Origin: Burkholderiales bacterium
GTDB lineage: Bacteria; Pseudomonadota; Gammaproteobacteria; Burkholderiales; JABEVD01
Direction: 5' to 3'
DNA: 64,000 nucleotides
Assembly (NCBI GenBank): GCA_019753155.1
Contig: JAIELG010000019.1
Coordinates: forward strand, 1 to 64,000
Shown here piece by piece: positions 1 to 64,000 of the stretch (positions within the stretch are counted from its first letter, which is position 1; the number at the start of each line of letters is the position of its first letter). Below the pieces are notes generated by a model. It was not told the origin of the DNA. It saw only the letters and a program-made list of their open reading frames with translations, and searched no databases. A program made the translations under genes and the position numbers.

Positions 1-43
1 GCCTGAAGCAGCCTCAATGCAAATGGATCAACCAATTACATGA

Positions 44-430
44 TCACCCATTTTGCACAACTTGACGCACACAACCTTCCGCTGTAAAAAAGCGGGCCAC
101 CCGCGCGATCTCCACGATAAAGTTGACGATGAGTTGTTTTTCGCGGCGAATTCCGTCCGCACCCCGATGCGCCCAGAAGCGTCCCAGTTTCGGGTCTGCC
201 GCAAGGCGCTGAACCAGATCATCCACTACGGCGGCGATGGCGTCATAGCCCCCCAGCCTTGCATACAGCGATTTCTGCTGTGTCGCACTGTCGGAAGCCG
301 CTTCGTTCATTGCCAGGCGCGACATGTCCTCGCCTGCATTTCCTAAGCCGGCTCGTGCCGGCAACGCCATGGAAAAGGCCATCACAGCGAACAGGCTTCT
401 GAAGCGTTCCAGCTCGCCCAGGAGCGTCAT
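44..430 (-). pseudogene. Group 1 truncated haemoglobin, exported, 3' end frameshifted
   Basis: The first 105 or so residues read as a secreted group 1 truncated haemoglobin: a hydrophobic N-terminal signal ending near ALPARAG, then the family block SLYARLGGYDAIAAVVDDL and a GRFW element. Around position 103 the frame is lost. The expected GGP-x-x-Y-x-G-R motif appears in another frame as GGPLFYSGR, and pieces like KMGD, NWLIHLH and EAAS follow in alternating frames down to the window edge. The reading frame itself stops at 44. Several small indels in 100 bases suggest a decayed gene, though assembly errors would look the same. The start at 430 has AAGGA upstream and lies 45 nt downstream of the acnA stop, so it was probably co-transcribed with acnA. 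The family binds haem and O2 or NO. I could not place the usual proximal His with confidence. Confidence 0.7.
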
Positions 431-475
431 GTGCCTTCCTTGCAGCCGGCGCTGGTGAATCGCGCGCGATTTCGC

Positions 476-3217
<2,742 letters not shown>

Positions 3218-3396
3218 TCGCGCTCCTTGAGCCTGCCTGATTGGTAAATCAGGAATGATACCGAGTGCGGGAGGGAAGCGGAAGTAGGACAAACACTGAT
3301 ACCCATTCTTCCGTTGTTTCCATGCCCGGATTAGGCGTTGCGCCCATTATCGGAAGCGCCTTGCACAATCATAATAAATTGTAATTGATTAATTAT

Positions 3397-3413
3397 TTTA
3401 GATTAAATCTAAA
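3397..3413. promoter_or_regulatory. AT-rich palindrome upstream of rpoS
   Basis: TTTAGATT-A-AATCTAAA is a perfect 8-bp inverted repeat with a 1-nt centre, lying 23 bp before the rpoS start in the acnA/rpoS divergent gap. It could be an operator or overlap the rpoS promoter. No regulator is identified. The rpoS ribosome-binding site AAGGAGC follows at about 3422. Confidence 0.35.
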
Positions 3414-3435
3414 TATCTAACAAGGAGCCTGAACC

Positions 3436-4347
3436 ATGACCCCGATTACTTACACTGAAGACGAATATCATGCAAACCTCCCGGTCGACGAAGAATTGCC
3501 GGAGCCGCTCGACGAAGGGATTCATGATGTCACCCAAATTTATTTCAACGAAATCGGACAGAAAGCGCTGCTGACCATAGAGCAGGAAAGGCATCTGACG
3601 AGGCAGGTGAAGGCGGGCGATTTCGAAGCCAGGCAGAAGATGATCGAGCACAACCTGAGGCTTGTCGTCAATATCGCCAAGCGATATGCCAACCGCGGGG
3701 TGACGCTGCTGGATCTGATAGAGGAAGGCAATCTGGGTCTGATCCACGCCCTGGAGAAATTCGATCCCGAACTCGGTTTTCGTTTTTCGACTTATGCGAC
3801 CTAGTGGATCAGGCAGAATATCGAGCGCGCGATCATGAATCAGTCCCGCACCATCAGACTGCCGGTCCATGTTGTCAAGGAACTCAATTCGATATTGCGG
3901 GTGATGCGCACGATAGAAAATGACGGGGATACGGATGGCAATGCGGAAAATGTCGCAGCCAGGCTGGAAATTCCGGTGGAGAATGTTAGATGGGCATTGC
4001 GGCAGAACGAGCGCATGGTATCCCTGGATGCGCCGCTGGACATCGATCCCATGCTTTCCGTGGGCGAGTCGATTCAGGACGAGCAGAATCTGCCGCCGGA
4101 TGCGATGCTGGAACAGGTCGAAATGCAAAGAATCGTGGTGGAATGGATAGATAGTCTGGGCGCCAAGCAAAAGGCTGTGATCGAGAGGCGCTACGGTTTC
4201 AACGGGGAGGACACCATGACCCTGGAGCAGCTTGCGAAAAGCATGGGGCTTACCAGGGAGAGGATCAGGCAGATCCAGATCGAAGCGCTGCAGCATCTCA
4301 GAAAGCGCTTTGTCAGCCACGGCATAAACAGGGAAATGCTGTTATAA
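3436..4347 (+). pseudogene. rpoS: RNA polymerase sigma factor RpoS, interrupted by an in-frame TAG
   Basis: The frame encodes a 303-codon RpoS: region 1.2 ([17 protein letters not shown]), region 2 ([41 protein letters not shown]), region 3 and region 4 with LTRERIRQIQIEALQHLRKR. Codon 123 (3802-3804) is TAG where the family has the first W of the invariant YATWWIRQ in region 2.4, which contacts the -10 element. The frame is intact on both sides, so one G-to-A change explains it. The 122-residue product would lack -10 and -35 recognition and should be inactive as a sigma factor. TAG serves as an ordinary stop in neighbours (gspG, gspM, rnfH), so recoding is unlikely; amber suppression or a sequencing error remain possible. 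AAGGAGC precedes the ATG. The 3' end overlaps convergent mutS by 6 nt. Confidence 0.88.
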
Positions 4348-6897
4348 CTTTTTCAATTTGTAGAGCAGATCCAGCGCCTCCCTGGGGGTGAGTTCGTCCG
4401 GATTCGTTTCTTCCAGGAGAAGAATGGCGGGATGCACTTCGGGTTCGGCTTTCCCCTGCGAAAAAAGATCCCCTTGCGCCGCCTGGTTCTCCAGCTTCAC
4501 AAGATGTTTTTTCGCGGCCCGGATCACGCTGCCTGGTATGCCAGCAAGGGCCGCTACCTGCAGGCCGTAGCTCTGGCTTGCAGGCCCCTGATTCACGCTG
4601 TGCAGGAAAACGATGTGATGCTGGTGTTCCACGGCTGCGAGGTGCACATTGACCGCCTGGGCATACTCCTGATCGAGCTGGGTGAGTTCGAAATAATGCG
4701 TGGCGAAGAGCACCTGGGAGCGATTTTTATCGAGCATGTGCCTTGCGATCGACCAGGCGAGGGCCAGTCCGTCGAATGTCGAGGTGCCGCGACCGACTTC
4801 GTCCATCAGCACAAGGCTGGATGCTGTCGCATTGTTGAGAATATTCGCGGCTTCGGTCATTTCGACCATGAAGGTGGAGCGCCCTCCGGCAATATCGTCG
4901 GATGCGCCGATGCGCGTGAAAATCTGGTCCAGCGTTCCGATCTGCGCGCTTTTCGCCGGAACGAAAGATCCCGCATGGGCAAGCAGCGAAATCAGGGCGA
5001 CCTGCCTCATGTAAGTGGATTTTCCGCCCATATTGGGACCGGTGATGATCAGCATTTTTCGCGAGCTATCGAGCCAGGTATCGTTTTCGATGAAATTGTC
5101 GACCTGGTTCTCGACAACGGGGTGACGCCCCCCCTCGATTCTGATGACAGGCTCGTCGAAAAATTGCGGCTCCACGAAATTGAGGCTGACCGCGCGTTCC
5201 GAGAATGCGGCGAGCACATCGATTTCGGCCGCCGCCTTGCCTATGCGCTGCAGAATTTCGACATGTGGGTTCAGCTTTCCGAGAAGTTCGTCGTAAAGCA
5301 GTTTTTCCCTTGCCAGCGCCTTGTCCTGGGCAGAAAGCACACGGTCCTCGAAACTTTTCAATTCCGGGGTAATGTAGCGCTCCGCGTTTTTGAGCGTCTG
5401 GCGGCGCCTGTAATCTTCAGGCACATTTGCCGATTGCGCCATCGAGACTTCGATATAAAAGCCGTGAACCCTGTTGTACTCGACTTTCAGGGTCGAAATC
5501 CCGCTCCGCTCGCGCTCCCTTGCTTCAAGGGCGAGCAAAAACCCCTCGCAGTTGTTCTGGATTGCGCGCAATTCGTCGAGTTCGGGATCGTATCCGTCCC
5601 GTATCACGCCGCCTTCCCGCAATACCGTGGCGGGTTCGTCGAGCAGTGCATTTTCGAGCAGGGCAGGAAGCGCATCGGGCGCTTTCAGTGCAAATGCCAG
5701 TTCTTTCAGGCGCGGCGCTTCATGTTTTTGCAGCATGGCGGCAAGGGACGGCATGAGAACGAGGCTGTCCCTCAGGCCCGAGAGATCCCTTGGTCTTGCG
5801 CTTTTGAGCGCAATGCGTGAAGTGATGCGTTCCATGTCCGCACATCCCCTGAGCAGTTTCGCTATGGAGAGGCAGTCGGCTTGCAGTTCGGAAACCGCTT
5901 CGAGCCGCTTTTCTATGGCGGATCTGTTTTTGAGCGGATGGTGCAGCCAATGGCGCAAAAGTCGGCTGCCCATGTTTGTCGCGCAGGAATCCATCAGGGC
6001 GTGCAATGTGGGGGAGGGCTCCCCCCTCAGCGTTTCGGTGATTTCAAGATTCCTTCTCGTCGAGGCATCCATGCGAAGATAGGCGCCGTCATGTTCCACC
6101 TGGACGCCTCTGATATGCGAAAGATCGCTACCCTGCGTCAATCTGGCGTAGTCGAGCAGGGCGCCTGCCGCCTGAACCGAAGGCCTCAATCCGTCGCAGC
6201 CGAAACCGGCAAGATCCCTGGTTTCGAATTGCCTGGAAAGATTCTTCACCGCAGCTTCGAAATCGAAATGCCATTCGGGCAATTTTTTGATGCAACAGCG
6301 CGGATCATTGAATTCCATGTTTTCAGGAATCAGTATTTCCGAGGGTTTGAGGCGCTCCAGTTCGCTCTGAAGGTTCAATGCGTCGGTTTCAAGCATGGTA
6401 AAGCGTCCTGCGGCCAAGTCGAGCCATGCGAGACCGAGCTTCTTTCCGGAAAGAAAAAACGCAAGGAGCAGGCTGTCCCGGTTCTCCTCCATGAGCGCGG
6501 AATCCGTAAGAGTTCCCGGAGTGATGATGCGAACGACCTTGCGCTCGACCGGGCCGCGACTGGTGGCGGGGTCTCCGATCTGCTCGCAGATGGCGACCGA
6601 TTCGCCCATCCTGACGAGTCTCGCAAGGTATTGATCGGCTGCATGATAGGGGACGCCTGCCATCTTGATCGGCTCGCCGTTCGAGGCGCCGCGGCGGGTC
6701 AATGTGATGTCGAGCAGTTTTGCGGCTTTTTCCGCATCTTCATGGAACAGCTCGTAGAAATCCCCCATGCGGTAAAACAGCAGCATGTCGGGGTGAGCGG
6801 ACTTGATGCGGAAATATTGCTGCATCATGGGGGTGTGTCGCGAAACATCGGCTTCGCCAGAGCCTTTGCCGCTGCGGGATGCTTCTTCTTTTTTCAT
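4342..6897 (-). CDS. mutS: DNA mismatch repair protein MutS
   Basis: MutS binds mispaired bases and starts methyl-directed or strand-directed mismatch repair with MutL. The 851-residue protein carries the mismatch-wedge F-x-E motif in GDFYELF (F47, E49), the Walker A motif GPNMGGKST at about 620, the Walker B/signature region [16 protein letters not shown], and the [10 protein letters not shown] switch. QGDLF near residue 808 fits the beta-clamp-binding pentamer. Length is normal for the family. The stop codon overlaps the 3' end of the broken rpoS on the other strand, with no visible terminator between them. The rpoS-mutS neighbourhood is also known in gammaproteobacteria. Confidence 0.97.
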
Positions 6898-6986
6898 TAG
6901 AAAACAAGATAATATAGTAGTTTATTAACGTAACACATTGCAATTCTGGTTCCATTGGATCAGGTTTTCGTCACTCGAAGCCACTT

Positions 6987-9020
6987 TCAAAGCTTGTGCT
7001 GGATCTGGAAGTACAAGGCGCGTCCGGGAAGCGGAAGGTCTGAATACATTCCCGCGGACTTGAAGGTCGGCTCCAAAGCGTTGCTGTTGAACAAGTTCGT
7101 CACGCTGGCGCGGGCATCCCAGTTATCGGCGAACTTTTCGCGCCGCAGCGTCAAGCCCACCGTAGTGTAATCGGGAATCAAAGGGCGGGTGTCTCCCGGC
7201 TCGCGCATGCGTCCGGCCACGTAGTTAACCGTGGCGCCGAGTTGCCACAGAGGCGCGAAACGCCAGTCGCTTCGCGCGAACAGGTGCCGGTGCGGCGCCA
7301 TGCCTGCATCCTGTCCGCTGGCATTATCTATGGAATGCTGCCAAGAATAATTGCCGGTCAGCCGCAGGCTGCCGGTTGCATCAAAAATTTCCTCCCATTC
7401 CAGGCCGCGTCCGGTCTGTCCGCCAGCATTCTGATAGTTCGCAGTCGCGGCAACGGGCAAAATGATATTGCGCATGCGGTAATGGAAGAGATTCAAATTG
7501 CTTTTCAACTTGGCTGTCTGCTGCCACGAGAACGCCAGTTCATCGGTAGTGATGGTCTCCGGTTTGATGTTGGGATTGCCGACCGTCACCGGGTTGTTGA
7601 TGGAATACAACTCGGAGAAGGAAGGGGCGCGGAAGGCCGTGCCGTGCATGGCTTTGACTACCACGTTCCAGGCTGCATCCCATACCAGGGCGAAACGGGG
7701 ATTGGTAGTGCCGCCGAAATCGGAATAGCTGTCGTGACGCACGCCGGCCGTCAGCGCCCAGTCCTTGGCGAGGCTCCATTCGTCCTGCGCGAACGCATAT
7801 TTCACGGTACGCTTGTGCGGCATCTCATAGATTACAGCCGGATTGCCGGTCACGTCCATCATCACGGGCGGGACACCATTCGGGGCGAAGGTCGCGGTAA
7901 AATTCTGTTGCGAAGTGGTCGCGTACAAATCAGCCACCTCGAATCCCGTGCCGATGCGCACCCGATGATTCTCAAAACCGGTATAGAAAGCGGAAATGCT
8001 GCTGTGGGGGTGTTGCTCGGAATGTCCCGGATTGCCGATCATCCCATTGGGGAAGGCGGGAATAACCCCAGCGGGGACGAGCGTGTAGGCCGGATTGCCA
8101 TGCTCCCTGATATTGTAATAACTGGCCACCCCGGACACATCCCAATTCTTCGCCCAGTTGGCTTGGTCATAGTTAAGATCCAGGTAAAGCCTGGATGCCT
8201 GTCCGCGCGAATTGGGATCCAATGCTCCGCCAAGTCCTGCGCCTATGCCTATCTCGCGTTTCTGATAGGCCGCACGAAAGCGCCACGCGCCTTTGGACAA
8301 GTCGGCACGCGCATCAATCGCCTTGCGTGCGGTACTGAGCGGACCGGAAACTCCTATCGCATCCTTCTGGAGAATGGCTTGTGATCCGTCGGTATTCCCG
8401 GCGCGGAGATAGAAAGCGGCGTCCAGAGTCCCCAGCTTGCCGCCGTGCTGTATCCACGCATCGCGGCTGTTGAAGCTGCCCGCGCGCAGGCCGTATTCAG
8501 TGCCGTGAACGTCGTTGGCATCCTTGGTGATGACGTTGATCACCCCGGAGAATGCATCCGCGCCATACAGCGCCGAACCCGGTCCGCGGATTACTTCGAT
8601 GCGTGCCACGTTCTCCAGCGGCATGCCGCCCCAAACCTGGCTGCGGTCACCCCAGAACACATTAGTGATCGGAATGCCATTGACCAGCATCAGGACTTGC
8701 GGATTTTCTTTGGTGTAAATGCCGCGAAAACTGTAAATCGGGTTCATGGCAACATGTTGCATGGAAACATGAACCCCCGGTACGCTTTCCAGCACCTGAT
8801 CCAGATCGGTGGCGCCCATGGCCTCGATGTCGCGCGAAGTGATCACGGTCGCAGCCGAGGGCGCGCGGGTGATGGGTTGCGAACTGCCGGTAGCGATGCT
8901 GATGTTGGACTTGTCGCCGTAAGCCAGCAGCAAATCCTCTTCGGAAGACTGTGCGGCGGCAGTGCCTATAAAGGCGAAGATCAGAAAAGCAAGAAATGCC
9001 GGACGGTTCAATATTTGCAT
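6987..9020 (-). CDS. TonB-dependent outer-membrane receptor
   Basis: A 677-residue TonB-dependent receptor for active uptake of a ligand across the outer membrane. It has a signal peptide (NRPAFLAFLIFAFIGTAAAQ), a plug domain with ATVITSRDIEAMGATDLDQV, VLMLVNGIP and RIEVIRGPGSALYGADAFSG, then a 22-strand-type barrel ending in an aromatic-rich strand (LYFQIQHKL). I used the ATG at 9020 with GGGAAG upstream. A TTG at 9047 adds nine unlikely residues. The substrate cannot be read from sequence; the plug resembles BtuB/CirA-type receptors. It diverges from a periplasmic binding-protein gene and a cyclic-di-GMP enzyme, a grouping suggesting a common ligand. The 173-bp divergent gap contains GGAAT-C-ATTCC (near 9087), a possible operator. 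Confidence 0.9.
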   Translation of the reverse strand: MQILNRPAFLAFLIFAFIGTAAAQSSEEDLLLAYGDKSNISIATGSSQPITRAPSAATVITSRDIEAMGATDLDQVLESVPGVHVSMQHVAMNPIYSFRGIYTKENPQVLMLVNGIPITNVFWGDRSQVWGGMPLENVARIEVIRGPGSALYGADAFSGVINVITKDANDVHGTEYGLRAGSFNSRDAWIQHGGKLGTLDAAFYLRAGNTDGSQAILQKDAIGVSGPLSTARKAIDARADLSKGAWRFRAAYQKREIGIGAGLGGALDPNSRGQASRLYLDLNYDQANWAKNWDVSGVASYYNIREHGNPAYTLVPAGVIPAFPNGMIGNPGHSEQHPHSSISAFYTGFENHRVRIGTGFEVADLYATTSQQNFTATFAPNGVPPVMMDVTGNPAVIYEMPHKRTVKYAFAQDEWSLAKDWALTAGVRHDSYSDFGGTTNPRFALVWDAAWNVVVKAMHGTAFRAPSFSELYSINNPVTVGNPNIKPETITTDELAFSWQQTAKLKSNLNLFHYRMRNIILPVAATANYQNAGGQTGRGLEWEEIFDATGSLRLTGNYSWQHSIDNASGQDAGMAPHRHLFARSDWRFAPLWQLGATVNYVAGRMREPGDTRPLIPDYTTVGLTLRREKFADNWDARASVTNLFNSNALEPTFKSAGMYSDLPLPGRALYFQIQHKL

Positions 9021-9220
9021 GGCAATGCACTTCCCGATTGAAGTCAAAACAATTCGTTATTGTTAGTGGACGGCATGTCGGCCTGGAATCATTCCAAAGC
9101 AATTTTCTGCAAGCTTTTTAAGCATGTACGTACAAGAGCAGTGTAAAGCCTGATATTATTGTATGCAAGCAAAGTAGCCGGCTTCTGGAATTCTGTATGA
9201 AAAAAGACAAGGGATAATCT

Positions 9221-10387
9221 ATGGACATCAAACTGTCCTGCGCTGTCTACAGATGGGGGCTTGGCTTGTTGCTTCTGATGACGGCCTCTGCTTTTGCGAT
9301 CCCGAACGAGTTACCGCGCAAGCATGCATCCCTGCATGAGGATTATTCCGGGGCAATTGGCAATATTGCCCCGCTCTACTCAGAGACACAGGAAAGCTAT
9401 GCCGAATTGATGCGCGCCATCGAAGCCTTTCCTGATGTGGTTGTTTTCCCTATCCAGGTCGCAGGTCCAGGCATTGCCGTCGCAGCCAGGAACCTCAGCA
9501 ATAAAATCGCTCAAGCCTCGGGAACGGGCAACATTGCTGTCATTTACCCCGATATCGGCGAGCCTTATCGCAGCGTATTCGCGCAGATCATCGACGGCAT
9601 CGAGGAGAAAACCAAGGGCCATGTTGCCAATTTCGCGGTTGGGCCGAACGTGAATGCCGGCGAACTGAATAATTCCCTGCGCCGCCAGGATACCAAAGTG
9701 GTGATCGCGCTGGGCCGACAGGGGATGAGGGTGGCCTCCTTGCTGGATAACAATATCGGTGTGGTGGTGGGCGGCGTATTGATGGTTCCGGAAAACGAAG
9801 TGCGCAATCAGCAGGTGAACAGCCTATCGCCTGATCCGGCACTGCTGTTTTCGCGCCTGAAGGAAATGATGCCCAAAATCAAGCGGATATTCACCGTTTA
9901 TGATCCGCGTCAGAATGAGTGGATCATGCGTCTGGCGAAAGATGCTGCACGCGATCAGGGCCTGGAACTCGTGGCTTACGAGGCACGGGATTTGCGCGGT
10001 GCGATGCACACTTACCAGGAAATTCTGGCCACTGCCGACAGCAGGCAGGATGCATTATGGCTGCCTCAGGACGCCACCACGGTGGAAGACAGCTCGGTAC
10101 TCCCGCTGGTGTTGCAGGAATCATGGACGCGCAACCTGGCAGTATTCTCCAGCACTTTCGGCCATGTCAGGCGTGGTGTGCTGTTCTCGCTGTACCCGAA
10201 CAATGTCGAACTGGGGCGCCATCTCGCAGGTTCAGCGCTCGACTTCCTGGCATCCAACGGAACCGAGGTGCCCGGCATGGTTCCGTTGCGTGAAGTGCTG
10301 ATGGCAATCAACCTGCGCACAGCCAAGCACCTGGGAATAAACGCCAGCCATCAGCAAGGTTATGCCATGGCATTTCCAGAACAATAA
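9221..10387 (+). CDS. Periplasmic ABC-type substrate-binding-like protein
   Basis: A 388-residue exported protein with a signal peptide (LGLLLLMTASAFA) and a two-lobe periplasmic-binding fold of the COG2984-like uncharacterised ABC substrate-binding class, seen in the segments IAVIYPDIGEPYRSVFAQI, VVIALGRQGMRVAS and IKRIFTVYDPRQNEW. About 60 residues between the signal peptide and the first lobe are not typical of the family and I do not recognise them. No permease or ATPase gene is nearby, so it is more likely a periplasmic sensor or scavenger than part of a transporter. AAGGG precedes the ATG. The next gene begins 2 nt after its stop, which implies co-transcription with the GGDEF/EAL protein. 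Confidence 0.75.
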   Translation: MDIKLSCAVYRWGLGLLLLMTASAFAIPNELPRKHASLHEDYSGAIGNIAPLYSETQESYAELMRAIEAFPDVVVFPIQVAGPGIAVAARNLSNKIAQASGTGNIAVIYPDIGEPYRSVFAQIIDGIEEKTKGHVANFAVGPNVNAGELNNSLRRQDTKVVIALGRQGMRVASLLDNNIGVVVGGVLMVPENEVRNQQVNSLSPDPALLFSRLKEMMPKIKRIFTVYDPRQNEWIMRLAKDAARDQGLELVAYEARDLRGAMHTYQEILATADSRQDALWLPQDATTVEDSSVLPLVLQESWTRNLAVFSSTFGHVRRGVLFSLYPNNVELGRHLAGSALDFLASNGTEVPGMVPLREVLMAINLRTAKHLGINASHQQGYAMAFPEQ

Positions 10388-10389
10388 AT

Positions 10390-12879
10390 GTGCGGGTCAT
10401 GAATAAAGTATTCGCGACCTTTTTCCAGAAGATCACATTTCAGCGCCAACTCAGCATCACGGTTACGCTTGGCATCCTTTTCCTGGCCCTGTTTTCCTCC
10501 ATAGTCGGATCGATGCAGGGAAACGAGCGGGTGCGCCACGATCTTATGGAGCAGGGGCAGCATATTACCGAGAATCTGGCGCACCAAAGCGCACTGGCGT
10601 TGATCTATTCTTCCGCAGATAATGCCGCCGGGGCGGTGAACGCCACCCTGGCTTTCCCCGGGGTGGTCGGCGTGGAAATTCGCCATGTCAATGGGCACAT
10701 ATTGCTTGCGCGCGGCAACGCCAGATCCGAAAAATTCCGCCAAAAGGCCGACAACCCCGACGGATTGAAAGCCGCCAAGCTCGATGCGGAGAATTCCGAT
10801 GCATGGCACTTTGTCGCGCCGGTTTATTCGCAACCCGTCGCTGAATCCCCGTTTAACGAGGCCGCCCCCCCGGAACTGCTCGGTCAGGTTTCAGTGGTGA
10901 TGAGCAAGGCGGCGATGAGCCGGATGACCTCCGATATTTTCATCGCCAATCTGACCACATCGCTCTCTTTCGCGCTGTTGTTCCTGCTCCTGATCCGCTT
11001 TCTTACCCGTAGCATGGCGCGCCCGCTCGATCAGTTGTCTTCCAGTATGGGGCGCGCCCAAAGAGGCGAATTACAGGTGCGGGTCACCCCCATGGGACCG
11101 AAGGATATCGCCGATATGGCGCACGCGTTCAACAGTATGATGTCGGTGCAGGAAGAGCGCGAAGCGGCTTTACGTATCGCTGCCATTGCCTTCGAGACCG
11201 ATGAAGGCATGATATTGACCGATGAGCATGCCGTGATCATCAGGGTCAACAAAGCATTCACGCTGTTGACCGGCTATAGCGCCGTGGAAGCGGTCGGCAG
11301 AAAACCATCCATGCTCAAGTCGGACCGACAGGATGCGGCATTCTACGTGCATATGTGGGAAAGCCTGCGACAGAACAAAAGCTGGCAAGGCGAGATATGG
11401 AACCGGCGCAAGAACGGAGAAATTTACCCGGAATGGCTGAACATTACCGCCGTTGTCGACAAGGATGATCGTGTCACGAATTATGTCGGCGCGTTTGTCG
11501 ATATCACCGAACGCAAAAGGGCTGAAAATGAAATCCACCATCTTGCTTTTTACGACCCCCTCAGCCAGCTACCCAATCGGAGGCTGCTGCTTGACCGCCT
11601 GCGTCAGGCCATCGCAACCAGTGCCCGCAGCCAGACCGGCGGCGCGCTTCTGTTCATAGACCTCGACAACTTCAAGACCCTGAACGACACCAAGGGGCAC
11701 AGCATCGGAGATTTGCTGCTGATCGAGGTAGCTAAACGTCTGAAGGGATGCATACGCGAAGGCGACACCCTGGCGCGTTTCGGCGGTGATGAATTCGTGC
11801 TGCTGCTGGAAGGTTTGAGCGGAGATAGCGCGCAGGCCGCGGTACATGCACGGGGCGCAGGGGAGAAAGTAGTTGCGGCGCTCAACCAGCCCTATATCCT
11901 GGAGGGAAACGAGTTCCATAGCTCATCGAGCGTGGGCATCACCTTGTTCACCAACCACAGGGAGGAAATCGACGAGTTGCTTAAACAGGCTGACACGGCC
12001 ATGTACGAAGCAAAAAAATCGGGGCGCAACACCCTGCGTTTCTTCGATCCTGTCATGCAGGGCGAACTGGAAGTTCGCGCCCAGCTTGAAAACGGGATGA
12101 GGGAGGCGTTGCGCAAACAGGAGTTCCACCTGTATTACCAGATGCAGGTCGATCACACCGATCATATCCTGGGGGCGGAAGTCTTGCTGCGCTGGAATCA
12201 TCCGGAAAGGGGATTGATCTCGCCATTGCAGTTCATTCCCCTGGCGGAAGAAACCGGACTCATCCATCCGATCGGGTCATGGGTATTGGAAAGCGCCTGC
12301 CGGCAAATCAAGGCATGGGAAGCAGAGCCGCGCACCCGTGATTTGCAGCTTGCAGTCAACGTCAGCGGGCGGCAGTTCCGTCAAGCGGACTTCGTCGCGC
12401 AAGTGAGCGAAATACTCGACCGAACCGCTGTCAACCCGTTGCGCCTCAAGCTCGAGTTGACCGAGAGCATCGTGCTCAACAATGTTGCCGACACCATTGC
12501 CAAAATGCAGGAACTCAGGCAAATCGGCGTGAGTTTCTCCATGGATGATTTCGGAACAGGTTATTCATCGCTGGCTTACCTGACCCAACTGCCGCTTAAC
12601 CAACTGAAAATTGACCAATCGTTCGTGCGCAATATCGGCATCAAGTCTTCCGATGCAGCCATCATTCAAACCATTATCGGCATGGCCAATAACCTGGGCA
12701 TGGAGGTCATTGCAGAAGGCGTGGAAACAGAGGCGCAACGCAGTTTTCTGGAGGAAAACGGTTGCATGCTCTACCAGGGCTATCTGTTCGGCAAGCCTGT
12801 GCCGCTCGATGAGTTTGATGCGACCCTGCGCTGTACGTCTTCGCAAAACCATTCTTCGAGAGTTGGTGCTCAAGCTTGA
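10390..12879 (+). CDS. Membrane PAS-GGDEF-EAL cyclic-di-GMP signalling protein
   Basis: An 829-residue inner-membrane protein that probably makes and/or degrades cyclic di-GMP. Order: TM at about 23-43, a periplasmic CHASE8-like sensor to about 180, second TM 185-205, HAMP 206-255, PAS 262-376, GGDEF 385-550, EAL 565-815. The cyclase motif FGGDEF is intact (465-469) with an RxxD inhibitory site (R456-D459). The EAL signature reads EVLLRW (597-602), with DDFGTGYSSL and EGVET also present, so both activities are plausible. GTG 10390 or ATG 10399 may be the start; neither has a strong Shine-Dalgarno. Its position 2 nt behind the substrate-binding gene suggests that binding protein reports ligand to the periplasmic sensor. 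Confidence 0.9.
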   Translation: MRVMNKVFATFFQKITFQRQLSITVTLGILFLALFSSIVGSMQGNERVRHDLMEQGQHITENLAHQSALALIYSSADNAAGAVNATLAFPGVVGVEIRHVNGHILLARGNARSEKFRQKADNPDGLKAAKLDAENSDAWHFVAPVYSQPVAESPFNEAAPPELLGQVSVVMSKAAMSRMTSDIFIANLTTSLSFALLFLLLIRFLTRSMARPLDQLSSSMGRAQRGELQVRVTPMGPKDIADMAHAFNSMMSVQEEREAALRIAAIAFETDEGMILTDEHAVIIRVNKAFTLLTGYSAVEAVGRKPSMLKSDRQDAAFYVHMWESLRQNKSWQGEIWNRRKNGEIYPEWLNITAVVDKDDRVTNYVGAFVDITERKRAENEIHHLAFYDPLSQLPNRRLLLDRLRQAIATSARSQTGGALLFIDLDNFKTLNDTKGHSIGDLLLIEVAKRLKGCIREGDTLARFGGDEFVLLLEGLSGDSAQAAVHARGAGEKVVAALNQPYILEGNEFHSSSSVGITLFTNHREEIDELLKQADTAMYEAKKSGRNTLRFFDPVMQGELEVRAQLENGMREALRKQEFHLYYQMQVDHTDHILGAEVLLRWNHPERGLISPLQFIPLAEETGLIHPIGSWVLESACRQIKAWEAEPRTRDLQLAVNVSGRQFRQADFVAQVSEILDRTAVNPLRLKLELTESIVLNNVADTIAKMQELRQIGVSFSMDDFGTGYSSLAYLTQLPLNQLKIDQSFVRNIGIKSSDAAIIQTIIGMANNLGMEVIAEGVETEAQRSFLEENGCMLYQGYLFGKPVPLDEFDATLRCTSSQNHSSRVGAQA

Positions 12880-12931
12880 AACGCATTCATCAAGGCGGAA
12901 TTTCTTCGTGGATTATACCGATCAGGGAATA

Positions 12932-12950
12932 TGGTACTTCGACAGGAATC
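12932..12950 (-). repeat. Imperfect copy of tRNA-Arg(CCU) 3' end (candidate att site)
   Basis: On the minus strand this reads GATTCCTGTCGAAGTACCA. The 3' end of the tRNA-Arg gene at 14157-14176 reads GATTCCTGTCGAGGGTACCA. They share 12 + 6 bases in the same orientation, differing by GG to A, and both end at CCA. A direct repeat of a tRNA 3' end downstream of that tRNA is the classical mark left by site-specific integration of an island or prophage. The interval is only 1.2 kb and lacks an integrase, so it would be a remnant. Confidence 0.5.
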
Positions 12951-13093
12951 ATGTTCACTCCTGCAAACGGCATAGATACTTACTTTTGCTTACTTGATGA
13001 ATAAATATAACCCATTTGTACCCCCAGCGTGTTGACGTAAACTACCTTTGGACTGTTTGGCTGGATCACCCGCTTCAAATTGAATTGCAAGTT

Positions 13094-13137
13094 GGATGGA
13101 GTGGGCAGCCGTATACTTCCGGTCTCGCAACCACAAT
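13094..13137 (+). repeat. Direct repeat arm 1 flanking the DUF29 gene
   Basis: GGATGGAGTGGGCAGC followed by ACTTCCGGTCTCGCAACC and CACAAT. The same two blocks recur exactly 600 bp away at 13694 and 13752, one on each side of the DUF29 gene. Confidence 0.6.
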
Positions 13138-13179
13138 TCACTCATAATCTTTTATATAACTAGCAAAATCAATACGTTA

Positions 13180-13629
13180 CTACTTCTTTTCCAATGATTC
13201 TTGCGGCAACCATTCATGCATTAATATATCTGTCATTTTCCAGGGACAAGATGGAGGGAAGCAATCAAGATTGGTCTCCTGCCTGGCTTGTGAAGCTGCT
13301 TTTGCCCAAACCATTTTTAACCACTTTTCGTCATCGAAATTTGTTCGCAAACTTGGATTTTCGTCCAAATGGTAGTCCAGTTCAATCCGCTGGTCGTTTA
13401 TGGTTTGCGACCAACTTTTGCACTGTCTTTCAGGTTGATATTGCCACTTGAGCAAGTGTGCAAGCAAAACAGCCATACGGCTTGCCAATTCTCTTTTTTC
13501 ACTTTTGCCCACGTCTTCGATCTCCTCAGCAATATGCTCCAGATCGAGCAGGTCGAAACGTCCTGCCCGAATCAGCCGAGCTTGTTCGTTAGCCCAAGCA
13601 ACGACATCCGTTTCATATTTCGTTCCCAT
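13180..13629 (-). CDS. DUF29 family protein
   Basis: A 149-residue DUF29 protein, recognised from the pattern ETDVVAWANEQARLIRAGRF, LDLEHIAEEIEDVGKSEK and LLAHLLKWQYQPE. The family is abundant in cyanobacteria and scattered in proteobacteria, often in several copies and often near repeats. Its function is unknown. A strong AGGAGG stands 4 nt before the ATG, so it is probably expressed. No signal peptide or membrane segment is seen; the protein is rich in Trp and charged residues. It is the main gene of the AT-richer patch between the tRNA-Arg copy and the tRNA itself, consistent with acquisition by transfer. Confidence 0.8.
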   Translation of the reverse strand: MGTKYETDVVAWANEQARLIRAGRFDLLDLEHIAEEIEDVGKSEKRELASRMAVLLAHLLKWQYQPERQCKSWSQTINDQRIELDYHLDENPSLRTNFDDEKWLKMVWAKAASQARQETNLDCFPPSCPWKMTDILMHEWLPQESLEKK

Positions 13630-13693
13630 ATAGCCTCCTGTTCAACTTTTTGCTACGGTTTCGTCACCTAGCAGTATAATCGAACTGGGAGCC

Positions 13694-13773
13694 GGATGGA
13701 GTGGGCAGCGGGAACTGCGGTAACGCAGTGACCTTCGAGAGAACGCCAGACACTTCCGGCTCGCAACCATAAT
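13694..13773 (+). repeat. Direct repeat arm 2 flanking the DUF29 gene, with internal insertion
   Basis: GGATGGAGTGGGCAGC at 13694-13709 and ACTTCCGGCTCGCAACC at 13752-13768 match arm 1, but about 42 bases lie between the two blocks instead of a handful. This side also carries the upstream region of the DUF29 gene. Confidence 0.55.
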
Positions 13774-13809
13774 CACAAGCAAGTGACAAGTAACGACATA
13801 CCCACCCCC

Positions 13810-13875
13810 TTCAGTTATCCACGGGCGCAGCCCGTGGATAACTGAACCCGGACTCTTGTTCCCCATGGGGGAACA
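13810..13875. repeat. Two adjacent strong hairpins (REP-like)
   Basis: TTCAGTTATCCACGGGC, a GCA loop, and its exact complement form a 17-bp perfect stem at 13810-13846. Eleven bases later TGTTCCCC-ATG-GGGGAACA forms a second 8-bp stem at 13857-13875. Neither has a U-tract, so they are not typical intrinsic terminators. Each arm of the first stem contains TTATCCACG, one base off a DnaA-box consensus. A repetitive extragenic palindrome or a mobile-element end fits best. Confidence 0.6.
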
Positions 13876-13897
13876 GGCCGGGCGGGCGTGGATATGT

Positions 13898-14095
13898 CTA
13901 CTCGACTCGGGCAACGTCTGTCTGGTCGATTTCGGTATTATCCCCAAGATCCATGACGACCTTTATCGAGTAGATTGAGTCTTTAGGTACGATCAAGGCC
14001 TCTTCTTCATCATATTCGACCCCAGGCTCCAATTCATACCCTTCCGGATACTCTTTCAGAATGTTGGTAGAATAATACCGTTGTATAATATTCAC
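13898..14095 (-). CDS. Small acidic hypothetical protein (65 aa)
   Basis: I do not recognise this frame. It starts with GTG at 14095 with no clear Shine-Dalgarno and encodes an acidic 65-residue peptide (EYPEGYELEPGVEYDEEEAL, then IYSIKVVMDLGDNTEIDQTD) without a signal peptide or membrane segment. The composition is protein-like and it ends just before the hairpin pair. It lies between those hairpins and tRNA-Arg inside the putative integration scar. It could be a small cargo gene or a chance frame. Confidence 0.4.
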   Translation of the reverse strand: MNIIQRYYSTNILKEYPEGYELEPGVEYDEEEALIVPKDSIYSIKVVMDLGDNTEIDQTDVARVE

Positions 14096-14156
14096 CAGGA
14101 ACTACGTGATTTTACAGAGTGTTTTACTACTATGGAGGGCTGCTTTACTAGATTAG

Positions 14157-14231
14157 TGGTACCCTCGACAGGAATCGAACCTGTAACTGGCCCTTAGGAG
14201 GGGCCCGTTATATCCATTTAACTACGAAGGC
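14157..14231 (-). tRNA. tRNA-Arg (anticodon CCU)
   Basis: 75 nt including an encoded CCA. The acceptor arm GCCTTCG pairs with CGAGGGT (two G-U pairs). The D-arm is GTTAAATGGATATAAC. The anticodon loop CTCCTAA gives anticodon CCU in a GGCCC/GGGCC stem, and the T-arm is ACAGG-TTCGATT-CCTGT. It closely resembles bacterial tRNA-Arg(CCU), which reads the rare AGG codon. Its 3' end faces the DUF29 patch and is partly duplicated at 12932, so it is probably an integration target. Confidence 0.95.
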
Positions 14232-14295
14232 TTTCCAATAAGCGTGATTTTACAGCAAAATCGCGTCATTGATAAATCCGGTTTGGAGGTTTGTT

Positions 14296-14928
14296 GTGAT
14301 TAGACGCATGCAATTTCTTAAAACAGGCGGTTTTTTGTTATTGATGATCCTTGCCGAAGGCGCTTTTGCCGGGGGCGGGCCGTTGGGGATCGACCACAGG
14401 CTTGCCTACGACAACAGCGGCATTTTCAAGCGTCAGATCCAGCAGGATCTGCTTACCCTGATGGTCATGGGGGAAATCGGCGGCGCGCTGTGGGAAGGCG
14501 ACGAAACGAGGCTGGGGAAAACGCTCTGGCAATCCGTGGATTCGACCATCCTGGCTTCGGCCTCCGCAGCGGCGTTGAAAACCGTATTCACGCGCTCGCG
14601 TCCCACCCAGACCAATGATCCCAATCAGTTCTTCAGGGGGAGCGGAAACTACAGTTTTCCCAGCGGCGAAGTCGCAGCGATGAGCGCCATCGTCACCCCG
14701 CTCATCCTCGAGTACCGGGAAGAAGACCCATGGGTCTATGCCCTCGAAATCCTGCCCGTCTATGACATGGTCGCGCGCATGAAAGTCCAGGCGCACTGGC
14801 AGAGCGATGTGCTGGCGGGTTTCGCCATTGGCACGTTTTCGGGCTATTTTGCTCATTCCAGGCAAAAATCATTCACCTTGCAGGTTCTTCCGGGGGGATT
14901 TTCGGTGGGGCTCAAAAAGGAATTTTAA
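14296..14928 (+). CDS. PAP2-superfamily phosphatase with PSGE variant
   Basis: A 210-residue exported member of the PAP2/phosphatidic acid phosphatase superfamily. The three signature motifs are present: K95-x6-R102-P103, PSGE at 122-125, and R161-x5-H167-x3-D171. The second motif is normally PSGH, and here the general-acid His is Glu. The residue replaced is catalytic in characterised members, so activity may be changed; PSGE forms recur in an envelope-associated subfamily, as far as I recall. The signal-peptide segment LLLMILAEGAFA follows the start. I prefer GTG 14296 because GGAGG lies 6 nt upstream; ATG 14308 is the alternative. Likely substrates are lipid phosphates at the envelope, by inference only. 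Confidence 0.75.
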   Translation: MIRRMQFLKTGGFLLLMILAEGAFAGGGPLGIDHRLAYDNSGIFKRQIQQDLLTLMVMGEIGGALWEGDETRLGKTLWQSVDSTILASASAAALKTVFTRSRPTQTNDPNQFFRGSGNYSFPSGEVAAMSAIVTPLILEYREEDPWVYALEILPVYDMVARMKVQAHWQSDVLAGFAIGTFSGYFAHSRQKSFTLQVLPGGFSVGLKKEF

Positions 14929-14986
14929 GCGCTTTCGGCTGTCCAATTCCTGTTATCATTCGCGCTCGGGCAAGTTCAAGGATTCA

Positions 14987-15526
14987 ATGATGAAATGGGT
15001 TGTATTTGTCGTTACGATGGCTTTCGTGACGCTTTTTTTCTGGTATCAGGTGAACAAGACGGGGAATATTCCCAAGCCTGGGCAGATCGCACCCGCATTC
15101 GACTTGCCGGACCAGGGCGGAAAAATGCACAAGATCGATGATTACCGCGGCAAATGGCTGGTGCTTTATTTCTACCCCAAGGATGGCACGCCTGTCTGCA
15201 CCAAGGAAGCCTGCGCGTTCAGGGATGGTTTCGCCAAAATAAAATCTGCCGGGGCGGATATCGTGGGGATCAGCCTCGACGATGCATCCAGCCATGTCCA
15301 ATTCGCAGCGAAAAACCATATACCTTTTTCCCTGCTCTCCGATGCTTCCGGAAAGGTTTCGAAAGAATACGGCGTGCTGATGAATCTGGTGATATTCAGG
15401 CTTGCAAAGCGCTACACTTTCCTGATCGATCCAGAAGGGCATGTGGTGAAAGTTTACGATCAGGTTCAGGTGTATGCCCATGTCAATGAGGTTCTGGATG
15501 ACCTGAAAAGGTTTTCTTCCAGATAA
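14987..15526 (+). CDS. Membrane-anchored peroxiredoxin (BCP/PrxQ type)
   Basis: A 179-residue thiol peroxidase reducing hydrogen or organic peroxides. The peroxidatic Cys71 sits in GTPVCTKEAC and Cys76, five residues on, is the expected resolving cysteine of the BCP/PrxQ class. An N-terminal segment (VVFVVTMAFVTLFFWY) looks like an uncleaved signal anchor, which would place the catalytic domain in the periplasm; most BCPs are cytoplasmic. ATG 14987 or 14990 follows AAGGA. The stop overlaps the uup start (TAATG), so the two are probably co-transcribed. Confidence 0.88.
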   Translation: MMKWVVFVVTMAFVTLFFWYQVNKTGNIPKPGQIAPAFDLPDQGGKMHKIDDYRGKWLVLYFYPKDGTPVCTKEACAFRDGFAKIKSAGADIVGISLDDASSHVQFAAKNHIPFSLLSDASGKVSKEYGVLMNLVIFRLAKRYTFLIDPEGHVVKVYDQVQVYAHVNEVLDDLKRFSSR

Positions 15527-17403
15527 TGGCGCTCATCACACTCGAAAAAGCTTCGCTCGCTTTTGGCCATCATTCTCTCCTCGACTCGACCGACCTGGTG
15601 CTCGAACCGGGGGAGCGGGTCGGACTCATAGGCAGGAACGGCGCCGGAAAATCCAGCCTGTTCAAAATCCTGTCCGGGGCAGCCCAACTCGACGACGGAA
15701 AGATATGGCATGCGCCCGGATTGAAGATGGCCGCGGTAGACCAGGAGCCCGATTTCGATGCCGGGAATACGGTATTCGAAGAAGTCTCGCGGGGACTGGG
15801 AGATTTGAGCCAGGTACTGGTCGGCTACCATGCGGTTTCCTGCGAAATGGAGACGAACCATGATCCGGCGCTGCTTGAAAAACTGTATGAATTACAGCAC
15901 AGGCTGGAGGCCGAAGACGGCTGGAGCATGCAGTCCAGAATCGAAACCGTCGCGTCCCGTCTCGATTTGCCGCTGGATGCGCGCATGTCGGCCCTTTCAG
16001 GCGGACAGAGGAAGCGGGTTGCGCTTGGCCGCGCGCTCGTATGTCAGCCGGACATTATTTTTCTCGACGAACCCACCAATCACCTCGACTTCTCATCCAT
16101 AGAGTGGCTGGAAGAATTCATCGTATCTTTTCCAGGAACCGTTTTTTTCATCACGCATGACAGGCGTTTTCTGGACAATGTTTCAACCCGGATAGTCGAA
16201 CTCGACCGGGGCAAACTAGCGAGCTTCGAAGGCAATTTCTCGCAATATCTGGTTAAGAAAGCCGAGCAGCTCGAGGTCGAAGCCATGCAGGCGCAGAAAT
16301 TCGACAAATTCCTGGCCCAGGAGGAAGTCTGGATCAGGAAAGGAGTCGAAGCGAGAAGAACCCGCAACGAGGGCAGGGTGAGGCGGCTCGAGCGCCTCAG
16401 GGTGGAGCGTGTCAGCCGCAGGGAGGCGCTGGGGAAAGTCACGTTCAACATGGAGGAGGGTGTTAAATCGGGAAAACTCGTGGCCGAACTCGATTGCGTG
16501 AGCAAATCCTTCGGCGGGCGCAAGGTCATAGACGGTTTTTCCTGCCGCGTCATGCGCGGCGACAAAATCGGACTTCTGGGGCCCAACGGTGCAGGGAAAA
16601 GTACGCTGCTCAAACTGATTCTCGGCGAACTCGAACCCGATTCGGGCACTATCCGCCTCGGCACCAAGCTCGAAATCGCCTATTTCGACCAATTGCGCGA
16701 AAAGCTCGACCTTGACGCCAGCCTGGTTGATACGATCGGCAAGGGAAGCGATTTCATCGAGATCAACGGCGAAAAAAAGCATGTCATCAGTTATCTGGGG
16801 GATTTTCTTTTCTCGCCCGAACGCGCCCGTTCTCCCGTCAGGAGCCTCTCCGGCGGAGAGCGGAACAGGCTTCTTCTCGCAAGGCTCTTCACCCGGCCAG
16901 TCAACGTGCTCGTCCTTGACGAGCCCACCAACGATCTCGATATCGAAACCCTGGAACTGCTGGAATCGCTGCTTCTCGACTACTCTGGCACACTTTTTCT
17001 GGTGAGCCACGACAGGGCTTTCCTGGACAACGTGGTGACACAGATCATCGCATTCGAAGGCAATGGCAAATGGTGCGAATATGTCGGCGGATATGATGAC
17101 TGGGTGAGGCAGAAAACCGCAGTCAAGACAAGGCCAGTGGAAGAAAGGAAACCGGCTGCGCAGAGCAAGCCGAAAAAAAGCGGACTCGGCTTCAATGAAA
17201 CCAAAGAGCTGCAAGCGCTTCCGGAAAAAATAGAAAAGCTCGAGATCGAGCAGAAGGCGCTCGGAACGAAGCTGGGCGATCCCGATCTCTACAAGGAATC
17301 CCCCGAAAAGATAAGGGCATGTCAGGCGCGGTTCGACGCGATAGACTCCGAAATCGCCGCAGCCCTTGCCAGATGGGAAGAATTGGAAGCGAAAAAAGGC
17401 TGA
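15526..17403 (+). CDS. uup: ABC-F family ATPase Uup
   Basis: A 625-residue soluble ABC-F protein with two ATPase cassettes: GRNGAGKSSLFK, LSGGQRKRVALGRAL and IIFLDEPTNHLD, then GPNGAGKSTLLK, LSGGERNRLLLARLF and VLVLDEPTNDLD. A charged linker (about 240-320) separates them. The C-terminal 85 residues form the Lys/Glu-rich coiled-coil tail characteristic of Uup rather than EttA. Uup is linked to ribosome-associated functions and suppression of transposon precise excision. It overlaps the peroxiredoxin gene by 1 nt and is followed 6 nt later by rlmK. Confidence 0.92.
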   Translation: MALITLEKASLAFGHHSLLDSTDLVLEPGERVGLIGRNGAGKSSLFKILSGAAQLDDGKIWHAPGLKMAAVDQEPDFDAGNTVFEEVSRGLGDLSQVLVGYHAVSCEMETNHDPALLEKLYELQHRLEAEDGWSMQSRIETVASRLDLPLDARMSALSGGQRKRVALGRALVCQPDIIFLDEPTNHLDFSSIEWLEEFIVSFPGTVFFITHDRRFLDNVSTRIVELDRGKLASFEGNFSQYLVKKAEQLEVEAMQAQKFDKFLAQEEVWIRKGVEARRTRNEGRVRRLERLRVERVSRREALGKVTFNMEEGVKSGKLVAELDCVSKSFGGRKVIDGFSCRVMRGDKIGLLGPNGAGKSTLLKLILGELEPDSGTIRLGTKLEIAYFDQLREKLDLDASLVDTIGKGSDFIEINGEKKHVISYLGDFLFSPERARSPVRSLSGGERNRLLLARLFTRPVNVLVLDEPTNDLDIETLELLESLLLDYSGTLFLVSHDRAFLDNVVTQIIAFEGNGKWCEYVGGYDDWVRQKTAVKTRPVEERKPAAQSKPKKSGLGFNETKELQALPEKIEKLEIEQKALGTKLGDPDLYKESPEKIRACQARFDAIDSEIAAALARWEELEAKKG

Positions 17404-17409
17404 TTCGCT

Positions 17410-18306
17410 ATGGAAATGTTCGAGAACAGGTTGCGCAAGAATGCGCGGCACCTGGCGAAATGGGGAAGACGAAGGGGCATATCCTGTTACAGGATTTACG
17501 ATCGCGACATTCCCGAGTTTCCTTTTATAGTCGATTATTACGAAGGCAAAGTCCACCTTCAGGTGCTCTCCGGCGAACTTTCGGACGAAGCGGTAAAAGC
17601 CGTCTCGACTGCGCTGGAGTTGCCGCCCGAGGCGGTCAGAACGAAAAGACGCGAGGGGCAGAAGGGCGACTCCCAGTATGAAAAAACGGGGAAGCCCGGA
17701 GAAGATTTCGTCGTTACGGAAAACGGGTACAAGTTCATTGTCAACCTGGATGCCTATCTCGACACCGGGCTTTTTCTCGATCATCGCAACATGAGGAAAA
17801 TGGTCGGGGAAAAAGCCCAGGGAAAGCGCTTTCTCAACCTGTTTGCCTATACGGGAAGCTTCACGGTTTATGCCGCAAAAGGCGGCGCAAGCACTTCGAC
17901 CACGGTGGATCTTTCGAATACCTATCTCGACTGGGCGAAGCGAAACTTCGAGTTGAACGATATGGACATAAATAAAAACATTATATTAAGAGAAGATGTT
18001 AATGTGTTTCTTGACAAAGAAAGGGGGGGATACGATCTCATCGTGCTCGATCCGCCCACATTTTCCAATTCAAAGAAAATGATCGGCACTTTCGATGTCC
18101 AGCGCGATCATGCAGACATGATCAAGCGGTGCATGAGCCTTCTGTCGGAAGGCGGGGCGCTTTTCTTCTCCAACAACCTCAAAAGCTTCAGACTGGACCA
18201 GGATGCACTTTCCGGCCTGGATTTCAGTGAAATCTCCGGTCAGAGCGTCCCGGAAGACTTCAGAAACAAGAAAATACACCGTTCCTGGCTCTTCGTGAAA
18301 CCTTGA
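17410..18306 (+). CDS. rlmK: Stand-alone RlmK-like 23S rRNA methyltransferase
   Basis: A 298-residue class I SAM methyltransferase matching the C-terminal half of the fused RlmKL protein. The N-terminal block has NRLRKNARHLAKWGRR and CYRIYDRDIPEFPFIVDYY. The Rossmann core has FLNLFAYTGSFTVYAAKGGA, and the catalytic segment is DPPTFSNSK. RlmK makes m7G2069 in 23S rRNA. The RlmL (m2G2445) half and THUMP domain are absent, so this is the unfused form. It is 6 nt behind uup and probably co-transcribed, which makes a small ribosome-related unit. An RlmI-type enzyme is the nearest alternative. Confidence 0.85.
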   Translation: MEMFENRLRKNARHLAKWGRRRGISCYRIYDRDIPEFPFIVDYYEGKVHLQVLSGELSDEAVKAVSTALELPPEAVRTKRREGQKGDSQYEKTGKPGEDFVVTENGYKFIVNLDAYLDTGLFLDHRNMRKMVGEKAQGKRFLNLFAYTGSFTVYAAKGGASTSTTVDLSNTYLDWAKRNFELNDMDINKNIILREDVNVFLDKERGGYDLIVLDPPTFSNSKKMIGTFDVQRDHADMIKRCMSLLSEGGALFFSNNLKSFRLDQDALSGLDFSEISGQSVPEDFRNKKIHRSWLFVKP

Positions 18307-18340
18307 AATATGGCCGCTTGCGGCTATGAGTGACTTTTAC

Positions 18341-18676
18341 TCACTTGACGGTCACCGAAACCCTGGTCTGCAGGCCGGTCAAGGCATGGGAAGCTGTCGC
18401 TTCCTTGACGACGATCGTGTGCCTGCCCGGAGTAAGGTCGGGTAGATCGATTTTGCATGGGCATCCGCTCACGTTGCGATCGACTATAGGATCCTGATCG
18501 TCGACATAGACATGAAGATGATTGCCGGTGGGTCCGAGTTTGACATTGTATTCGAGCTTGTTTCCCATTCCGCTCGAAAGCGTCGAGCCATCCTTTGGCG
18601 AGAGTATCGTGATGGAGCCATCGGCAAAAGCCAATTGAGACAGGCTCATCAACAGCGTGAATAGGATCTTCTTCAT
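18341..18676 (-). CDS. Small exported protein of unknown function
   Basis: A 111-residue precursor with a clear signal peptide (MKKILFTLLMSLSQLAFA) and a mature domain of about 93 residues that looks all-beta and Ig-like: SPKDGSTLSSG, HLHVYVDDQDP, LPDLTPGRHTIVVKEA and QTRVSVTV. H53, H55 and the CPC pair (72-74) could bind a metal or form a disulphide, but that is speculation. ATG 18676 has GGAGA upstream; the longer frame to 18760 is unlikely. It stands alone, convergent with rlmK. I do not recognise a named family. Confidence 0.7.
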   Translation of the reverse strand: MKKILFTLLMSLSQLAFADGSITILSPKDGSTLSSGMGNKLEYNVKLGPTGNHLHVYVDDQDPIVDRNVSGCPCKIDLPDLTPGRHTIVVKEATASHALTGLQTRVSVTVK

Positions 18677-18783
18677 GATGTTCTCCCCGACAGGACATTG
18701 AGTATTATTCTTAGGCTGCAAGAGCGGGATTGTCAAGCCGGGTATTTTAATACTTCGCATAATGTATATTATGTTAAATAATT

Positions 18784-18831
18784 AAAAAAGGCGCGGCAGG
18801 GCCCCGGACCAACCGCCTACCCGCCTTTTTT
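18784..18831 (-). terminator. Intrinsic terminator overlapping the rnfH stop
   Basis: AAAAAAGGCG and CGCCTTTTTT form a 10-bp stem at 18784-18793 and 18822-18831, with a GC-rich interior. The A/T flanks make it usable in both directions. The last codons and stop of rnfH (18817-18819) lie inside it. Confidence 0.7.
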
Positions 18832-19119
18832 CATCGCCTTGCCTTCTTCGGCCCGCTTCCTTCTCACTGCCTTAGGATCTGCAATGAGCGGACGGTAGAT
18901 TTCCACCCTGTCGTTCTGATGCAAAACCGCATCGGCCTTGACCAGTTTTCCGAATATGCCCAGCTTGTTCTTTGCGAAATCGATTTCAGGATGCCGCTCC
19001 TGTATCCCGGATTTATGCACAGCTTCCGTTGCCGTCGCTCCTTCGGGCACTTTCAATTGGATCAAGGTTTGCACTTCGGGCAAGGCATAGACGACTTCGA
19101 CTTCGATTTCATGGCTCAT
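18817..19119 (-). CDS. rnfH: RnfH/RatB family protein
   Basis: A 100-residue member of the UPF0125/RnfH family, a small beta-grasp protein seen in IEVEVVYALPEVQTLIQL, VPEGATATEAVHKSG, KLGIFGKLVKADAVL and DRVEIYRPLIADPK. The C-terminus is Lys/Arg-rich. It overlaps ratA by 4 nt (ATGA), the conserved ratA-rnfH pair. The biochemical role is not settled; names come from association with rnf genes and with RatA. Confidence 0.9.
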   Translation of the reverse strand: MSHEIEVEVVYALPEVQTLIQLKVPEGATATEAVHKSGIQERHPEIDFAKNKLGIFGKLVKADAVLHQNDRVEIYRPLIADPKAVRRKRAEEGKAMKKGG

Positions 19120-19550
19120 TTGTAAACTTTCTCCGCTCTCTTGATGAATGCATCGACGAAGCTGTTTGCGATCAGGTTAAAGATCGGACCGACCAGCGTC
19201 TCCAGCAACTTGTTCGAAAATTCGTAGTGCAGCCTGAAGTCTATTTTGCAGGCCTCCCCGCCCAAAGCGATAAAGCGCCAGCTTCCGTCGAGTGTCTCGA
19301 AGGGGCCGTCCACCAGCTTCATTTCGATGAGATCAGGCGCGTTTCGCCTGTTTTCGGTCGTGAACGACTTTTTGACATGATGAAAATCGATCATCACCGT
19401 TGCATGAATCACATTTTCTTCGTCTATCGAAGCGATCGACGCCCCGCCGCACCATGGCAAAAACGATGGATACGCCTCGATATTGTCCACAAGCGAGAAC
19501 ATCCGTTGTGCGGAATAGTGAACCAGTACCGTTTTTTCGACTAAAGCCAT
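19116..19550 (-). CDS. ratA: RatA/COQ10-like START-domain protein
   Basis: A 144-residue polyketide-cyclase/COQ10-type START protein: [41 protein letters not shown] and the terminal helix [18 protein letters not shown]. In E. coli RatA was described as a toxin blocking 70S assembly, while the family fold suggests ubiquinone or lipid binding; the latter fits this widely conserved copy better. It is divergent from smpB with 48 bp between the starts, a conserved arrangement. Confidence 0.9.
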
Positions 19551-19598
19551 AGCTTAATTGCTGGTAAAATGGCATTTTATCCCATTTTCACCGGATTC

Positions 19599-20042
19599 AT
19601 GAGCATTGCCCAGAACAAAAAGGCATTCCACGATTATTTTATCGAGGAGAGATTCGAGGCAGGCATCGTCCTCGATGGATGGGAAGTCAAATCGATACGC
19701 GCGGGACGCGTGAATCTGAAGGAAGCCTATGTCGTCGTCCAGGGAGTGGAGATTTTCATTATCGGCTGCCACATCAGTCCTCTCGTAACGGCATCCACCC
19801 ATGTTCAGCCCGATCCATTACGAACCCGCAAACTGCTGCTTCATGCAGAGGAAATCAGGAAGCTCATCATCAAGGTGGAGAGAGCCGGCTATACGCTTGT
19901 CCCGCTGGACATGCACTACAAAGCCGGGAGGATAAAGCTTGAAGTTGGCCTTGCCAAGGGCAAAAAACAATATGACAAGCGCGAATCCGAGAAGGAGCGC
20001 GACTGGCAAAGGGAGAAGCAGCGTCTGACGCGTTCGAAATGA
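19599..20042 (+). CDS. smpB: SsrA-binding protein SmpB
   Basis: SmpB delivers tmRNA to stalled ribosomes for trans-translation. The 147-residue product has the family landmarks [39 protein letters not shown] and the basic C-terminal tail [15 protein letters not shown] that enters the mRNA channel. I take ATG 19599 ([10 protein letters not shown]); a frame from 19569 adds ten unconserved residues. I do not see the tmRNA gene in this window. Confidence 0.95.
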
Positions 20043-20045
20043 ACC

Positions 20046-20678
20046 CTAATTTATCAATCCGTTCTGGATCACGTAAAGGGTAAGTTCCGCGTTGTTTTTC
20101 AGCTTCATCTTTTCCAGAATATGGGCACGGTGCGTGCTGATGGTTTTCACGCTGAGGGACATCTGGGATGCAATTTCGGAGACTGTTTTCCCTGAGCCGA
20201 TCAGCCTGAAAACCTGATACTCCCTGTCGCTCAATGTCTCGTGCAGTGGTTTTTCCGAATCGACGCCAAGTTCGACCAGGAGCAGTTCGGCAAGCGTGGG
20301 ACTGATATACTTCTTGCCCTGAGCGACTTTACGGATCGCCTCGACCAACTCTTCCGGCGCGGTTTCCTTCGTCATGTAACCTACAGCCCCCACCTTGAGG
20401 AGGCGAACCGCATACTGGTCCTCCGGATACATGCTCAGAATCAACACCCTGATCCCACGGTTCTCGCTCATGATCTGCTTCAGGGTATCCACGCCGTTTC
20501 TTCCGGGCATGGATACATCGAGCAGAACGACATCCCACTCCCCTTCCCTGATCTTCCTGAGCGCTTCGACACCGTTCTCGGCTTCGCCGGTCACGGTCAT
20601 ATCCGGCGTTTCGGCCAGTATCCTTCTCAGACCCTGCCTGACGATTGCATGGTCGTCAACGATGAGCACCTTGATCAT
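20046..20678 (-). CDS. NarL/FixJ-family response regulator
   Basis: A 210-residue two-component regulator: receiver domain with VDDHAIVRQGLRRIL, phospho-acceptor Asp in VVLLDVSMPGRNG (about D54), the conserved Thr/Lys positions and a LuxR-type HTH with LSDREYQVFRLIGSGKTVSEIA and VKTISTHRAHILEKM. It resembles UvrY/GacA-like regulators. The start lies within the last 23 nt of nlpD, so it is translationally coupled to that gene. No histidine kinase is adjacent. In many proteobacteria rpoS occupies this position behind nlpD. Confidence 0.9.
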   Translation of the reverse strand: MIKVLIVDDHAIVRQGLRRILAETPDMTVTGEAENGVEALRKIREGEWDVVLLDVSMPGRNGVDTLKQIMSENRGIRVLILSMYPEDQYAVRLLKVGAVGYMTKETAPEELVEAIRKVAQGKKYISPTLAELLLVELGVDSEKPLHETLSDREYQVFRLIGSGKTVSEIASQMSLSVKTISTHRAHILEKMKLKNNAELTLYVIQNGLIN

Positions 20679-21597
20679 GTGTTTTCAAGTAATTCATAGG
20701 GTCGACGGGTTTCCCGAATCGCCTGATTTCAAAATGGAGCATGACCTGGCTTGCATCGCTATCTCCCATTTCCCCGATTTTATCGCCCTTGTTGACACTC
20801 TGCCCTTCCCTGACCAGGATCCTGCTGTTATGGGCGTAGGCGCTGAGATAGGTCTTGTCGTGTTTCACTATGACGAGTTTCCCGTAACCACGCAAGTTGC
20901 TTCCAGTATAGACAACTTTACCGGACGCGCTCGCCAGCACGGGTTGCCCCATTTTTCCGGAAATATCGATTCCCTTCAGATTCGCGCTCTCGCTGAACCC
21001 GGTCACAACTTTCCCCTCTGCAGGCCAGCCCCAATCGATCCCGCCCTCATCGGACTCCTGCACAGCCCTGGTCTCCGCTTTTTCGGGCTTTTGATCAGGT
21101 TCGGATTTCTGTTCGGGTTCTGGCTTCTGGAGGGGCGCAGCCTGGGGTTTCTGCAGCGCCTGCTCGGAATATGGAAGCTCGAACCCCAATGGCTGGCTTT
21201 TCAGCATATCGGTATTTTCTGCATGTGCATCCGGTGCGCCGGCCGGCTTCGTCGGGGAGGGCTGGGGAGAGGCCGTCGGGGGGACAGCCATGGCGAGCGG
21301 CCGCGTCACGGCCTGCTCCTTTGGGGCATAGAGCTTGAGTTCCCTGCCTACGACGATTTTATCTATATTGGCGATCCCGTTCCATTGCGCGAGATCCTTG
21401 TAGTCCATACCGAATTCCAGCGCTATGCCGAACAGGGTGTCGCCCTTTTGCACGGTATAGACCTGCGGGCGCCAATCTTTCGCTACCTGAACCGCAGGCG
21501 CTTGAGGGGGATTCGGATGCTTCTCGACAACAGGCGCCTTGTTGGGAGCCGAGGCGCAGGCCGCCAGAAACATTGAAACCAGAACAATCCATTTCAT
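20656..21597 (-). CDS. nlpD: Lipoprotein NlpD, amidase activator
   Basis: A 313-residue outer-membrane lipoprotein with lipobox LAAC (Cys14), LysM domain YTVQKGDTLFGIALEFG (about 46-90), a Pro/Glu/Lys-rich linker and a C-terminal LytM domain. Two LytM zinc-ligand positions are lost: NLKGIDISG instead of HxGID, and VMLHFEIR instead of an HxH. It should therefore be a non-enzymatic activator of a cell-wall amidase, as known for NlpD/EnvC. ATG 21597 is used because it places the lipobox correctly; the longer frame to 21696 is not credible. It follows pcm by 11 nt. Confidence 0.92.
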   Translation of the reverse strand: MKWIVLVSMFLAACASAPNKAPVVEKHPNPPQAPAVQVAKDWRPQVYTVQKGDTLFGIALEFGMDYKDLAQWNGIANIDKIVVGRELKLYAPKEQAVTRPLAMAVPPTASPQPSPTKPAGAPDAHAENTDMLKSQPLGFELPYSEQALQKPQAAPLQKPEPEQKSEPDQKPEKAETRAVQESDEGGIDWGWPAEGKVVTGFSESANLKGIDISGKMGQPVLASASGKVVYTGSNLRGYGKLVIVKHDKTYLSAYAHNSRILVREGQSVNKGDKIGEMGDSDASQVMLHFEIRRFGKPVDPMNYLKTHDQGAHR

Positions 21598-21608
21598 TTG
21601 ATCATACC

Positions 21609-22274
21609 TTAGTTGACGCCCGGCACCAGCGGTACGAATTTCACTGCATCCATGGCGGTCTCGACATAACCCGATTCGTTGCGTTCGATGAGGCATAGAT
21701 GCTGCTCGCCTCCGCCCAAGGGCAAAACCATTCTACCACCGATGGCGAGTTGCTCCAGCAATGCCTTCGGAACCTGGGTTGCGGCAGCAGCCAGGATGAT
21801 TCCGTCAAACGGCGCGCCTTCCTTGTAACCGAGATTGCCGTCGGCATGCCTGAGCTTGACGTTATGGATGCGCAATTCCTTGAGGGAGGCGCGGGCTCTC
21901 GCAAGCAGGGGAGCGATGCGCTCGACCGAATAGACTTCCCGCGCAATTTTGGCCAGAACTGCAGCCTGATATCCGCAGCCTGTTCCGATTTCCAGAACCC
22001 TGTCCAGACTACCGGCGCAATTGAGCAATTCCAGCATGCGGGCAACGATTTTCGGATTCGATATGGTTTGTCCGAATCCCAAAGGTAGCGACACGTCGTC
22101 GTAAGCGCGGCTCGCAAGCGCCTCATCGACGAAAATATGCCTGGGAATGGAATTCATCGCCGAGAGGACCGCTTCGTCCCGGATTCCCTGTTCGCGCAAA
22201 CGCTCGACCATGCGTGAGCGCGTGCGCTGGGAAGTCATGCCTATCCCGTTGTGCCTGCCGATCAGATCAGCCAT
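21609..22274 (-). CDS. pcm: Protein-L-isoaspartate O-methyltransferase
   Basis: Pcm methylates isoaspartyl residues so that they can revert to aspartate (protein repair). The 221-residue protein has the family start [32 protein letters not shown], the SAM motif [16 protein letters not shown] and the C-terminal [12 protein letters not shown] 22274 lies inside the end of surE (13-nt overlap) with GAGG upstream; an internal ATG at 22238 would give 209 residues. Its place between surE and nlpD is the conserved stationary-phase survival cluster. Confidence 0.93.
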
Positions 22275-22996
22275 TGCCTCAATGCATCCAGTTGGCTGAA
22301 ATGGGTCAGGTCGATCTGCAGCGGCGTGACCGAAACCTGACTGTTCGCTACTGCATAAAAATCGGTATCTTCCGCAATATCCTGGGCCGCCCCAGCCGCG
22401 CCCACCCAATACACCATTTCGCCGCGCGGATTCCTGGTTTTCACCACGGGTTCCGCCTTGTGCCTTTTACCGAGGCGGGTTACCTTGATGCCGTTCAATG
22501 CTTCATAAGGCAAATCAGGCACATTGACGTTCAACAGCATAGGTTGGGTCATTGCGTCGCACCGCTGGACCATTTCCCTGACTATGCGCGCAGCAGCCGG
22601 AAAATTTCCATTCTCCGTCCCCGCCAGGGAAACGGCGATCGATGGAACGCCCAGGAGGAAGCCTTCCGTCGCTGCCGCGACCGTGCCGGAATAGATCGTG
22701 TCGTCTCCCATGTTTGCTCCATGGTTGATTCCGGAAATCACCATGTCCGGGAGTTCGTCCAGCATGCCGGTCACGGCAAGATGCACGCAATCCGTAGGCG
22801 TGCCGTTGACATAATAAAAACCGTTGTGGGCTCGCTTCAAATTGAGCGGCCGATCGAGCGTCAGCGAATTGCTTGCCCCGCTCCTGTCCCGCTCCGGGGC
22901 AACCACCGTGATTTCCGCAATGGCCGACAATGCATCTGCCAGGCAGGCAAGGCCGGGGGAAAAATAACCATCATCGTTGCTGATCAGAATGCGCAT
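22262..22996 (-). CDS. surE: 5'/3'-nucleotidase SurE
   Basis: SurE is a metal-dependent nucleoside-monophosphate and exopolyphosphate phosphatase. The 244-residue product has the active-site segments [13 protein letters not shown] (D8, D9), [16 protein letters not shown] and [14 protein letters not shown] (Asn of the metal site). It heads surE-pcm-nlpD-response regulator. An 83-nt gap separates it from the end of gspF upstream on the same strand. Confidence 0.95.
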
Positions 22997-23078
22997 CGTA
23001 TGCCAAAGGCGAAGGGTGGGAAAATCCGCATGAAAGAGGCCGTAGAGATTGTGATAAAAAAAGAGGTATAAATCAAGC

Positions 23079-24293
23079 TTAACGAACCAACTGGTTCATT
23101 CCGATGATGGGAAGCATGATCGCCAGCACGATCAATAGAACAACCCCGCCCATCACCACGATGAGTACGGGCTCCATCAGCCCGGTAAGCCATGCTGTCT
23201 TGCCTTCCATTTCCTGCGCCTGCTGCTGGCTGGCGCGCTCCAGCATGGGCGCGAGCTTGCCGCTTGCCTCCCCGCTCGAAATGAGGTGAATCAGGATGGG
23301 GGGAAATTTCTTGCTCTGGGCAAGCGCGCGGCTCAGAGATGCGCCCTCCTTCACGAGACGCACCGAATGCTCGATCGCTTCCCGAAGATGCAGGTTGGAC
23401 ACGATCATGGCACCGGTCTGCAGGGACTTGAGGAGCGGTACGCCGCTTCCGACCAGAATCGCCAGAGTGTTGGCGAACCTTGCGGTATTGAGTCCTCTGA
23501 TCAGGCTTCCGACCAGGGGAAGCCGCAGCAGGAAACCATGCCACCGATAGCGCAGTTCCTGCCTGGACAATGCGGCCCGCCCCGCCCAAATCCCGAGCAC
23601 AATCCCTCCCAGCCAGTACCACCCCGTTGCGCGCAGGAAATCGCTGGATGCGATGAGCGCGCGGGTCAGGAAGGGGAGCGTCTGATGGCTTTGCCTGAAT
23701 ACGCCGATGACCTGTGGAACCACGTAAACGAGCAGCCCGGTGATGACGGCAAAAGCAACTAGGCTGACCGCAGCAGGATAGAGGAAAGCGAGCATCACTT
23801 TCTGGCGCAATGCGTTCCGGTTTTCGATATAGTCGGCAAGGCGAAGCATGACCTTGGCGAGTTCCCCGGATTCCTCCCCGGCGTGGACGAGCGCCCGGTA
23901 AATTTCCGGGAACACTTTCCCGTAATGTCCCAATGCCCGCGCAAGCGGCTGCCCGGACAGCACCTCGGCTCGCACCCCGGCGAGTACCTGTTTCGCATAA
24001 TCGTTTTCCGATTGTTCGACCAGCGCGCTCAAGGCTGTCTCGACTGTCAAACCCGCGATAAGCAACGTCGAAAATTGACGGGTGAAGAGGCTGAGCTGCG
24101 CGGCGGAAAATCGTTTTTTCCACCATGCAATGGCGCTTCCCGCAATGGCTTCCTGGGAAACCGGCTGTATCTGCATCGGGACAAGATCGAGCCCCCTCAA
24201 ATAAGCTCTCGCCTGGCGCGCCGTGTCGACCTCGACGACGCCTTTCACCACCTGTCCCCTGTTGTCTATGGCTTCGTAGCGGAATGCGCTCAC
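23079..24293 (-). CDS. gspF: Type II secretion inner-membrane protein GspF
   Basis: A 404-residue polytopic platform protein of the T2SS with two tandem GspF domains (about 70-195 and 270-395), three hydrophobic segments and the family phrases [34 protein letters not shown] and [17 protein letters not shown]. It couples the ATPase GspE to pseudopilus assembly. It starts 1 nt after the gspE stop. Confidence 0.95.
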
Positions 24294-24294
24294 G

Positions 24295-25749
24295 TCAATC
24301 CTTCGTTACGCGAAGCAACTCCTCGAGGGATGTTTCGCCGCTCGCCACCCATCTCATCCCGTCCTGGCGCAAATTGCGCATCCCTTTGGAGAGCGCGTAG
24401 GCGCGGATTTCATGCTCCGACACCGCATCGTGAATGAACCGGCGCAATGCCTCGTCCATGACGAGGAGCTCGTAGATCCCGGTGCGTCCGCGATACCCGC
24501 TCGAATCGCATGCATCGCACCCGGTCGCGGCATAAGTCGCTTCAGGCAGGCTGTCGAACAGCGCATCAGGATCGACGGGTTTCCTGCATTGATGGCACAG
24601 CCTGCGCACCAGCCTTTGCGCGAGAACGCCGATCAGGCTCGATGCGAGCAGAAACGGTTCGACCCCCATGTCGATCAGCCTCGTCACTGCGCTGGCTGCA
24701 TCGTTGGTATGCAATGTCGCCAGGACGAGATGCCCGGTCAGGCTGGACTGGACGGCAATTTGAGCGGTCTCGAGATCCCTGATCTCGCCGATCATGATGA
24801 CATCGGGATCCTGGCGCAAAATGGCGCGTAGCGCCTTGGCAAAACTCATGTCTATCCTGGGATTCACCTGGGTCTGCCCGATGCCGTCGAGATCGTATTC
24901 GATCGGATCTTCGACTGTCATGATATTCATCGCCGTGGAATCGATGCGGGACAAGGCTGCATACAGGGTCGTAGTTTTTCCGGAACCTGTCGGTCCGGTG
25001 ACGAGCAGAATCCCGTGAGGCTGCCGGATCAGCGCATTCACGCCATCCAGGGTTGCGTCGCCCATGCCCAGCCTCGACAGATCGAGGCGCCCTGATTCCT
25101 TATCCAGAAGGCGCATGACGACGCGCTCTCCATGTCCGGTCGGCAGCGTGGAAACCCTGACGTCCACGGGTTTGCCGGCGATCCTGAGCGCAATGCGTCC
25201 ATCCTGCGGCAGCCTTTTTTCGGCGATATCGAGTTGCGCCATGATCTTGATCCTGGACACGATGGCAGCATGCAGGGCGCGATGAGGCTCGATGATGTCG
25301 CGCAATGCGCCATCCAGCCTGAAACGCACCACGGACCTGTTTTCGAAGATCTCGATATGGATGTCGGATGCATTCTCGCGCAGCGCCTGGGTCAGGAGCG
25401 CATTGATCATCCTGATGATGGGCGCATCCCCTTCCGCTTCCAGCAGATCCTCGATCTGCGGCATTTCCTCGATCATCCGGGAAAGATCGATGTTCTGCTC
25501 GAAGTCGTCGGCGAGCATCGCGGCCGATGAATCGGCCTGGGAATAAATTTCGGAAATGGATTTATCGAACTGTTTCGAATCGAGCAAGACGGCATGTATT
25601 GGAACGCCGAGCGCCCGTCTCGCCTCTGCAATGGTTTCGATGCCTGCGCCCTCCCTCAGGCAGATTTGCGCGCGCTCCGGCGAATAAGCGGAAACGAAAA
25701 TGCCTTTTGCCTGGGCGAAGGTATAAGGAATCAGCTTTTTCGGCTGCAT
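24295..25749 (-). CDS. gspE: Type II secretion ATPase GspE
   Basis: A 484-residue hexameric secretion ATPase powering pseudopilus extension. Visible: N-terminal N1E-like region, the Arg-rich HIEIFENRSVVRFRLDG block, Walker A GPTGSGKTTTLYAAL, Walker B and His box in IMIGEIRDLETAQIAVQSS and GHLVLATLHTNDA, and the tetracysteine zinc motif C-x2-C...C-x2-C near 405-440. All catalytic elements are intact. It follows gspD by 4 nt. Confidence 0.95.
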   Translation of the reverse strand: MQPKKLIPYTFAQAKGIFVSAYSPERAQICLREGAGIETIAEARRALGVPIHAVLLDSKQFDKSISEIYSQADSSAAMLADDFEQNIDLSRMIEEMPQIEDLLEAEGDAPIIRMINALLTQALRENASDIHIEIFENRSVVRFRLDGALRDIIEPHRALHAAIVSRIKIMAQLDIAEKRLPQDGRIALRIAGKPVDVRVSTLPTGHGERVVMRLLDKESGRLDLSRLGMGDATLDGVNALIRQPHGILLVTGPTGSGKTTTLYAALSRIDSTAMNIMTVEDPIEYDLDGIGQTQVNPRIDMSFAKALRAILRQDPDVIMIGEIRDLETAQIAVQSSLTGHLVLATLHTNDAASAVTRLIDMGVEPFLLASSLIGVLAQRLVRRLCHQCRKPVDPDALFDSLPEATYAATGCDACDSSGYRGRTGIYELLVMDEALRRFIHDAVSEHEIRAYALSKGMRNLRQDGMRWVASGETSLEELLRVTKD

Positions 25750-25753
25750 GGCC

Positions 25754-27715
25754 TTATTTTGCCGGCTTGAGCGGAGGCAAAACCGGACCCTTGATATCCG
25801 GCAGCATGGGGCTGGGCGCAGGCTGCGATTTTTTCTCTTCCCCGGAAATATATTCGTAGCGGTCGGAAGTCAGTCCGCCATAGGATTTCTCATTGCGCAA
25901 CACATGCGGACACAAAAAAACCATGAGATTGGTTTTGGTATGGACGCGACTCTTGTAGCTGAAAAGCGTCCCCAGCAAAGGCAAATCGCCAAGAACCGGA
26001 ACCTTGCTCACGTTCTCGGAAACAGAATCCTGGATCAGCCCGCCCAGAACGATGATCTGCCCGTCATCCACCAGCACGGTCGAGTCTATGGAGCGCTTGT
26101 TCGTCGTCGGACCCGAAGCATTGCCCGTAGTGGTCGGGTCGACGCTGGAGACCTCCTGGTATATCTTGAGGCGCACCAGATCCCCTGACGAAATTTGCGG
26201 CTTGATTTTCAGCATCAGGCCCACGTCCTTGCGCTCGTAAGTCTGGAATGGAGCCGTCGTGGTTGCCGTCCCTGTTTGCGCATAGGAGCCGGTGATGAAC
26301 GGAACGTTCTGGCCGACGACGATCTTGGCTTCCTCGTTGTCGAGGGTCAGCAGGTTCGGGGTCGACAATATGTTGGCGCTGGCATCGGTCTCCAGCGCCC
26401 GTGCAAGCATCCCGAGATTCAGCACGGGATTGGCGACTCCAGGAATCGTCACCTGCCCTTTCACGATGCCGATGTTCAAGCCCTGCGCCACCGATGAAAT
26501 ATTGGTCGCGGCGCCGATGATGTTCGTCGTCCCGGCCCCTTGCGAACCGAAGTTCGTGCCGCCTATGACGTTGGCCGTATTGCTGTTGAGTCCCTTCAAA
26601 TTCTGCCACTGAATGCCGAATTCCGCAGCCTTGTTGGCGCTGACCTCGGCAACCAGGGCTTCGACATAGATTTCGGCCTGCCTGACATCGAGCTTCTCCA
26701 CAACCGCGCGCAAATTGTTGTATATCGCGTCAGGGGCGGTAATGATGAGCGCATTGGCGGCTTCGTCCGCCAGGATCATGCCGCCGCTCTCGGCAGCGGG
26801 GGGCGCAACGTGCGCGGCGCCGGGCTGGGCGGGAATCGCATCGGCTGCTACTTCTCCAGTGGACGTGCCGCGCAGTGTTTTGGCGAGGCTCACCGCGGAA
26901 GCATTCTTCAGGTAGACGACATGCACATTCCCGGTCTCTCCCGTCTGCGCGTCCAGCCTGGCGGCGAGATTACGCGCCATGCCCAGCACTGCGGAATTTC
27001 CTGAACGCAAAAGCAGGCTGTTGGTTCTGGTATCGGCCACCGCTGCAAGATGCTGTCCCTGATCGGCGGCAGCGCCTTCGTTCATCAGCTTGTTCAGGGT
27101 CTGGGCAACATCGATGGCCGATGCATGGTGCAAGGCCATGATCTCGGCCCCGCCCGACTGGTCGATCGCGTCGATGATGCTGTCTATCCGCTTCAGGTTG
27201 TCGGCATAATCGGTGATCACAAGGGCGTTGCTGTTCGGATAAACGCTGATCGCATTATTCGGCGCAATCAAGGGGCGCAGCACCGGAAGGATCTGGGTCG
27301 CGGACTGGTTCTTCAATGTATAGACCTGGGTCACGAGTTCACCGCCGCGAGGCGAGCCGCTCTCCAGCAGGGTCGGCCCCGAACTCAGTTTTGCATCGGC
27401 TTCCGGGATGATCTTGACGATGCCGTTCGATTCGACTGCTGCAAATCCCTGCAAACGCAGGGCGGAGAGCAGGATAGGGTAAACCAGAGTGCGCGAAACA
27501 GGCTTGGATGAAACGATGTTGACCGTTCCCCTCACCCTGGGATCGATGAGGAAATTTTTCCCGGTGATCTGCCCGACGGCCTTGATGACCGATTCGACAT
27601 CGGCGTTGACGAAATTGAGCGTGATGTCTTCCGCCCTCGCGCTGCAAGCCATGAAGGCGAGGCAGAACATCAGCAGGATGATTTTCAATTGCCCGATCAC
27701 AGGATGTTCCAGCAT
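25754..27715 (-). CDS. gspD: Type II secretion secretin GspD
   Basis: A 653-residue outer-membrane secretin with signal peptide (LLMFCLAFMACSARA), an N0 domain (ITLNFVNADVESVIKAVGQI), N1-N3 repeats and the secretin core (VGQNVPFITGSY, VGLMLKIKPQISSGDLVRL, VLVDDGQIIVLGGLIQDS, VPVLGDLPLLGTLFSYKS). The C-terminal tail is short, with no obvious pilotin-binding S-domain. It forms the channel through which folded proteins leave the periplasm. It lies 27 nt downstream of gspC. Confidence 0.95.
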   Translation of the reverse strand: MLEHPVIGQLKIILLMFCLAFMACSARAEDITLNFVNADVESVIKAVGQITGKNFLIDPRVRGTVNIVSSKPVSRTLVYPILLSALRLQGFAAVESNGIVKIIPEADAKLSSGPTLLESGSPRGGELVTQVYTLKNQSATQILPVLRPLIAPNNAISVYPNSNALVITDYADNLKRIDSIIDAIDQSGGAEIMALHHASAIDVAQTLNKLMNEGAAADQGQHLAAVADTRTNSLLLRSGNSAVLGMARNLAARLDAQTGETGNVHVVYLKNASAVSLAKTLRGTSTGEVAADAIPAQPGAAHVAPPAAESGGMILADEAANALIITAPDAIYNNLRAVVEKLDVRQAEIYVEALVAEVSANKAAEFGIQWQNLKGLNSNTANVIGGTNFGSQGAGTTNIIGAATNISSVAQGLNIGIVKGQVTIPGVANPVLNLGMLARALETDASANILSTPNLLTLDNEEAKIVVGQNVPFITGSYAQTGTATTTAPFQTYERKDVGLMLKIKPQISSGDLVRLKIYQEVSSVDPTTTGNASGPTTNKRSIDSTVLVDDGQIIVLGGLIQDSVSENVSKVPVLGDLPLLGTLFSYKSRVHTKTNLMVFLCPHVLRNEKSYGGLTSDRYEYISGEEKKSQPAPSPMLPDIKGPVLPPLKPAK

Positions 27716-27742
27716 AAAACGGGGAATGTTATCACAGTTTCC

Positions 27743-28201
27743 CTACTTCGCCGTCAGATCGAGCACAGGCGCAATTTGTTCGAGCTTGAGGGTTGTCCTT
27801 GCGCCGTTATGCGTCAACACAACATGGTCTTCGGCTATTGCTTCGAGGAAGAATCCCGGGGCGATCTGGGCGTTTATTTCGACGGCCCGGCTGCCCCTGC
27901 CCTGCTCGAAAAAAATGGCCGCCCCCGGACTTGCGTTTCCCGGGGCGAACACGCCCATCAGCTTGAGTCCGGGCGGAAGCTGCGCTTCTTCCGGCGAGGC
28001 TGCGCCTCCAAAAAGATGGTTCCCTGAGATTGCCGCAGCGTAGTTCTGCTGCGCGACTTGCATTTGCGGCAACAGGACAACCTGATCCGGAGCGAAGAAA
28101 TCCCATGTCCAATGCGCCGCCAAAGCACATAAAGCCGCGAGCATGCCGAGATTCAATGCCCACTGCAGCGGGCGTTGCAGTGAAACAAACATATGCCTCA
28201 T
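27743..28201 (-). CDS. gspC: Type II secretion protein GspC (short form)
   Basis: A 152-residue inner-membrane protein: cytoplasmic start, TM at about 14-33, then an HR domain (NHLFGG, LPPGLKLMGVFAPG, AAIFFEQGRGSRAVEINAQI, AIAEDHVVLTHNGARTTLKL). Many GspC proteins also have a C-terminal PDZ or coiled-coil domain, which is missing here, as in other short forms. GspC links the platform to secretin N0. It is divergent from gspG across 74 bp, the layout seen in other betaproteobacteria. Confidence 0.85.
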   Translation of the reverse strand: MRHMFVSLQRPLQWALNLGMLAALCALAAHWTWDFFAPDQVVLLPQMQVAQQNYAAAISGNHLFGGAASPEEAQLPPGLKLMGVFAPGNASPGAAIFFEQGRGSRAVEINAQIAPGFFLEAIAEDHVVLTHNGARTTLKLEQIAPVLDLTAK

Positions 28202-28275
28202 AATAACATGATCGAGTGAGTTGGATTCATTTTAACCGATCGCGAAAACTGCCGCGACTCTATTGTGGAATCATT

Positions 28276-28701
28276 ATGGAACAGGTACAGCGGGGATTCA
28301 CCCTGATCGAAATCATGGTGGTCATCGTGATCATCGGAATCCTGGCGGCATTGATCGTCCCCAAGGTCATGAGCCGCCCTGACGAAGCCAGGATCGTCGC
28401 AGCCAAGCAGGACATCGGTTCCATCATGCAGGCGCTGAAACTGTACAAGCTCGACAACCACAGTTATCCGACGACGGAACAGGGGCTGCAGGCGCTCGTA
28501 AAGAAGCCTTCGACGCCGCCCATACCCGGAAACTGGAAAACAGGGGGCTATCTCGAGCAATTGCCGCTCGATCCCTGGGGAAAGTCCTATCAATACCTTA
28601 ACCCCGGTTTGCACGGAGAAATCGATGTATTCAGTTATGGCGCCGATGGCGCTCCGGGTGGCGAAGGCAGCGATGTCGACATCGGCTCCTGGGGGCTATA
28701 G
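28276..28701 (+). CDS. gspG: Type II secretion major pseudopilin GspG
   Basis: A 141-residue major pseudopilin. The prepilin leader MEQVQRG precedes [14 protein letters not shown] with Glu at +5. C-terminally [19 protein letters not shown] is the calcium-binding loop. I use ATG 28276, since the longer frame places a foreign leader ahead. It needs a GspO prepilin peptidase, which is not in this window. The stop is TAG, and the gspH frame continues immediately after it. Confidence 0.95.
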
Positions 28702-29157
28702 ATTTTCCTGCGCAGCGAAGGCGGTTTCACTCTGGTCGAAATTCTGGTCGTCCTGCTCGTGATCGGAATCGCTATTGCGGTCGTGACCGCGAACATTGCT
28801 CCGGACGACAGGCAGGCAACCGAAATCGAAGCATCGAGGCTTGCCACCCTGCTCGAGGAGGCCGCCCAGGATGCGCGCAGCAGCGGAGAGACGATGGCAT
28901 GGTCTGGCGATGGCGATGCTTACAGATTCTGGCGCAAACGCGGCGACACTTGGGAGGAAATCACGGACGATGACCTGTACCGCTTGCGTACCCTGCAAAA
29001 CTCTGTCCGAATCGGGGAGTCGAGGGTGGACGGCACTCCCGTATTCCCGGACCAGAAACTCGTTTTCAATCCTTCAGGCGTTAATCGTCCCTTCGAGATT
29101 GCCTTGACCCGGAACGGCGTCAAAGTCAGGATTCTCAGCGATGCCATAACCGCGTGA
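28702..29157 (+). CDS. gspH: Type II secretion minor pseudopilin GspH, non-standard start
   Basis: The frame reads FLRSEGG then FTLVEILVVLLVIGIAI, a normal prepilin cleavage site with Glu at +5, followed by a GspH-like body (APDDRQATEIEASRLATLL). No ATG, GTG or TTG lies between the gspG stop (28699-28701) and the cleavage site. ATT at 28702 has a GGGGG 6 nt upstream, and CTG at 28708 would give MRSEGG. A GTG at 28759 is inside the membrane helix and would remove the leader. I place the start at ATT 28702 with low certainty. AUU initiation, TAG readthrough from gspG, or a local sequence error are alternatives. Confidence 0.75.
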   Translation: MFLRSEGGFTLVEILVVLLVIGIAIAVVTANIAPDDRQATEIEASRLATLLEEAAQDARSSGETMAWSGDGDAYRFWRKRGDTWEEITDDDLYRLRTLQNSVRIGESRVDGTPVFPDQKLVFNPSGVNRPFEIALTRNGVKVRILSDAITA

Positions 29158-29169
29158 CAGTGAAACCCA

Positions 29170-29535
29170 ATGAATAAGGGCTTCACGCTTTTCGAAACCT
29201 TGATTGCGCTTGCCATCGTTGCTATTGCCCTGATTGCCGCGATGCGGGCCGCGGCTTCTGCGAGCGGTAGCGCATATGAATTGAGGCAGAGGCTGCTGGC
29301 GGACTGGGTGGCGCAAAACCGGATGGCCGAACTCACCGCGCGCCAGGAGTGGCCAAATTTCGGAACAGTCGACGGGCAGGAAACCCAGGCCGGGATCGCT
29401 TTCTCATGGAGCGAGCAAATCAGTTCGACGCCCAATCCGCTTTTCCGCAAAATCCTTATCCAGGTTTATGCCGATGCCGACAAACAGCATGCGTTGAGGC
29501 AATTGACCGGCTACCTGGTGCGTCCAATGCCATGA
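29170..29535 (+). CDS. gspI: Type II secretion minor pseudopilin GspI
   Basis: A 121-residue minor pseudopilin with an unusually short leader (MNKG) before FTLFETLIALAIVAIALIAA and Glu at +5. RLLADWVAQNRMAELTARQEW is typical of GspI. It forms part of the pseudopilus tip complex with GspJ and GspK. Its stop overlaps the gspJ start (ATGA). Confidence 0.92.
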   Translation: MNKGFTLFETLIALAIVAIALIAAMRAAASASGSAYELRQRLLADWVAQNRMAELTARQEWPNFGTVDGQETQAGIAFSWSEQISSTPNPLFRKILIQVYADADKQHALRQLTGYLVRPMP

Positions 29536-30107
29536 AATCCCTGCGCGGTTTTACCCTGATCGAAGTCCTGGTCGCACTTGTCCTGCTGGCCCTGATTGCC
29601 GCCATGGCTTTCCGGGGACTGGATTCCGTGCTTGCCGCGAAAAGCCATGTGGCAGGGGAAAGCAGGAAGTGGCGGGATATCTCCCTGTTTTTTTCACGCC
29701 TAGAGGAAGACCTGTCCCGCTGCGCGCATCGGCCTGCACTGGATGCAGCCGGAGTCGTCCAGAGCGAATTTTCCGCAAAGGAAAATCTTGCCGGTCCGCT
29801 CGACGCCAATCTTGTTTTCACCCGGATGGGATATGACGGAGAAAGCCCGGAACGGGTGGCCTACCGCTTCAGTCAGGGAAAGGTGGAGGAACTGGTCTGG
29901 GCTCACCTCGATCAGGCGCCCGGATCGAAACCTGCCGTCTATCCCTTGCTCAATCATGTAAAAGAATTTAAATTGCAGTATCTGGCGGTCAACAACGGAT
30001 GGTTCCCCTATTGGCCATTGCCGGGACAGCTGAGGCCCAAGGCGGTGGAGGCAAGCCTGACACTGGAGTCCGGAGAGAAAATCGTGCGCATCTTTTCCCT
30101 GCTTTAA
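29532..30107 (+). CDS. gspJ: Type II secretion minor pseudopilin GspJ
   Basis: A 191-residue minor pseudopilin: leader MKSLRG, then FTLIEVLVALVLLALIAAM with Glu at +5, followed by RGLDSVLAAKSHVAGESRKW and a C-terminal beta region. ATG 29532 overlaps the gspI stop by 4 nt and is the only start giving a proper leader. Part of the tip complex. Confidence 0.93.
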   Translation: MKSLRGFTLIEVLVALVLLALIAAMAFRGLDSVLAAKSHVAGESRKWRDISLFFSRLEEDLSRCAHRPALDAAGVVQSEFSAKENLAGPLDANLVFTRMGYDGESPERVAYRFSQGKVEELVWAHLDQAPGSKPAVYPLLNHVKEFKLQYLAVNNGWFPYWPLPGQLRPKAVEASLTLESGEKIVRIFSLL

Positions 30108-30111
30108 CGGC

Positions 30112-31023
30112 ATGAACAGGGAGCGCGGCGCCGCCGTCATCATGGCGATACTGATCGTGGCCCTCGCCGCCATGCTGGCGGCGTCCCTCGCTTGGGAACA
30201 AAATATATGGGTGCGCCAGGTGGAGAACGGGAACAACTTATCCGGAGCGAAATGGCTTGCCTATGCCGGAACGAATTTCGCAGCGGCCATACTGAACGAT
30301 GATGCAAGGCATAACAACGTGGATTATCTGAACGAAGCCTGGGCCATGAAGATGCCGCCCATGTCCGTCGAAAACGGAGAGATTTCCGGATTCATTCTCG
30401 ATCAGCAAGGGCTGTTTAATCTGAACAACCTTGCCGGCAACGGCACAACCGATGCGCAAGCATTGGGAAACTTCCGCCGCCTGCTCTCCCTTTTGGGCCT
30501 GCAACCCGATCTGGCGCAGTCTTTGGCAGACTGGATCGATGCCGACAGCGATGTCCGGAACCCCGGAGGCGCCGAAGACCCCTACTATCTGGGTTTGCCC
30601 GATCCTTACCGGGCTGCCAATATCCCGCTGTCTGAAATCGGTGAACTCTCCAGAGTCAAGGGATTCGATAAAACGACTCTGGCCATATTGAAGCCCTACG
30701 TGACTGTGCTCCCGGGACACACGCAAATCAACGTCAACACCGCACCCGCAGAAGTGCTTGCGGCGGTTATACCCGGTCTCTCCATTGGTGCCGCGCGCCA
30801 GCTCGTATCGAACCGCAGCGAACATTATTTCAGGGATCTGGCCGATTTCACGGCACATATTCATGATTCATCGGTATCCGTGCCGGAATCCGATATCGAG
30901 GTGGCGAGTCAGTACTTTCTGGTGACGGTCGTGGCCCGTCAGGGAAAATCCAGGGTGAACATGCAGACGCTGCTCGATCGGGAAGGCAGCGCATGGCCGC
31001 GCATGGTCTGGCATAGCTCATGA
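30112..31023 (+). CDS. gspK: Type II secretion minor pseudopilin GspK
   Basis: A 303-residue large minor pseudopilin. The leader MNRERG precedes AAVIMAILIVALAAMLAAS. As usual for GspK the +5 Glu is absent, which fits its place at the pseudopilus tip. The body has DQQGLFNLNNL, LADWIDAD and INVNTAPAEVLAAVIPGL. It follows gspJ by 4 nt and overlaps gspL by 4 nt. Confidence 0.93.
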   Translation: MNRERGAAVIMAILIVALAAMLAASLAWEQNIWVRQVENGNNLSGAKWLAYAGTNFAAAILNDDARHNNVDYLNEAWAMKMPPMSVENGEISGFILDQQGLFNLNNLAGNGTTDAQALGNFRRLLSLLGLQPDLAQSLADWIDADSDVRNPGGAEDPYYLGLPDPYRAANIPLSEIGELSRVKGFDKTTLAILKPYVTVLPGHTQINVNTAPAEVLAAVIPGLSIGAARQLVSNRSEHYFRDLADFTAHIHDSSVSVPESDIEVASQYFLVTVVARQGKSRVNMQTLLDREGSAWPRMVWHSS

Positions 31024-32186
31024 AGCTCCTCAGGATTTTTCCATCCCATGCAATCGACTGGGTGCTGATCGAAAATGGCGCAATTCTTCAGTCCGGGAGC
31101 GGGGAAGCCTTCCCTGTCTGTGACGAATGCGAACTGATCGCCCCTGCCGCCAGGGTGCTTTTGACCCGGGCAAAACTGCCCAGAGTGAATCCCAGGCGGC
31201 TCGCCGAGATCGCTGCTTTTGCCGCAGAAGAAAATGTCATCTCCGAACCCGAGAAAACCCATGTCGTGCCGGGCGGTATTCTCCCGGATGGGTCGACCCT
31301 GCTTGCCGTGATCGACAGGGAATGGATGGGGAAAATCCTGATGAAGCTCGGGCAGGCCGGCCTCAAACCCAGGCGTATGCTGCTGGAGACGCTGCTGCCG
31401 AAATTGCAGCCGGAATCCTGGGCGCTGGTGTTGAACGGGCATGACGGATTCCTGAAATATGACGAGCATTGCGGCAATGCGCTGGATTTCAACGAAGCCG
31501 AACCTCCGCTCGGACTCAGGTTCGCCCTGCAGCAGCATAATCCCCCCGACCGGATTGTCGTTCATGCCGAAGCATTTCCGGATCTTGCGCACTGGAGCGA
31601 AACCCTGGGCATTGCCTTCGTGCGGGGTCAAGCATGGGACTGGAAGCGCGCCGACTGTGAAAACCAGTTGAACCTGCTCCAGGGAGAATATTCCCGGAAA
31701 CGTGAAAGCATGAGCTGGCAAGCTTTGCGCCCTGCTTTCGTCATGCTTGCCTTGATGCTTGCCTTGCAGTTTTCAGGGATAATTCATGACTGGGTGCATC
31801 TGTCCGGTGAAAAAAAGGCGCTATTGGCTCAAATGGATCATGTTTTCAGGGAGAGTTTCCCCGATGCGAAGGTTGTGGTGGATGCGCCGCTGCAGATGGA
31901 AAGGAAGCTGGAAGAAATCAGGCGGTCGAGCGGCGCTCAACTGCCCGGAGATTTCATGCCGCTGCTCGCATCCGTGTCGAAGGAATTGAGCGCCCTGCCC
32001 CCGAACAGCCTGATCAGTCTGGATTATGCCCAGGATGGTATCGATTTCGAACTCGGGTTTGCGGCGGATGCCGCGCTTCAGGATTTCAGGAAAAGGCTCG
32101 AAGCTTCTGGACTCAAGGTGGAGCTGAAGAAAATCGACTCCAGGGGAAGCGGGGTTGTTGCCAACATTCATGTGGGTGCGACATGA
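31020..32186 (+). CDS. gspL: Type II secretion protein GspL
   Basis: A 388-residue bitopic inner-membrane protein. The actin-like cytoplasmic domain (1 to about 235) that binds GspE is followed by a TM segment (LRPAFVMLALMLALQFSGII) and a periplasmic ferredoxin-like domain (about 310-388). Sequence conservation is low, as usual for GspL; the assignment rests on architecture and on position between gspK and gspM. It overlaps both neighbours by 4 nt. Confidence 0.88.
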   Translation: MKLLRIFPSHAIDWVLIENGAILQSGSGEAFPVCDECELIAPAARVLLTRAKLPRVNPRRLAEIAAFAAEENVISEPEKTHVVPGGILPDGSTLLAVIDREWMGKILMKLGQAGLKPRRMLLETLLPKLQPESWALVLNGHDGFLKYDEHCGNALDFNEAEPPLGLRFALQQHNPPDRIVVHAEAFPDLAHWSETLGIAFVRGQAWDWKRADCENQLNLLQGEYSRKRESMSWQALRPAFVMLALMLALQFSGIIHDWVHLSGEKKALLAQMDHVFRESFPDAKVVVDAPLQMERKLEEIRRSSGAQLPGDFMPLLASVSKELSALPPNSLISLDYAQDGIDFELGFAADAALQDFRKRLEASGLKVELKKIDSRGSGVVANIHVGAT

Positions 32187-32662
32187 AGGAAAACCCGATG
32201 AAATTCTGGAAAGAGCGCAGCGAAAGGGAAAAAAGGATATTGTTTTTTTCCTCGATCTTCCTGACTATGAGCCTGCTTTATGCGTTCGTCTGGGAACCCG
32301 GCGAAAAAGCCGGACATCGACTGCGCGCCGAATTGCCGCAACTGCGAGCCAAGGCGCTGAAAATGCGCGAGCAGGCTGCCGAGATAGAGAAACTGAAGAC
32401 GCTTTCAGGCGGACGGGCGACGAATCTCAAGGCCGATATTTCAGCTCAAGCTCAAGCCGGCAACATGGGGCTGAGCCGCATCGAGATCGATGGCGATGGG
32501 CACGCTCATGTCGAATTCGCCGCCGTCTCTTTCGATAACTGGATACTCTGGCTGGACAAGCTCAGGCTGGAAAACCATATCAGGCTCGAATCCGGCCATA
32601 TCCAGAAGCTCGATCAACCCGGCATGGTCAAAATCAATGCAAGTTTTGCCGCATGGGGATAG
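32183..32662 (+). CDS. gspM: Type II secretion protein GspM
   Basis: A 159-residue bitopic protein: short cytoplasmic N-terminus (KFWKERSEREKR), TM ILFFSSIFLTMSLLYAFVW, a coiled segment and a small periplasmic ferredoxin-like domain. It partners GspL. ATG 32183 overlaps gspL (ATGA); ATG 32198 is an alternative. It ends in TAG, 10 nt inside gspN. Confidence 0.88.
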   Translation: MKENPMKFWKERSEREKRILFFSSIFLTMSLLYAFVWEPGEKAGHRLRAELPQLRAKALKMREQAAEIEKLKTLSGGRATNLKADISAQAQAGNMGLSRIEIDGDGHAHVEFAAVSFDNWILWLDKLRLENHIRLESGHIQKLDQPGMVKINASFAAWG

Positions 32663-33372
32663 CCTTGCTCCGCAACAGAACCTATATCCTGCTCGGAATA
32701 TGCATTTATGCGGGCTTTCTGGTCGCCACCCTGCCGGCAGCCCTGCTCAACAGCATCGCCGATGGCGCAGTACGTTTTGCGAACACGCAAGGCACGCTTT
32801 GGCATGGAACGGCCACTATCGGAATTTACGGAAAGGCTGCGGGAGAGATTTCCTGGAAGATCACGGCTTATGAAATCCTGCTCGGGAAGCTCCATGCCGA
32901 GGTTACGGAACAGGGCGAACCCGGCCCCATGGATGTGATGCTCTCCAGTTCCGGCATCGAATTGAAGCATGTTTCGTTGATGCTTCCGGCTGCCCTCATG
33001 TCGGCGCTGGGCAAGCAGATGCATGCAATCGAGCCGGGAGGGAAATTGCATGCGAAAGCGGAGGATTTCGTCCTGTCCAAAGCATCCAAAGGCGAAATGG
33101 TGATCGAATGGACGAATGCAAGCTCCCCGCTTTCCCATGTCAATCCCCTTGGAACCTATCGCATTCATGTCAAGGGTTCAGGAACCGGGCTCGAGATTGC
33201 ACTGGAAACCCTGCATGGGGAACTGTCGCTGCAGGGGAATGGTTCGTGGACGGAACGAGGCGGAATGCGCTTTTCAGGAACCGGCGAATCGAAAAACGAG
33301 GGCATTTCCGAACTGCTCAGAATCGCGGGAAATCCCGTCGGCCCGGGCCAGTATGCGCTTAAAGTGCCCTGA
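32653..33372 (+). CDS. gspN: Type II secretion protein GspN
   Basis: A 239-residue protein with an N-terminal TM (YILLGICIYAGFLVATLPAAL) and the GspN-type periplasmic beta region (TLWHGTATIGI, ISWKITAYEILLGKLHAEV, GPMDVMLSSSGIELKHV). GspN is an accessory T2SS component absent from some systems. It overlaps gspM and is followed 2 nt later by the DUF1624 gene. Confidence 0.87.
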   Translation: MGIALLRNRTYILLGICIYAGFLVATLPAALLNSIADGAVRFANTQGTLWHGTATIGIYGKAAGEISWKITAYEILLGKLHAEVTEQGEPGPMDVMLSSSGIELKHVSLMLPAALMSALGKQMHAIEPGGKLHAKAEDFVLSKASKGEMVIEWTNASSPLSHVNPLGTYRIHVKGSGTGLEIALETLHGELSLQGNGSWTERGGMRFSGTGESKNEGISELLRIAGNPVGPGQYALKVP

Positions 33373-33374
33373 AG

Positions 33375-34073
33375 ATGGCTAAAAGGATACCTCTGGTCGA
33401 CGCAGCGCGCGGTTTCGCAGCATTTCTGATGATCCTCTACCATTTCTGTTTCGATCTCAACTATTTCGGACTTCTCCACCAGGATTTCAACACAAGTCCC
33501 TTCTGGCTCTCCGCCCGCGCTTTTATCGTCAGCCTGTTCCTGACCCTCTCCGGCATCAGCCTCGTTCTCGCATCCGATCGGGGAACGAGGCATGCTCTGA
33601 TCAGGTTAGTCAGGCTCCTGGCAGCTTCGATTGTCGTGACCCTTGGCAGCTACCTGATGTTTCCGCAGAGTTTCATTTTCTTCGGCATACTCCACTTCAT
33701 ACTGGTTGCGAGCCTGATCGGAATGTTTTTTTTGAAGTTTTACCGGGCAAATCTGATTTTCGGCATGATCATCCTTGCCTTTGGACTCGCCTATTCGAAC
33801 CCTGTTTTCGATGCGCCCTATCTGCAATGGATAGGCCTCATGACGCACAAGCCTTACACCGAGGATTACGTGCCGCTTTTCCCCTGGATGGGCATGGTGC
33901 TGATCGGCATGTTTCTGGGGAAATTGCTCTTCGAGCACCTGAAACCGCAATGGCTGTGGGGCTATGCGCCTGCAATGAAATTCCCCGCCCTTCTGGGTAG
34001 ACACAGCCTCGCCGTTTATCTCCTGCACCAGCCCATACTGATCGGAATCCTGTATCTCATTTTCGGGCATTAG
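33375..34073 (+). CDS. DUF1624 / HGSNAT-like membrane protein
   Basis: A 232-residue polytopic membrane protein of the DUF1624 family, related to the catalytic region of heparan-alpha-glucosaminide N-acetyltransferase. Visible are VDAARGFAAFLMILYHFCFD at the first TM, seven or so hydrophobic helices, and LGRHSLAVYLLHQPILIGI at the end, which is the acyltransferase-3-like finishing motif. A membrane acetyl-transfer role is plausible but not shown. It starts 2 nt after gspN and may share its operon although it is not a T2SS component. Confidence 0.82.
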   Translation: MAKRIPLVDAARGFAAFLMILYHFCFDLNYFGLLHQDFNTSPFWLSARAFIVSLFLTLSGISLVLASDRGTRHALIRLVRLLAASIVVTLGSYLMFPQSFIFFGILHFILVASLIGMFFLKFYRANLIFGMIILAFGLAYSNPVFDAPYLQWIGLMTHKPYTEDYVPLFPWMGMVLIGMFLGKLLFEHLKPQWLWGYAPAMKFPALLGRHSLAVYLLHQPILIGILYLIFGH

Positions 34074-34477
34074 GGAACCACTGAAAAAGCTTACGAGCGC
34101 AGACTGGACAAGGCAAAAAATGGCGAAATTTAGGTCGTATAATTGAAACAGAATCCGGTTGACATATTTAAGCCATGAGACGAGAATTTTTGTGACATAG
34201 TTCCTTTACGCAAGGGGCGGGCTATGTGAACATTGCCGCCGGGAATGCTGCAATCTTTCCTGAACGGCTTCCCCGGTACCCTGTGGCATCCGCGTCTTGG
34301 TCGATTCTGACGAAATGCCGGGAAAGATTTGCGATGGATACATTGCGATACACTTTAGGGTATGTACATTCATAAGAAACCTGATTAGAGTTTGCCTACA
34401 ATCCTCTCGATTCATGGTGCGTGAGGACGTTGAATAAAAGCCATGAATAATTCATGTTCAAAACAGGGAGAACCAAG
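34074..34477. other. 404-bp gap before the lipoprotein gene, possible long leader
   Basis: I see no credible gene. A candidate promoter is at 34159-34187, leaving an untranslated leader of roughly 285 nt. The sequence has no T-tract hairpin and no riboswitch I recognise. A TATAAT at about 34138 lacks a -35 partner. Confidence 0.4.
34159..34187 (+). promoter_or_regulatory. Candidate sigma-70 promoter for the lipoprotein gene
   Basis: Consensus -35 TTGACA (34159-34164), 17-bp spacer, then GAGAAT (34182-34187) as a weak -10. It points to the lipoprotein gene. Confidence 0.4.
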
Positions 34478-36442
34478 ATGGTATATGATTTCAAACTAAA
34501 AAGCATGCTGGTGGCGCTGCCGGTTTCGACAGCGCTGGCCCTTTCAGGATGCGGCGGCGGTGGTGGCGGCAGCACCGCCGCGACGACACCCGCAGCGGGT
34601 GGAACGTCGATTTCGCTGAGTCCGGTCAAGGGAAGATTTTCCGGGACCTGCAATGTCTCGGTGGCGTCCACCGCCAATCCCGGCACGCCCATCTTCGGCC
34701 CCACCCCGACAGCGATCGCTGCCGACGGTACGGTGAGCGTCACCCTGCCCGCCGGTTCCACGGGGCCCTATGTGGTCTCGCTGCTGGGGGACGGCTCCGG
34801 CCAGTGCAAGTATTTCAACGACAGCGCGACAAACCCGCAAAATGTCCCCCTGAATCAGGGTCAGAGCCTGAATGCGCTGGTGCCGGGCAACCAGATTTCT
34901 TCCGGCGCCAAGATCGCCATCACTGCGCTCACCGAATCCGCCTATCAGGCAGCTTCCGCGGCCAACGGCGGGAACGTTAACGGCCTGACCGACAACGATC
35001 CGAAGATTACTCAAGGCATTATCGCCGCGCTGAACTCGGCCGGGGTTTCCTCTGTCCCTGTGACCAGCTTCTTCGCGCCCCCCACCGTGATCCCAGCATC
35101 CGGCGTGCAAGCAAACGACGATCTGGGCCGCGCGCTGGTAAAAATCGCCCGCCAGAACAGTGGCGGCGATGAGATCGCAGCCATTCGCGCCAATGCCCTG
35201 CTGGCTGCAGCAGCGCTTCTGCAGCAGAACAATGCTGCTTCCGCTACGGCTCTGACCAATCTGGCCAACAATCTGGCGGCATCCTTCGTTCCTGAAACCG
35301 GCGCGGAATCTTTCGCTTCGCATGTCCAGGCAACTCAAGGCGCGGCAGCTTCAGCCGTGGCGAATTCCGCCGGAGTTACTTCTTTCACCAACGATCTTAC
35401 CTCGGGCAGCGGGCTGCGCAAAGTGGCGTTTGGCTGGACCATGCCTATCGGGAATTCAACGACCAGTGTGGCGGCTCACGGCATGGTGATCAAGGCGACG
35501 TTGTCGAACGCGGTATATGCGGTTACCCGCACGCTTTCCAAACTGATTAACGGATCATGGACAACGGCCACAGCCGCCAGCCAGTATGCATTGGGCGCAA
35601 CAGGCTGGGTGGACCAGAAGACCAACGCCATCAGTTTCAGCTTGAACAGCGACGGTACGGCGCGAGTCACTCAGGACGGGTTCGGAACCTATCCCGCAAT
35701 CTTCACCCGGATGGATCTGAACGGAGTGCCATTCGCATCCGCAGTCAGCGGAAATTTCGCGAATAACAACGGCGCATTCAACGGCATGCAGTCATTTACC
35801 GCGATCGGCCCCAACGGTCAGGAAATCCTGAATGCGAGCGGAGTTCCGGCTGCTTCTGGAAATACCGTATCGCTATCCGGCACCTTCGGACCCGGCGCAT
35901 ATGCATACAACAGCATGCCGACAGCTTCCGCAACCGCGTCTCAGGATATCTACGTGATGTCGACCAAACCCAGCATCAACATGGGATACGACTTCAATAC
36001 GGTATATGACACCAGCAACAACGTTCTGAGCGCAATGCCTGCTTCGGGCCCATTTTGCATGGGCGGGTTCTTCCTGCAGCCTGCTACTGGAGGCACCTAC
36101 AATGTTTACGGTATCCTGATGAACGGAATGCAGCCCTTGGCCACTCCGGCGAATCCCTGCCCGGCCCTGCCGAACGGATTCCAGCCGCAGGGCACGGTCT
36201 CCATAGCGCAGCAAACGCTCAATGGCGGAGTAAGCGTGTGGCTGATAACCCGACTGAGCGGCTCGCCGGGCATGACCCCGAACAACCAGTTCATCGCAGT
36301 AGGACCTGACGACGGGAAATTGCATATCGGCATGAAAACTCCTGCAGGAGCGCCGCTGTCGTTCATGGGCGGGGGCAATGTGGCCGTCAACGCGACTGCT
36401 GCCACGGCGATCGGCACGGCATTGGGATTGCCGAACCTCTAA
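34478..36442 (+). CDS. Large lipoprotein of unknown function (654 aa)
   Basis: I do not recognise a named family. The protein has a signal peptide with lipobox ALSGC (Cys25) followed by a poly-Gly tether (GGGGGGST), so it should be lipid-anchored. About residues 40-290 are Ala/Asn/Ser-rich with helical stretches (IRANALLAAAALLQQNNAAS), and 290-654 look beta-rich with repeated Gly/Asn turns. There are few Cys and no evident catalytic motif. ATG 34478 has AGGGAGA upstream; the frame from 34454 adds eight residues. It follows the T2SS operon and precedes pglL, so a surface-exposed, secreted or glycosylated lipoprotein is a reasonable guess. A strong terminator follows. Confidence 0.8.
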   Translation: MVYDFKLKSMLVALPVSTALALSGCGGGGGGSTAATTPAAGGTSISLSPVKGRFSGTCNVSVASTANPGTPIFGPTPTAIAADGTVSVTLPAGSTGPYVVSLLGDGSGQCKYFNDSATNPQNVPLNQGQSLNALVPGNQISSGAKIAITALTESAYQAASAANGGNVNGLTDNDPKITQGIIAALNSAGVSSVPVTSFFAPPTVIPASGVQANDDLGRALVKIARQNSGGDEIAAIRANALLAAAALLQQNNAASATALTNLANNLAASFVPETGAESFASHVQATQGAAASAVANSAGVTSFTNDLTSGSGLRKVAFGWTMPIGNSTTSVAAHGMVIKATLSNAVYAVTRTLSKLINGSWTTATAASQYALGATGWVDQKTNAISFSLNSDGTARVTQDGFGTYPAIFTRMDLNGVPFASAVSGNFANNNGAFNGMQSFTAIGPNGQEILNASGVPAASGNTVSLSGTFGPGAYAYNSMPTASATASQDIYVMSTKPSINMGYDFNTVYDTSNNVLSAMPASGPFCMGGFFLQPATGGTYNVYGILMNGMQPLATPANPCPALPNGFQPQGTVSIAQQTLNGGVSVWLITRLSGSPGMTPNNQFIAVGPDDGKLHIGMKTPAGAPLSFMGGGNVAVNATAATAIGTALGLPNL

Positions 36443-36468
36443 TCGGATGTGCAATGCATCCTGCAATG

Positions 36469-36496
36469 CCGGTTCCCCCAGGGGAACCGGTTTTTT
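36469..36496 (+). terminator. Rho-independent terminator after the lipoprotein gene
   Basis: CCGGTTCCCC-CA-GGGGAACCGG, a 10-bp perfect stem followed by TTTTTT (36491-36496), 27 nt after the stop. It separates the lipoprotein gene from pglL. Confidence 0.9.
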
Positions 36497-36538
36497 GCTT
36501 CTGGCTGACACAATTTAACATCGGGTAAATCTTTCCCC

Positions 36539-38344
36539 ATGCCGAAGAAAACCCTCTCCTTCGATTATTTCGCGCCGCTCATGCTCGGCCTCATGTGGAC
36601 ATGGCCTTTCCTCTATCCCGTGCATCAGCTTCCCATCACCACGTTCTACCAGGAATGGGGTGCGGCATTGCTGGGGTTTTCCGCAGGTTTCTGGATGCTT
36701 CTTAAGCGCGATTTCTGGCAGCAGGCTGAAATCCCGTGCATCGTGATGTTGCCTTTGGGACTCGCGCTCGTCGTCCTGGTCCAGAGTCTGGCAGGCATGC
36801 TCCCCTATTTCGAGCAAACCCTGCTGGTGCTGCTTTATTTCCTGTGGGCGGCCCTGCTCATGGTGACCGGTTCCCATTTACGCCGCCGAGTGGGCCTGCC
36901 GCGTCTTGCGCTGGTGCTTGCATCGTGTCTTGTGATCGGTGGAGAACTCAACGCGCTCGCCGGAATATTGCAGCATTTCAAATGGCATACCTTTCTCGAC
37001 CCGTACCTGACCCCGAAATTGATGGTGCAAATCTACGGCAATATCGCGCAGCCTAATCATTATGCGAATTACCTCATGCTCTCACTGGTTTCCATCCTTT
37101 TTCTTCACGGGAAGGACAGGATCAATACGCTTGCGGCCACAGCGCTGGCGCTGCCGCTTTTATTCGTTCTTGCGCTGTGCGGCTCGCGCAGCACCTGGCT
37201 GTATCTCGCCGCCATCGCGGCATTGAGTTATTTCTTTCGCAGGAGGGATGCGCAATCCGCTCCTCCCGCACGCTATCTGCTATGGATCGCGGCGGGATTC
37301 TTGCTGATGAACGGCATCGTCAAGCTGCCCTGGCTGGCTGGAGGATCACTGGATAGCCTGACTCCGCTCGATCGCATGTTCAGCGCGGTAAAGGGCGTGG
37401 GAGCAGTGGGCGGCAGCGTCGACAGCGGCAGCATCAGGCTTTTTCTGTGGCAAGAAGCGGGATCGATATTCCTGCATGCGCCGCTTTTGGGGATAGGCTT
37501 CGGACAATACGCCTGGCAGCACTTCCAGTTGCTCCCCACCCTGCACATGACTTATATGGGTGGCATGTACAATAATGCGCACAACCTCGTTTTCCAGATT
37601 GCCGCAGAAATGGGAAGCGCCGGATTGCTGGTTCTATTCGGCTCGCTGATTTTCTGGATAATGCAGACACGCCGCCGGATGCCGTCTCTGGAGGACTGGT
37701 GGGCTTATGCGCTGCTTGCCGTCCTCTTCATACACAGCCTGCTCGAATATCCGCTTTGGTATGCCTATTTTCTCGGCATTGCCGCGCTTCTTATGGGCAT
37801 GCTGGATCACACTCGTTTCAGGCTCCGTCCGCCCATCCTGTATCGTATTCCGGTCTATGTGATGCTTGTTTTCGGGCTGGCATCGATTCAACAACTGTAC
37901 GAGAATTTTTCCCGGCTGGAATATATCCTCGCCGATCGTCCTGTTGCAGCGAACGACACGGCTTATCTGACGAGAATCTGGCAGAATATGGCGCTCGTCC
38001 AGCAGGAATCCGTTTTACGTCCTTATGCCGAGTTGTTCGCCGGATTGACGATGGATTCTGCGCCCGCATCGATCGAAAACAAACTCGCCCTGTGCGAACG
38101 GGTTATCAGGTTTTCACCCAACGAATCCATTGCTTACAAGTATGTTCTGCTGCTTGCCCTGAACGACAGGAACATCGAGGCGAAAACGCAGATCGAGCGG
38201 GCTATATGGTCCTATCCGCAAAAATTCAATGTGTTTCGCATGCAACTGGTTTTCCTGGCTCAGGCCGACCCCAGGCAATTTTCCAGCTTGCTGGAATATG
38301 CCGATTCGAGGTATGCCGCGTATCGGGGCTGGCTGAGGAAGTGA
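36539..38344 (+). CDS. pglL: PglL-type O-oligosaccharyltransferase / Wzy-C family protein
   Basis: A 601-residue inner-membrane protein with about a dozen TM helices, a central Wzy-C region (LCGSRSTWLYLAAIAAL, then the large periplasmic loop with NNAHNLVFQIAAEMGSAG) and a C-terminal soluble Wzy_C_2-like part with short helical pairs (about 430-601). The Asn-Asn-Ala-His-Asn motif carries the conserved loop His of PglL enzymes. PglL transfers lipid-linked glycans to Ser/Thr of exported proteins, commonly pilins. No type IV pilin lies beside it; its neighbours are lipoproteins. A WaaL O-antigen ligase is the main alternative. The start has no good Shine-Dalgarno. Confidence 0.82.
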   Translation: MPKKTLSFDYFAPLMLGLMWTWPFLYPVHQLPITTFYQEWGAALLGFSAGFWMLLKRDFWQQAEIPCIVMLPLGLALVVLVQSLAGMLPYFEQTLLVLLYFLWAALLMVTGSHLRRRVGLPRLALVLASCLVIGGELNALAGILQHFKWHTFLDPYLTPKLMVQIYGNIAQPNHYANYLMLSLVSILFLHGKDRINTLAATALALPLLFVLALCGSRSTWLYLAAIAALSYFFRRRDAQSAPPARYLLWIAAGFLLMNGIVKLPWLAGGSLDSLTPLDRMFSAVKGVGAVGGSVDSGSIRLFLWQEAGSIFLHAPLLGIGFGQYAWQHFQLLPTLHMTYMGGMYNNAHNLVFQIAAEMGSAGLLVLFGSLIFWIMQTRRRMPSLEDWWAYALLAVLFIHSLLEYPLWYAYFLGIAALLMGMLDHTRFRLRPPILYRIPVYVMLVFGLASIQQLYENFSRLEYILADRPVAANDTAYLTRIWQNMALVQQESVLRPYAELFAGLTMDSAPASIENKLALCERVIRFSPNESIAYKYVLLLALNDRNIEAKTQIERAIWSYPQKFNVFRMQLVFLAQADPRQFSSLLEYADSRYAAYRGWLRK

Positions 38345-38346
38345 GG

Positions 38347-39543
38347 TCAGAACGCGACGAAAGGCCCGGTGCCCCATGGAGTTACAGCGCCGCTGATTGC
38401 AAAATAGACATTGCGCCCGAAGAAAAACGGAAGTCCCCAATCGAACGAGGTGGGGTCGCTCGAGTTCCCCGCGAGGTTGCTGAATGTCGCGTAGTTCGAT
38501 GTCAGCAGTTGCGTGCCGTTACCAACCGAAAAATTGACGGTGACCGAAGATGTGGCGGATGCGGAAGGCTGCATGATCGCCGTCAACTGTTGCGTCGATG
38601 CCGGGCAATAATAGCTGGCATTAGTACATGCCGGTATGGTCGCATCCGGGAAGAACAGCCCATTGGAGCCGCTGTCTACGAAGCTGTTGGTTAGCGTTGC
38701 TCCCTTGTACAGCGTAGTGAAATTACCGAAACCGTTCAAGGCGATCATCGAAGTCGCCCCGAATGCGTTGTTGCTGCGCGTCCCAATGCCGAAAATCAGG
38801 GATCCCGTCACATTCAACACGCCGGAAGCCGGCACCTGGGGCAATTCCAGGATGATGCCGTTGTTGTCGGAAGCAAGCTTGGCAACAGGATTTTTTACCA
38901 GAGCGCTGACCGGCTCTCCCATTGATACACAGCCCGAAGCAAAACATTCGAAATAGATGCCATTGTTCGCCTGCTGGCAATTCGGGCCGCAGTCATAGGG
39001 AAATACGCCTATGCCGAGGATGCCGTTCGCATTCATGGCGGAAGCACTGCCAAGCGACTTTCCCGTACAGCTTGCCGGCAGCGCGGGCACAGGCGTCGCA
39101 TTGACGTCGTCGATCACCTGTATGGGCAATCCATAAGCCGTCTCCCCTCCCATGACAACATCGGCAAGCTGCACCTTTCCCCAGGTATATCCGCTCGCGA
39201 ATTGTGTGCATTCGGAAAGCGGTCCCCCGCCCGCCCCGATTTCCGTCGACAGCGCGACAGAGGGTATGGCCGACTTCAGCAGTCGTATGCCATATGAGCC
39301 GGTATCGACGAGCATATTGGGAATGACCTGACAATTTGAGGTGTTCGGCATGCAGATCATGATGCTCGCCAGCAGGATATTGACGTTGGTCGGATTCTGG
39401 GCGGTGTATACGGCTATCACGTTCGTTCCGGGTGTGGGAGTCGAATTGATTGCAGCCGGGGCGACAGATGGCGAACTGCCGCCGCCCCCCCCGCCGCATC
39501 CTGACAGGAGCAGGCACAGCCAAAACAAGCGCAGATTTTTCAT
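38347..39543 (-). CDS. DUF3443 lipoprotein, predicted pepsin-like aspartic peptidase
   Basis: A 398-residue DUF3443 protein. The lipobox LLLSGC (Cys16) is followed by a poly-Gly/Ser tether. The sequence carries what look like all four hallmarks of a two-lobed pepsin fold in order: MLVDTGSYGIRL (Asp80), GILGIGVFPYDC (174-185), SFVDSGSNGLFF (Asp290) and GLPFFFGRNVYFAISG (370-385), parallel to the DTGS, GILGLAYP, DTGT and LGDVFLRxYY elements of pepsin. Several Cys suggest disulphides. I infer an exported aspartic peptidase or a catalytically altered relative. It overlaps the DUF2844 gene by 4 nt, a pair conserved in betaproteobacteria, and ends 2 nt from convergent pglL. Confidence 0.8.
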   Translation of the reverse strand: MKNLRLFWLCLLLSGCGGGGGGSSPSVAPAAINSTPTPGTNVIAVYTAQNPTNVNILLASIMICMPNTSNCQVIPNMLVDTGSYGIRLLKSAIPSVALSTEIGAGGGPLSECTQFASGYTWGKVQLADVVMGGETAYGLPIQVIDDVNATPVPALPASCTGKSLGSASAMNANGILGIGVFPYDCGPNCQQANNGIYFECFASGCVSMGEPVSALVKNPVAKLASDNNGIILELPQVPASGVLNVTGSLIFGIGTRSNNAFGATSMIALNGFGNFTTLYKGATLTNSFVDSGSNGLFFPDATIPACTNASYYCPASTQQLTAIMQPSASATSSVTVNFSVGNGTQLLTSNYATFSNLAGNSSDPTSFDWGLPFFFGRNVYFAISGAVTPWGTGPFVAF

Positions 39544-39986
39544 TGGATATCGGAAGGCGGCACGCCTGTCGGCAGAATGGAAGGAAGATAGGCCTGGCCC
39601 CAGAAAGCCCTCATGTGGCCGCTTGAGCGGACGACCAGATTCGGGGTCACGACATTGACGGGCCCGATTCCGGAAGGAATAGCCTTGAGGTAAGCGTCGA
39701 AATAGGTTCCGAGAATCTGCTTCAGATTCGGTATGACCGGCCCCTGCCAGGAAAGGCCGAATACCGTCCCGGTGATGCTGTCGGCATATTCGCGCACGAC
39801 AGTACCGGAGGGCAGCTTCAATTCACTCACGGTATAGCGAGGCATCGCAGTCGATTGCATCGTTGCCGGCAATGCCGTTTTGTCGGCGATAACGGAATCC
39901 GCATTCCCGCCGAGCGTCGCCCATGCATGCATGGGGACAAGCAGCGCCGCCAGGATCGGGAATTTATTAAATCCATTGACACTCAT
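39540..39986 (-). CDS. DUF2844 exported protein
   Basis: A 148-residue precursor with a signal peptide (FPILAALLVPMHAWATLGG) and the DUF2844 pattern: YTVSELKLPSGTVVREYADS, GTVFGLSWQGPVIPNLKQIL and VVRSSGHMRAFWGQAYLP. Function is unknown. It is the first gene of the DUF2844-DUF3443 pair (ATGA overlap), so the products probably act together. If DUF3443 is a peptidase, this partner could be its inhibitor, chaperone or substrate; that is conjecture. Confidence 0.82.
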   Translation of the reverse strand: MSVNGFNKFPILAALLVPMHAWATLGGNADSVIADKTALPATMQSTAMPRYTVSELKLPSGTVVREYADSITGTVFGLSWQGPVIPNLKQILGTYFDAYLKAIPSGIGPVNVVTPNLVVRSSGHMRAFWGQAYLPSILPTGVPPSDIQ

Positions 39987-39990
39987 TTAT

Positions 39991-41799
39991 TCAATACCTT
40001 GAGTAAAATTCTTCAATCTCTTTCGAGAATTTATCGGCAACCTTCGCCCGCTTGAGTTTCAATGTCGGGGTCAGAAGCCCGTTCTCTATGCTCCATGGCT
40101 CGGTCAGAAGCAGGACGCGGGAAATCTTGGCATAGCCGGGAAACTCCCGAATCTGGCGCGCGATGCGCTCCAGCGCTTTTTTCTCCGCGCGCCTGTCTCT
40201 CGGCGATTCGGCCGCAGCGGGATCGAGTCCGATTTCCTTTGCAAGATTCGCCCATGCATCGATATTCAGAACCGCGAGCGCAATAAGGCACGGGCGCCCT
40301 TCTCCGCACACCATCACCTGCTCGAACAGGCGATCGCGCAAGATGGCCTGCTGCATATCCGCCGGCGGAACCTTCTCGCCGTTGGACATGACGATGATCT
40401 CCTTCAGCCGTCCGGTGATATAGATATGCCCCGTTCCCGAGATCCTCGCCATGTCCCCGGTATTGAGCCATCCGTCCGGAGAAATCATGGCTTGTGTCGC
40501 AGCCTTGTTGTTCCAATAGCCTATCATGTTGCAGGGGCTTCTGACCAGAAGCGCATCGTGCTCGCCTATGCGCACTTCGATTCCATGAAGCGGCAGGCCG
40601 GCACTGTCCGGGAAATTGTTTTCCATGCAGTTGACGCTGATGATGGGGCTGGTTTCAGTAAGGCCGTAACCTTGCAGCAGCGGCAGGCCCAGGGATACGA
40701 ACAATCCCGATATTTCACGAGGCAGGGGGGCGCCGCCGCTGATCGAAAGACGCAACCTCCCCCCGAAGCGCTTCAATACCTTGTCGGCAACGAGCGCCTG
40801 CAATACCGGCCAAAGCAGCAGGGACACATGCCATGGCGCCCTGCCCTGGCGATATTCGAAGCGTCTCCAGCCTGTCGTTTCCGTCATGCGGAACAGCATG
40901 CGCGAAAATCCCGATCCCCTGTCGAGATTCACGTGTACCGAATTGTAAATCCGCTCGTAAATCCTTGGCACGGATACCAGAATGGTCGGGCGGACAAGCT
41001 GCATGTCCTCCAGCAGAACCTGTATGGATCGGGAAAAGGCCAGGGTCGCTCCCGCCATGACGCTGATGTAATACCCGACCGTGCGTTCGAAAGTATGCGA
41101 AAGCGGCAAAAATGAAAGCAGGACATCGTCCGGACCTATCGGCAGGGTGAGAAGTCCGGCATAGGCGTTGTAGAGTATGTTATGGTGGGACAACATGACT
41201 CCTTTCGGATGCCCTGTAGTGCCGGAAGTGTAGATGATCGTGGCCAGGGCATCGCGGTCCATGCAGGGCGAATCCTGCAATTTTGCGGCATCGGGCAGCC
41301 AGTTCGAAGCTGAAACGAGGCGATTTTCGTCGCGATCGTCGATTTTCGCCAGGCTCACGAAGCGCTTCACGCAGTCCAGATGTTCTCCAACGCTTTTCAG
41401 CGCTTTCCACTGGCTCTCCGTCTCGAAAAGCAGCACCCTGATCTGTGCGTCGTTCGCGATGTAGGCGGCATTTTCAGGCCTGTCCACAGTGTAGAGCGGC
41501 ACCACCACGAGGCCGAGGGACAATGCCGCCTGATCGAACATCACCCATTGCGGACAATTGCGCAGCATCAACCCCACTCTATCTCCCTGAGCCAGTCCTT
41601 CGGCAATCAGCGCCCCCTGCCAGCGCGCCACTTCATTTTTCGCTTCCGTCCATGTCATGTCGCGCCAGCAGCCGTCATTGAAATGGCGATAGGCGACGGC
41701 GCCGGGCGAGAGGCGCGTGCGTTCGAGGAACAATCCATGCAGGGTCAACGCCTGCTCGGGTGTTATAAGGTGGTCCGTGTTATGCGTCGTTCGATTCAT
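39991..41799 (-). CDS. Long-chain acyl-CoA synthetase (AMP-forming)
   Basis: A 602-residue AMP-binding enzyme activating fatty acids to acyl-CoA via acyl-AMP. Motifs: P-loop IIYTSGTTGHPKGVMLSHHN, LLQGYGLTETSPIIS, WLNTGDMARI and the hinge/lysine region GRLKEIIVMSNGEKVPP. The length and the C-terminal region (VADKFSKEIEEFYSRY) match the long-chain FAA1/FadD15-like branch. I take ATG 41799 (MNRTTHNTDH); the frame from 41850 runs through the upstream terminator. It lies 4 nt upstream of the DUF2844 gene on the same strand, although a functional link is not evident. Confidence 0.9.
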   Translation of the reverse strand: MNRTTHNTDHLITPEQALTLHGLFLERTRLSPGAVAYRHFNDGCWRDMTWTEAKNEVARWQGALIAEGLAQGDRVGLMLRNCPQWVMFDQAALSLGLVVVPLYTVDRPENAAYIANDAQIRVLLFETESQWKALKSVGEHLDCVKRFVSLAKIDDRDENRLVSASNWLPDAAKLQDSPCMDRDALATIIYTSGTTGHPKGVMLSHHNILYNAYAGLLTLPIGPDDVLLSFLPLSHTFERTVGYYISVMAGATLAFSRSIQVLLEDMQLVRPTILVSVPRIYERIYNSVHVNLDRGSGFSRMLFRMTETTGWRRFEYRQGRAPWHVSLLLWPVLQALVADKVLKRFGGRLRLSISGGAPLPREISGLFVSLGLPLLQGYGLTETSPIISVNCMENNFPDSAGLPLHGIEVRIGEHDALLVRSPCNMIGYWNNKAATQAMISPDGWLNTGDMARISGTGHIYITGRLKEIIVMSNGEKVPPADMQQAILRDRLFEQVMVCGEGRPCLIALAVLNIDAWANLAKEIGLDPAAAESPRDRRAEKKALERIARQIREFPGYAKISRVLLLTEPWSIENGLLTPTLKLKRAKVADKFSKEIEEFYSRY

Positions 41800-41820
41800 G
41801 GTTATCGATATTATAGGGCC

Positions 41821-41847
41821 AAAAAAACGGCCCTTTCGGGCCGTTTT
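41821..41847 (-). terminator. Rho-independent terminator after rhlE
   Basis: On the minus strand AAAACGGCCC-GAAA-GGGCCGTTTT plus further Ts: a 10-bp stem with GAAA loop and U-tract, 26 nt beyond the rhlE stop and just upstream of the acyl-CoA synthetase start. Confidence 0.9.
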
Positions 41848-41872
41848 CAACTTTTCTGAAATTCAGGGAGCT

Positions 41873-43132
41873 TTACCTGTTCCCGCGATCGCGCGCGAAT
41901 CGATCTCCCGTGCCTTTCCGGGGCGGAGCGCCATTTCTGAATTCACCCTTGCCGGCATAACTCTTCTTGTGGGTGACGACAGGACGGTTCTTGAATTTAG
42001 GCTCAAGCCCTTCGATCACATGAGTGGCGATCTGCTGGCCGGTGAAGCGCTCTATTTTCTTGACATGCATGGCGTCCCGCCCGGAAGCAAAGGAGATGGC
42101 GATGCCGGTGGCTCCGGCGCGCCCGGTGCGGCCTATCCTGTGCACGTAATCCTCGGCAAACTTGGGCAGATCGAAATTGATGACATGGGTGATTCCGGCC
42201 ACATCGATTCCGCGCGCGGCCACATCAGTCGCGACCAATACCTTGATGCCGCCCTGGCGGAGCCTTGTGAGCGTGCGGGTACGCTCCCTCTGGCTCATGT
42301 CGCCATGCAATGCCGCAGCGTCATATCCCTTGGACAGCAGATCGTCAGCGAGCATGTCGGCATCGCGCTTCGTTGCCGTGAAAACAATCGCCTGCTTGAG
42401 GTCCAAATCGCGCAGCATGTGATCGAGAAGACGGGTCTTGTGGTGCATGTCGTCCACATAATGCAGCCGCTGCTCGATGTTCTCGTGCTTTGCCGTTTGC
42501 GCTGCGATCTGGATGAGTCTGGGTTCCTTCATCAAGGCTGCGCCAAGCTTGGCGATTCCGCCTTCCAGCGTCGCCGAGAAGAGCACGGTCTGACGGGTCT
42601 TGGGCGTTGCAAAGGCGATTTTTTCGACATCGTCTATGAATCCCATGTCGAGCATCCTGTCCGCTTCGTCGAGAATCAGCATTTCAAGACGCGAAAAATC
42701 GATTCTGCCGCGCTCCAGATGGTCGATCAGACGTCCGGGCGTTGCAACAAGAATGTCGACAGGTTGCGACAGAAGTTTGTTCTGCAGCGGATAAGGCATG
42801 CCGCCCAGAATCGTGACGACTTTGGCATTGCGCAGGTTTTTGCCGTATTTCGCGGCCGCAGCGCTCACCTGCTGCGCAAGCTCGCGGGTCGGGGTCAGGA
42901 CGAGAATACGGGGGCCTTTGCCGGATACCCTGGAGGGTTCGACCAGCCTGTTGAGGGCCGGAAGCATGAATGCCGCCGTTTTTCCCGTTCCAGTCTGGGC
43001 GGAGGCCATCAGGTCATGCCCTGCGATGAGTTCGGGAATGGCTTTTTCCTGAATCGGCGTAGCGGTAGTGTAGCCGGTTTCTGCTACGGCCTTAAGGATA
43101 AGGGGATTGAGGTTCAGATTTTCGAATGACAC
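41873..43132 (-). CDS. rhlE: DEAD-box RNA helicase RhlE
   Basis: A 419-residue ATP-dependent RNA helicase. Motifs: Q-motif region (ATPIQEKAIPELI), Walker A AQTGTGKTAAFMLP, LILDEADRMLDMGF, SAT in LFSATL, and RGIDVAGITHVINFD with HRIGRTGRAG in domain 2. The C-terminal basic tail (GEFRNGAPPRKGTG) is short. The family acts in ribosome assembly and RNA turnover. It is divergent from typA across 259 bp and closed by its own terminator. Confidence 0.93.
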   Translation of the reverse strand: MSFENLNLNPLILKAVAETGYTTATPIQEKAIPELIAGHDLMASAQTGTGKTAAFMLPALNRLVEPSRVSGKGPRILVLTPTRELAQQVSAAAAKYGKNLRNAKVVTILGGMPYPLQNKLLSQPVDILVATPGRLIDHLERGRIDFSRLEMLILDEADRMLDMGFIDDVEKIAFATPKTRQTVLFSATLEGGIAKLGAALMKEPRLIQIAAQTAKHENIEQRLHYVDDMHHKTRLLDHMLRDLDLKQAIVFTATKRDADMLADDLLSKGYDAAALHGDMSQRERTRTLTRLRQGGIKVLVATDVAARGIDVAGITHVINFDLPKFAEDYVHRIGRTGRAGATGIAISFASGRDAMHVKKIERFTGQQIATHVIEGLEPKFKNRPVVTHKKSYAGKGEFRNGAPPRKGTGDRFARDRGNR

Positions 43133-43351
43133 GTGTTTTTCCTAAATGAATGAAATAAACGCGCGCAGGCAGATAAAGCCTAAAAGGGCAGAAAAAAGCC
43201 GCCAGCGCACCAACATCGTCGCTAACCGGCAATTTTCAATTTCCGTTTTGGAAAGGGAGGTCAGGGAACGATGAAACAAATGGAAGTTAAGCCACAACAA
43301 CCATATCCAGTGAATTATAACCGGATATAAAAAAAATTCCTAGTGTCTCTG

Positions 43352-43360
43352 TGATATAAT
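43352..43360 (+). promoter_or_regulatory. Extended -10 promoter element for typA
   Basis: TG-A-TATAAT is a perfect extended -10, 31 nt before the typA ATG. The -35 region is AT-rich without consensus, as expected for extended -10 promoters. The rest of the 259-bp rhlE/typA gap shows nothing I can name. Confidence 0.6.
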
Positions 43361-43391
43361 TCAGCGTTTTTATCTACCGAGTACCTTAATT

Positions 43392-45209
43392 ATGTCGCGC
43401 GCTTTGAGAAACATCGCCATTATCGCCCACGTCGACCACGGCAAAACCACCCTTGTCGATAAATTGCTGCGCCAGGCCGGCACTTTTTCAGCCCACCAGA
43501 GCATCGTCGAACGTGTGATGGACAGCAACGACCTGGAAAAGGAGCGTGGCATCACGATTCTGGCCAAAAATGCTTCGGTCGATTATTTCGGCACGCATAT
43601 CAATATTGTCGACACACCGGGCCATGCCGACTTCGGGGGCGAAGTCGAACGCGTGCTGTCTATGGTCGATGGCGTGCTGCTCCTGGTCGATGCCGTCGAC
43701 GGGCCGATGCCGCAGACCCGCTTCGTGACCAAGAAAGCGCTTGCCCTGGGCTTGAAGCCCATTGTGGTGGTCAACAAGATCGACCGCCCGGGCGCGAGGC
43801 CGGACTGGGTCGTGAGCCAGACTTTCGATCTCTTCGACAATCTCGGCGCATCCGACGATCAACTGGATTTCCCTGTCGTTTACGCTTCCGCCCTGAACGG
43901 TTTTGCCAAACTCGACCTGACGGAGGAAAGCAGCGACTTGCGCCCGCTGTTCGACACCATATTGAAGCATGTTCCGCCCGCATCGGGCGATGCTGAAGGA
44001 TCTCTGCAACTCCAGATCAGCGCGCTCGATTATTCGAGTTTCGTCGGCAGGATCGGGGTCGGGAAGATCACGCGCGGAAAAATCAGACCTGGGCAGGAAG
44101 TGGTCGTCCTGAGCGGGGACAACCCGCCGAAAAAGGGCAGGATCAATCAGGTGCTCGGGTTTTCCGGGCTGGATCGCGTGCTGCTCGATGAAGCCGCAGC
44201 GGGCGACATCGTGCTCGTCAACGGCATAGACGAAATCGGAATCGGCGTCACCATCAGCGATCCCGCGAATCCCGAGGCCCTGCCGGTTATGGCAGTGGAC
44301 GAACCGACGCTCACCATGACTTTTCAGGTGAACTCCTCCCCCTTTGCCGGGCAGGAAGGCAAGTTCGTCACGAGCCGCCAGATCAGGGAACGGCTGGATA
44401 AGGAGCTTCTCGTCAACGTCGCCTTGCGCGTCGAGGAAACGGAAGACACCGACAGTTTCCTGGTTTCCGGTCGCGGCGAATTGCATTTGACCATTCTGCT
44501 CGAGACGATGCGGCGCGAGGGCTACGAACTCGCCGTATCGCGCCCCAGGGTCGTGATGAAGGATATCGACGGCGTGAGATGCGAGCCTTACGAAGCACTC
44601 ACGGTTGACGTGGAGGAAGTCAACCAGGGCGGCGTCATGGAAGCCCTCGGCACCAGGCGCGGCGACTTGCTGGACATGGTGTCCGACGGCAAAGGCAGGA
44701 CCAGACTGGACTACAGGATCCCTGCACGGGGGCTGATCGGATTCCAGTCCGAATTCATGACGCTCACAAGGGGAACCGGAATGATGAGCCATGTATTCGA
44801 CGAATACGCGCCTGCCAAGGGCGACATCGGTTCCCGCAGAAACGGCGTGCTGATCTCAGCGGAACAGGGGGAGGCCGTCGCCTATGCGCTGTGGAAGCTT
44901 CAGGACCGCGGCAGGATGTTCGTGGTTCCCGGCGACAGGCTGTACGAAGGCATGATCATCGGCGTGCATAGCCGCGACAACGATCTCGTCGTGAATCCGA
45001 TCAAGGGCAAACAGTTGACCAACGTCAGGGCTTCCGGCACGGACGAAGCTGTTTCCCTGGTCCCCCCCATCCAGATGACGCTCGAATCGGCGATCGAGTT
45101 CATCGACGACGACGAACTCGTCGAGATCACGCCGAAAACGATACGCATCAGAAAGCGCTACCTGACCGAAAACGAAAGAAAGCGCAACTCCAGAAAATCG
45201 GAAGGCTGA
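43392..45209 (+). CDS. typA: Translational GTPase TypA/BipA
   Basis: A 605-residue ribosome-associated GTPase needed for 50S assembly and stress growth. G1 [16 protein letters not shown]2/G3 in [10 protein letters not shown] and [16 protein letters not shown], and G4 [14 protein letters not shown] are intact, followed by EF-G-like domains and the BipA-specific C-terminal domain ([25 protein letters not shown]). Full length. It has its own extended -10 promoter and a strong terminator, so it is monocistronic. Confidence 0.97.
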
Positions 45210-45231
45210 TTCATTCCCCCTCTGATGAAAA

Positions 45232-45258
45232 GGGCTTGCAATCGCAAGCCCTTTTTTT
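45232..45258 (+). terminator. Rho-independent terminator after typA
   Basis: GGGCTTGC-AATC-GCAAGCCC followed by TTTTTTT, beginning 22 nt after the typA stop. Confidence 0.92.
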
Positions 45259-45266
45259 CGATACGA

Positions 45267-45797
45267 TCATCGGATCGTGTATTGGCCGGGGAGTAGCCCA
45301 TCGAGAGTCCAGTTCCCCACCGAATAGCGGATCAGCCTCAGGGTGGGATGGCCGACTTTCGCGCTCATCCTCCTCACCTGCCTGTTTTTCCCTTCCGAAA
45401 TCGTGATTTCCATCCAGGAAGTCGGAATGGATTTGCGGTATCGTATGGGCGGATCACGCTCCCATAGCCCGGCGGGCTCGGGTATGACCCGGACCCTGGC
45501 AGGCATGGTAATGAAGTCACCCAGATCCACGCCTTTCGAAAGCGTTTCGATTGCAGATTGTTCCGGCACCCCCTCGACCTGCGCCCAGTAGGTCTTTTCG
45601 GTTTTTCCTCTGGGATGACTCACCCTGTGTTGTAGCGCGCCTTCGTCCGTCAGCACCAGAAGCCCCTCGCTGTCGGCATCCAGTCGTCCTGCGGGATATA
45701 TTCCGGGGATGGGGATGAAATCCTTGAGCGTCTTGTGAACGCCTTCCCGGCTGAATTGCGACAGTACGCCGTAGGGTTTGTTAAACAGCACGATCAT
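45267..45797 (-). CDS. rluE: 23S rRNA pseudouridine synthase RluE-like
   Basis: A 176-residue RsuA/RluE-family synthase. [14 protein letters not shown] opens the protein directly, with no S4 domain, as in RluE. The catalytic Asp lies in [15 protein letters not shown], and KTYWAQVEG and [24 protein letters not shown] follow. RluE modifies U2457 of 23S rRNA. ATG 45797 overlaps the stop of the upstream SPOUT methyltransferase by 4 nt; the longer frame is not plausible. The 3' end faces the typA terminator. Confidence 0.9.
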
Positions 45798-46561
45798 GCC
45801 GTTTGCCTGACCCGCTCGAAGAGACATATTGCAGCGGCAGAAGCCGCATTGAGCGATTCCATCCTTCCTGGCATGGGTATCCTGCACCTGATGCTTGCAA
45901 GGGCGCATAGTTCCTGCGAAATCCCCGCCCCTTCGTTGCCGATCACGAACCCCGTTCTTCCCTTCAAATCCAGATCGAAAAGAGAAACGCTTCCAGCGAG
46001 GGTCATGACGATGGTGCTCCCTTCGAAATTGCGGACGAGTTCATGGATATCCGACTCGACATGGACGCGAATTCCGAAATGCGCCCCCATTCCTGCGCGC
46101 AATACCTTGGGAGACCAGGGATCGGCGCAGCCTTTGGAGAGGAATGCATCGGTTGCGCCTGATGCCGCAACCGAACGCAGAATGGATCCCATGTTTCCGG
46201 GATCCTGGATCGCTTCGAGGAAAACGCAAAATTCCGGCCTGGACTCGCCCTGATCGCACTCCGGAATCGAAATCAGCGCGAGTACCCCAGTCGGGTGCTT
46301 CACCGGAGAGATGCTGTTGAAGAGCGCATCATTCATCACGACAATCTCATGGTCATCCATGAGTGGCCTGATTTCAGGATCGTCCAGCGAGGATTCGCGC
46401 AGGATGATGAGTTCGGGTTTCTGCCTGGACAGGATGGCAGCCGTGACAAGGTGCATGCCGTCGAGCAGGGTTTTCCCTGTTTCCCTCCTTTGCCTTGCCG
46501 AACTCTCAAGCTTCGATAGCATCTTGAAAAGCGAATTGTCTCTCGATGCGATTCTCTTCAT
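45794..46561 (-). CDS. TrmH/SpoU-family RNA 2'-O-methyltransferase
   Basis: A 255-residue SPOUT methyltransferase. The N-terminal substrate domain ([28 protein letters not shown]) is followed by the knotted catalytic domain: [20 protein letters not shown] (motif 1), [14 protein letters not shown] (motif 2) and [20 protein letters not shown] (motif 3). The target is probably rRNA but cannot be fixed. ATG 46561 is chosen; the longer frame overlaps the upstream gene. It is coupled to rluE by ATGA. Confidence 0.9.
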
Positions 46562-46569
46562 GAGACGAT

Positions 46570-47046
46570 TCAGTGGCGGGTGAGACTGATCTTGATCGGG
46601 TTGACAGGCTGATAAAACACGATGGCGAGCGTCACGAGGCCTATGAGGCATGCAATCAGGATATAACCCATCCAGCTTTTTTCCTTGTGCGGCTCGAACA
46701 GGTCGGCGCGATGGGAGCGCAATTCCGAGAGTTCGGGCGGCTCGTCTCCACGCCTGTCGCTTCGTCTATGTTCTTCTGGCTGATCCTGAAGGCTGGCGCG
46801 CCTGGCTTGATTGCGCTCGTCCGCAAAACGTCTGGCCGCGACAAGCCTGGCTTCGTCCCCCTCCAGGATCAACCGGCAGGTGGCGGCAAATGCAGGGCAA
46901 TCACGGATTGTCTGCCACGATGTCTTGTCTTCGCTGACTTCGTCGTCCAGGCCCAAGCGCCCGAGAATGAGATAGCGCTCTATCGCATGAAGCGGGATGG
47001 GGCCTGTAATCTGATGATCGTGACGGTAATACCAGAGCATGCTCAT
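46570..47046 (-). CDS. GYF_2-like single-span membrane protein
   Basis: A 158-residue protein with an N-terminal GYF_2-like module ([16 protein letters not shown], then [19 protein letters not shown]), a charged linker (about 75-122) rich in Arg/Glu, and one C-terminal TM ([18 protein letters not shown]). The N-domain should be cytoplasmic. GYF_2 modules are usually protein-interaction parts; no function is known here. It overlaps rnhB by 4 nt and is 8 nt ahead of the SPOUT gene, so it rides in the lpx/rnhB operon. Confidence 0.7.
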
Positions 47047-47606
47047 TTCAAAAGCGCCTTGACCGGTGCGAAGCTTTTTCTATGGATGGACGACGGCCCA
47101 TGCCTTTCCAGGGCTTCGAGATGCGACCGGGTCGGGTAACCCTTGTGCCTGTCGAAGCCGAACTCCGGAAATGCCTGATGCAATTCCATCATGATACCAT
47201 CCCTTGCCGTTTTGGCGAGAATGGAAGCAGCCGATATTTCAGGAATCAGGCTGTCCCCCTTCACGATCGCCTTGGATGGCAGTGCTACATCCGGGCAATA
47301 CAGCCCGTCGACCAGGATTTCGTCGGGAAACACGGGAAGGCGCTCTATCGCTCTTTTCATCGCCAGGAGGCTTGCCTGCAAAATATTGATCGAGTCGATC
47401 TCTTCGACCGACGCCGTTCCGATGGACCAGAACAGCGCATCGCGCCTGATTTGCAGTGCAAGCGCATCCCGCTTTTTCTCGCTCAACTTTTTCGAGTCGG
47501 CAAGCCCGTGTATCGTTTTATTCCTGTCCAGAATCACCGCGGCAGCGAAAACCGGTCCGGCCAGAGGCCCCCTCCCCGCCTCATCCACGCCGCAGACGAG
47601 CTTCAT
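47043..47606 (-). CDS. rnhB: Ribonuclease HII
   Basis: A 187-residue RNase HII that removes ribonucleotides from DNA. The start [20 protein letters not shown] carries the DEDG catalytic Asp/Glu (D7, E8). [18 protein letters not shown] and [12 protein letters not shown] follow, then [13 protein letters not shown]. It overlaps lpxB by 4 nt, the conserved order. Confidence 0.96.
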
Positions 47607-48760
47607 GGGTTCATCAGCAAGGGCAGGATGGCCATGGACGCTTTTTCGGCAGTATTCTGCTTCAGGCTGAACTGTATTTTCGAGAACAAGGCTTCCAGTT
47701 TCGGAATGACGGTTGCATCCTGCATCAGGTTGAGCAGCGCCTGAGCCAGGTTTTCAGGCGTTGCATCGTCCTGTAGGAGTTCTGGCACGACGAATTTTCC
47801 GGCAAGAATATTGGGAAGCCCGACATAGGGCTGATAATGCCTGCGCTTCATCAGCCTGTAGGTCAATGGCGCCACCTTGTAGGTGATCACCATCGGCTTT
47901 TTGAGGAGCGCAGCTTCCAGTGTCGCCGTGCCGGATGCGACGAGAACGATATCGGCGGCAATCATCGCGTCCACGGCATGCCCGAACAAAAGCGTGAAAG
48001 GCATTTCTTCGGCGCCATTGCGGTAAATCGCCTCCTCGAACTGGGTACGGGTTTCGCGGCTCGAAAGCGGAACCAGAAATCTGGCATCGCTCCATTTTTC
48101 CCTGATCAGCATCGCAGTCCGGATGAAAATATCCGCGAGATGGCGCAATTCGCTCTGCCTGCTTCCAGGCAGGAAAGCGAAGATCCTGGCCTCCAGCGGC
48201 AATTTCATGTGGCGCCTCATGGCTGTTTTATCGGGAGACTCCGGAATCAGGTCGGCAAGCGGATGGCCGACATAGGCTGCATCGATCCCGGCTTGTTCAT
48301 ACAAGACAGGTTCGAATGGAAATAGCGTCAGAATTTTCGAGCAGGATTTCCCGATCTTGTGTATGCGCTCGCCGCGCCAGGCCCATATGGAAGGACTCAC
48401 GTAGTGGACGGTGGGAATGCCTGCCTCCTTGAGCGCCCTCTCAAGATCCAGGTTGAAGTCCGGCGCATCCACGCCGATAAAAAGATCCGGCGGATTCGAT
48501 TTGAAATAAGCCATCAGCTTGCGCCTGATGCCCACGATCTCGAAATAGCGCTTCAATACTTCCACGTAGCCCATCACAGCCAATTTTTCCATCGGATAGT
48601 GCGAAACCACGCCCGCAGCCAGCATCTTCGGACCGGCTATTCCAACGAATTGCGCATCCGGCAGTTTTTCCCTGAGCGCCTTGACCAGATGGGAACCCAG
48701 AAGGTCGCCCGATGCTTCGCCGGCAACGATGCCTATCCTGCGAATTTTTCCCTGCTTCAT
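47603..48760 (-). CDS. lpxB: Lipid A disaccharide synthase LpxB
   Basis: A 385-residue GT-B glycosyltransferase joining UDP-diacylglucosamine and lipid X. It begins [21 protein letters not shown], with [35 protein letters not shown] and [19 protein letters not shown]. Peripheral inner-membrane enzyme. It starts 2 nt after the lpxA stop. Confidence 0.96.
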
Positions 48761-48762
48761 AT

Positions 48763-49533
48763 TCAGCGAATGATCCCGCGCTGCGATTCGGAGATGAAAT
48801 CCAGAAAAGGTTTGATTTCGGGGAATCCCTCGGTCTTGAGCGAGATCGCGTCTTTTGCCTCCTGAAGGCTCAAGCTGGATTTATAGAGCGCTTTATAGGC
48901 CCGTTTGATTTCGAGTATGGCTTCAATGGAAAATCCTCTCCGCTTCAAGCCCTCCGAATTGATGCCGTGAGGGGCGGCGGGATTGCCAGATGCGGTGACG
49001 TAGGGCGGGATATCCTGCAACACCATCGTGCCCATTGCGGTAAAGCTGTGACAACCGACTTTGCAGAACTGATGAATGGCGGTAAAGCCGCCGAGGATGG
49101 CGAAATCGCCGACAGTGACATGCCCCGCCAATTGGGCATTGTTGGCGAAAATGGTATGGTTTCCGATCTGACAATCATGGGCAAGATGGACATAAGCCAT
49201 GATCCAGTTGTGATTGCCGATCCTCGTGACGCCCGCATCCTGCGCCGTGCCTATATTGAACGTGCAGAACTCCCTGATTTCGTTGTCGTCCCCGATCTCC
49301 AGCCTCGTGGGTTCCGCCGCATATTTTTTGTCTTGCGGAATCTCGCCCAGCGATACGAACTGATAGATGCGGTTGTTTTTTCCGATGCGGGTATGCCCCT
49401 TGATTACGGCATGCGGCCCGATTTTCGTGCCTGAATCGATTTCCACATGCGGGCCGATTATCGAATAGGCTCCTATCTCGACATCACTCGAGATTCGTGC
49501 GCCGGATTCGATGATGGCCGTTGGATGTATCAT
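48763..49533 (-). CDS. lpxA: UDP-GlcNAc acyltransferase LpxA
   Basis: A 256-residue left-handed beta-helix enzyme performing the first step of lipid A synthesis. It starts [14 protein letters not shown] and shows hexapeptide repeats, with the catalytic-His region in AYVHLAHDCQIGNHTIFAN and the C-terminal helical domain. ATG 49533 shares one base with the fabZ stop; the longer frame (to 49614) only reads fabZ out of frame. Confidence 0.96.
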   Translation of the reverse strand: MIHPTAIIESGARISSDVEIGAYSIIGPHVEIDSGTKIGPHAVIKGHTRIGKNNRIYQFVSLGEIPQDKKYAAEPTRLEIGDDNEIREFCTFNIGTAQDAGVTRIGNHNWIMAYVHLAHDCQIGNHTIFANNAQLAGHVTVGDFAILGGFTAIHQFCKVGCHSFTAMGTMVLQDIPPYVTASGNPAAPHGINSEGLKRRGFSIEAILEIKRAYKALYKSSLSLQEAKDAISLKTEGFPEIKPFLDFISESQRGIIR

Positions 49534-49967
49534 CAGACCGTCCGCAAGGTGCACATCAGTTGAGCCTGCGTCACCAGCATGCCGTCCACTTCGGCCCTCG
49601 CGGCGTATTTCCATAATCCCTGCGCGTGCCGCGTGATCGAAGCCTTGAGTATCAACTGGTCCCCAGGCATGACAGGCTTCTTGAAACGAACGCCGTCTAT
49701 GCCCACGAAGTAATAGACCGAATTGCCATCCGGCAGTGTGCCCATGGTCTTGAAGGAAAGGATCGCTGCGGCCTGCGCCAGCGCTTCCACGATCAGCACG
49801 CCGGGCATGACGGGATGATAAGGGAAGTGGCCCGTGAAAAAAGGTTCGTTTACGGATACATTCTTCAGGGCGGTGATTTCCTTGCCAGGCTCAATCGAAA
49901 TAACCCGGTCCACCAGCAGAAACGGATAGCGATGCGGCAGATACTTCAGTATTTCATGGATATCCAT
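49533..49967 (-). CDS. fabZ: 3-hydroxyacyl-ACP dehydratase FabZ
   Basis: A 144-residue hot-dog dehydratase of fatty acid synthesis. [14 protein letters not shown], the catalytic His in [19 protein letters not shown] and the following Glu are intact. It shares one base with each neighbour (lpxD stop, lpxA start), the tight lpxD-fabZ-lpxA coupling that balances lipid A against phospholipid. Confidence 0.96.
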
Positions 49968-51007
49968 CAGGATTTCTTCCTTTCCAAGACTTCGAGATCC
50001 TTCTCAAGCCGGCCTATTCTTTCGGCCAGCTCATTCAAATGCCGCAGATGCACGGTGTTCCTCAACCACTGCCTATGGGGCGCAAAAGGATAAATGGAGG
50101 TATAGGCGCCCGCTTCCTCTATCGATTTGGTAATCATCGTCCCGGCTGAAATGTCGACATGATCCGCGATATGAAGATGCCCCAGGATCATGCCATTCCC
50201 GCCGATTTTGCAATACCGTCCTATCTTCGTGCTTCCGGCGATGCCGGTACATCCCGCTATCGCGGTATGCGCGCCGATGACGACGTTATGGGCGATCTGC
50301 ACCTGATTGTCTATTTTAACCCCATCCTCGATGATCGTGTCGTCGAGCGCCCCACGGTCTACCGTGGTATTTGCGCCGATCTCGACATCGTTCCCGATTA
50401 CGACTTTTCCGGTTTGGGGGATTTTGAGCCATTTCCCCTCATCCATTGCAATGCCGAAACCATCCGCGCCGATTACTGCGCCGGAGTGGAGGATGCAATG
50501 ATGGCCCACGATGCAGTCCGGATAAATCGTGACGCCTGCATAAACCAGCACGCCATCGCCAATAGAGACATTTTCGCCTATCGTGCAGGATGCCGAGATC
50601 ACGGTATCTTTCCCTATCCGGGCATTTCCACCTATGCTGCAAAACGGACCGATCGATGCGGAAGGATGGATATCCACGTGTTCGCCGATCACCGCGCTCG
50701 GGTGTATGCCCGGTTCCGTTTGCGGGCCTGGATTCAGGAAAGACGATACCCTGGCAAAATAGACGTAAGGGTTGTCGCAGACGATTCTGGGCTTGTCGGT
50801 TGCATCCCGGTCGCTTTTTCCCACAATAACGGCACCCGCCCGCGTATTTTCCAGCAACTGCCTGTATTTCCCGCTCGACAGAAATGCAAGGTCCGTCGCC
50901 GTCGCACTGGCAAGCGTTGCAACCTGGCTGATCAGGGTATCCCCGCTACCGACCAACTCACCCCCGAAGCGCCCGACGATATCCGATAGCCGGTAACCTG
51001 GGTTCAT
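49967..51007 (-). CDS. lpxD: UDP-3-O-acylglucosamine N-acyltransferase LpxD
   Basis: A 346-residue trimeric acyltransferase: N-terminal uridine-binding domain (about 1-100), then hexapeptide beta-helix ([20 protein letters not shown]) with catalytic His in [17 protein letters not shown]. The C-terminal helix ([20 protein letters not shown]) ends the protein. Third step of lipid A synthesis. It begins 3 nt after skp. Confidence 0.96.
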
Positions 51008-51010
51008 GGA

Positions 51011-51514
51011 TTATTTCTCGTTGGCCAATGCTCTGATCACTTTGTCGGTGATGTCTATCTTCGGACTCCTGTATACGGCTTCCTGTAAAATCAGATCGTA
51101 TTTCTCGGATTGTGCAATGCCGATGATCGCCTTGTTGGCTTTTTCGATCACGGCAGCCAGTTCCTCGTTTTTCCTCAGATTGAGATCTTCCCTGAATTCG
51201 CGCTGCATGCGCTGAAAATCGCGGCTCAGATTGGCAAGGTCGCGTTCCTTGGCGGCCCTGTCCGTTTCAAGCAGGGCCATGCCTTCCTTATCCAGTTGGG
51301 CTTGAAGATCCTTGGCCTGCTTCGCCATCTTCTGCAAATTCAGATCCCTCGAAGCGAACTCCTTTTCGATCTTCTTCTGCGCTTCGATGGCTGGTGCGGA
51401 TTCTCTCATTACCCGCTCGGTATTGACGATCCCGATTTTGATTTCGTCAGCGGCAACGCATGAAACGCTTGCGGCAAGAACCATTGCGACTAAACTTCCA
51501 TATACTCTTTTCAA
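51011..51514 (-). CDS. skp: Periplasmic chaperone Skp/OmpH
   Basis: A 167-residue precursor with signal peptide (SLVAMVLAASVSCVAA) and a long charged coiled coil (IEAQKKIEKEFASRDLNLQK and on) typical of Skp trimers that shield unfolded outer-membrane proteins. It sits between bamA and lpxD as usual. Confidence 0.93.
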   Translation of the reverse strand: MKRVYGSLVAMVLAASVSCVAADEIKIGIVNTERVMRESAPAIEAQKKIEKEFASRDLNLQKMAKQAKDLQAQLDKEGMALLETDRAAKERDLANLSRDFQRMQREFREDLNLRKNEELAAVIEKANKAIIGIAQSEKYDLILQEAVYRSPKIDITDKVIRALANEK

Positions 51515-51535
51515 TTTAATCTCCTGATTCGAAAA

Positions 51536-53812
51536 TTAAAATATATTACCCAGCATGAACTGGAATCTTTGGATATTATCGCCTGTTTGCGCATTGAGCG
51601 GCTGGGCGATACTGAACTTGAGCGGCCCTACGGGGGAAATCCAGGTCAGTGCGAGCCCCGCAGCGTACCTCAATCCGCCCTTTACGGGAAGCTGCGAGGG
51701 GCCATATGCCATGCCGCCATCGATGAAAGTGCTCAGACGCACGGATTTCTTGTCCTTTATGCCCGGCATGGGGAAATAGATTTCAGCATTGCCTATGATC
51801 TGCCGATCCCCGCCCATCGCCTGATTGGTGCTGTCCCTGGGGCCGAGCGAACTGACATCGTAGCCGCGCACCGATCCGGTGCCGCCGACATAAAAATTCT
51901 TGAAGAACGGCAGCGGCTTGCCGCCATATCCGCCTCCGATGCCGGCCTGCCCGTTGAGCATGAGGGTGAAATCCTTGTAGAGAGTATGAAACCACATATT
52001 CTGGGCAGTGATTTTATAATACTTCAGCGTACCGCCGGGCAGTCCAATTTCAGTATACGCGCTTTTCATGGTGCCCTCTGTCGGGAAAAAAGCGTTATTT
52101 CGCGTATCCCGCGACCAGCCGATCGTCCCCATGATCGTGCTGTTGTTGCTGCCGAAGGTGTTGACGTAATCGATATAGCGCTGCGAACTGTATGTATTGA
52201 CGTTGATACCCGTGCTTTCGAACCCGAGGCCGTAATGGATGATATCGTTATCCGTTACCGGCACGCCGTAGCGCACCGCCGCTCCTAGAGTGGACGTGCT
52301 GTACTGGCCAAGATACAGGGTGGAAGGATTGACGTTTCTCTTGTATAAATCGTAACCGAGACTCGTACCCTCGTCGGTGAAATAGGGGTTGGTATAGGAA
52401 AAAGCATAGACCGTATTGATTTTGCTCGTATTGAGCTGGATGGAAGCCTGGTTGCCGGTCCCGAAGATGTTGTTTTCCGAAACGGATCCGCTCAGGATCA
52501 GCCCTTGCGAACTTGCAAAACCCGCCCCGATGGAAACGTTTCCTGTCGGCCGCTCCGTCACGCTCATGTTGAGATCGACCTGATCATTCGTTCCGACCAC
52601 CGCAGGCGTTTCGATGTTGGCGTCGGTGAAATAGCCGAGGCGGTCCACGCGCTGCTTGGAATCCTTGATCTTCTGCCCCATGTACCAGCCCCCTTCCATT
52701 TGCCTGAGTTCACGCCGGATCACCTCGTCTTTCGTCCGCGTGTTGCCGGTAATGTTGATGCGCCGTACATAAACGCGGTGGCCGGGGTCGATGGAAAAGG
52801 TAAACGCGGCAGTATGTTTTTCCTTGTCGAGGTCCGGTATGGCATTGACGTTGGCAAAAGCATAGCCTTCATCTCCCAAACGATCGCTGATGAGGCGGAT
52901 GGAATCGGTCACCTTTTCCCTGCTGAAGATATCCCCTGACTTGATGCCGACTATCTTCTGGAGTTCAGCTTCCGGAATCAGCCTGTCTCCGGCAAATTTG
53001 ATCCCGCTGACGGTATATTTCGGTCCTTCCGAAATATTGATCGTAATATAGATATCTTTTTTGTCGGGCGTGATGGACACTTCGATCGAATTGACGCCAA
53101 ATTCGAGGTAGCCCCGATTCTGATAGAAGGAGCGCAGACTCTCTTCATCTGCCGAAAGCTTGTTTTTCGAATATTGATCGTCATTGGTGAACCACGAAAG
53201 CCAGTTCGGCGTGCTGAGCGAAAAAAGATCGAGCAACTCGCTTTCCTTGAAATCATGGTTTCCGATGATGTCGATTTTGTGGATCTTGGCGACTTCCCCT
53301 TCGGAGATATTGAAGCCGACATCAACCCGATTGCGTTCGAGCGGCGTGACCGTCGCGACAACTTTCACCCCATAGTGTCCGCGCCCGACATATTGCCGTT
53401 TCAATTCCTGCACAGCCTTGTCAAGCAATGACTTGTCCAGGATGCGCGATTCGGCGAGTCCGATTTGCTTCAACCCGGACTTCAATGTGTCCTGCTTGAT
53501 TTCCTTTGCGCCCGTGATCTCGATCCCGGAGATCGCAGGGCGTTCCTGAACCACCACGACAAGCAAACCATTTTCGCTCTCGATGCGCACATCCTTGAAA
53601 AAACCGGTGGCATACAGGGCCTTGATCGCAACAACCGATTTCTCGTCATCCATCGTATCGCCGACCTTGACGGGCAGATAGCTGAATACTGTACCCGCTT
53701 CGGTGCGCTGAATGCCTTCGACCTTGATATTTTTCACGACAAAAGGCTGCATCGCGAAGGCCGAAGCTGCATAAAGGCCGGGAAGAATTGCCACCAAATG
53801 TTTTATTTTCAT
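51536..53812 (-). CDS. bamA: Outer-membrane assembly factor BamA
   Basis: A 758-residue Omp85 protein inserting beta-barrels. Signal peptide, five POTRA domains (about 20-420; the first is FVVKNIKVEGIQRTEAGTVF) and a 16-strand barrel. VRGYDVSSLGPRD carries the VRGY loop motif, and the C-terminal signature ends in IQRFQFMLGNIF with a terminal Phe. It follows rseP by 5 nt. Confidence 0.97.
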   Translation of the reverse strand: MKIKHLVAILPGLYAASAFAMQPFVVKNIKVEGIQRTEAGTVFSYLPVKVGDTMDDEKSVVAIKALYATGFFKDVRIESENGLLVVVVQERPAISGIEITGAKEIKQDTLKSGLKQIGLAESRILDKSLLDKAVQELKRQYVGRGHYGVKVVATVTPLERNRVDVGFNISEGEVAKIHKIDIIGNHDFKESELLDLFSLSTPNWLSWFTNDDQYSKNKLSADEESLRSFYQNRGYLEFGVNSIEVSITPDKKDIYITINISEGPKYTVSGIKFAGDRLIPEAELQKIVGIKSGDIFSREKVTDSIRLISDRLGDEGYAFANVNAIPDLDKEKHTAAFTFSIDPGHRVYVRRINITGNTRTKDEVIRRELRQMEGGWYMGQKIKDSKQRVDRLGYFTDANIETPAVVGTNDQVDLNMSVTERPTGNVSIGAGFASSQGLILSGSVSENNIFGTGNQASIQLNTSKINTVYAFSYTNPYFTDEGTSLGYDLYKRNVNPSTLYLGQYSTSTLGAAVRYGVPVTDNDIIHYGLGFESTGINVNTYSSQRYIDYVNTFGSNNSTIMGTIGWSRDTRNNAFFPTEGTMKSAYTEIGLPGGTLKYYKITAQNMWFHTLYKDFTLMLNGQAGIGGGYGGKPLPFFKNFYVGGTGSVRGYDVSSLGPRDSTNQAMGGDRQIIGNAEIYFPMPGIKDKKSVRLSTFIDGGMAYGPSQLPVKGGLRYAAGLALTWISPVGPLKFSIAQPLNAQTGDNIQRFQFMLGNIF

Positions 53813-53817
53813 TAATT

Positions 53818-55176
53818 TCAGCCGGTAATCAAACGGTGTAGATCATTGTAAATAGCCAGTGCCATCAGAGAAAAAAGCAGGAATGTTCCCACCTGCTGAC
53901 CGATTTCGAAAGCCTTGTCGGGGAGCGGCCTGCCTCTGACAATTTCGGCCATATAATACATCAAATGCCCCCCATCCAACACGGGAACGGGCAACAAATT
54001 GAGCACGCCAAGACTGATGCTGATGAGCGCCAGGAAGCTCAGATAAGCCACAGGACCGATCTTTGCCGACTGTCCCGCATAGTCTGCAATCGTGATCGGC
54101 CCGCCTATGTTTTTCATGGAAATTTGCCCAAGCAGCATTTCCCCGAGCATCTTCAGGGTAAAGCTCGATGTTTCCCAGGTTTTATCGAAAGCGCGAATAA
54201 AAGCGGTTCCGGGGGAGTAACGGACTTCCGTAAACAATTTGTCCATCGCATCCTGATCGATTTTTGCTGCAATGCCTACTCTTCCGATGCTTTCGCCATG
54301 CTCGGTCGAGAGTTCGGGAGTGACCTCGAAATTGAGCGTCACCCCATTTCTATCCACATTCATCCTGATCGGCTTTGCGCCATTGTTGCGGATAAACGAT
54401 GCAGCTTCAGACCAGGTTTTCACCGTCTTGCCGTCAAGGGCCACGATCCTGTCGCCGGCGTGAAGTCCGATGCGGCTTGCCGGTCCGCCCTGAACGACTT
54501 CCCCGATTATGGAAGGGATGTCGGGATGCACCCTATCGAATCCCATGTCGGCAAGAAAATCCTTGCTGTCGATATCCACATGGCTCAAATCGAGCCTGTG
54601 CGTAATGGAATGTCCACCCTGATCCCGGGCCGACACGTCGATTTCGGCTTTTTTCACAGCCTGCTGAATCAGTATCCAGCGCGCATCGTCCCAGGTCTTG
54701 ACGACCTGATGCTCGACTTCCAGAAGTTCATCCCCTTCCCTGAACCCCGCGTAGGCCACAGGCGTGCCTGATTTGACCGGCCCCAGAACAGGCTTCATTC
54801 CGGGTATCCCGTGCATGAAGAGTACCCAGTAGAGAAAAACAGCCAGCAGGAGATTCGAGAAGGGGCCGGCCAGAACGATGGCGCCGCGCTTGTAAACCGA
54901 CTGCCGGTTGAACGCCCTGTGCGCTTCGCTCGCGGCCACATCCCCTTCACGCTCGTCCAGCATCTTGACATAACCGCCCAGAGGAAAGGCAGCGATCGAC
55001 CATTCGGTACGATCCGCTCCGATTCTCCTGGACACGAGCGACTTGCCGAAACCGACCGAGAATCGCAGCACCTTGACTCCGCAGGCTCTGGCAACGGCAT
55101 AATGCCCAAGTTCATGGACAACGATGAGAATGCCGAGCGCAAGGGCAAAAGCGGCCAGGGTAAGGAGGATGTTCAT
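53818..55176 (-). CDS. rseP: Site-2 metalloprotease RseP
   Basis: A 452-residue intramembrane zinc protease that cleaves anti-sigma factors in the envelope stress pathway. The HExxH motif is in LIVVHELGHYAVARACG, the second metal site in LLPVPVLDGGHLMYY, and two PDZ domains lie between about 120 and 310. ATG 55176 is used, overlapping dxr by 4 nt; the longer frame reads through dxr. No rseA or rpoE is in this window. Confidence 0.95.
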   Translation of the reverse strand: MNILLTLAAFALALGILIVVHELGHYAVARACGVKVLRFSVGFGKSLVSRRIGADRTEWSIAAFPLGGYVKMLDEREGDVAASEAHRAFNRQSVYKRGAIVLAGPFSNLLLAVFLYWVLFMHGIPGMKPVLGPVKSGTPVAYAGFREGDELLEVEHQVVKTWDDARWILIQQAVKKAEIDVSARDQGGHSITHRLDLSHVDIDSKDFLADMGFDRVHPDIPSIIGEVVQGGPASRIGLHAGDRIVALDGKTVKTWSEAASFIRNNGAKPIRMNVDRNGVTLNFEVTPELSTEHGESIGRVGIAAKIDQDAMDKLFTEVRYSPGTAFIRAFDKTWETSSFTLKMLGEMLLGQISMKNIGGPITIADYAGQSAKIGPVAYLSFLALISISLGVLNLLPVPVLDGGHLMYYMAEIVRGRPLPDKAFEIGQQVGTFLLFSLMALAIYNDLHRLITG

Positions 55177-56357
55177 GACATGCGGGAAAGTCGGTTTCTT
55201 GCGGCAATTCTTGCCATGCTGTCGATCTCCAGCGCTGCCTCGAGACTGTCCAGGGGCAATGTTCCCAGTTCGCTCAATGTCTCGGCAATCATTTCCGGAA
55301 TGGCCGTGAAACGCATGGCCTTGTCGAGGAAACACTGGACAGCGATTTCATTTGCCGCATTCAGAATGGTGGGGGCAGCCCCCCCCGCTTTCAAGGCTTC
55401 GAAGGCGAGTTTAAGGCAGGGAAAGCGCATAAAATCGGGTTCCTCGAAATTGAGTGTCGCAATCTTGAATAAATCGAGCGATTCGACTCCGGATGTTATC
55501 CTTTCCGGGAAACCAAGAGCATAAGCGATCGGTGTGCGCATGTCAGGGTTGCCCAATTGCGCAAGAATGGAACCATCGGTATATTCGACCATGGAATGAA
55601 TGATGCTTTCCGGGTGCACCACCACCTTGATCGCATCTGCATTCGCATTGAACAGCCAGTGCGCCTCGATCACTTCCAGTCCCTTGTTCATCATCGTTGC
55701 CGAATCGACGGAAATTTTTCTGCCCATCACCCAGTTCGGATGCCTGCACGCTTCTTCCGGCGTGACATGATCGAGCGCTTCCTTCGCGTGGCGCCGAAAC
55801 GGCCCGCCGGAAGCGGTCAGCAGTATGCGCTTCACGCCGTCGCGCGCCATGTCGTGGCTGTAGTTCCGCGGCAAAACCTGGAAAATGGCATTATGCTCGC
55901 TGTCTATGGGCAACAAGGTGGCGCCGTTCTCCTTGACGGCTTCCATGAAGAGCCGCCCTGCCATGACCAGGGTTTCCTTGTTGGCCAGCAATATCCTTTT
56001 CCCGCTCTTCGCCGCAGCAAGCGCAGGACGCATTCCAGCCGCCCCCACTATGGCAGCCATCACGATATCCACTTCAGGCAGGGACGCGATCTTTTCCAGG
56101 CAGCCCAGACCGCTTCCGACCTCCGTATTGATCCCGGCCCGATCTATCTTTTCCTGCAATGCCTGTGCGCTCGCCTCATCCAGCATGACGGCATATTTCG
56201 GCTTGTATTCGATGCACTGCTCGAACAGGATCTCATGACGGGTATTCGCGCTCAACGCAAAAACGGCGAATTTTTCCGGATGGCGGCCGACGACATCGAG
56301 GGTGCTCTTGCCTATGCTTCCGGTTGAACCCAATACGGTGATGGTTTGAATGGTCAT
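55173..56357 (-). CDS. dxr: 1-deoxy-D-xylulose 5-phosphate reductoisomerase
   Basis: A 394-residue NADPH-dependent enzyme of the MEP isoprenoid pathway. N-terminal ITVLGSTGSIGKSTLDVV binds NADPH. LLANKETLVMAG, LPIDSEHNAIFQ (metal-binding Asp/Glu) and LTASGGPFRRH cover the active site. It supplies isoprenoid for the adjacent uppS product. Confidence 0.97.
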   Translation of the reverse strand: MTIQTITVLGSTGSIGKSTLDVVGRHPEKFAVFALSANTRHEILFEQCIEYKPKYAVMLDEASAQALQEKIDRAGINTEVGSGLGCLEKIASLPEVDIVMAAIVGAAGMRPALAAAKSGKRILLANKETLVMAGRLFMEAVKENGATLLPIDSEHNAIFQVLPRNYSHDMARDGVKRILLTASGGPFRRHAKEALDHVTPEEACRHPNWVMGRKISVDSATMMNKGLEVIEAHWLFNANADAIKVVVHPESIIHSMVEYTDGSILAQLGNPDMRTPIAYALGFPERITSGVESLDLFKIATLNFEEPDFMRFPCLKLAFEALKAGGAAPTILNAANEIAVQCFLDKAMRFTAIPEMIAETLSELGTLPLDSLEAALEIDSMARIAARNRLSRMS

Positions 56358-57166
56358 GGTATGAACTGTATGAGCATCAGGCCCAGCGCGGCAAGCGGCA
56401 ATGCGGCAGTCAGGCTGTCGATGCGATCGAGTATTCCGCCATGTCCGGGCAGGATGTTTCCACTGTCCTTGAGTCCTGCATTGCGTTTGACTGCGGATTC
56501 GAACAAGTCTCCGATGATGCTGAACCCCATGAGCACCAATGCGGACAGAATCAGCCAGAATGGAGCGATGCCCAGGGAGGCGGTATCGGCCAGAAAAATC
56601 AGGATACCGGCATAGATTGCCACTGCGGCCCCGGCTCCTGCAACACCTTCCCAGGATTTTCCGGGGCTGATCATCGGCGCGAGCTTATGCGCCCCGTATG
56701 TTCTTCCCGTGAAATAAGCGGCCGTATCGGCAATCCATACCACCGCCATGATCCCGAGAAGGAGTCCCGCCCCATGCAACCTCAGATCGATGAGCGCGAG
56801 CCATGTTGGAATCAGGATGACCCATCCAACCAGAACCATGATCACAGGGTTGCGGACATGCCATCCGAATGCAAGCCATGATGGTGCAAGCATGAGCCAG
56901 AAAAATGCCGAAGCACCGTAAAAATACAGGATGCGCGCAGCATCCATGTGAATCAGCCATAGAAAAAACAGGGACAAGATGAACGTCATGGGGGAATAAG
57001 CGTGGACAAGCGCTTTCGGGAAGCCGGCCAGCTTTCCCCATTCCCAACAGGCCACCATCGTCACGGCCAAAGTCAGACCGGTCCACATCTCGTCCGAAAG
57101 AGTGAATAAGGCGCCGAGAAACAGCGGAATCAATACGATGGCTGTCAGTATCCTTGCTTTAAGCAT
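56354..57166 (-). CDS. cdsA: Phosphatidate cytidylyltransferase CdsA
   Basis: A 270-residue polytopic enzyme making CDP-diacylglycerol. Several TM segments precede the signature SIIGDLFESAVKRNAGLKDS, GNILPGHGGILDRIDSL, with the catalytic Asp residues present. ATG 57166 (MLKARILTAIV) is chosen; the longer frame reads out of uppS. It overlaps dxr by 4 nt. Confidence 0.95.
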   Translation of the reverse strand: MLKARILTAIVLIPLFLGALFTLSDEMWTGLTLAVTMVACWEWGKLAGFPKALVHAYSPMTFILSLFFLWLIHMDAARILYFYGASAFFWLMLAPSWLAFGWHVRNPVIMVLVGWVILIPTWLALIDLRLHGAGLLLGIMAVVWIADTAAYFTGRTYGAHKLAPMISPGKSWEGVAGAGAAVAIYAGILIFLADTASLGIAPFWLILSALVLMGFSIIGDLFESAVKRNAGLKDSGNILPGHGGILDRIDSLTAALPLAALGLMLIQFIP

Positions 57167-57168
57167 TG

Positions 57169-57924
57169 TCAAGGTTTCGCAAGCAATTGCTCGCTCGTTC
57201 GACCAAAGCGGCGCTCTCTCGATTGATAGGATTTGATCGCGAGATCCAGAGCGGCCGAATCGAAATCCGGCCATAAAGTGTCGGTAAAGTAAAGTTCGGA
57301 ATAGGCGAGCTGCCACAAAAGAAAGTTGCTGATTCGCTTTTCCCCGCCGGTTCTTATGAAAAGATCGGGTTCCGGGGCATAATTCATCGAAAGATGGGGG
57401 GAGAGGTCACGCTCGTCGAATCCTTCGGCAAGCTCGGGATGAACTTGCAGCATGCTCCTGACGGCCTGCATGATATCCCACCTGCCGCCGTAATTTGCCG
57501 CTATGGTGAATGTCAGCCCGGCATTGTTGCTCGTCAGCGCTTCGGCATCCTTGATCAGACGAACCAGTTTCGAATCGAAGGGAGACAGATCGCCGATCAC
57601 CCTGAAGCGCAGATTGTCCTTCTGGATCTGTTCGATTTCACGCTCCAGCGCGCTGTAAAAAAGCGTCATCAGGAACGACACTTCATCCTTAGGCCTGCGC
57701 CAATTCTCGCTGCTGAAAGCGAAAAAGGTCAGGTACTCGACGCCGATCCCGACGCAATGCCTCACCGTATTGCGCACACTTTTGACGCCGCGCTGATGTC
57801 CTGCAATCCGCGGCAGGAATCGCTGCTTGGCCCATCGCCCGTTGCCATCCATGATGATCGCGATGTGCGTCGGGACAGACTTTGCTACCGGGATTTCGCT
57901 GGTCGAACTTTGGAACTGAATCAT
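57169..57924 (-). CDS. uppS: Undecaprenyl diphosphate synthase UppS
   Basis: A 251-residue cis-prenyltransferase producing the C55 carrier for peptidoglycan and O-antigen. [16 protein letters not shown] holds the catalytic Asp, [17 protein letters not shown] follows, and the C-terminal [20 protein letters not shown] binds diphosphate. It shares one base with the frr stop. Confidence 0.97.
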
Positions 57925-58481
57925 CAGACTGCCAGGAGATCGGCTTCTTTGACCTGCAACGCCTTATCCACTTCTGCGATATAGCGATCGGTCAATTTTT
58001 GCACTTCATCCTGAGCGCGACGCTCGTCATCTTCCGAAATCGCCTTATCCTTGACGAGATCCTTGAGGGAAGAGTTGGCATCCCTGCGAATATTCCGTAC
58101 CGACACTCGCGCATTCTCGGCTTCCCCCCTCACCACCTTGATGAGATCGCGTCGCCGCTCTTCGGTGAGCATGGGCATGGGCACGCGCACAATATCCCCC
58201 ATCGAGGAAGGATTGAGTCCCAGATCGGAATCCCGGATCGCCTTTTCGATCTGCGACAGCATTTTTTTCTCCCAGGGAGAAACGCTGATGGTCCGCGCAT
58301 CCAGCAAACTCACGTTCGCAACCTGGGCGATCGGCGTGGGATTGCCGTAATAGTCCACCATGACATGATCGAGTATGCCGACATGGGCCCGCCCTGTCCT
58401 GACTTTCGAAAAGTCCACTTTCAGGGATTCCAGCGCCTTGCCCATTCTTTGCTCGGCGGATTTCTTAACGTCATCCAACAT
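57924..58481 (-). CDS. frr: Ribosome recycling factor
   Basis: A 185-residue RRF, the standard length. The helical bundle starts [13 protein letters not shown] and has [15 protein letters not shown], the domain-II hinge region, and [23 protein letters not shown] 58481 is preceded by GAGGGA; an upstream TTG would add six residues. Confidence 0.96.
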
Positions 58482-58508
58482 CTTCGTGCTTTCCCTCAAT
58501 GACTGAAA

Positions 58509-59225
58509 TCAACAGTATACCAGAGTACCTTCATCCTCCCCGAGCACCACCCGCTTCAGGGCGGAAGGTTTGAATATGCTGAAAACATTCACATTCATGC
58601 TCTGGTCCCTGCATAATGCCAATGCCGTGGCATCCATGACTTTCAGATTCTTTACGATCGCTTCGTCGAAGCTCACACGCTGATAGCGCTTTGCCTCGGG
58701 ATTGGTTTTCGGATCGTCGGTATACACGCCATCGACCTTTGTCGCCTTGAGGACGATATCGACATTCATTTCCATCCCGCGCAGCGCTGCAGCCGTATCG
58801 GTCGTGAAAAACGGATTGCCTGTCCCGGCGGCGAAAACCACGACTTTGCCTTCCTCGAGGTAGCGCATCGCCTTGCCGCGAATATAGGGTTCGACGACCT
58901 GTTCGATGTTGAGCGCGGACTGAACACGGCATTGCAGACCGATGCCGCGCATCGTATCCTGCAGCGCAAGCGCGTTCATGACGGTTGCCATCATCCCCAT
59001 GTAATCGGCAGTCGCCCTGTCCATGCCTGCGGCGCCGAGCGCAACCCCCCTGAAGATATTACCGCCGCCGATCACGATGGCAGTCTGGACGCCGAGTTGA
59101 ACGACCTCATTGATTTCGGACACGATGCGGGCAATGGTCGGGCGATTGATGCCGTAACTATCATCCCCCATCAACGCTTCCCCGCTCAGTTTGAGCAGGA
59201 TGCGTTTGTAGGCCGGCACACTCAA
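58509..59225 (-). CDS. pyrH: UMP kinase
   Basis: A 238-residue bacterial UMP kinase of the amino-acid-kinase fold: [42 protein letters not shown] and [16 protein letters not shown]. It forms UDP for nucleotide and envelope precursor synthesis. It overlaps tsf by 4 nt. Confidence 0.97.
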
Positions 59226-60103
59226 GATTGCCCCACCTGCGCCATAACCTCGGCGACGAAATCGGTCGACGGCCTTTCGATGCCCTCCCCCACCACAAAC
59301 ATCTGGAAGGCATTGACCTTCGCTTTCCTGATCTCAAGCAGTTTTTCCACGGTCTGATCCGGGTCCTTCACGAAAGGCTGGCCCAGCAATGTGATTTCCG
59401 CAAGGTATTTCGCCATCCTGCCATCGACCATTTTCTCGATGATATTGGCCGGCTTGCCGCTGTCCGCAGCCTGAGCCGTATAGATCTCGCGCTCTTTCGC
59501 AAGGAGTTCGGCCGGCACTTCATCCTTGGACACGCAAACCGGCTTGCTCGCAGCGATATGCATGGCAAGATCCTTGCCCAGGGTTTCATCGCCCCCGACA
59601 TAGTCGATGAGCACCCCGATTTTCGCACCATGCAGGTAATATGCGAGCCGCCCTTCGGTCTGGAAGCGCATCATTCTGCGGATGCTGATGTTTTCCCCAA
59701 GCTTCATGACGAGCGCCTGGCGTATTTCCTCAACCGTTTTGCCGCCGTCCATCACCGCATCCGAAAGCGCAGCGACATCGCCGGGATTGGTTTGGCTCAC
59801 GAACGCCGCCAGAGATTTCGAGAATTCGATGAAATCCTGGTTCTTTGCGACGAAATCCGTTTCACAATTGATTTCGACCAGCGCGCCGACCTTGCCGTCC
59901 AGAGATACGAAAGCGCCTATCATGCCTTCCGCAGCGACCCTGCCCGCAGCCTTGCTTGCCTTCGCACCGCTTTTTATCCGAAGCAGATCTTCCGCGGCTT
60001 TCAAGTCGCCTTCCGTTTCGCTCAACGCTTTCTTGCACTCCATCATGCCAAGACCGGTCAATTCGCGCAGTTCCTTGACCATGCCCGCGGTAATTTCCGC
60101 CAT
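59222..60103 (-). CDS. tsf: Elongation factor Ts
   Basis: A 293-residue nucleotide exchange factor for EF-Tu. N-terminal [20 protein letters not shown] contacts EF-Tu, and the core has [11 protein letters not shown] and a TDFVAEV end. ATG 60103 (MAEITAG) is chosen over a 13-residue extension. A hairpin in the rpsB-tsf gap may attenuate its expression. Confidence 0.97.
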
Positions 60104-60127
60104 TTCCACCACTCCTTGAAAAGTTCT

Positions 60128-60152
60128 AAAAAAAGGGGCCATTGCCCCTTTT
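60128..60152 (-). terminator. Attenuator-like hairpin between rpsB and tsf
   Basis: On the minus strand AAAAGGGGC-AATG-GCCCCTTTT followed by three more Ts: a 9-bp stem with a seven-U run, 6 nt after the rpsB stop. As tsf and the rest of the operon lie downstream, it probably acts as a partial terminator. Confidence 0.75.
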
Positions 60153-60157
60153 CCGGT

Positions 60158-60901
60158 TTACTCGGTTCCTGCTTCCGGGTCGCTGACTTCGACAAATTCG
60201 TCGCTGACCAGTTCCTTGATGACCTGGCTCCTGCCTTCCAGGATCGCATCGGCCACTCCGCTTGCATAAAGGCGTATCGCGCGGCTGGAATCGTCGTTGC
60301 CCGGAATGACGTAAGCCACCCCATCTGGGGAATGATTGGTATCCACAACGCCGATCACCGGAATGCCGAGCTTGGCAGCTTCCACAATCGCACCTTTCTG
60401 GTAGCCGACGTCGATCACGAAGATCGCATCCGGCAGATTAGGCATGTCCTTGATGCCGCCGAGGCTTCTTTCCAGTTTCTCGAATTCGCGCTGCATTTCG
60501 AGTGCTTCCTTCTTGGAAAGCTTGTCCGCCGTGCCGTCCTGCATCATGGTTTGCATGTCATGCAGACGCTTGATGGATTGCTTGACCGTCTTGAAATTGG
60601 TGAGCATTCCGCCGAGCCACCTGTGATCGACGTAAGGGCTGCCGCAGCGGGCAGCTTCCTCCTTGATGATCTCGCGGGCCTGGCGCTTGGTTCCGACGAA
60701 CAGAATCGTTCCCTTGTTGCCCGCCAGTTGACGCACATACCTGATCGCGTCCTGGTACATGGCCAGCGTTTTCTCGAGATTGACGATATGAATCTTGTTG
60801 CGATGGCCGAAAATAAAAGGGGCCATCTTGGGATTCCAGTAACGGGTTTGATGCCCGAAATGGACCCCCGCCTCCAACATTTGACGCATGGTAACCGACA
60901 T
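60158..60901 (-). CDS. rpsB: 30S ribosomal protein S2
   Basis: A 247-residue S2: [57 protein letters not shown] and [20 protein letters not shown] are all family hallmarks. It leads the long minus-strand operon and is preceded by a structured leader and a clear promoter. Confidence 0.98.
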
Positions 60902-61020
60902 TGCAATGATCTCCGTTCAGGGTTATAACCGCCACTCGTCTCAATGACCCGGTAACCGGGCACCCAGTGCAGGACGAGTGTGTGAATTTCGGCCGCGCGC
61001 AAGCATTCGACCGAGTCGCG
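60902..61020 (-). ncRNA. Structured rpsB 5' leader (candidate S2 autoregulatory element)
   Basis: In RNA sense an 8-bp stem CACTCGTC/GACGAGTG (60973-60980 with 60933-60940) encloses a hairpin CCCGG-TTA-CCGGG (60948-60960). It lies between the visible promoter and the rpsB start codon, with CGGAGA as Shine-Dalgarno. rpsB leaders that bind S2 and repress translation are known in gammaproteobacteria; the same function here is inferred from position and folding. Confidence 0.55.
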
Positions 61021-61021
61021 A

Positions 61022-61051
61022 ATTGTAGCATTTTCCCGACCGACTTCTCAA
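61022..61051 (-). promoter_or_regulatory. Sigma-70 promoter of the rpsB operon
   Basis: On the minus strand -35 TTGAGA (61046-61051), 18-bp spacer, -10 TACAAT (61022-61027) preceded by TGC, an extended -10. It would start transcription about 115 nt before rpsB. Confidence 0.75.
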
Positions 61052-61138
61052 CAAAAACCGTTCTCGTGCGGATTGCCTTGGGAACGGCGATTCGATATGC
61101 TTGCGTGATCCAGAATAGCTGCTCAAGGGAAGTTTGTA

Positions 61139-61930
61139 ATGACGGTAAGCATCAAGCATCAAGATGAAATAGAGAAAATGCGCGTGGCGGGAAGACTGGC
61201 TGCGGAAGTCCTGGATCATGTCGAGCCTTTTGTCAAAGCCGGGGTCACGACGGGCGAACTGGATCGGATCTGCCACGATTACATGGTGAACGTCCAGAAT
61301 ACGATCCCTGCGCCGTTGAATTACGCACCTCCCGGTCACCGGCCCTACCCGAAATCGATCTGCACCTCCATCAATCATCAAATCTGCCACGGTGTGCCGG
61401 GAGAAAAAATACTCAAGAACGGCGATATCCTGAACATCGACATTACCGTCATCAAGGATGGTTACCATGGCGACACGAGCCGCATGTTCTGCGTCGGGGA
61501 CGTGGCGCCCCATGCCAGGCGCTTATGCGAAATCACTTACGCATGCATGTGGCGCGGCATCATGCAGGTCAAACCCGGAAACAGGCTGGGGGACATCGGT
61601 TCGGCCATCCAGAGGCATGCCGAGAGAAACGGGTACAGCGTGGTGCGGGAGTATTGCGGCCACGGCATAGGCATTAATTTCCACGAAGAACCCCAGGTTC
61701 TGCATTACGGCAATCCCGGAACGGGACTCGCATTGCTGCCCGGCATGATCTTTACCATCGAACCCATGATCAATGCCGGGAAGGCAGCCATTCGCCAACT
61801 GGGCGACGGCTGGACAGTCGTCACGAAAGATCACAGCCTTTCTGCGCAATGGGAACACACCATACTCGTTACAGGGACAGGGTATGAAGTGCTCACGCTA
61901 TCGAATGGTTCCCCGCCCATCCCGGAATGA
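61139..61930 (+). CDS. map: Methionine aminopeptidase type I
   Basis: A 263-residue metallo-aminopeptidase removing N-terminal Met. The metal ligands are visible: Asp pair in ILNIDITVIKDGYHGDTSRMF, His in GHGIGINFHEEPQ, Glu in FTIEPMIN and the final Glu in QWEHTILVT. The substrate-pocket His is in INHQICHGVPG. AAGGGAAG stands 7-8 nt before the ATG. It is divergent from rpsB across 237 bp and overlaps glnD by 4 nt. Confidence 0.97.
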   Translation: MTVSIKHQDEIEKMRVAGRLAAEVLDHVEPFVKAGVTTGELDRICHDYMVNVQNTIPAPLNYAPPGHRPYPKSICTSINHQICHGVPGEKILKNGDILNIDITVIKDGYHGDTSRMFCVGDVAPHARRLCEITYACMWRGIMQVKPGNRLGDIGSAIQRHAERNGYSVVREYCGHGIGINFHEEPQVLHYGNPGTGLALLPGMIFTIEPMINAGKAAIRQLGDGWTVVTKDHSLSAQWEHTILVTGTGYEVLTLSNGSPPIPE

Positions 61931-64000
61931 ATCCGCCTTCGAACAGGATCAAGCAGGAACTGGCTGAGGGCAGGAAATGCCTGCAAAACAAATTCCAACA
62001 GTCAGGGCGGGTATCGGCTTTGCTCAAAAGCCACAGCAATCTTGTCGACGCCCAATTGAAAGCAGCCTGGGAGTCGATCTCCCCTTCGACCGATGTCGCC
62101 CTGCTTGCCGTCGGCGGATACGGACGCAGGGTACTCTTTCCTTATTCCGATATCGATCTTCTGATATTGCTTGAAAAGCAGGCTGATGCGGCCACGGTGG
62201 AAAAGCTGGAACGCCTTGTCGGACTGCTCTGGGATTCAGGACTGGAAGTCGGTCACAGCGTGCGCACATTGGAAGAATGCGTGCTCGAAGCGAAAAAAGA
62301 CATCACGGTGCAAACCAACATGCTCGAAGCCCGCCTGCTTGCGGGACGCATCGAATTGTACCGCGCCTTCTCGACGGCGTTGCGCAAATCGATCGATTGC
62401 AGGGCTTTTTTCAACGCAAAAGAACTCGAGCAGCAGCAGCGCCATATGCGCCTGCATGGCGCCTCCCACAATCTCGAACCCAATCTGAAGGAAAGTCCCG
62501 GCGGACTCAGGGATCTTCAGACCCTGCTGTGGATCAGCAAGGCCTGCAATCTGGGCACATCATGGAATGAACTGGCGAAAAACGGCATCATCACCCGGAT
62601 CGAAGCCAGACAGATCGGACGCCATCAGACATTCCTGGAAAATCTGCGCATTCGTCTGCACTACCTTGCAGCGCGCCGGGAGGACAGGCTGCTGTTCGAC
62701 TATCAGACCGTTCTGGCGACGGAACTCGGATTCGATGAAAAGCGTTCCCGCCGGGCAAGCGAGCAATTGATGCAGCACTATTACCGCACGGCAAAATCCG
62801 TTTCCCAGCTCAACACCATTTTGCTGCAAAACATGCGCACCAGCATATTCGCATCGTCATCGTTTGCAAAAGCGGTCATCAACGAACGATTCGAGGTTCG
62901 AGACGACCTGCTTGCGGCGCGCAGCGAAACGCTTTTCGAAGCCGAGCCGGGCGCCATTCTCGAATGCTTCCTGCTCATCGAGCGCCACCCTGAACTCAAG
63001 GGTATCAGCTCGGAAACATTGCGCGCCCTGTGGAGAGCGACTGCCAGAATAGACGCGGCTTTTCGCAAGGATGAAAGGAACCATGCCCTGTTCATGCAAA
63101 TCCTGCGCGAATCCAGGGGAGTTTCACATGCTCTGCAGCGCATGAACCAGTATGGGGTGCTCGGGAAATACATTCCGGCATTCGGGCGAATCGTAGGTCG
63201 CATGCAGCATGATCTGTTCCATGTCTATACGGTGGACGAGCATATCCTCAAGGTCGTACGCAACCTCAGGCGCTTTACAATGGCCGAATATGCCCACGAA
63301 TATCCCCTGTGCAGCAGGCTCATCAACGAATTCGAACGCCCGGAGGTGCTTTATCTCGCCGGACTCTTCCACGATATCGCGAAAGGCAGGGGGGGCGATC
63401 ATTCGAAACTTGGAAGGCGCGACGCACTCTCCTTCTGCAAGCAGCATGGCATGGGCAGGGGCGATGCGGAATTGGTGGGGAGCCTTGTCGAAAACCATCT
63501 CGTCATGTCATCCACTGCCCAGAAAATGGATTTATCCGACCCGGATGTCATCGCAAATTTTGCAGCCAGGGTGGGCACGGAAAGGCAGTTATCCGCGCTT
63601 TATCTGCTCACTGTTGCGGATATCAGGGGGACCAGCCCCACTGTGTGGAATGCCTGGAAGGAAAAGTTGCTGGAAGACCTGTTCCGCGCAGCGCAGCGCT
63701 GCATGAGAGGGGACAAACCCTCCTCGACCGGCAACTTGCAGATGCGGCAGAATGAAGCCGTGAGGCTGTTGCAGCTTTATGCCATGCCGAAGAACAGTCA
63801 GGCGAATCTTTGGTCGAAGCTGGGTATGCCCTATTTTTTGCAGCATGACGCCAATGAAATCGCCTGGCATGTTCGCATCCTCTACAACAGGGTCGACACC
63901 GGCACGCCTGTCGTCAGGGCCAGGTTGAGTCCAATCGGCGAGGGGCTTCAAGTCATGATTTATGCCGCCACGCAACCCGACCTCTTTGCCCAGATCAGCG
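61927..64000 (+). CDS. glnD: Bifunctional uridylyltransferase/uridylyl-removing enzyme GlnD (3' end beyond window)
   Basis: The frame is open to the window edge (about 691 codons; the family is about 850-890 residues). GlnD senses glutamine and modifies PII proteins. The nucleotidyltransferase motif GGYGRRVLFPYSDIDLLIL lies at about 63-81. Further on are LKESPGGLRDLQTLLW, the HD domain (YTVDEHILKVVRNLRRF, LAGLFHDIAKGRGGDHS) and the beginning of the first ACT domain (GLQVMIYAATQPDLFAQI). Starts with ATG 61927 overlapping the map stop. Confidence 0.95.
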   Translation, partial: MNPPSNRIKQELAEGRKCLQNKFQQSGRVSALLKSHSNLVDAQLKAAWESISPSTDVALLAVGGYGRRVLFPYSDIDLLILLEKQADAATVEKLERLVGLLWDSGLEVGHSVRTLEECVLEAKKDITVQTNMLEARLLAGRIELYRAFSTALRKSIDCRAFFNAKELEQQQRHMRLHGASHNLEPNLKESPGGLRDLQTLLWISKACNLGTSWNELAKNGIITRIEARQIGRHQTFLENLRIRLHYLAARREDRLLFDYQTVLATELGFDEKRSRRASEQLMQHYYRTAKSVSQLNTILLQNMRTSIFASSSFAKAVINERFEVRDDLLAARSETLFEAEPGAILECFLLIERHPELKGISSETLRALWRATARIDAAFRKDERNHALFMQILRESRGVSHALQRMNQYGVLGKYIPAFGRIVGRMQHDLFHVYTVDEHILKVVRNLRRFTMAEYAHEYPLCSRLINEFERPEVLYLAGLFHDIAKGRGGDHSKLGRRDALSFCKQHGMGRGDAELVGSLVENHLVMSSTAQKMDLSDPDVIANFAARVGTERQLSALYLLTVADIRGTSPTVWNAWKEKLLEDLFRAAQRCMRGDKPSSTGNLQMRQNEAVRLLQLYAMPKNSQANLWSKLGMPYFLQHDANEIAWHVRILYNRVDTGTPVVRARLSPIGEGLQVMIYAATQPDLFAQIS

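Follow-up and report, generated by a model that had tools for sequence, protein, structure and literature searches.

An in-frame amber codon at the tryptophan dyad interrupts the mutS-linked RpoS paralog of a Burkholderiales genome

Nonsense alleles of rpoS are well known, and an interrupted paralog is ordinary as a phenomenon. The amber codon of Escherichia coli K-12 lies in the only rpoS gene of that strain, ahead of the conserved domains. It is a TAG at codon 33 (PMC2700278), and the RpoS-family gene described here resembles it in carrying an in-frame amber codon, although in our case the codon is the 123rd, falls on a tryptophan dyad (W-dyad) and interrupts one of two RpoS paralogs. The wild E. 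coli isolate N99-4390 has a premature stop in rpoS that arose by a G-to-T change and costs the protein 86 C-terminal residues (PMC2700278); the present gene is likewise a nonsense rpoS allele in a non-laboratory isolate, but here the loss reaches from the end of region 2 to the C terminus, in a genome with a remaining paralog. Multiple RpoS orthologous groups occur in the Acidithiobacillia (PMC12194929), a parallel in that several RpoS groups exist within one bacterial group, although the Acidithiobacillia are another class and the accessible part of that report mentions no interrupted copy. The accessible part of PMC3395598 deals with an added rpoS copy, and no interrupted RpoS paralog appeared in the titles or abstract openings among the matches listed for RpoS paralogs, amber readthrough and multiple RpoS.

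The window analysed here is a stretch of 64,000 nucleotides from one contig of the genome. An RpoS frame runs from an ATG at 3436, with a Shine-Dalgarno-like AAGGAG upstream, to a TAA at 4345-4347, and both frame and translation bear out the description given by an earlier, sequence-only reading, namely that it is open apart from the TAG at 3802-3804 (Table 1). With the TAG read through, the protein exceeds both NCBIfam RpoS equivalog cut-offs (NF004207, 426.2 versus 394 bits; TIGR02394, 395.5 versus 378.7 bits), and only then do Sigma70 regions 1.2, 2, 3 and 4 stand in one polypeptide. We refer to this mutS-linked paralog as RpoS2. A promoter scan of 3217-4400 returned no promoter-like site on the plus strand and two on the minus strand, within the spread of shuffled sequences (mean 1.0, sd 1.3).

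Table 1. Features of the interrupted locus and related loci elsewhere in the genome (G000). Coordinates without a prefix are positions in the window; bit scores are given against the model cut-off.
Feature	Coordinates	Strand	Details
acnA (aconitase), divergent neighbour	476..3217	-	uninterrupted; NCBIfam TIGR01341, 1295.2 vs 945 bits
RpoS-family gene, mutS-linked paralog (RpoS2)	3436..4347	+	single TAG inside; 303 codons including TAG, then TAA; orthologs in 8/8 same-genus genomes
In-frame TAG, codon 123	3802..3804	+	first W of W-dyad
Predicted truncated product, 122 aa	3436..3804	+	region 1.2 and 54 of 71 Sigma70_r2 positions
Downstream in-frame remainder	3805..4347	+	rest of region 2, regions 3 and 4
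mutS, convergent neighbour	4342..6897	-	uninterrupted; NCBIfam TIGR01070, 1088.5 vs 641.7 bits
Second intact RpoS	G000:C1:2582-3508		308 residues; NCBIfam RpoS models, 425.9 vs 394 and 397.8 vs 378.7 bits
Methyltransferase/Vsr locus	L195 1168-3157 (G000 C47)
Methyltransferase/Vsr locus	L196 790-2839 (G000 C14)

Codon 123 aligns with position 148 of the E. coli RpoS chain (5ipl) and, by a numbering taken through the genome's own RpoD, with W433 of sigma70, the first tryptophan of the W433/W434 dyad. Whether this residue is assigned to region 2.3 or 2.4 we take to be a matter of labels. The sequence-only reading had placed the stop at the first tryptophan of a family motif and had given that residue a role in recognizing the -10 element; the position stands, and the role is better described as promoter opening, in which the sigma70 dyad acts (PMC4593229). 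The accessible part of PMC5405132 contains nothing on this residue. Among the 28 other RpoS-family genes fetched from the genus, 27 have tryptophan in the first column of the dyad; the exception, G008_C54, has Cys. The same column is W in all 67 readable members of 68 further loci (L084-L151, obtained by a peptide-pattern search with six patterns, 80 matches kept; L150 gave no motif), a count that is biased because one of the six patterns contains that very W, and that includes one locus, L085, which by its record is a gene of G008 again (of the C1 type discussed below) and not an outgroup.

Our sample of the genus comprised nine genomes (G000-G008, this genome being G000), one per species, with RpoS-family genes at loci L160 and L166-L193. 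The orthologous rpoS adjoins mutS in all eight other genomes and acnA in seven, the contig of the eighth starting at rpoS; the acnA genes of these seven relatives are 76.7-79.8% identical to that of the window. Among the 68 further loci, many of them shorter than the full flank, mutS was not found next to rpoS. The comparison with close relatives that had been recommended gave a uniform result: the mutS-linked copy is uninterrupted in 8/8, none having a stop at codon 123, and an internal stop is absent from all 28 other RpoS-family genes fetched from the nine genomes, these eight orthologs included. The TAG is thus private among nine genomes and would disable an otherwise intact ortholog, as in a pseudogene. 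Since it occurs in this genome alone, it does not mark a conserved recoding site, and conserved recoding was rejected.

We favor, with a probability of roughly two in three, the explanation that a nonsense allele has recently arisen in a spare RpoS paralog, the mutS-linked copy. A single-base nonsense mutation would recently have interrupted RpoS2, one of the two RpoS genes present in all nine genus genomes. The earlier argument for a recent event, that the sequence on both sides of the stop is well conserved, agrees with what we found, as conservation there is like that in the relatives. Pairwise dN/dS against the eight relatives was 0.055-0.123 before the stop (seven pairs, one other being saturated; 0.026-0.138 for nine pairs of intact orthologs) and 0.110-0.147 after it (0.047-0.163 for nine pairs of intact orthologs). 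A codon model of 278 sites, which left out the TAG column and the first 37 columns of the alignment, gave an omega of 0.069 on the branch of the interrupted gene versus 0.061 elsewhere (2dlnL 0.13). Relaxed selection, another mark of a pseudogene, was therefore not seen, as expected if the event is young. Making 5% of the terminal branch neutral costs 1.43 lnL, and by interpolation the limit at 1.92 lnL is a neutral fraction of about 6% of the branch; an old pseudogene is disfavored, as 10% of neutral evolution costs 3.35 lnL. Given the large divergence (dS from about 0.72 to saturation) and a branch length of 1.73 neutral changes per codon, this bound on recency is a loose one. Unchanged selection along the branch implies that the gene broke late, that it continues to be translated, or that the break is absent or not fixed in the population. 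Counting against a recent nonsense allele is that the gene shows no decay besides one stop, which would also fit an error in the consensus, a minority strain or a product that is still made, and the reading draws on one genome of the species.

One alternative, to which we assign a low but appreciable probability, is that the TAG reflects an error in the sequencing or in the assembly consensus, or entered a metagenome-like assembly from a minority strain, with the gene intact in the dominant population. That the interruption consists of one substitution, in a frame otherwise conserved, fits such an error, and the assembly is fragmented into 59 contigs; yet it is 99.7% complete and 0.02% contaminated. 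A codon-usage census of contig C10, to which the window belongs, also speaks against this alternative: it flagged 29 in-frame stops, and the 28 besides that of rpoS comprise 21 lying antisense in a longer open reading frame (ORF) and seven at an ORF boundary. No second interrupted gene stands out on the contig in this crude census, which could hide another broken gene because its ORF list chose an antisense ORF over rpoS.

A further alternative, which we regard as very unlikely, is that the TAG is partially read through by a near-cognate or suppressor tRNA, yielding low or conditional amounts of full-length RpoS2. Selection beyond the stop matches in strength that on intact orthologs, and other residues may be tolerated at codon 123, as suggested by the Cys at this site in G008_C54 and by the behavior of sigma70 W433A. 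The latter binds core and carries out abortive transcription as the wild type does, and at 37 C its promoter opening is 2-3 fold slower; at 25 C, opening is about 7 fold slower, and decay in high salt is about 4 fold faster (PMC4593229). Against readthrough, no relative has a stop at codon 123, the genome encodes RF1, and TAG serves as an ordinary stop, since it ends the ortholog in 8/8 relatives (the interrupted gene ends in TAA) and is used on contig C10, where it accounts for 8/65 stops in a crude ORF list that includes at least one false ORF, antisense to rpoS and itself ending in TAG. The search for an amber suppressor tRNA that the sequence-only reading had proposed typed 36 of 37 Rfam tRNA matches, and CTA was not among their anticodons. 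The set is incomplete, as six expected isoacceptors (tRNA-Phe, Glu, Ile-GAT, Ala-TGC, Gly-TCC and Thr-GGT) were also not found by Rfam matching and ARAGORN typing; the incompleteness leaves room for a suppressor. A tRNA-like TCTAA pattern had no forward match and one reverse match, in which ARAGORN called no tRNA, compared with five and one for the reversed control pattern. The sole Rfam match uncalled by ARAGORN (C1:179391-179458) was considered as a suppressor candidate and rejected, as it reads by eye as Met-type, with anticodon CAT. The suggestion that the codon is suppressed, or RpoS conditionally expressed, thus finds no support in RF1, the tRNAs seen or the use of TAG. Slightly harder still to credit is the idea that the amber codon at the W-dyad acts as a reversible or readable switch, with full-length RpoS2 made by cells or subpopulations under particular conditions only, through readthrough or allele switching, and the stress response split between two sigma factors.

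Two side observations concern the tRNA genes. The uncalled Rfam match (L158) resembles a piece of a tRNA, with an anticodon loop of Met type, and may be the remnant of an integration site. Contig ends carry the genes for tRNA-Tyr (L152 58-142 on C51) and tRNA-Trp (L054 122-197 on C11), and neither Gly(TCC) nor Thr(GGT) was found, a pattern that would arise if a repeated tuf region had broken the assembly.

For the nonsense allele that we favor, translation of RpoS2 would stop after 122 residues, and the product would hold region 1.2 and the greater part of region 2 and would lack the dyad, regions 3 and 4 and an intact domain 2. Region 4 of sigma factors is the reader of the -35 element. With these parts absent the product is presumably non-functional, in line with the earlier view that truncation removes promoter binding: the end of region 2 and regions 3 and 4 in full lie beyond the stop. 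One could instead imagine that the fragments are functional, either as an N-terminal decoy that binds core or as a split sigma factor made by a restart at 3835. The N-terminal piece does retain 54 of the 71 Sigma70_r2 positions, and the C-terminal ORF retains regions 3 and 4. We nevertheless find this scarcely credible, given that the split is common to no relative and that Shine-Dalgarno pairing is weak at the ATG of 3835 (-2.2 kcal/mol, whereas the true start has -7.2). Among later restart candidates the best, a TTG at 3997 (-6.4 kcal/mol), lies inside region 3.

How the TAG arose may be suggested by its context, which is CCTAG here and CCTGG in 6/8 orthologs. CCTGG is a Dcm-type site, and deamination of a methylated cytosine is a possible source of the change. 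The genome has two genes for Dcm-superfamily cytosine-5 methyltransferases of 517 aa each, and each adjoins a gene for a Vsr mismatch endonuclease. On contig C10, CTAG is depleted about threefold (26 observed versus 82.5 expected, both strands). Several observations weaken the suggestion: both methyltransferases pass the dcm superfamily model only, scoring 50.1 and 57.2 against a Dcm subfamily cut-off of 710; CTAG is also rare in stretches from six relatives (observed/expected 0.22 to 0.58); and GGCC is depleted too (0.67).

The consequence of the interruption depends on what else the genome encodes. The sequence-only reading had held that the strain has lost, or conditionally expresses, its general stress sigma factor and had advised looking for a second rpoS. 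One is indeed present on contig C1, intact and above both NCBIfam cut-offs, so the genome has not lost RpoS, and loss of the only rpoS was rejected. It was among five matches in the genome to the read-through RpoS protein at E 0.001, the others being the mutS-linked rpoS itself, the RpoD encoded on C5 and a pair of more distantly related sigma factors. The C1 RpoS could still serve as the general stress sigma factor, and the TAG would then cost the organism either one of two paralogous regulons or its redundancy. The TAG, if real, has created a natural null allele in one of the two core RpoS paralogs, and the role of the mutS-linked copy could be studied with it. It also serves as a warning that paralogs should be checked before a stop in rpoS is read as loss of the stress response.

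Each of the nine genus genomes has the mutS-linked gene together with one or more genes of the C1 type. Our tree, which took 18 of the 68 further loci and in which the RpoD outgroup was a very long branch, placed the nine mutS-linked genes in one clade (support 100/96) and the C1-type genes, ten in number with one or more per genome and two in G003, in another group (100/91). The C1-type group joins 18 RpoS from other records, whose titles are mostly betaproteobacterial, at a node that is not starred (89/93), and the split of these two sets, together with G002_C35 and G005_C176, from the mutS-linked copies is likewise not starred (94/91). RpoS-family genes have multiplied within the genus, with seven in G008, four each in G002 and G003 and three each in G004 and G005.
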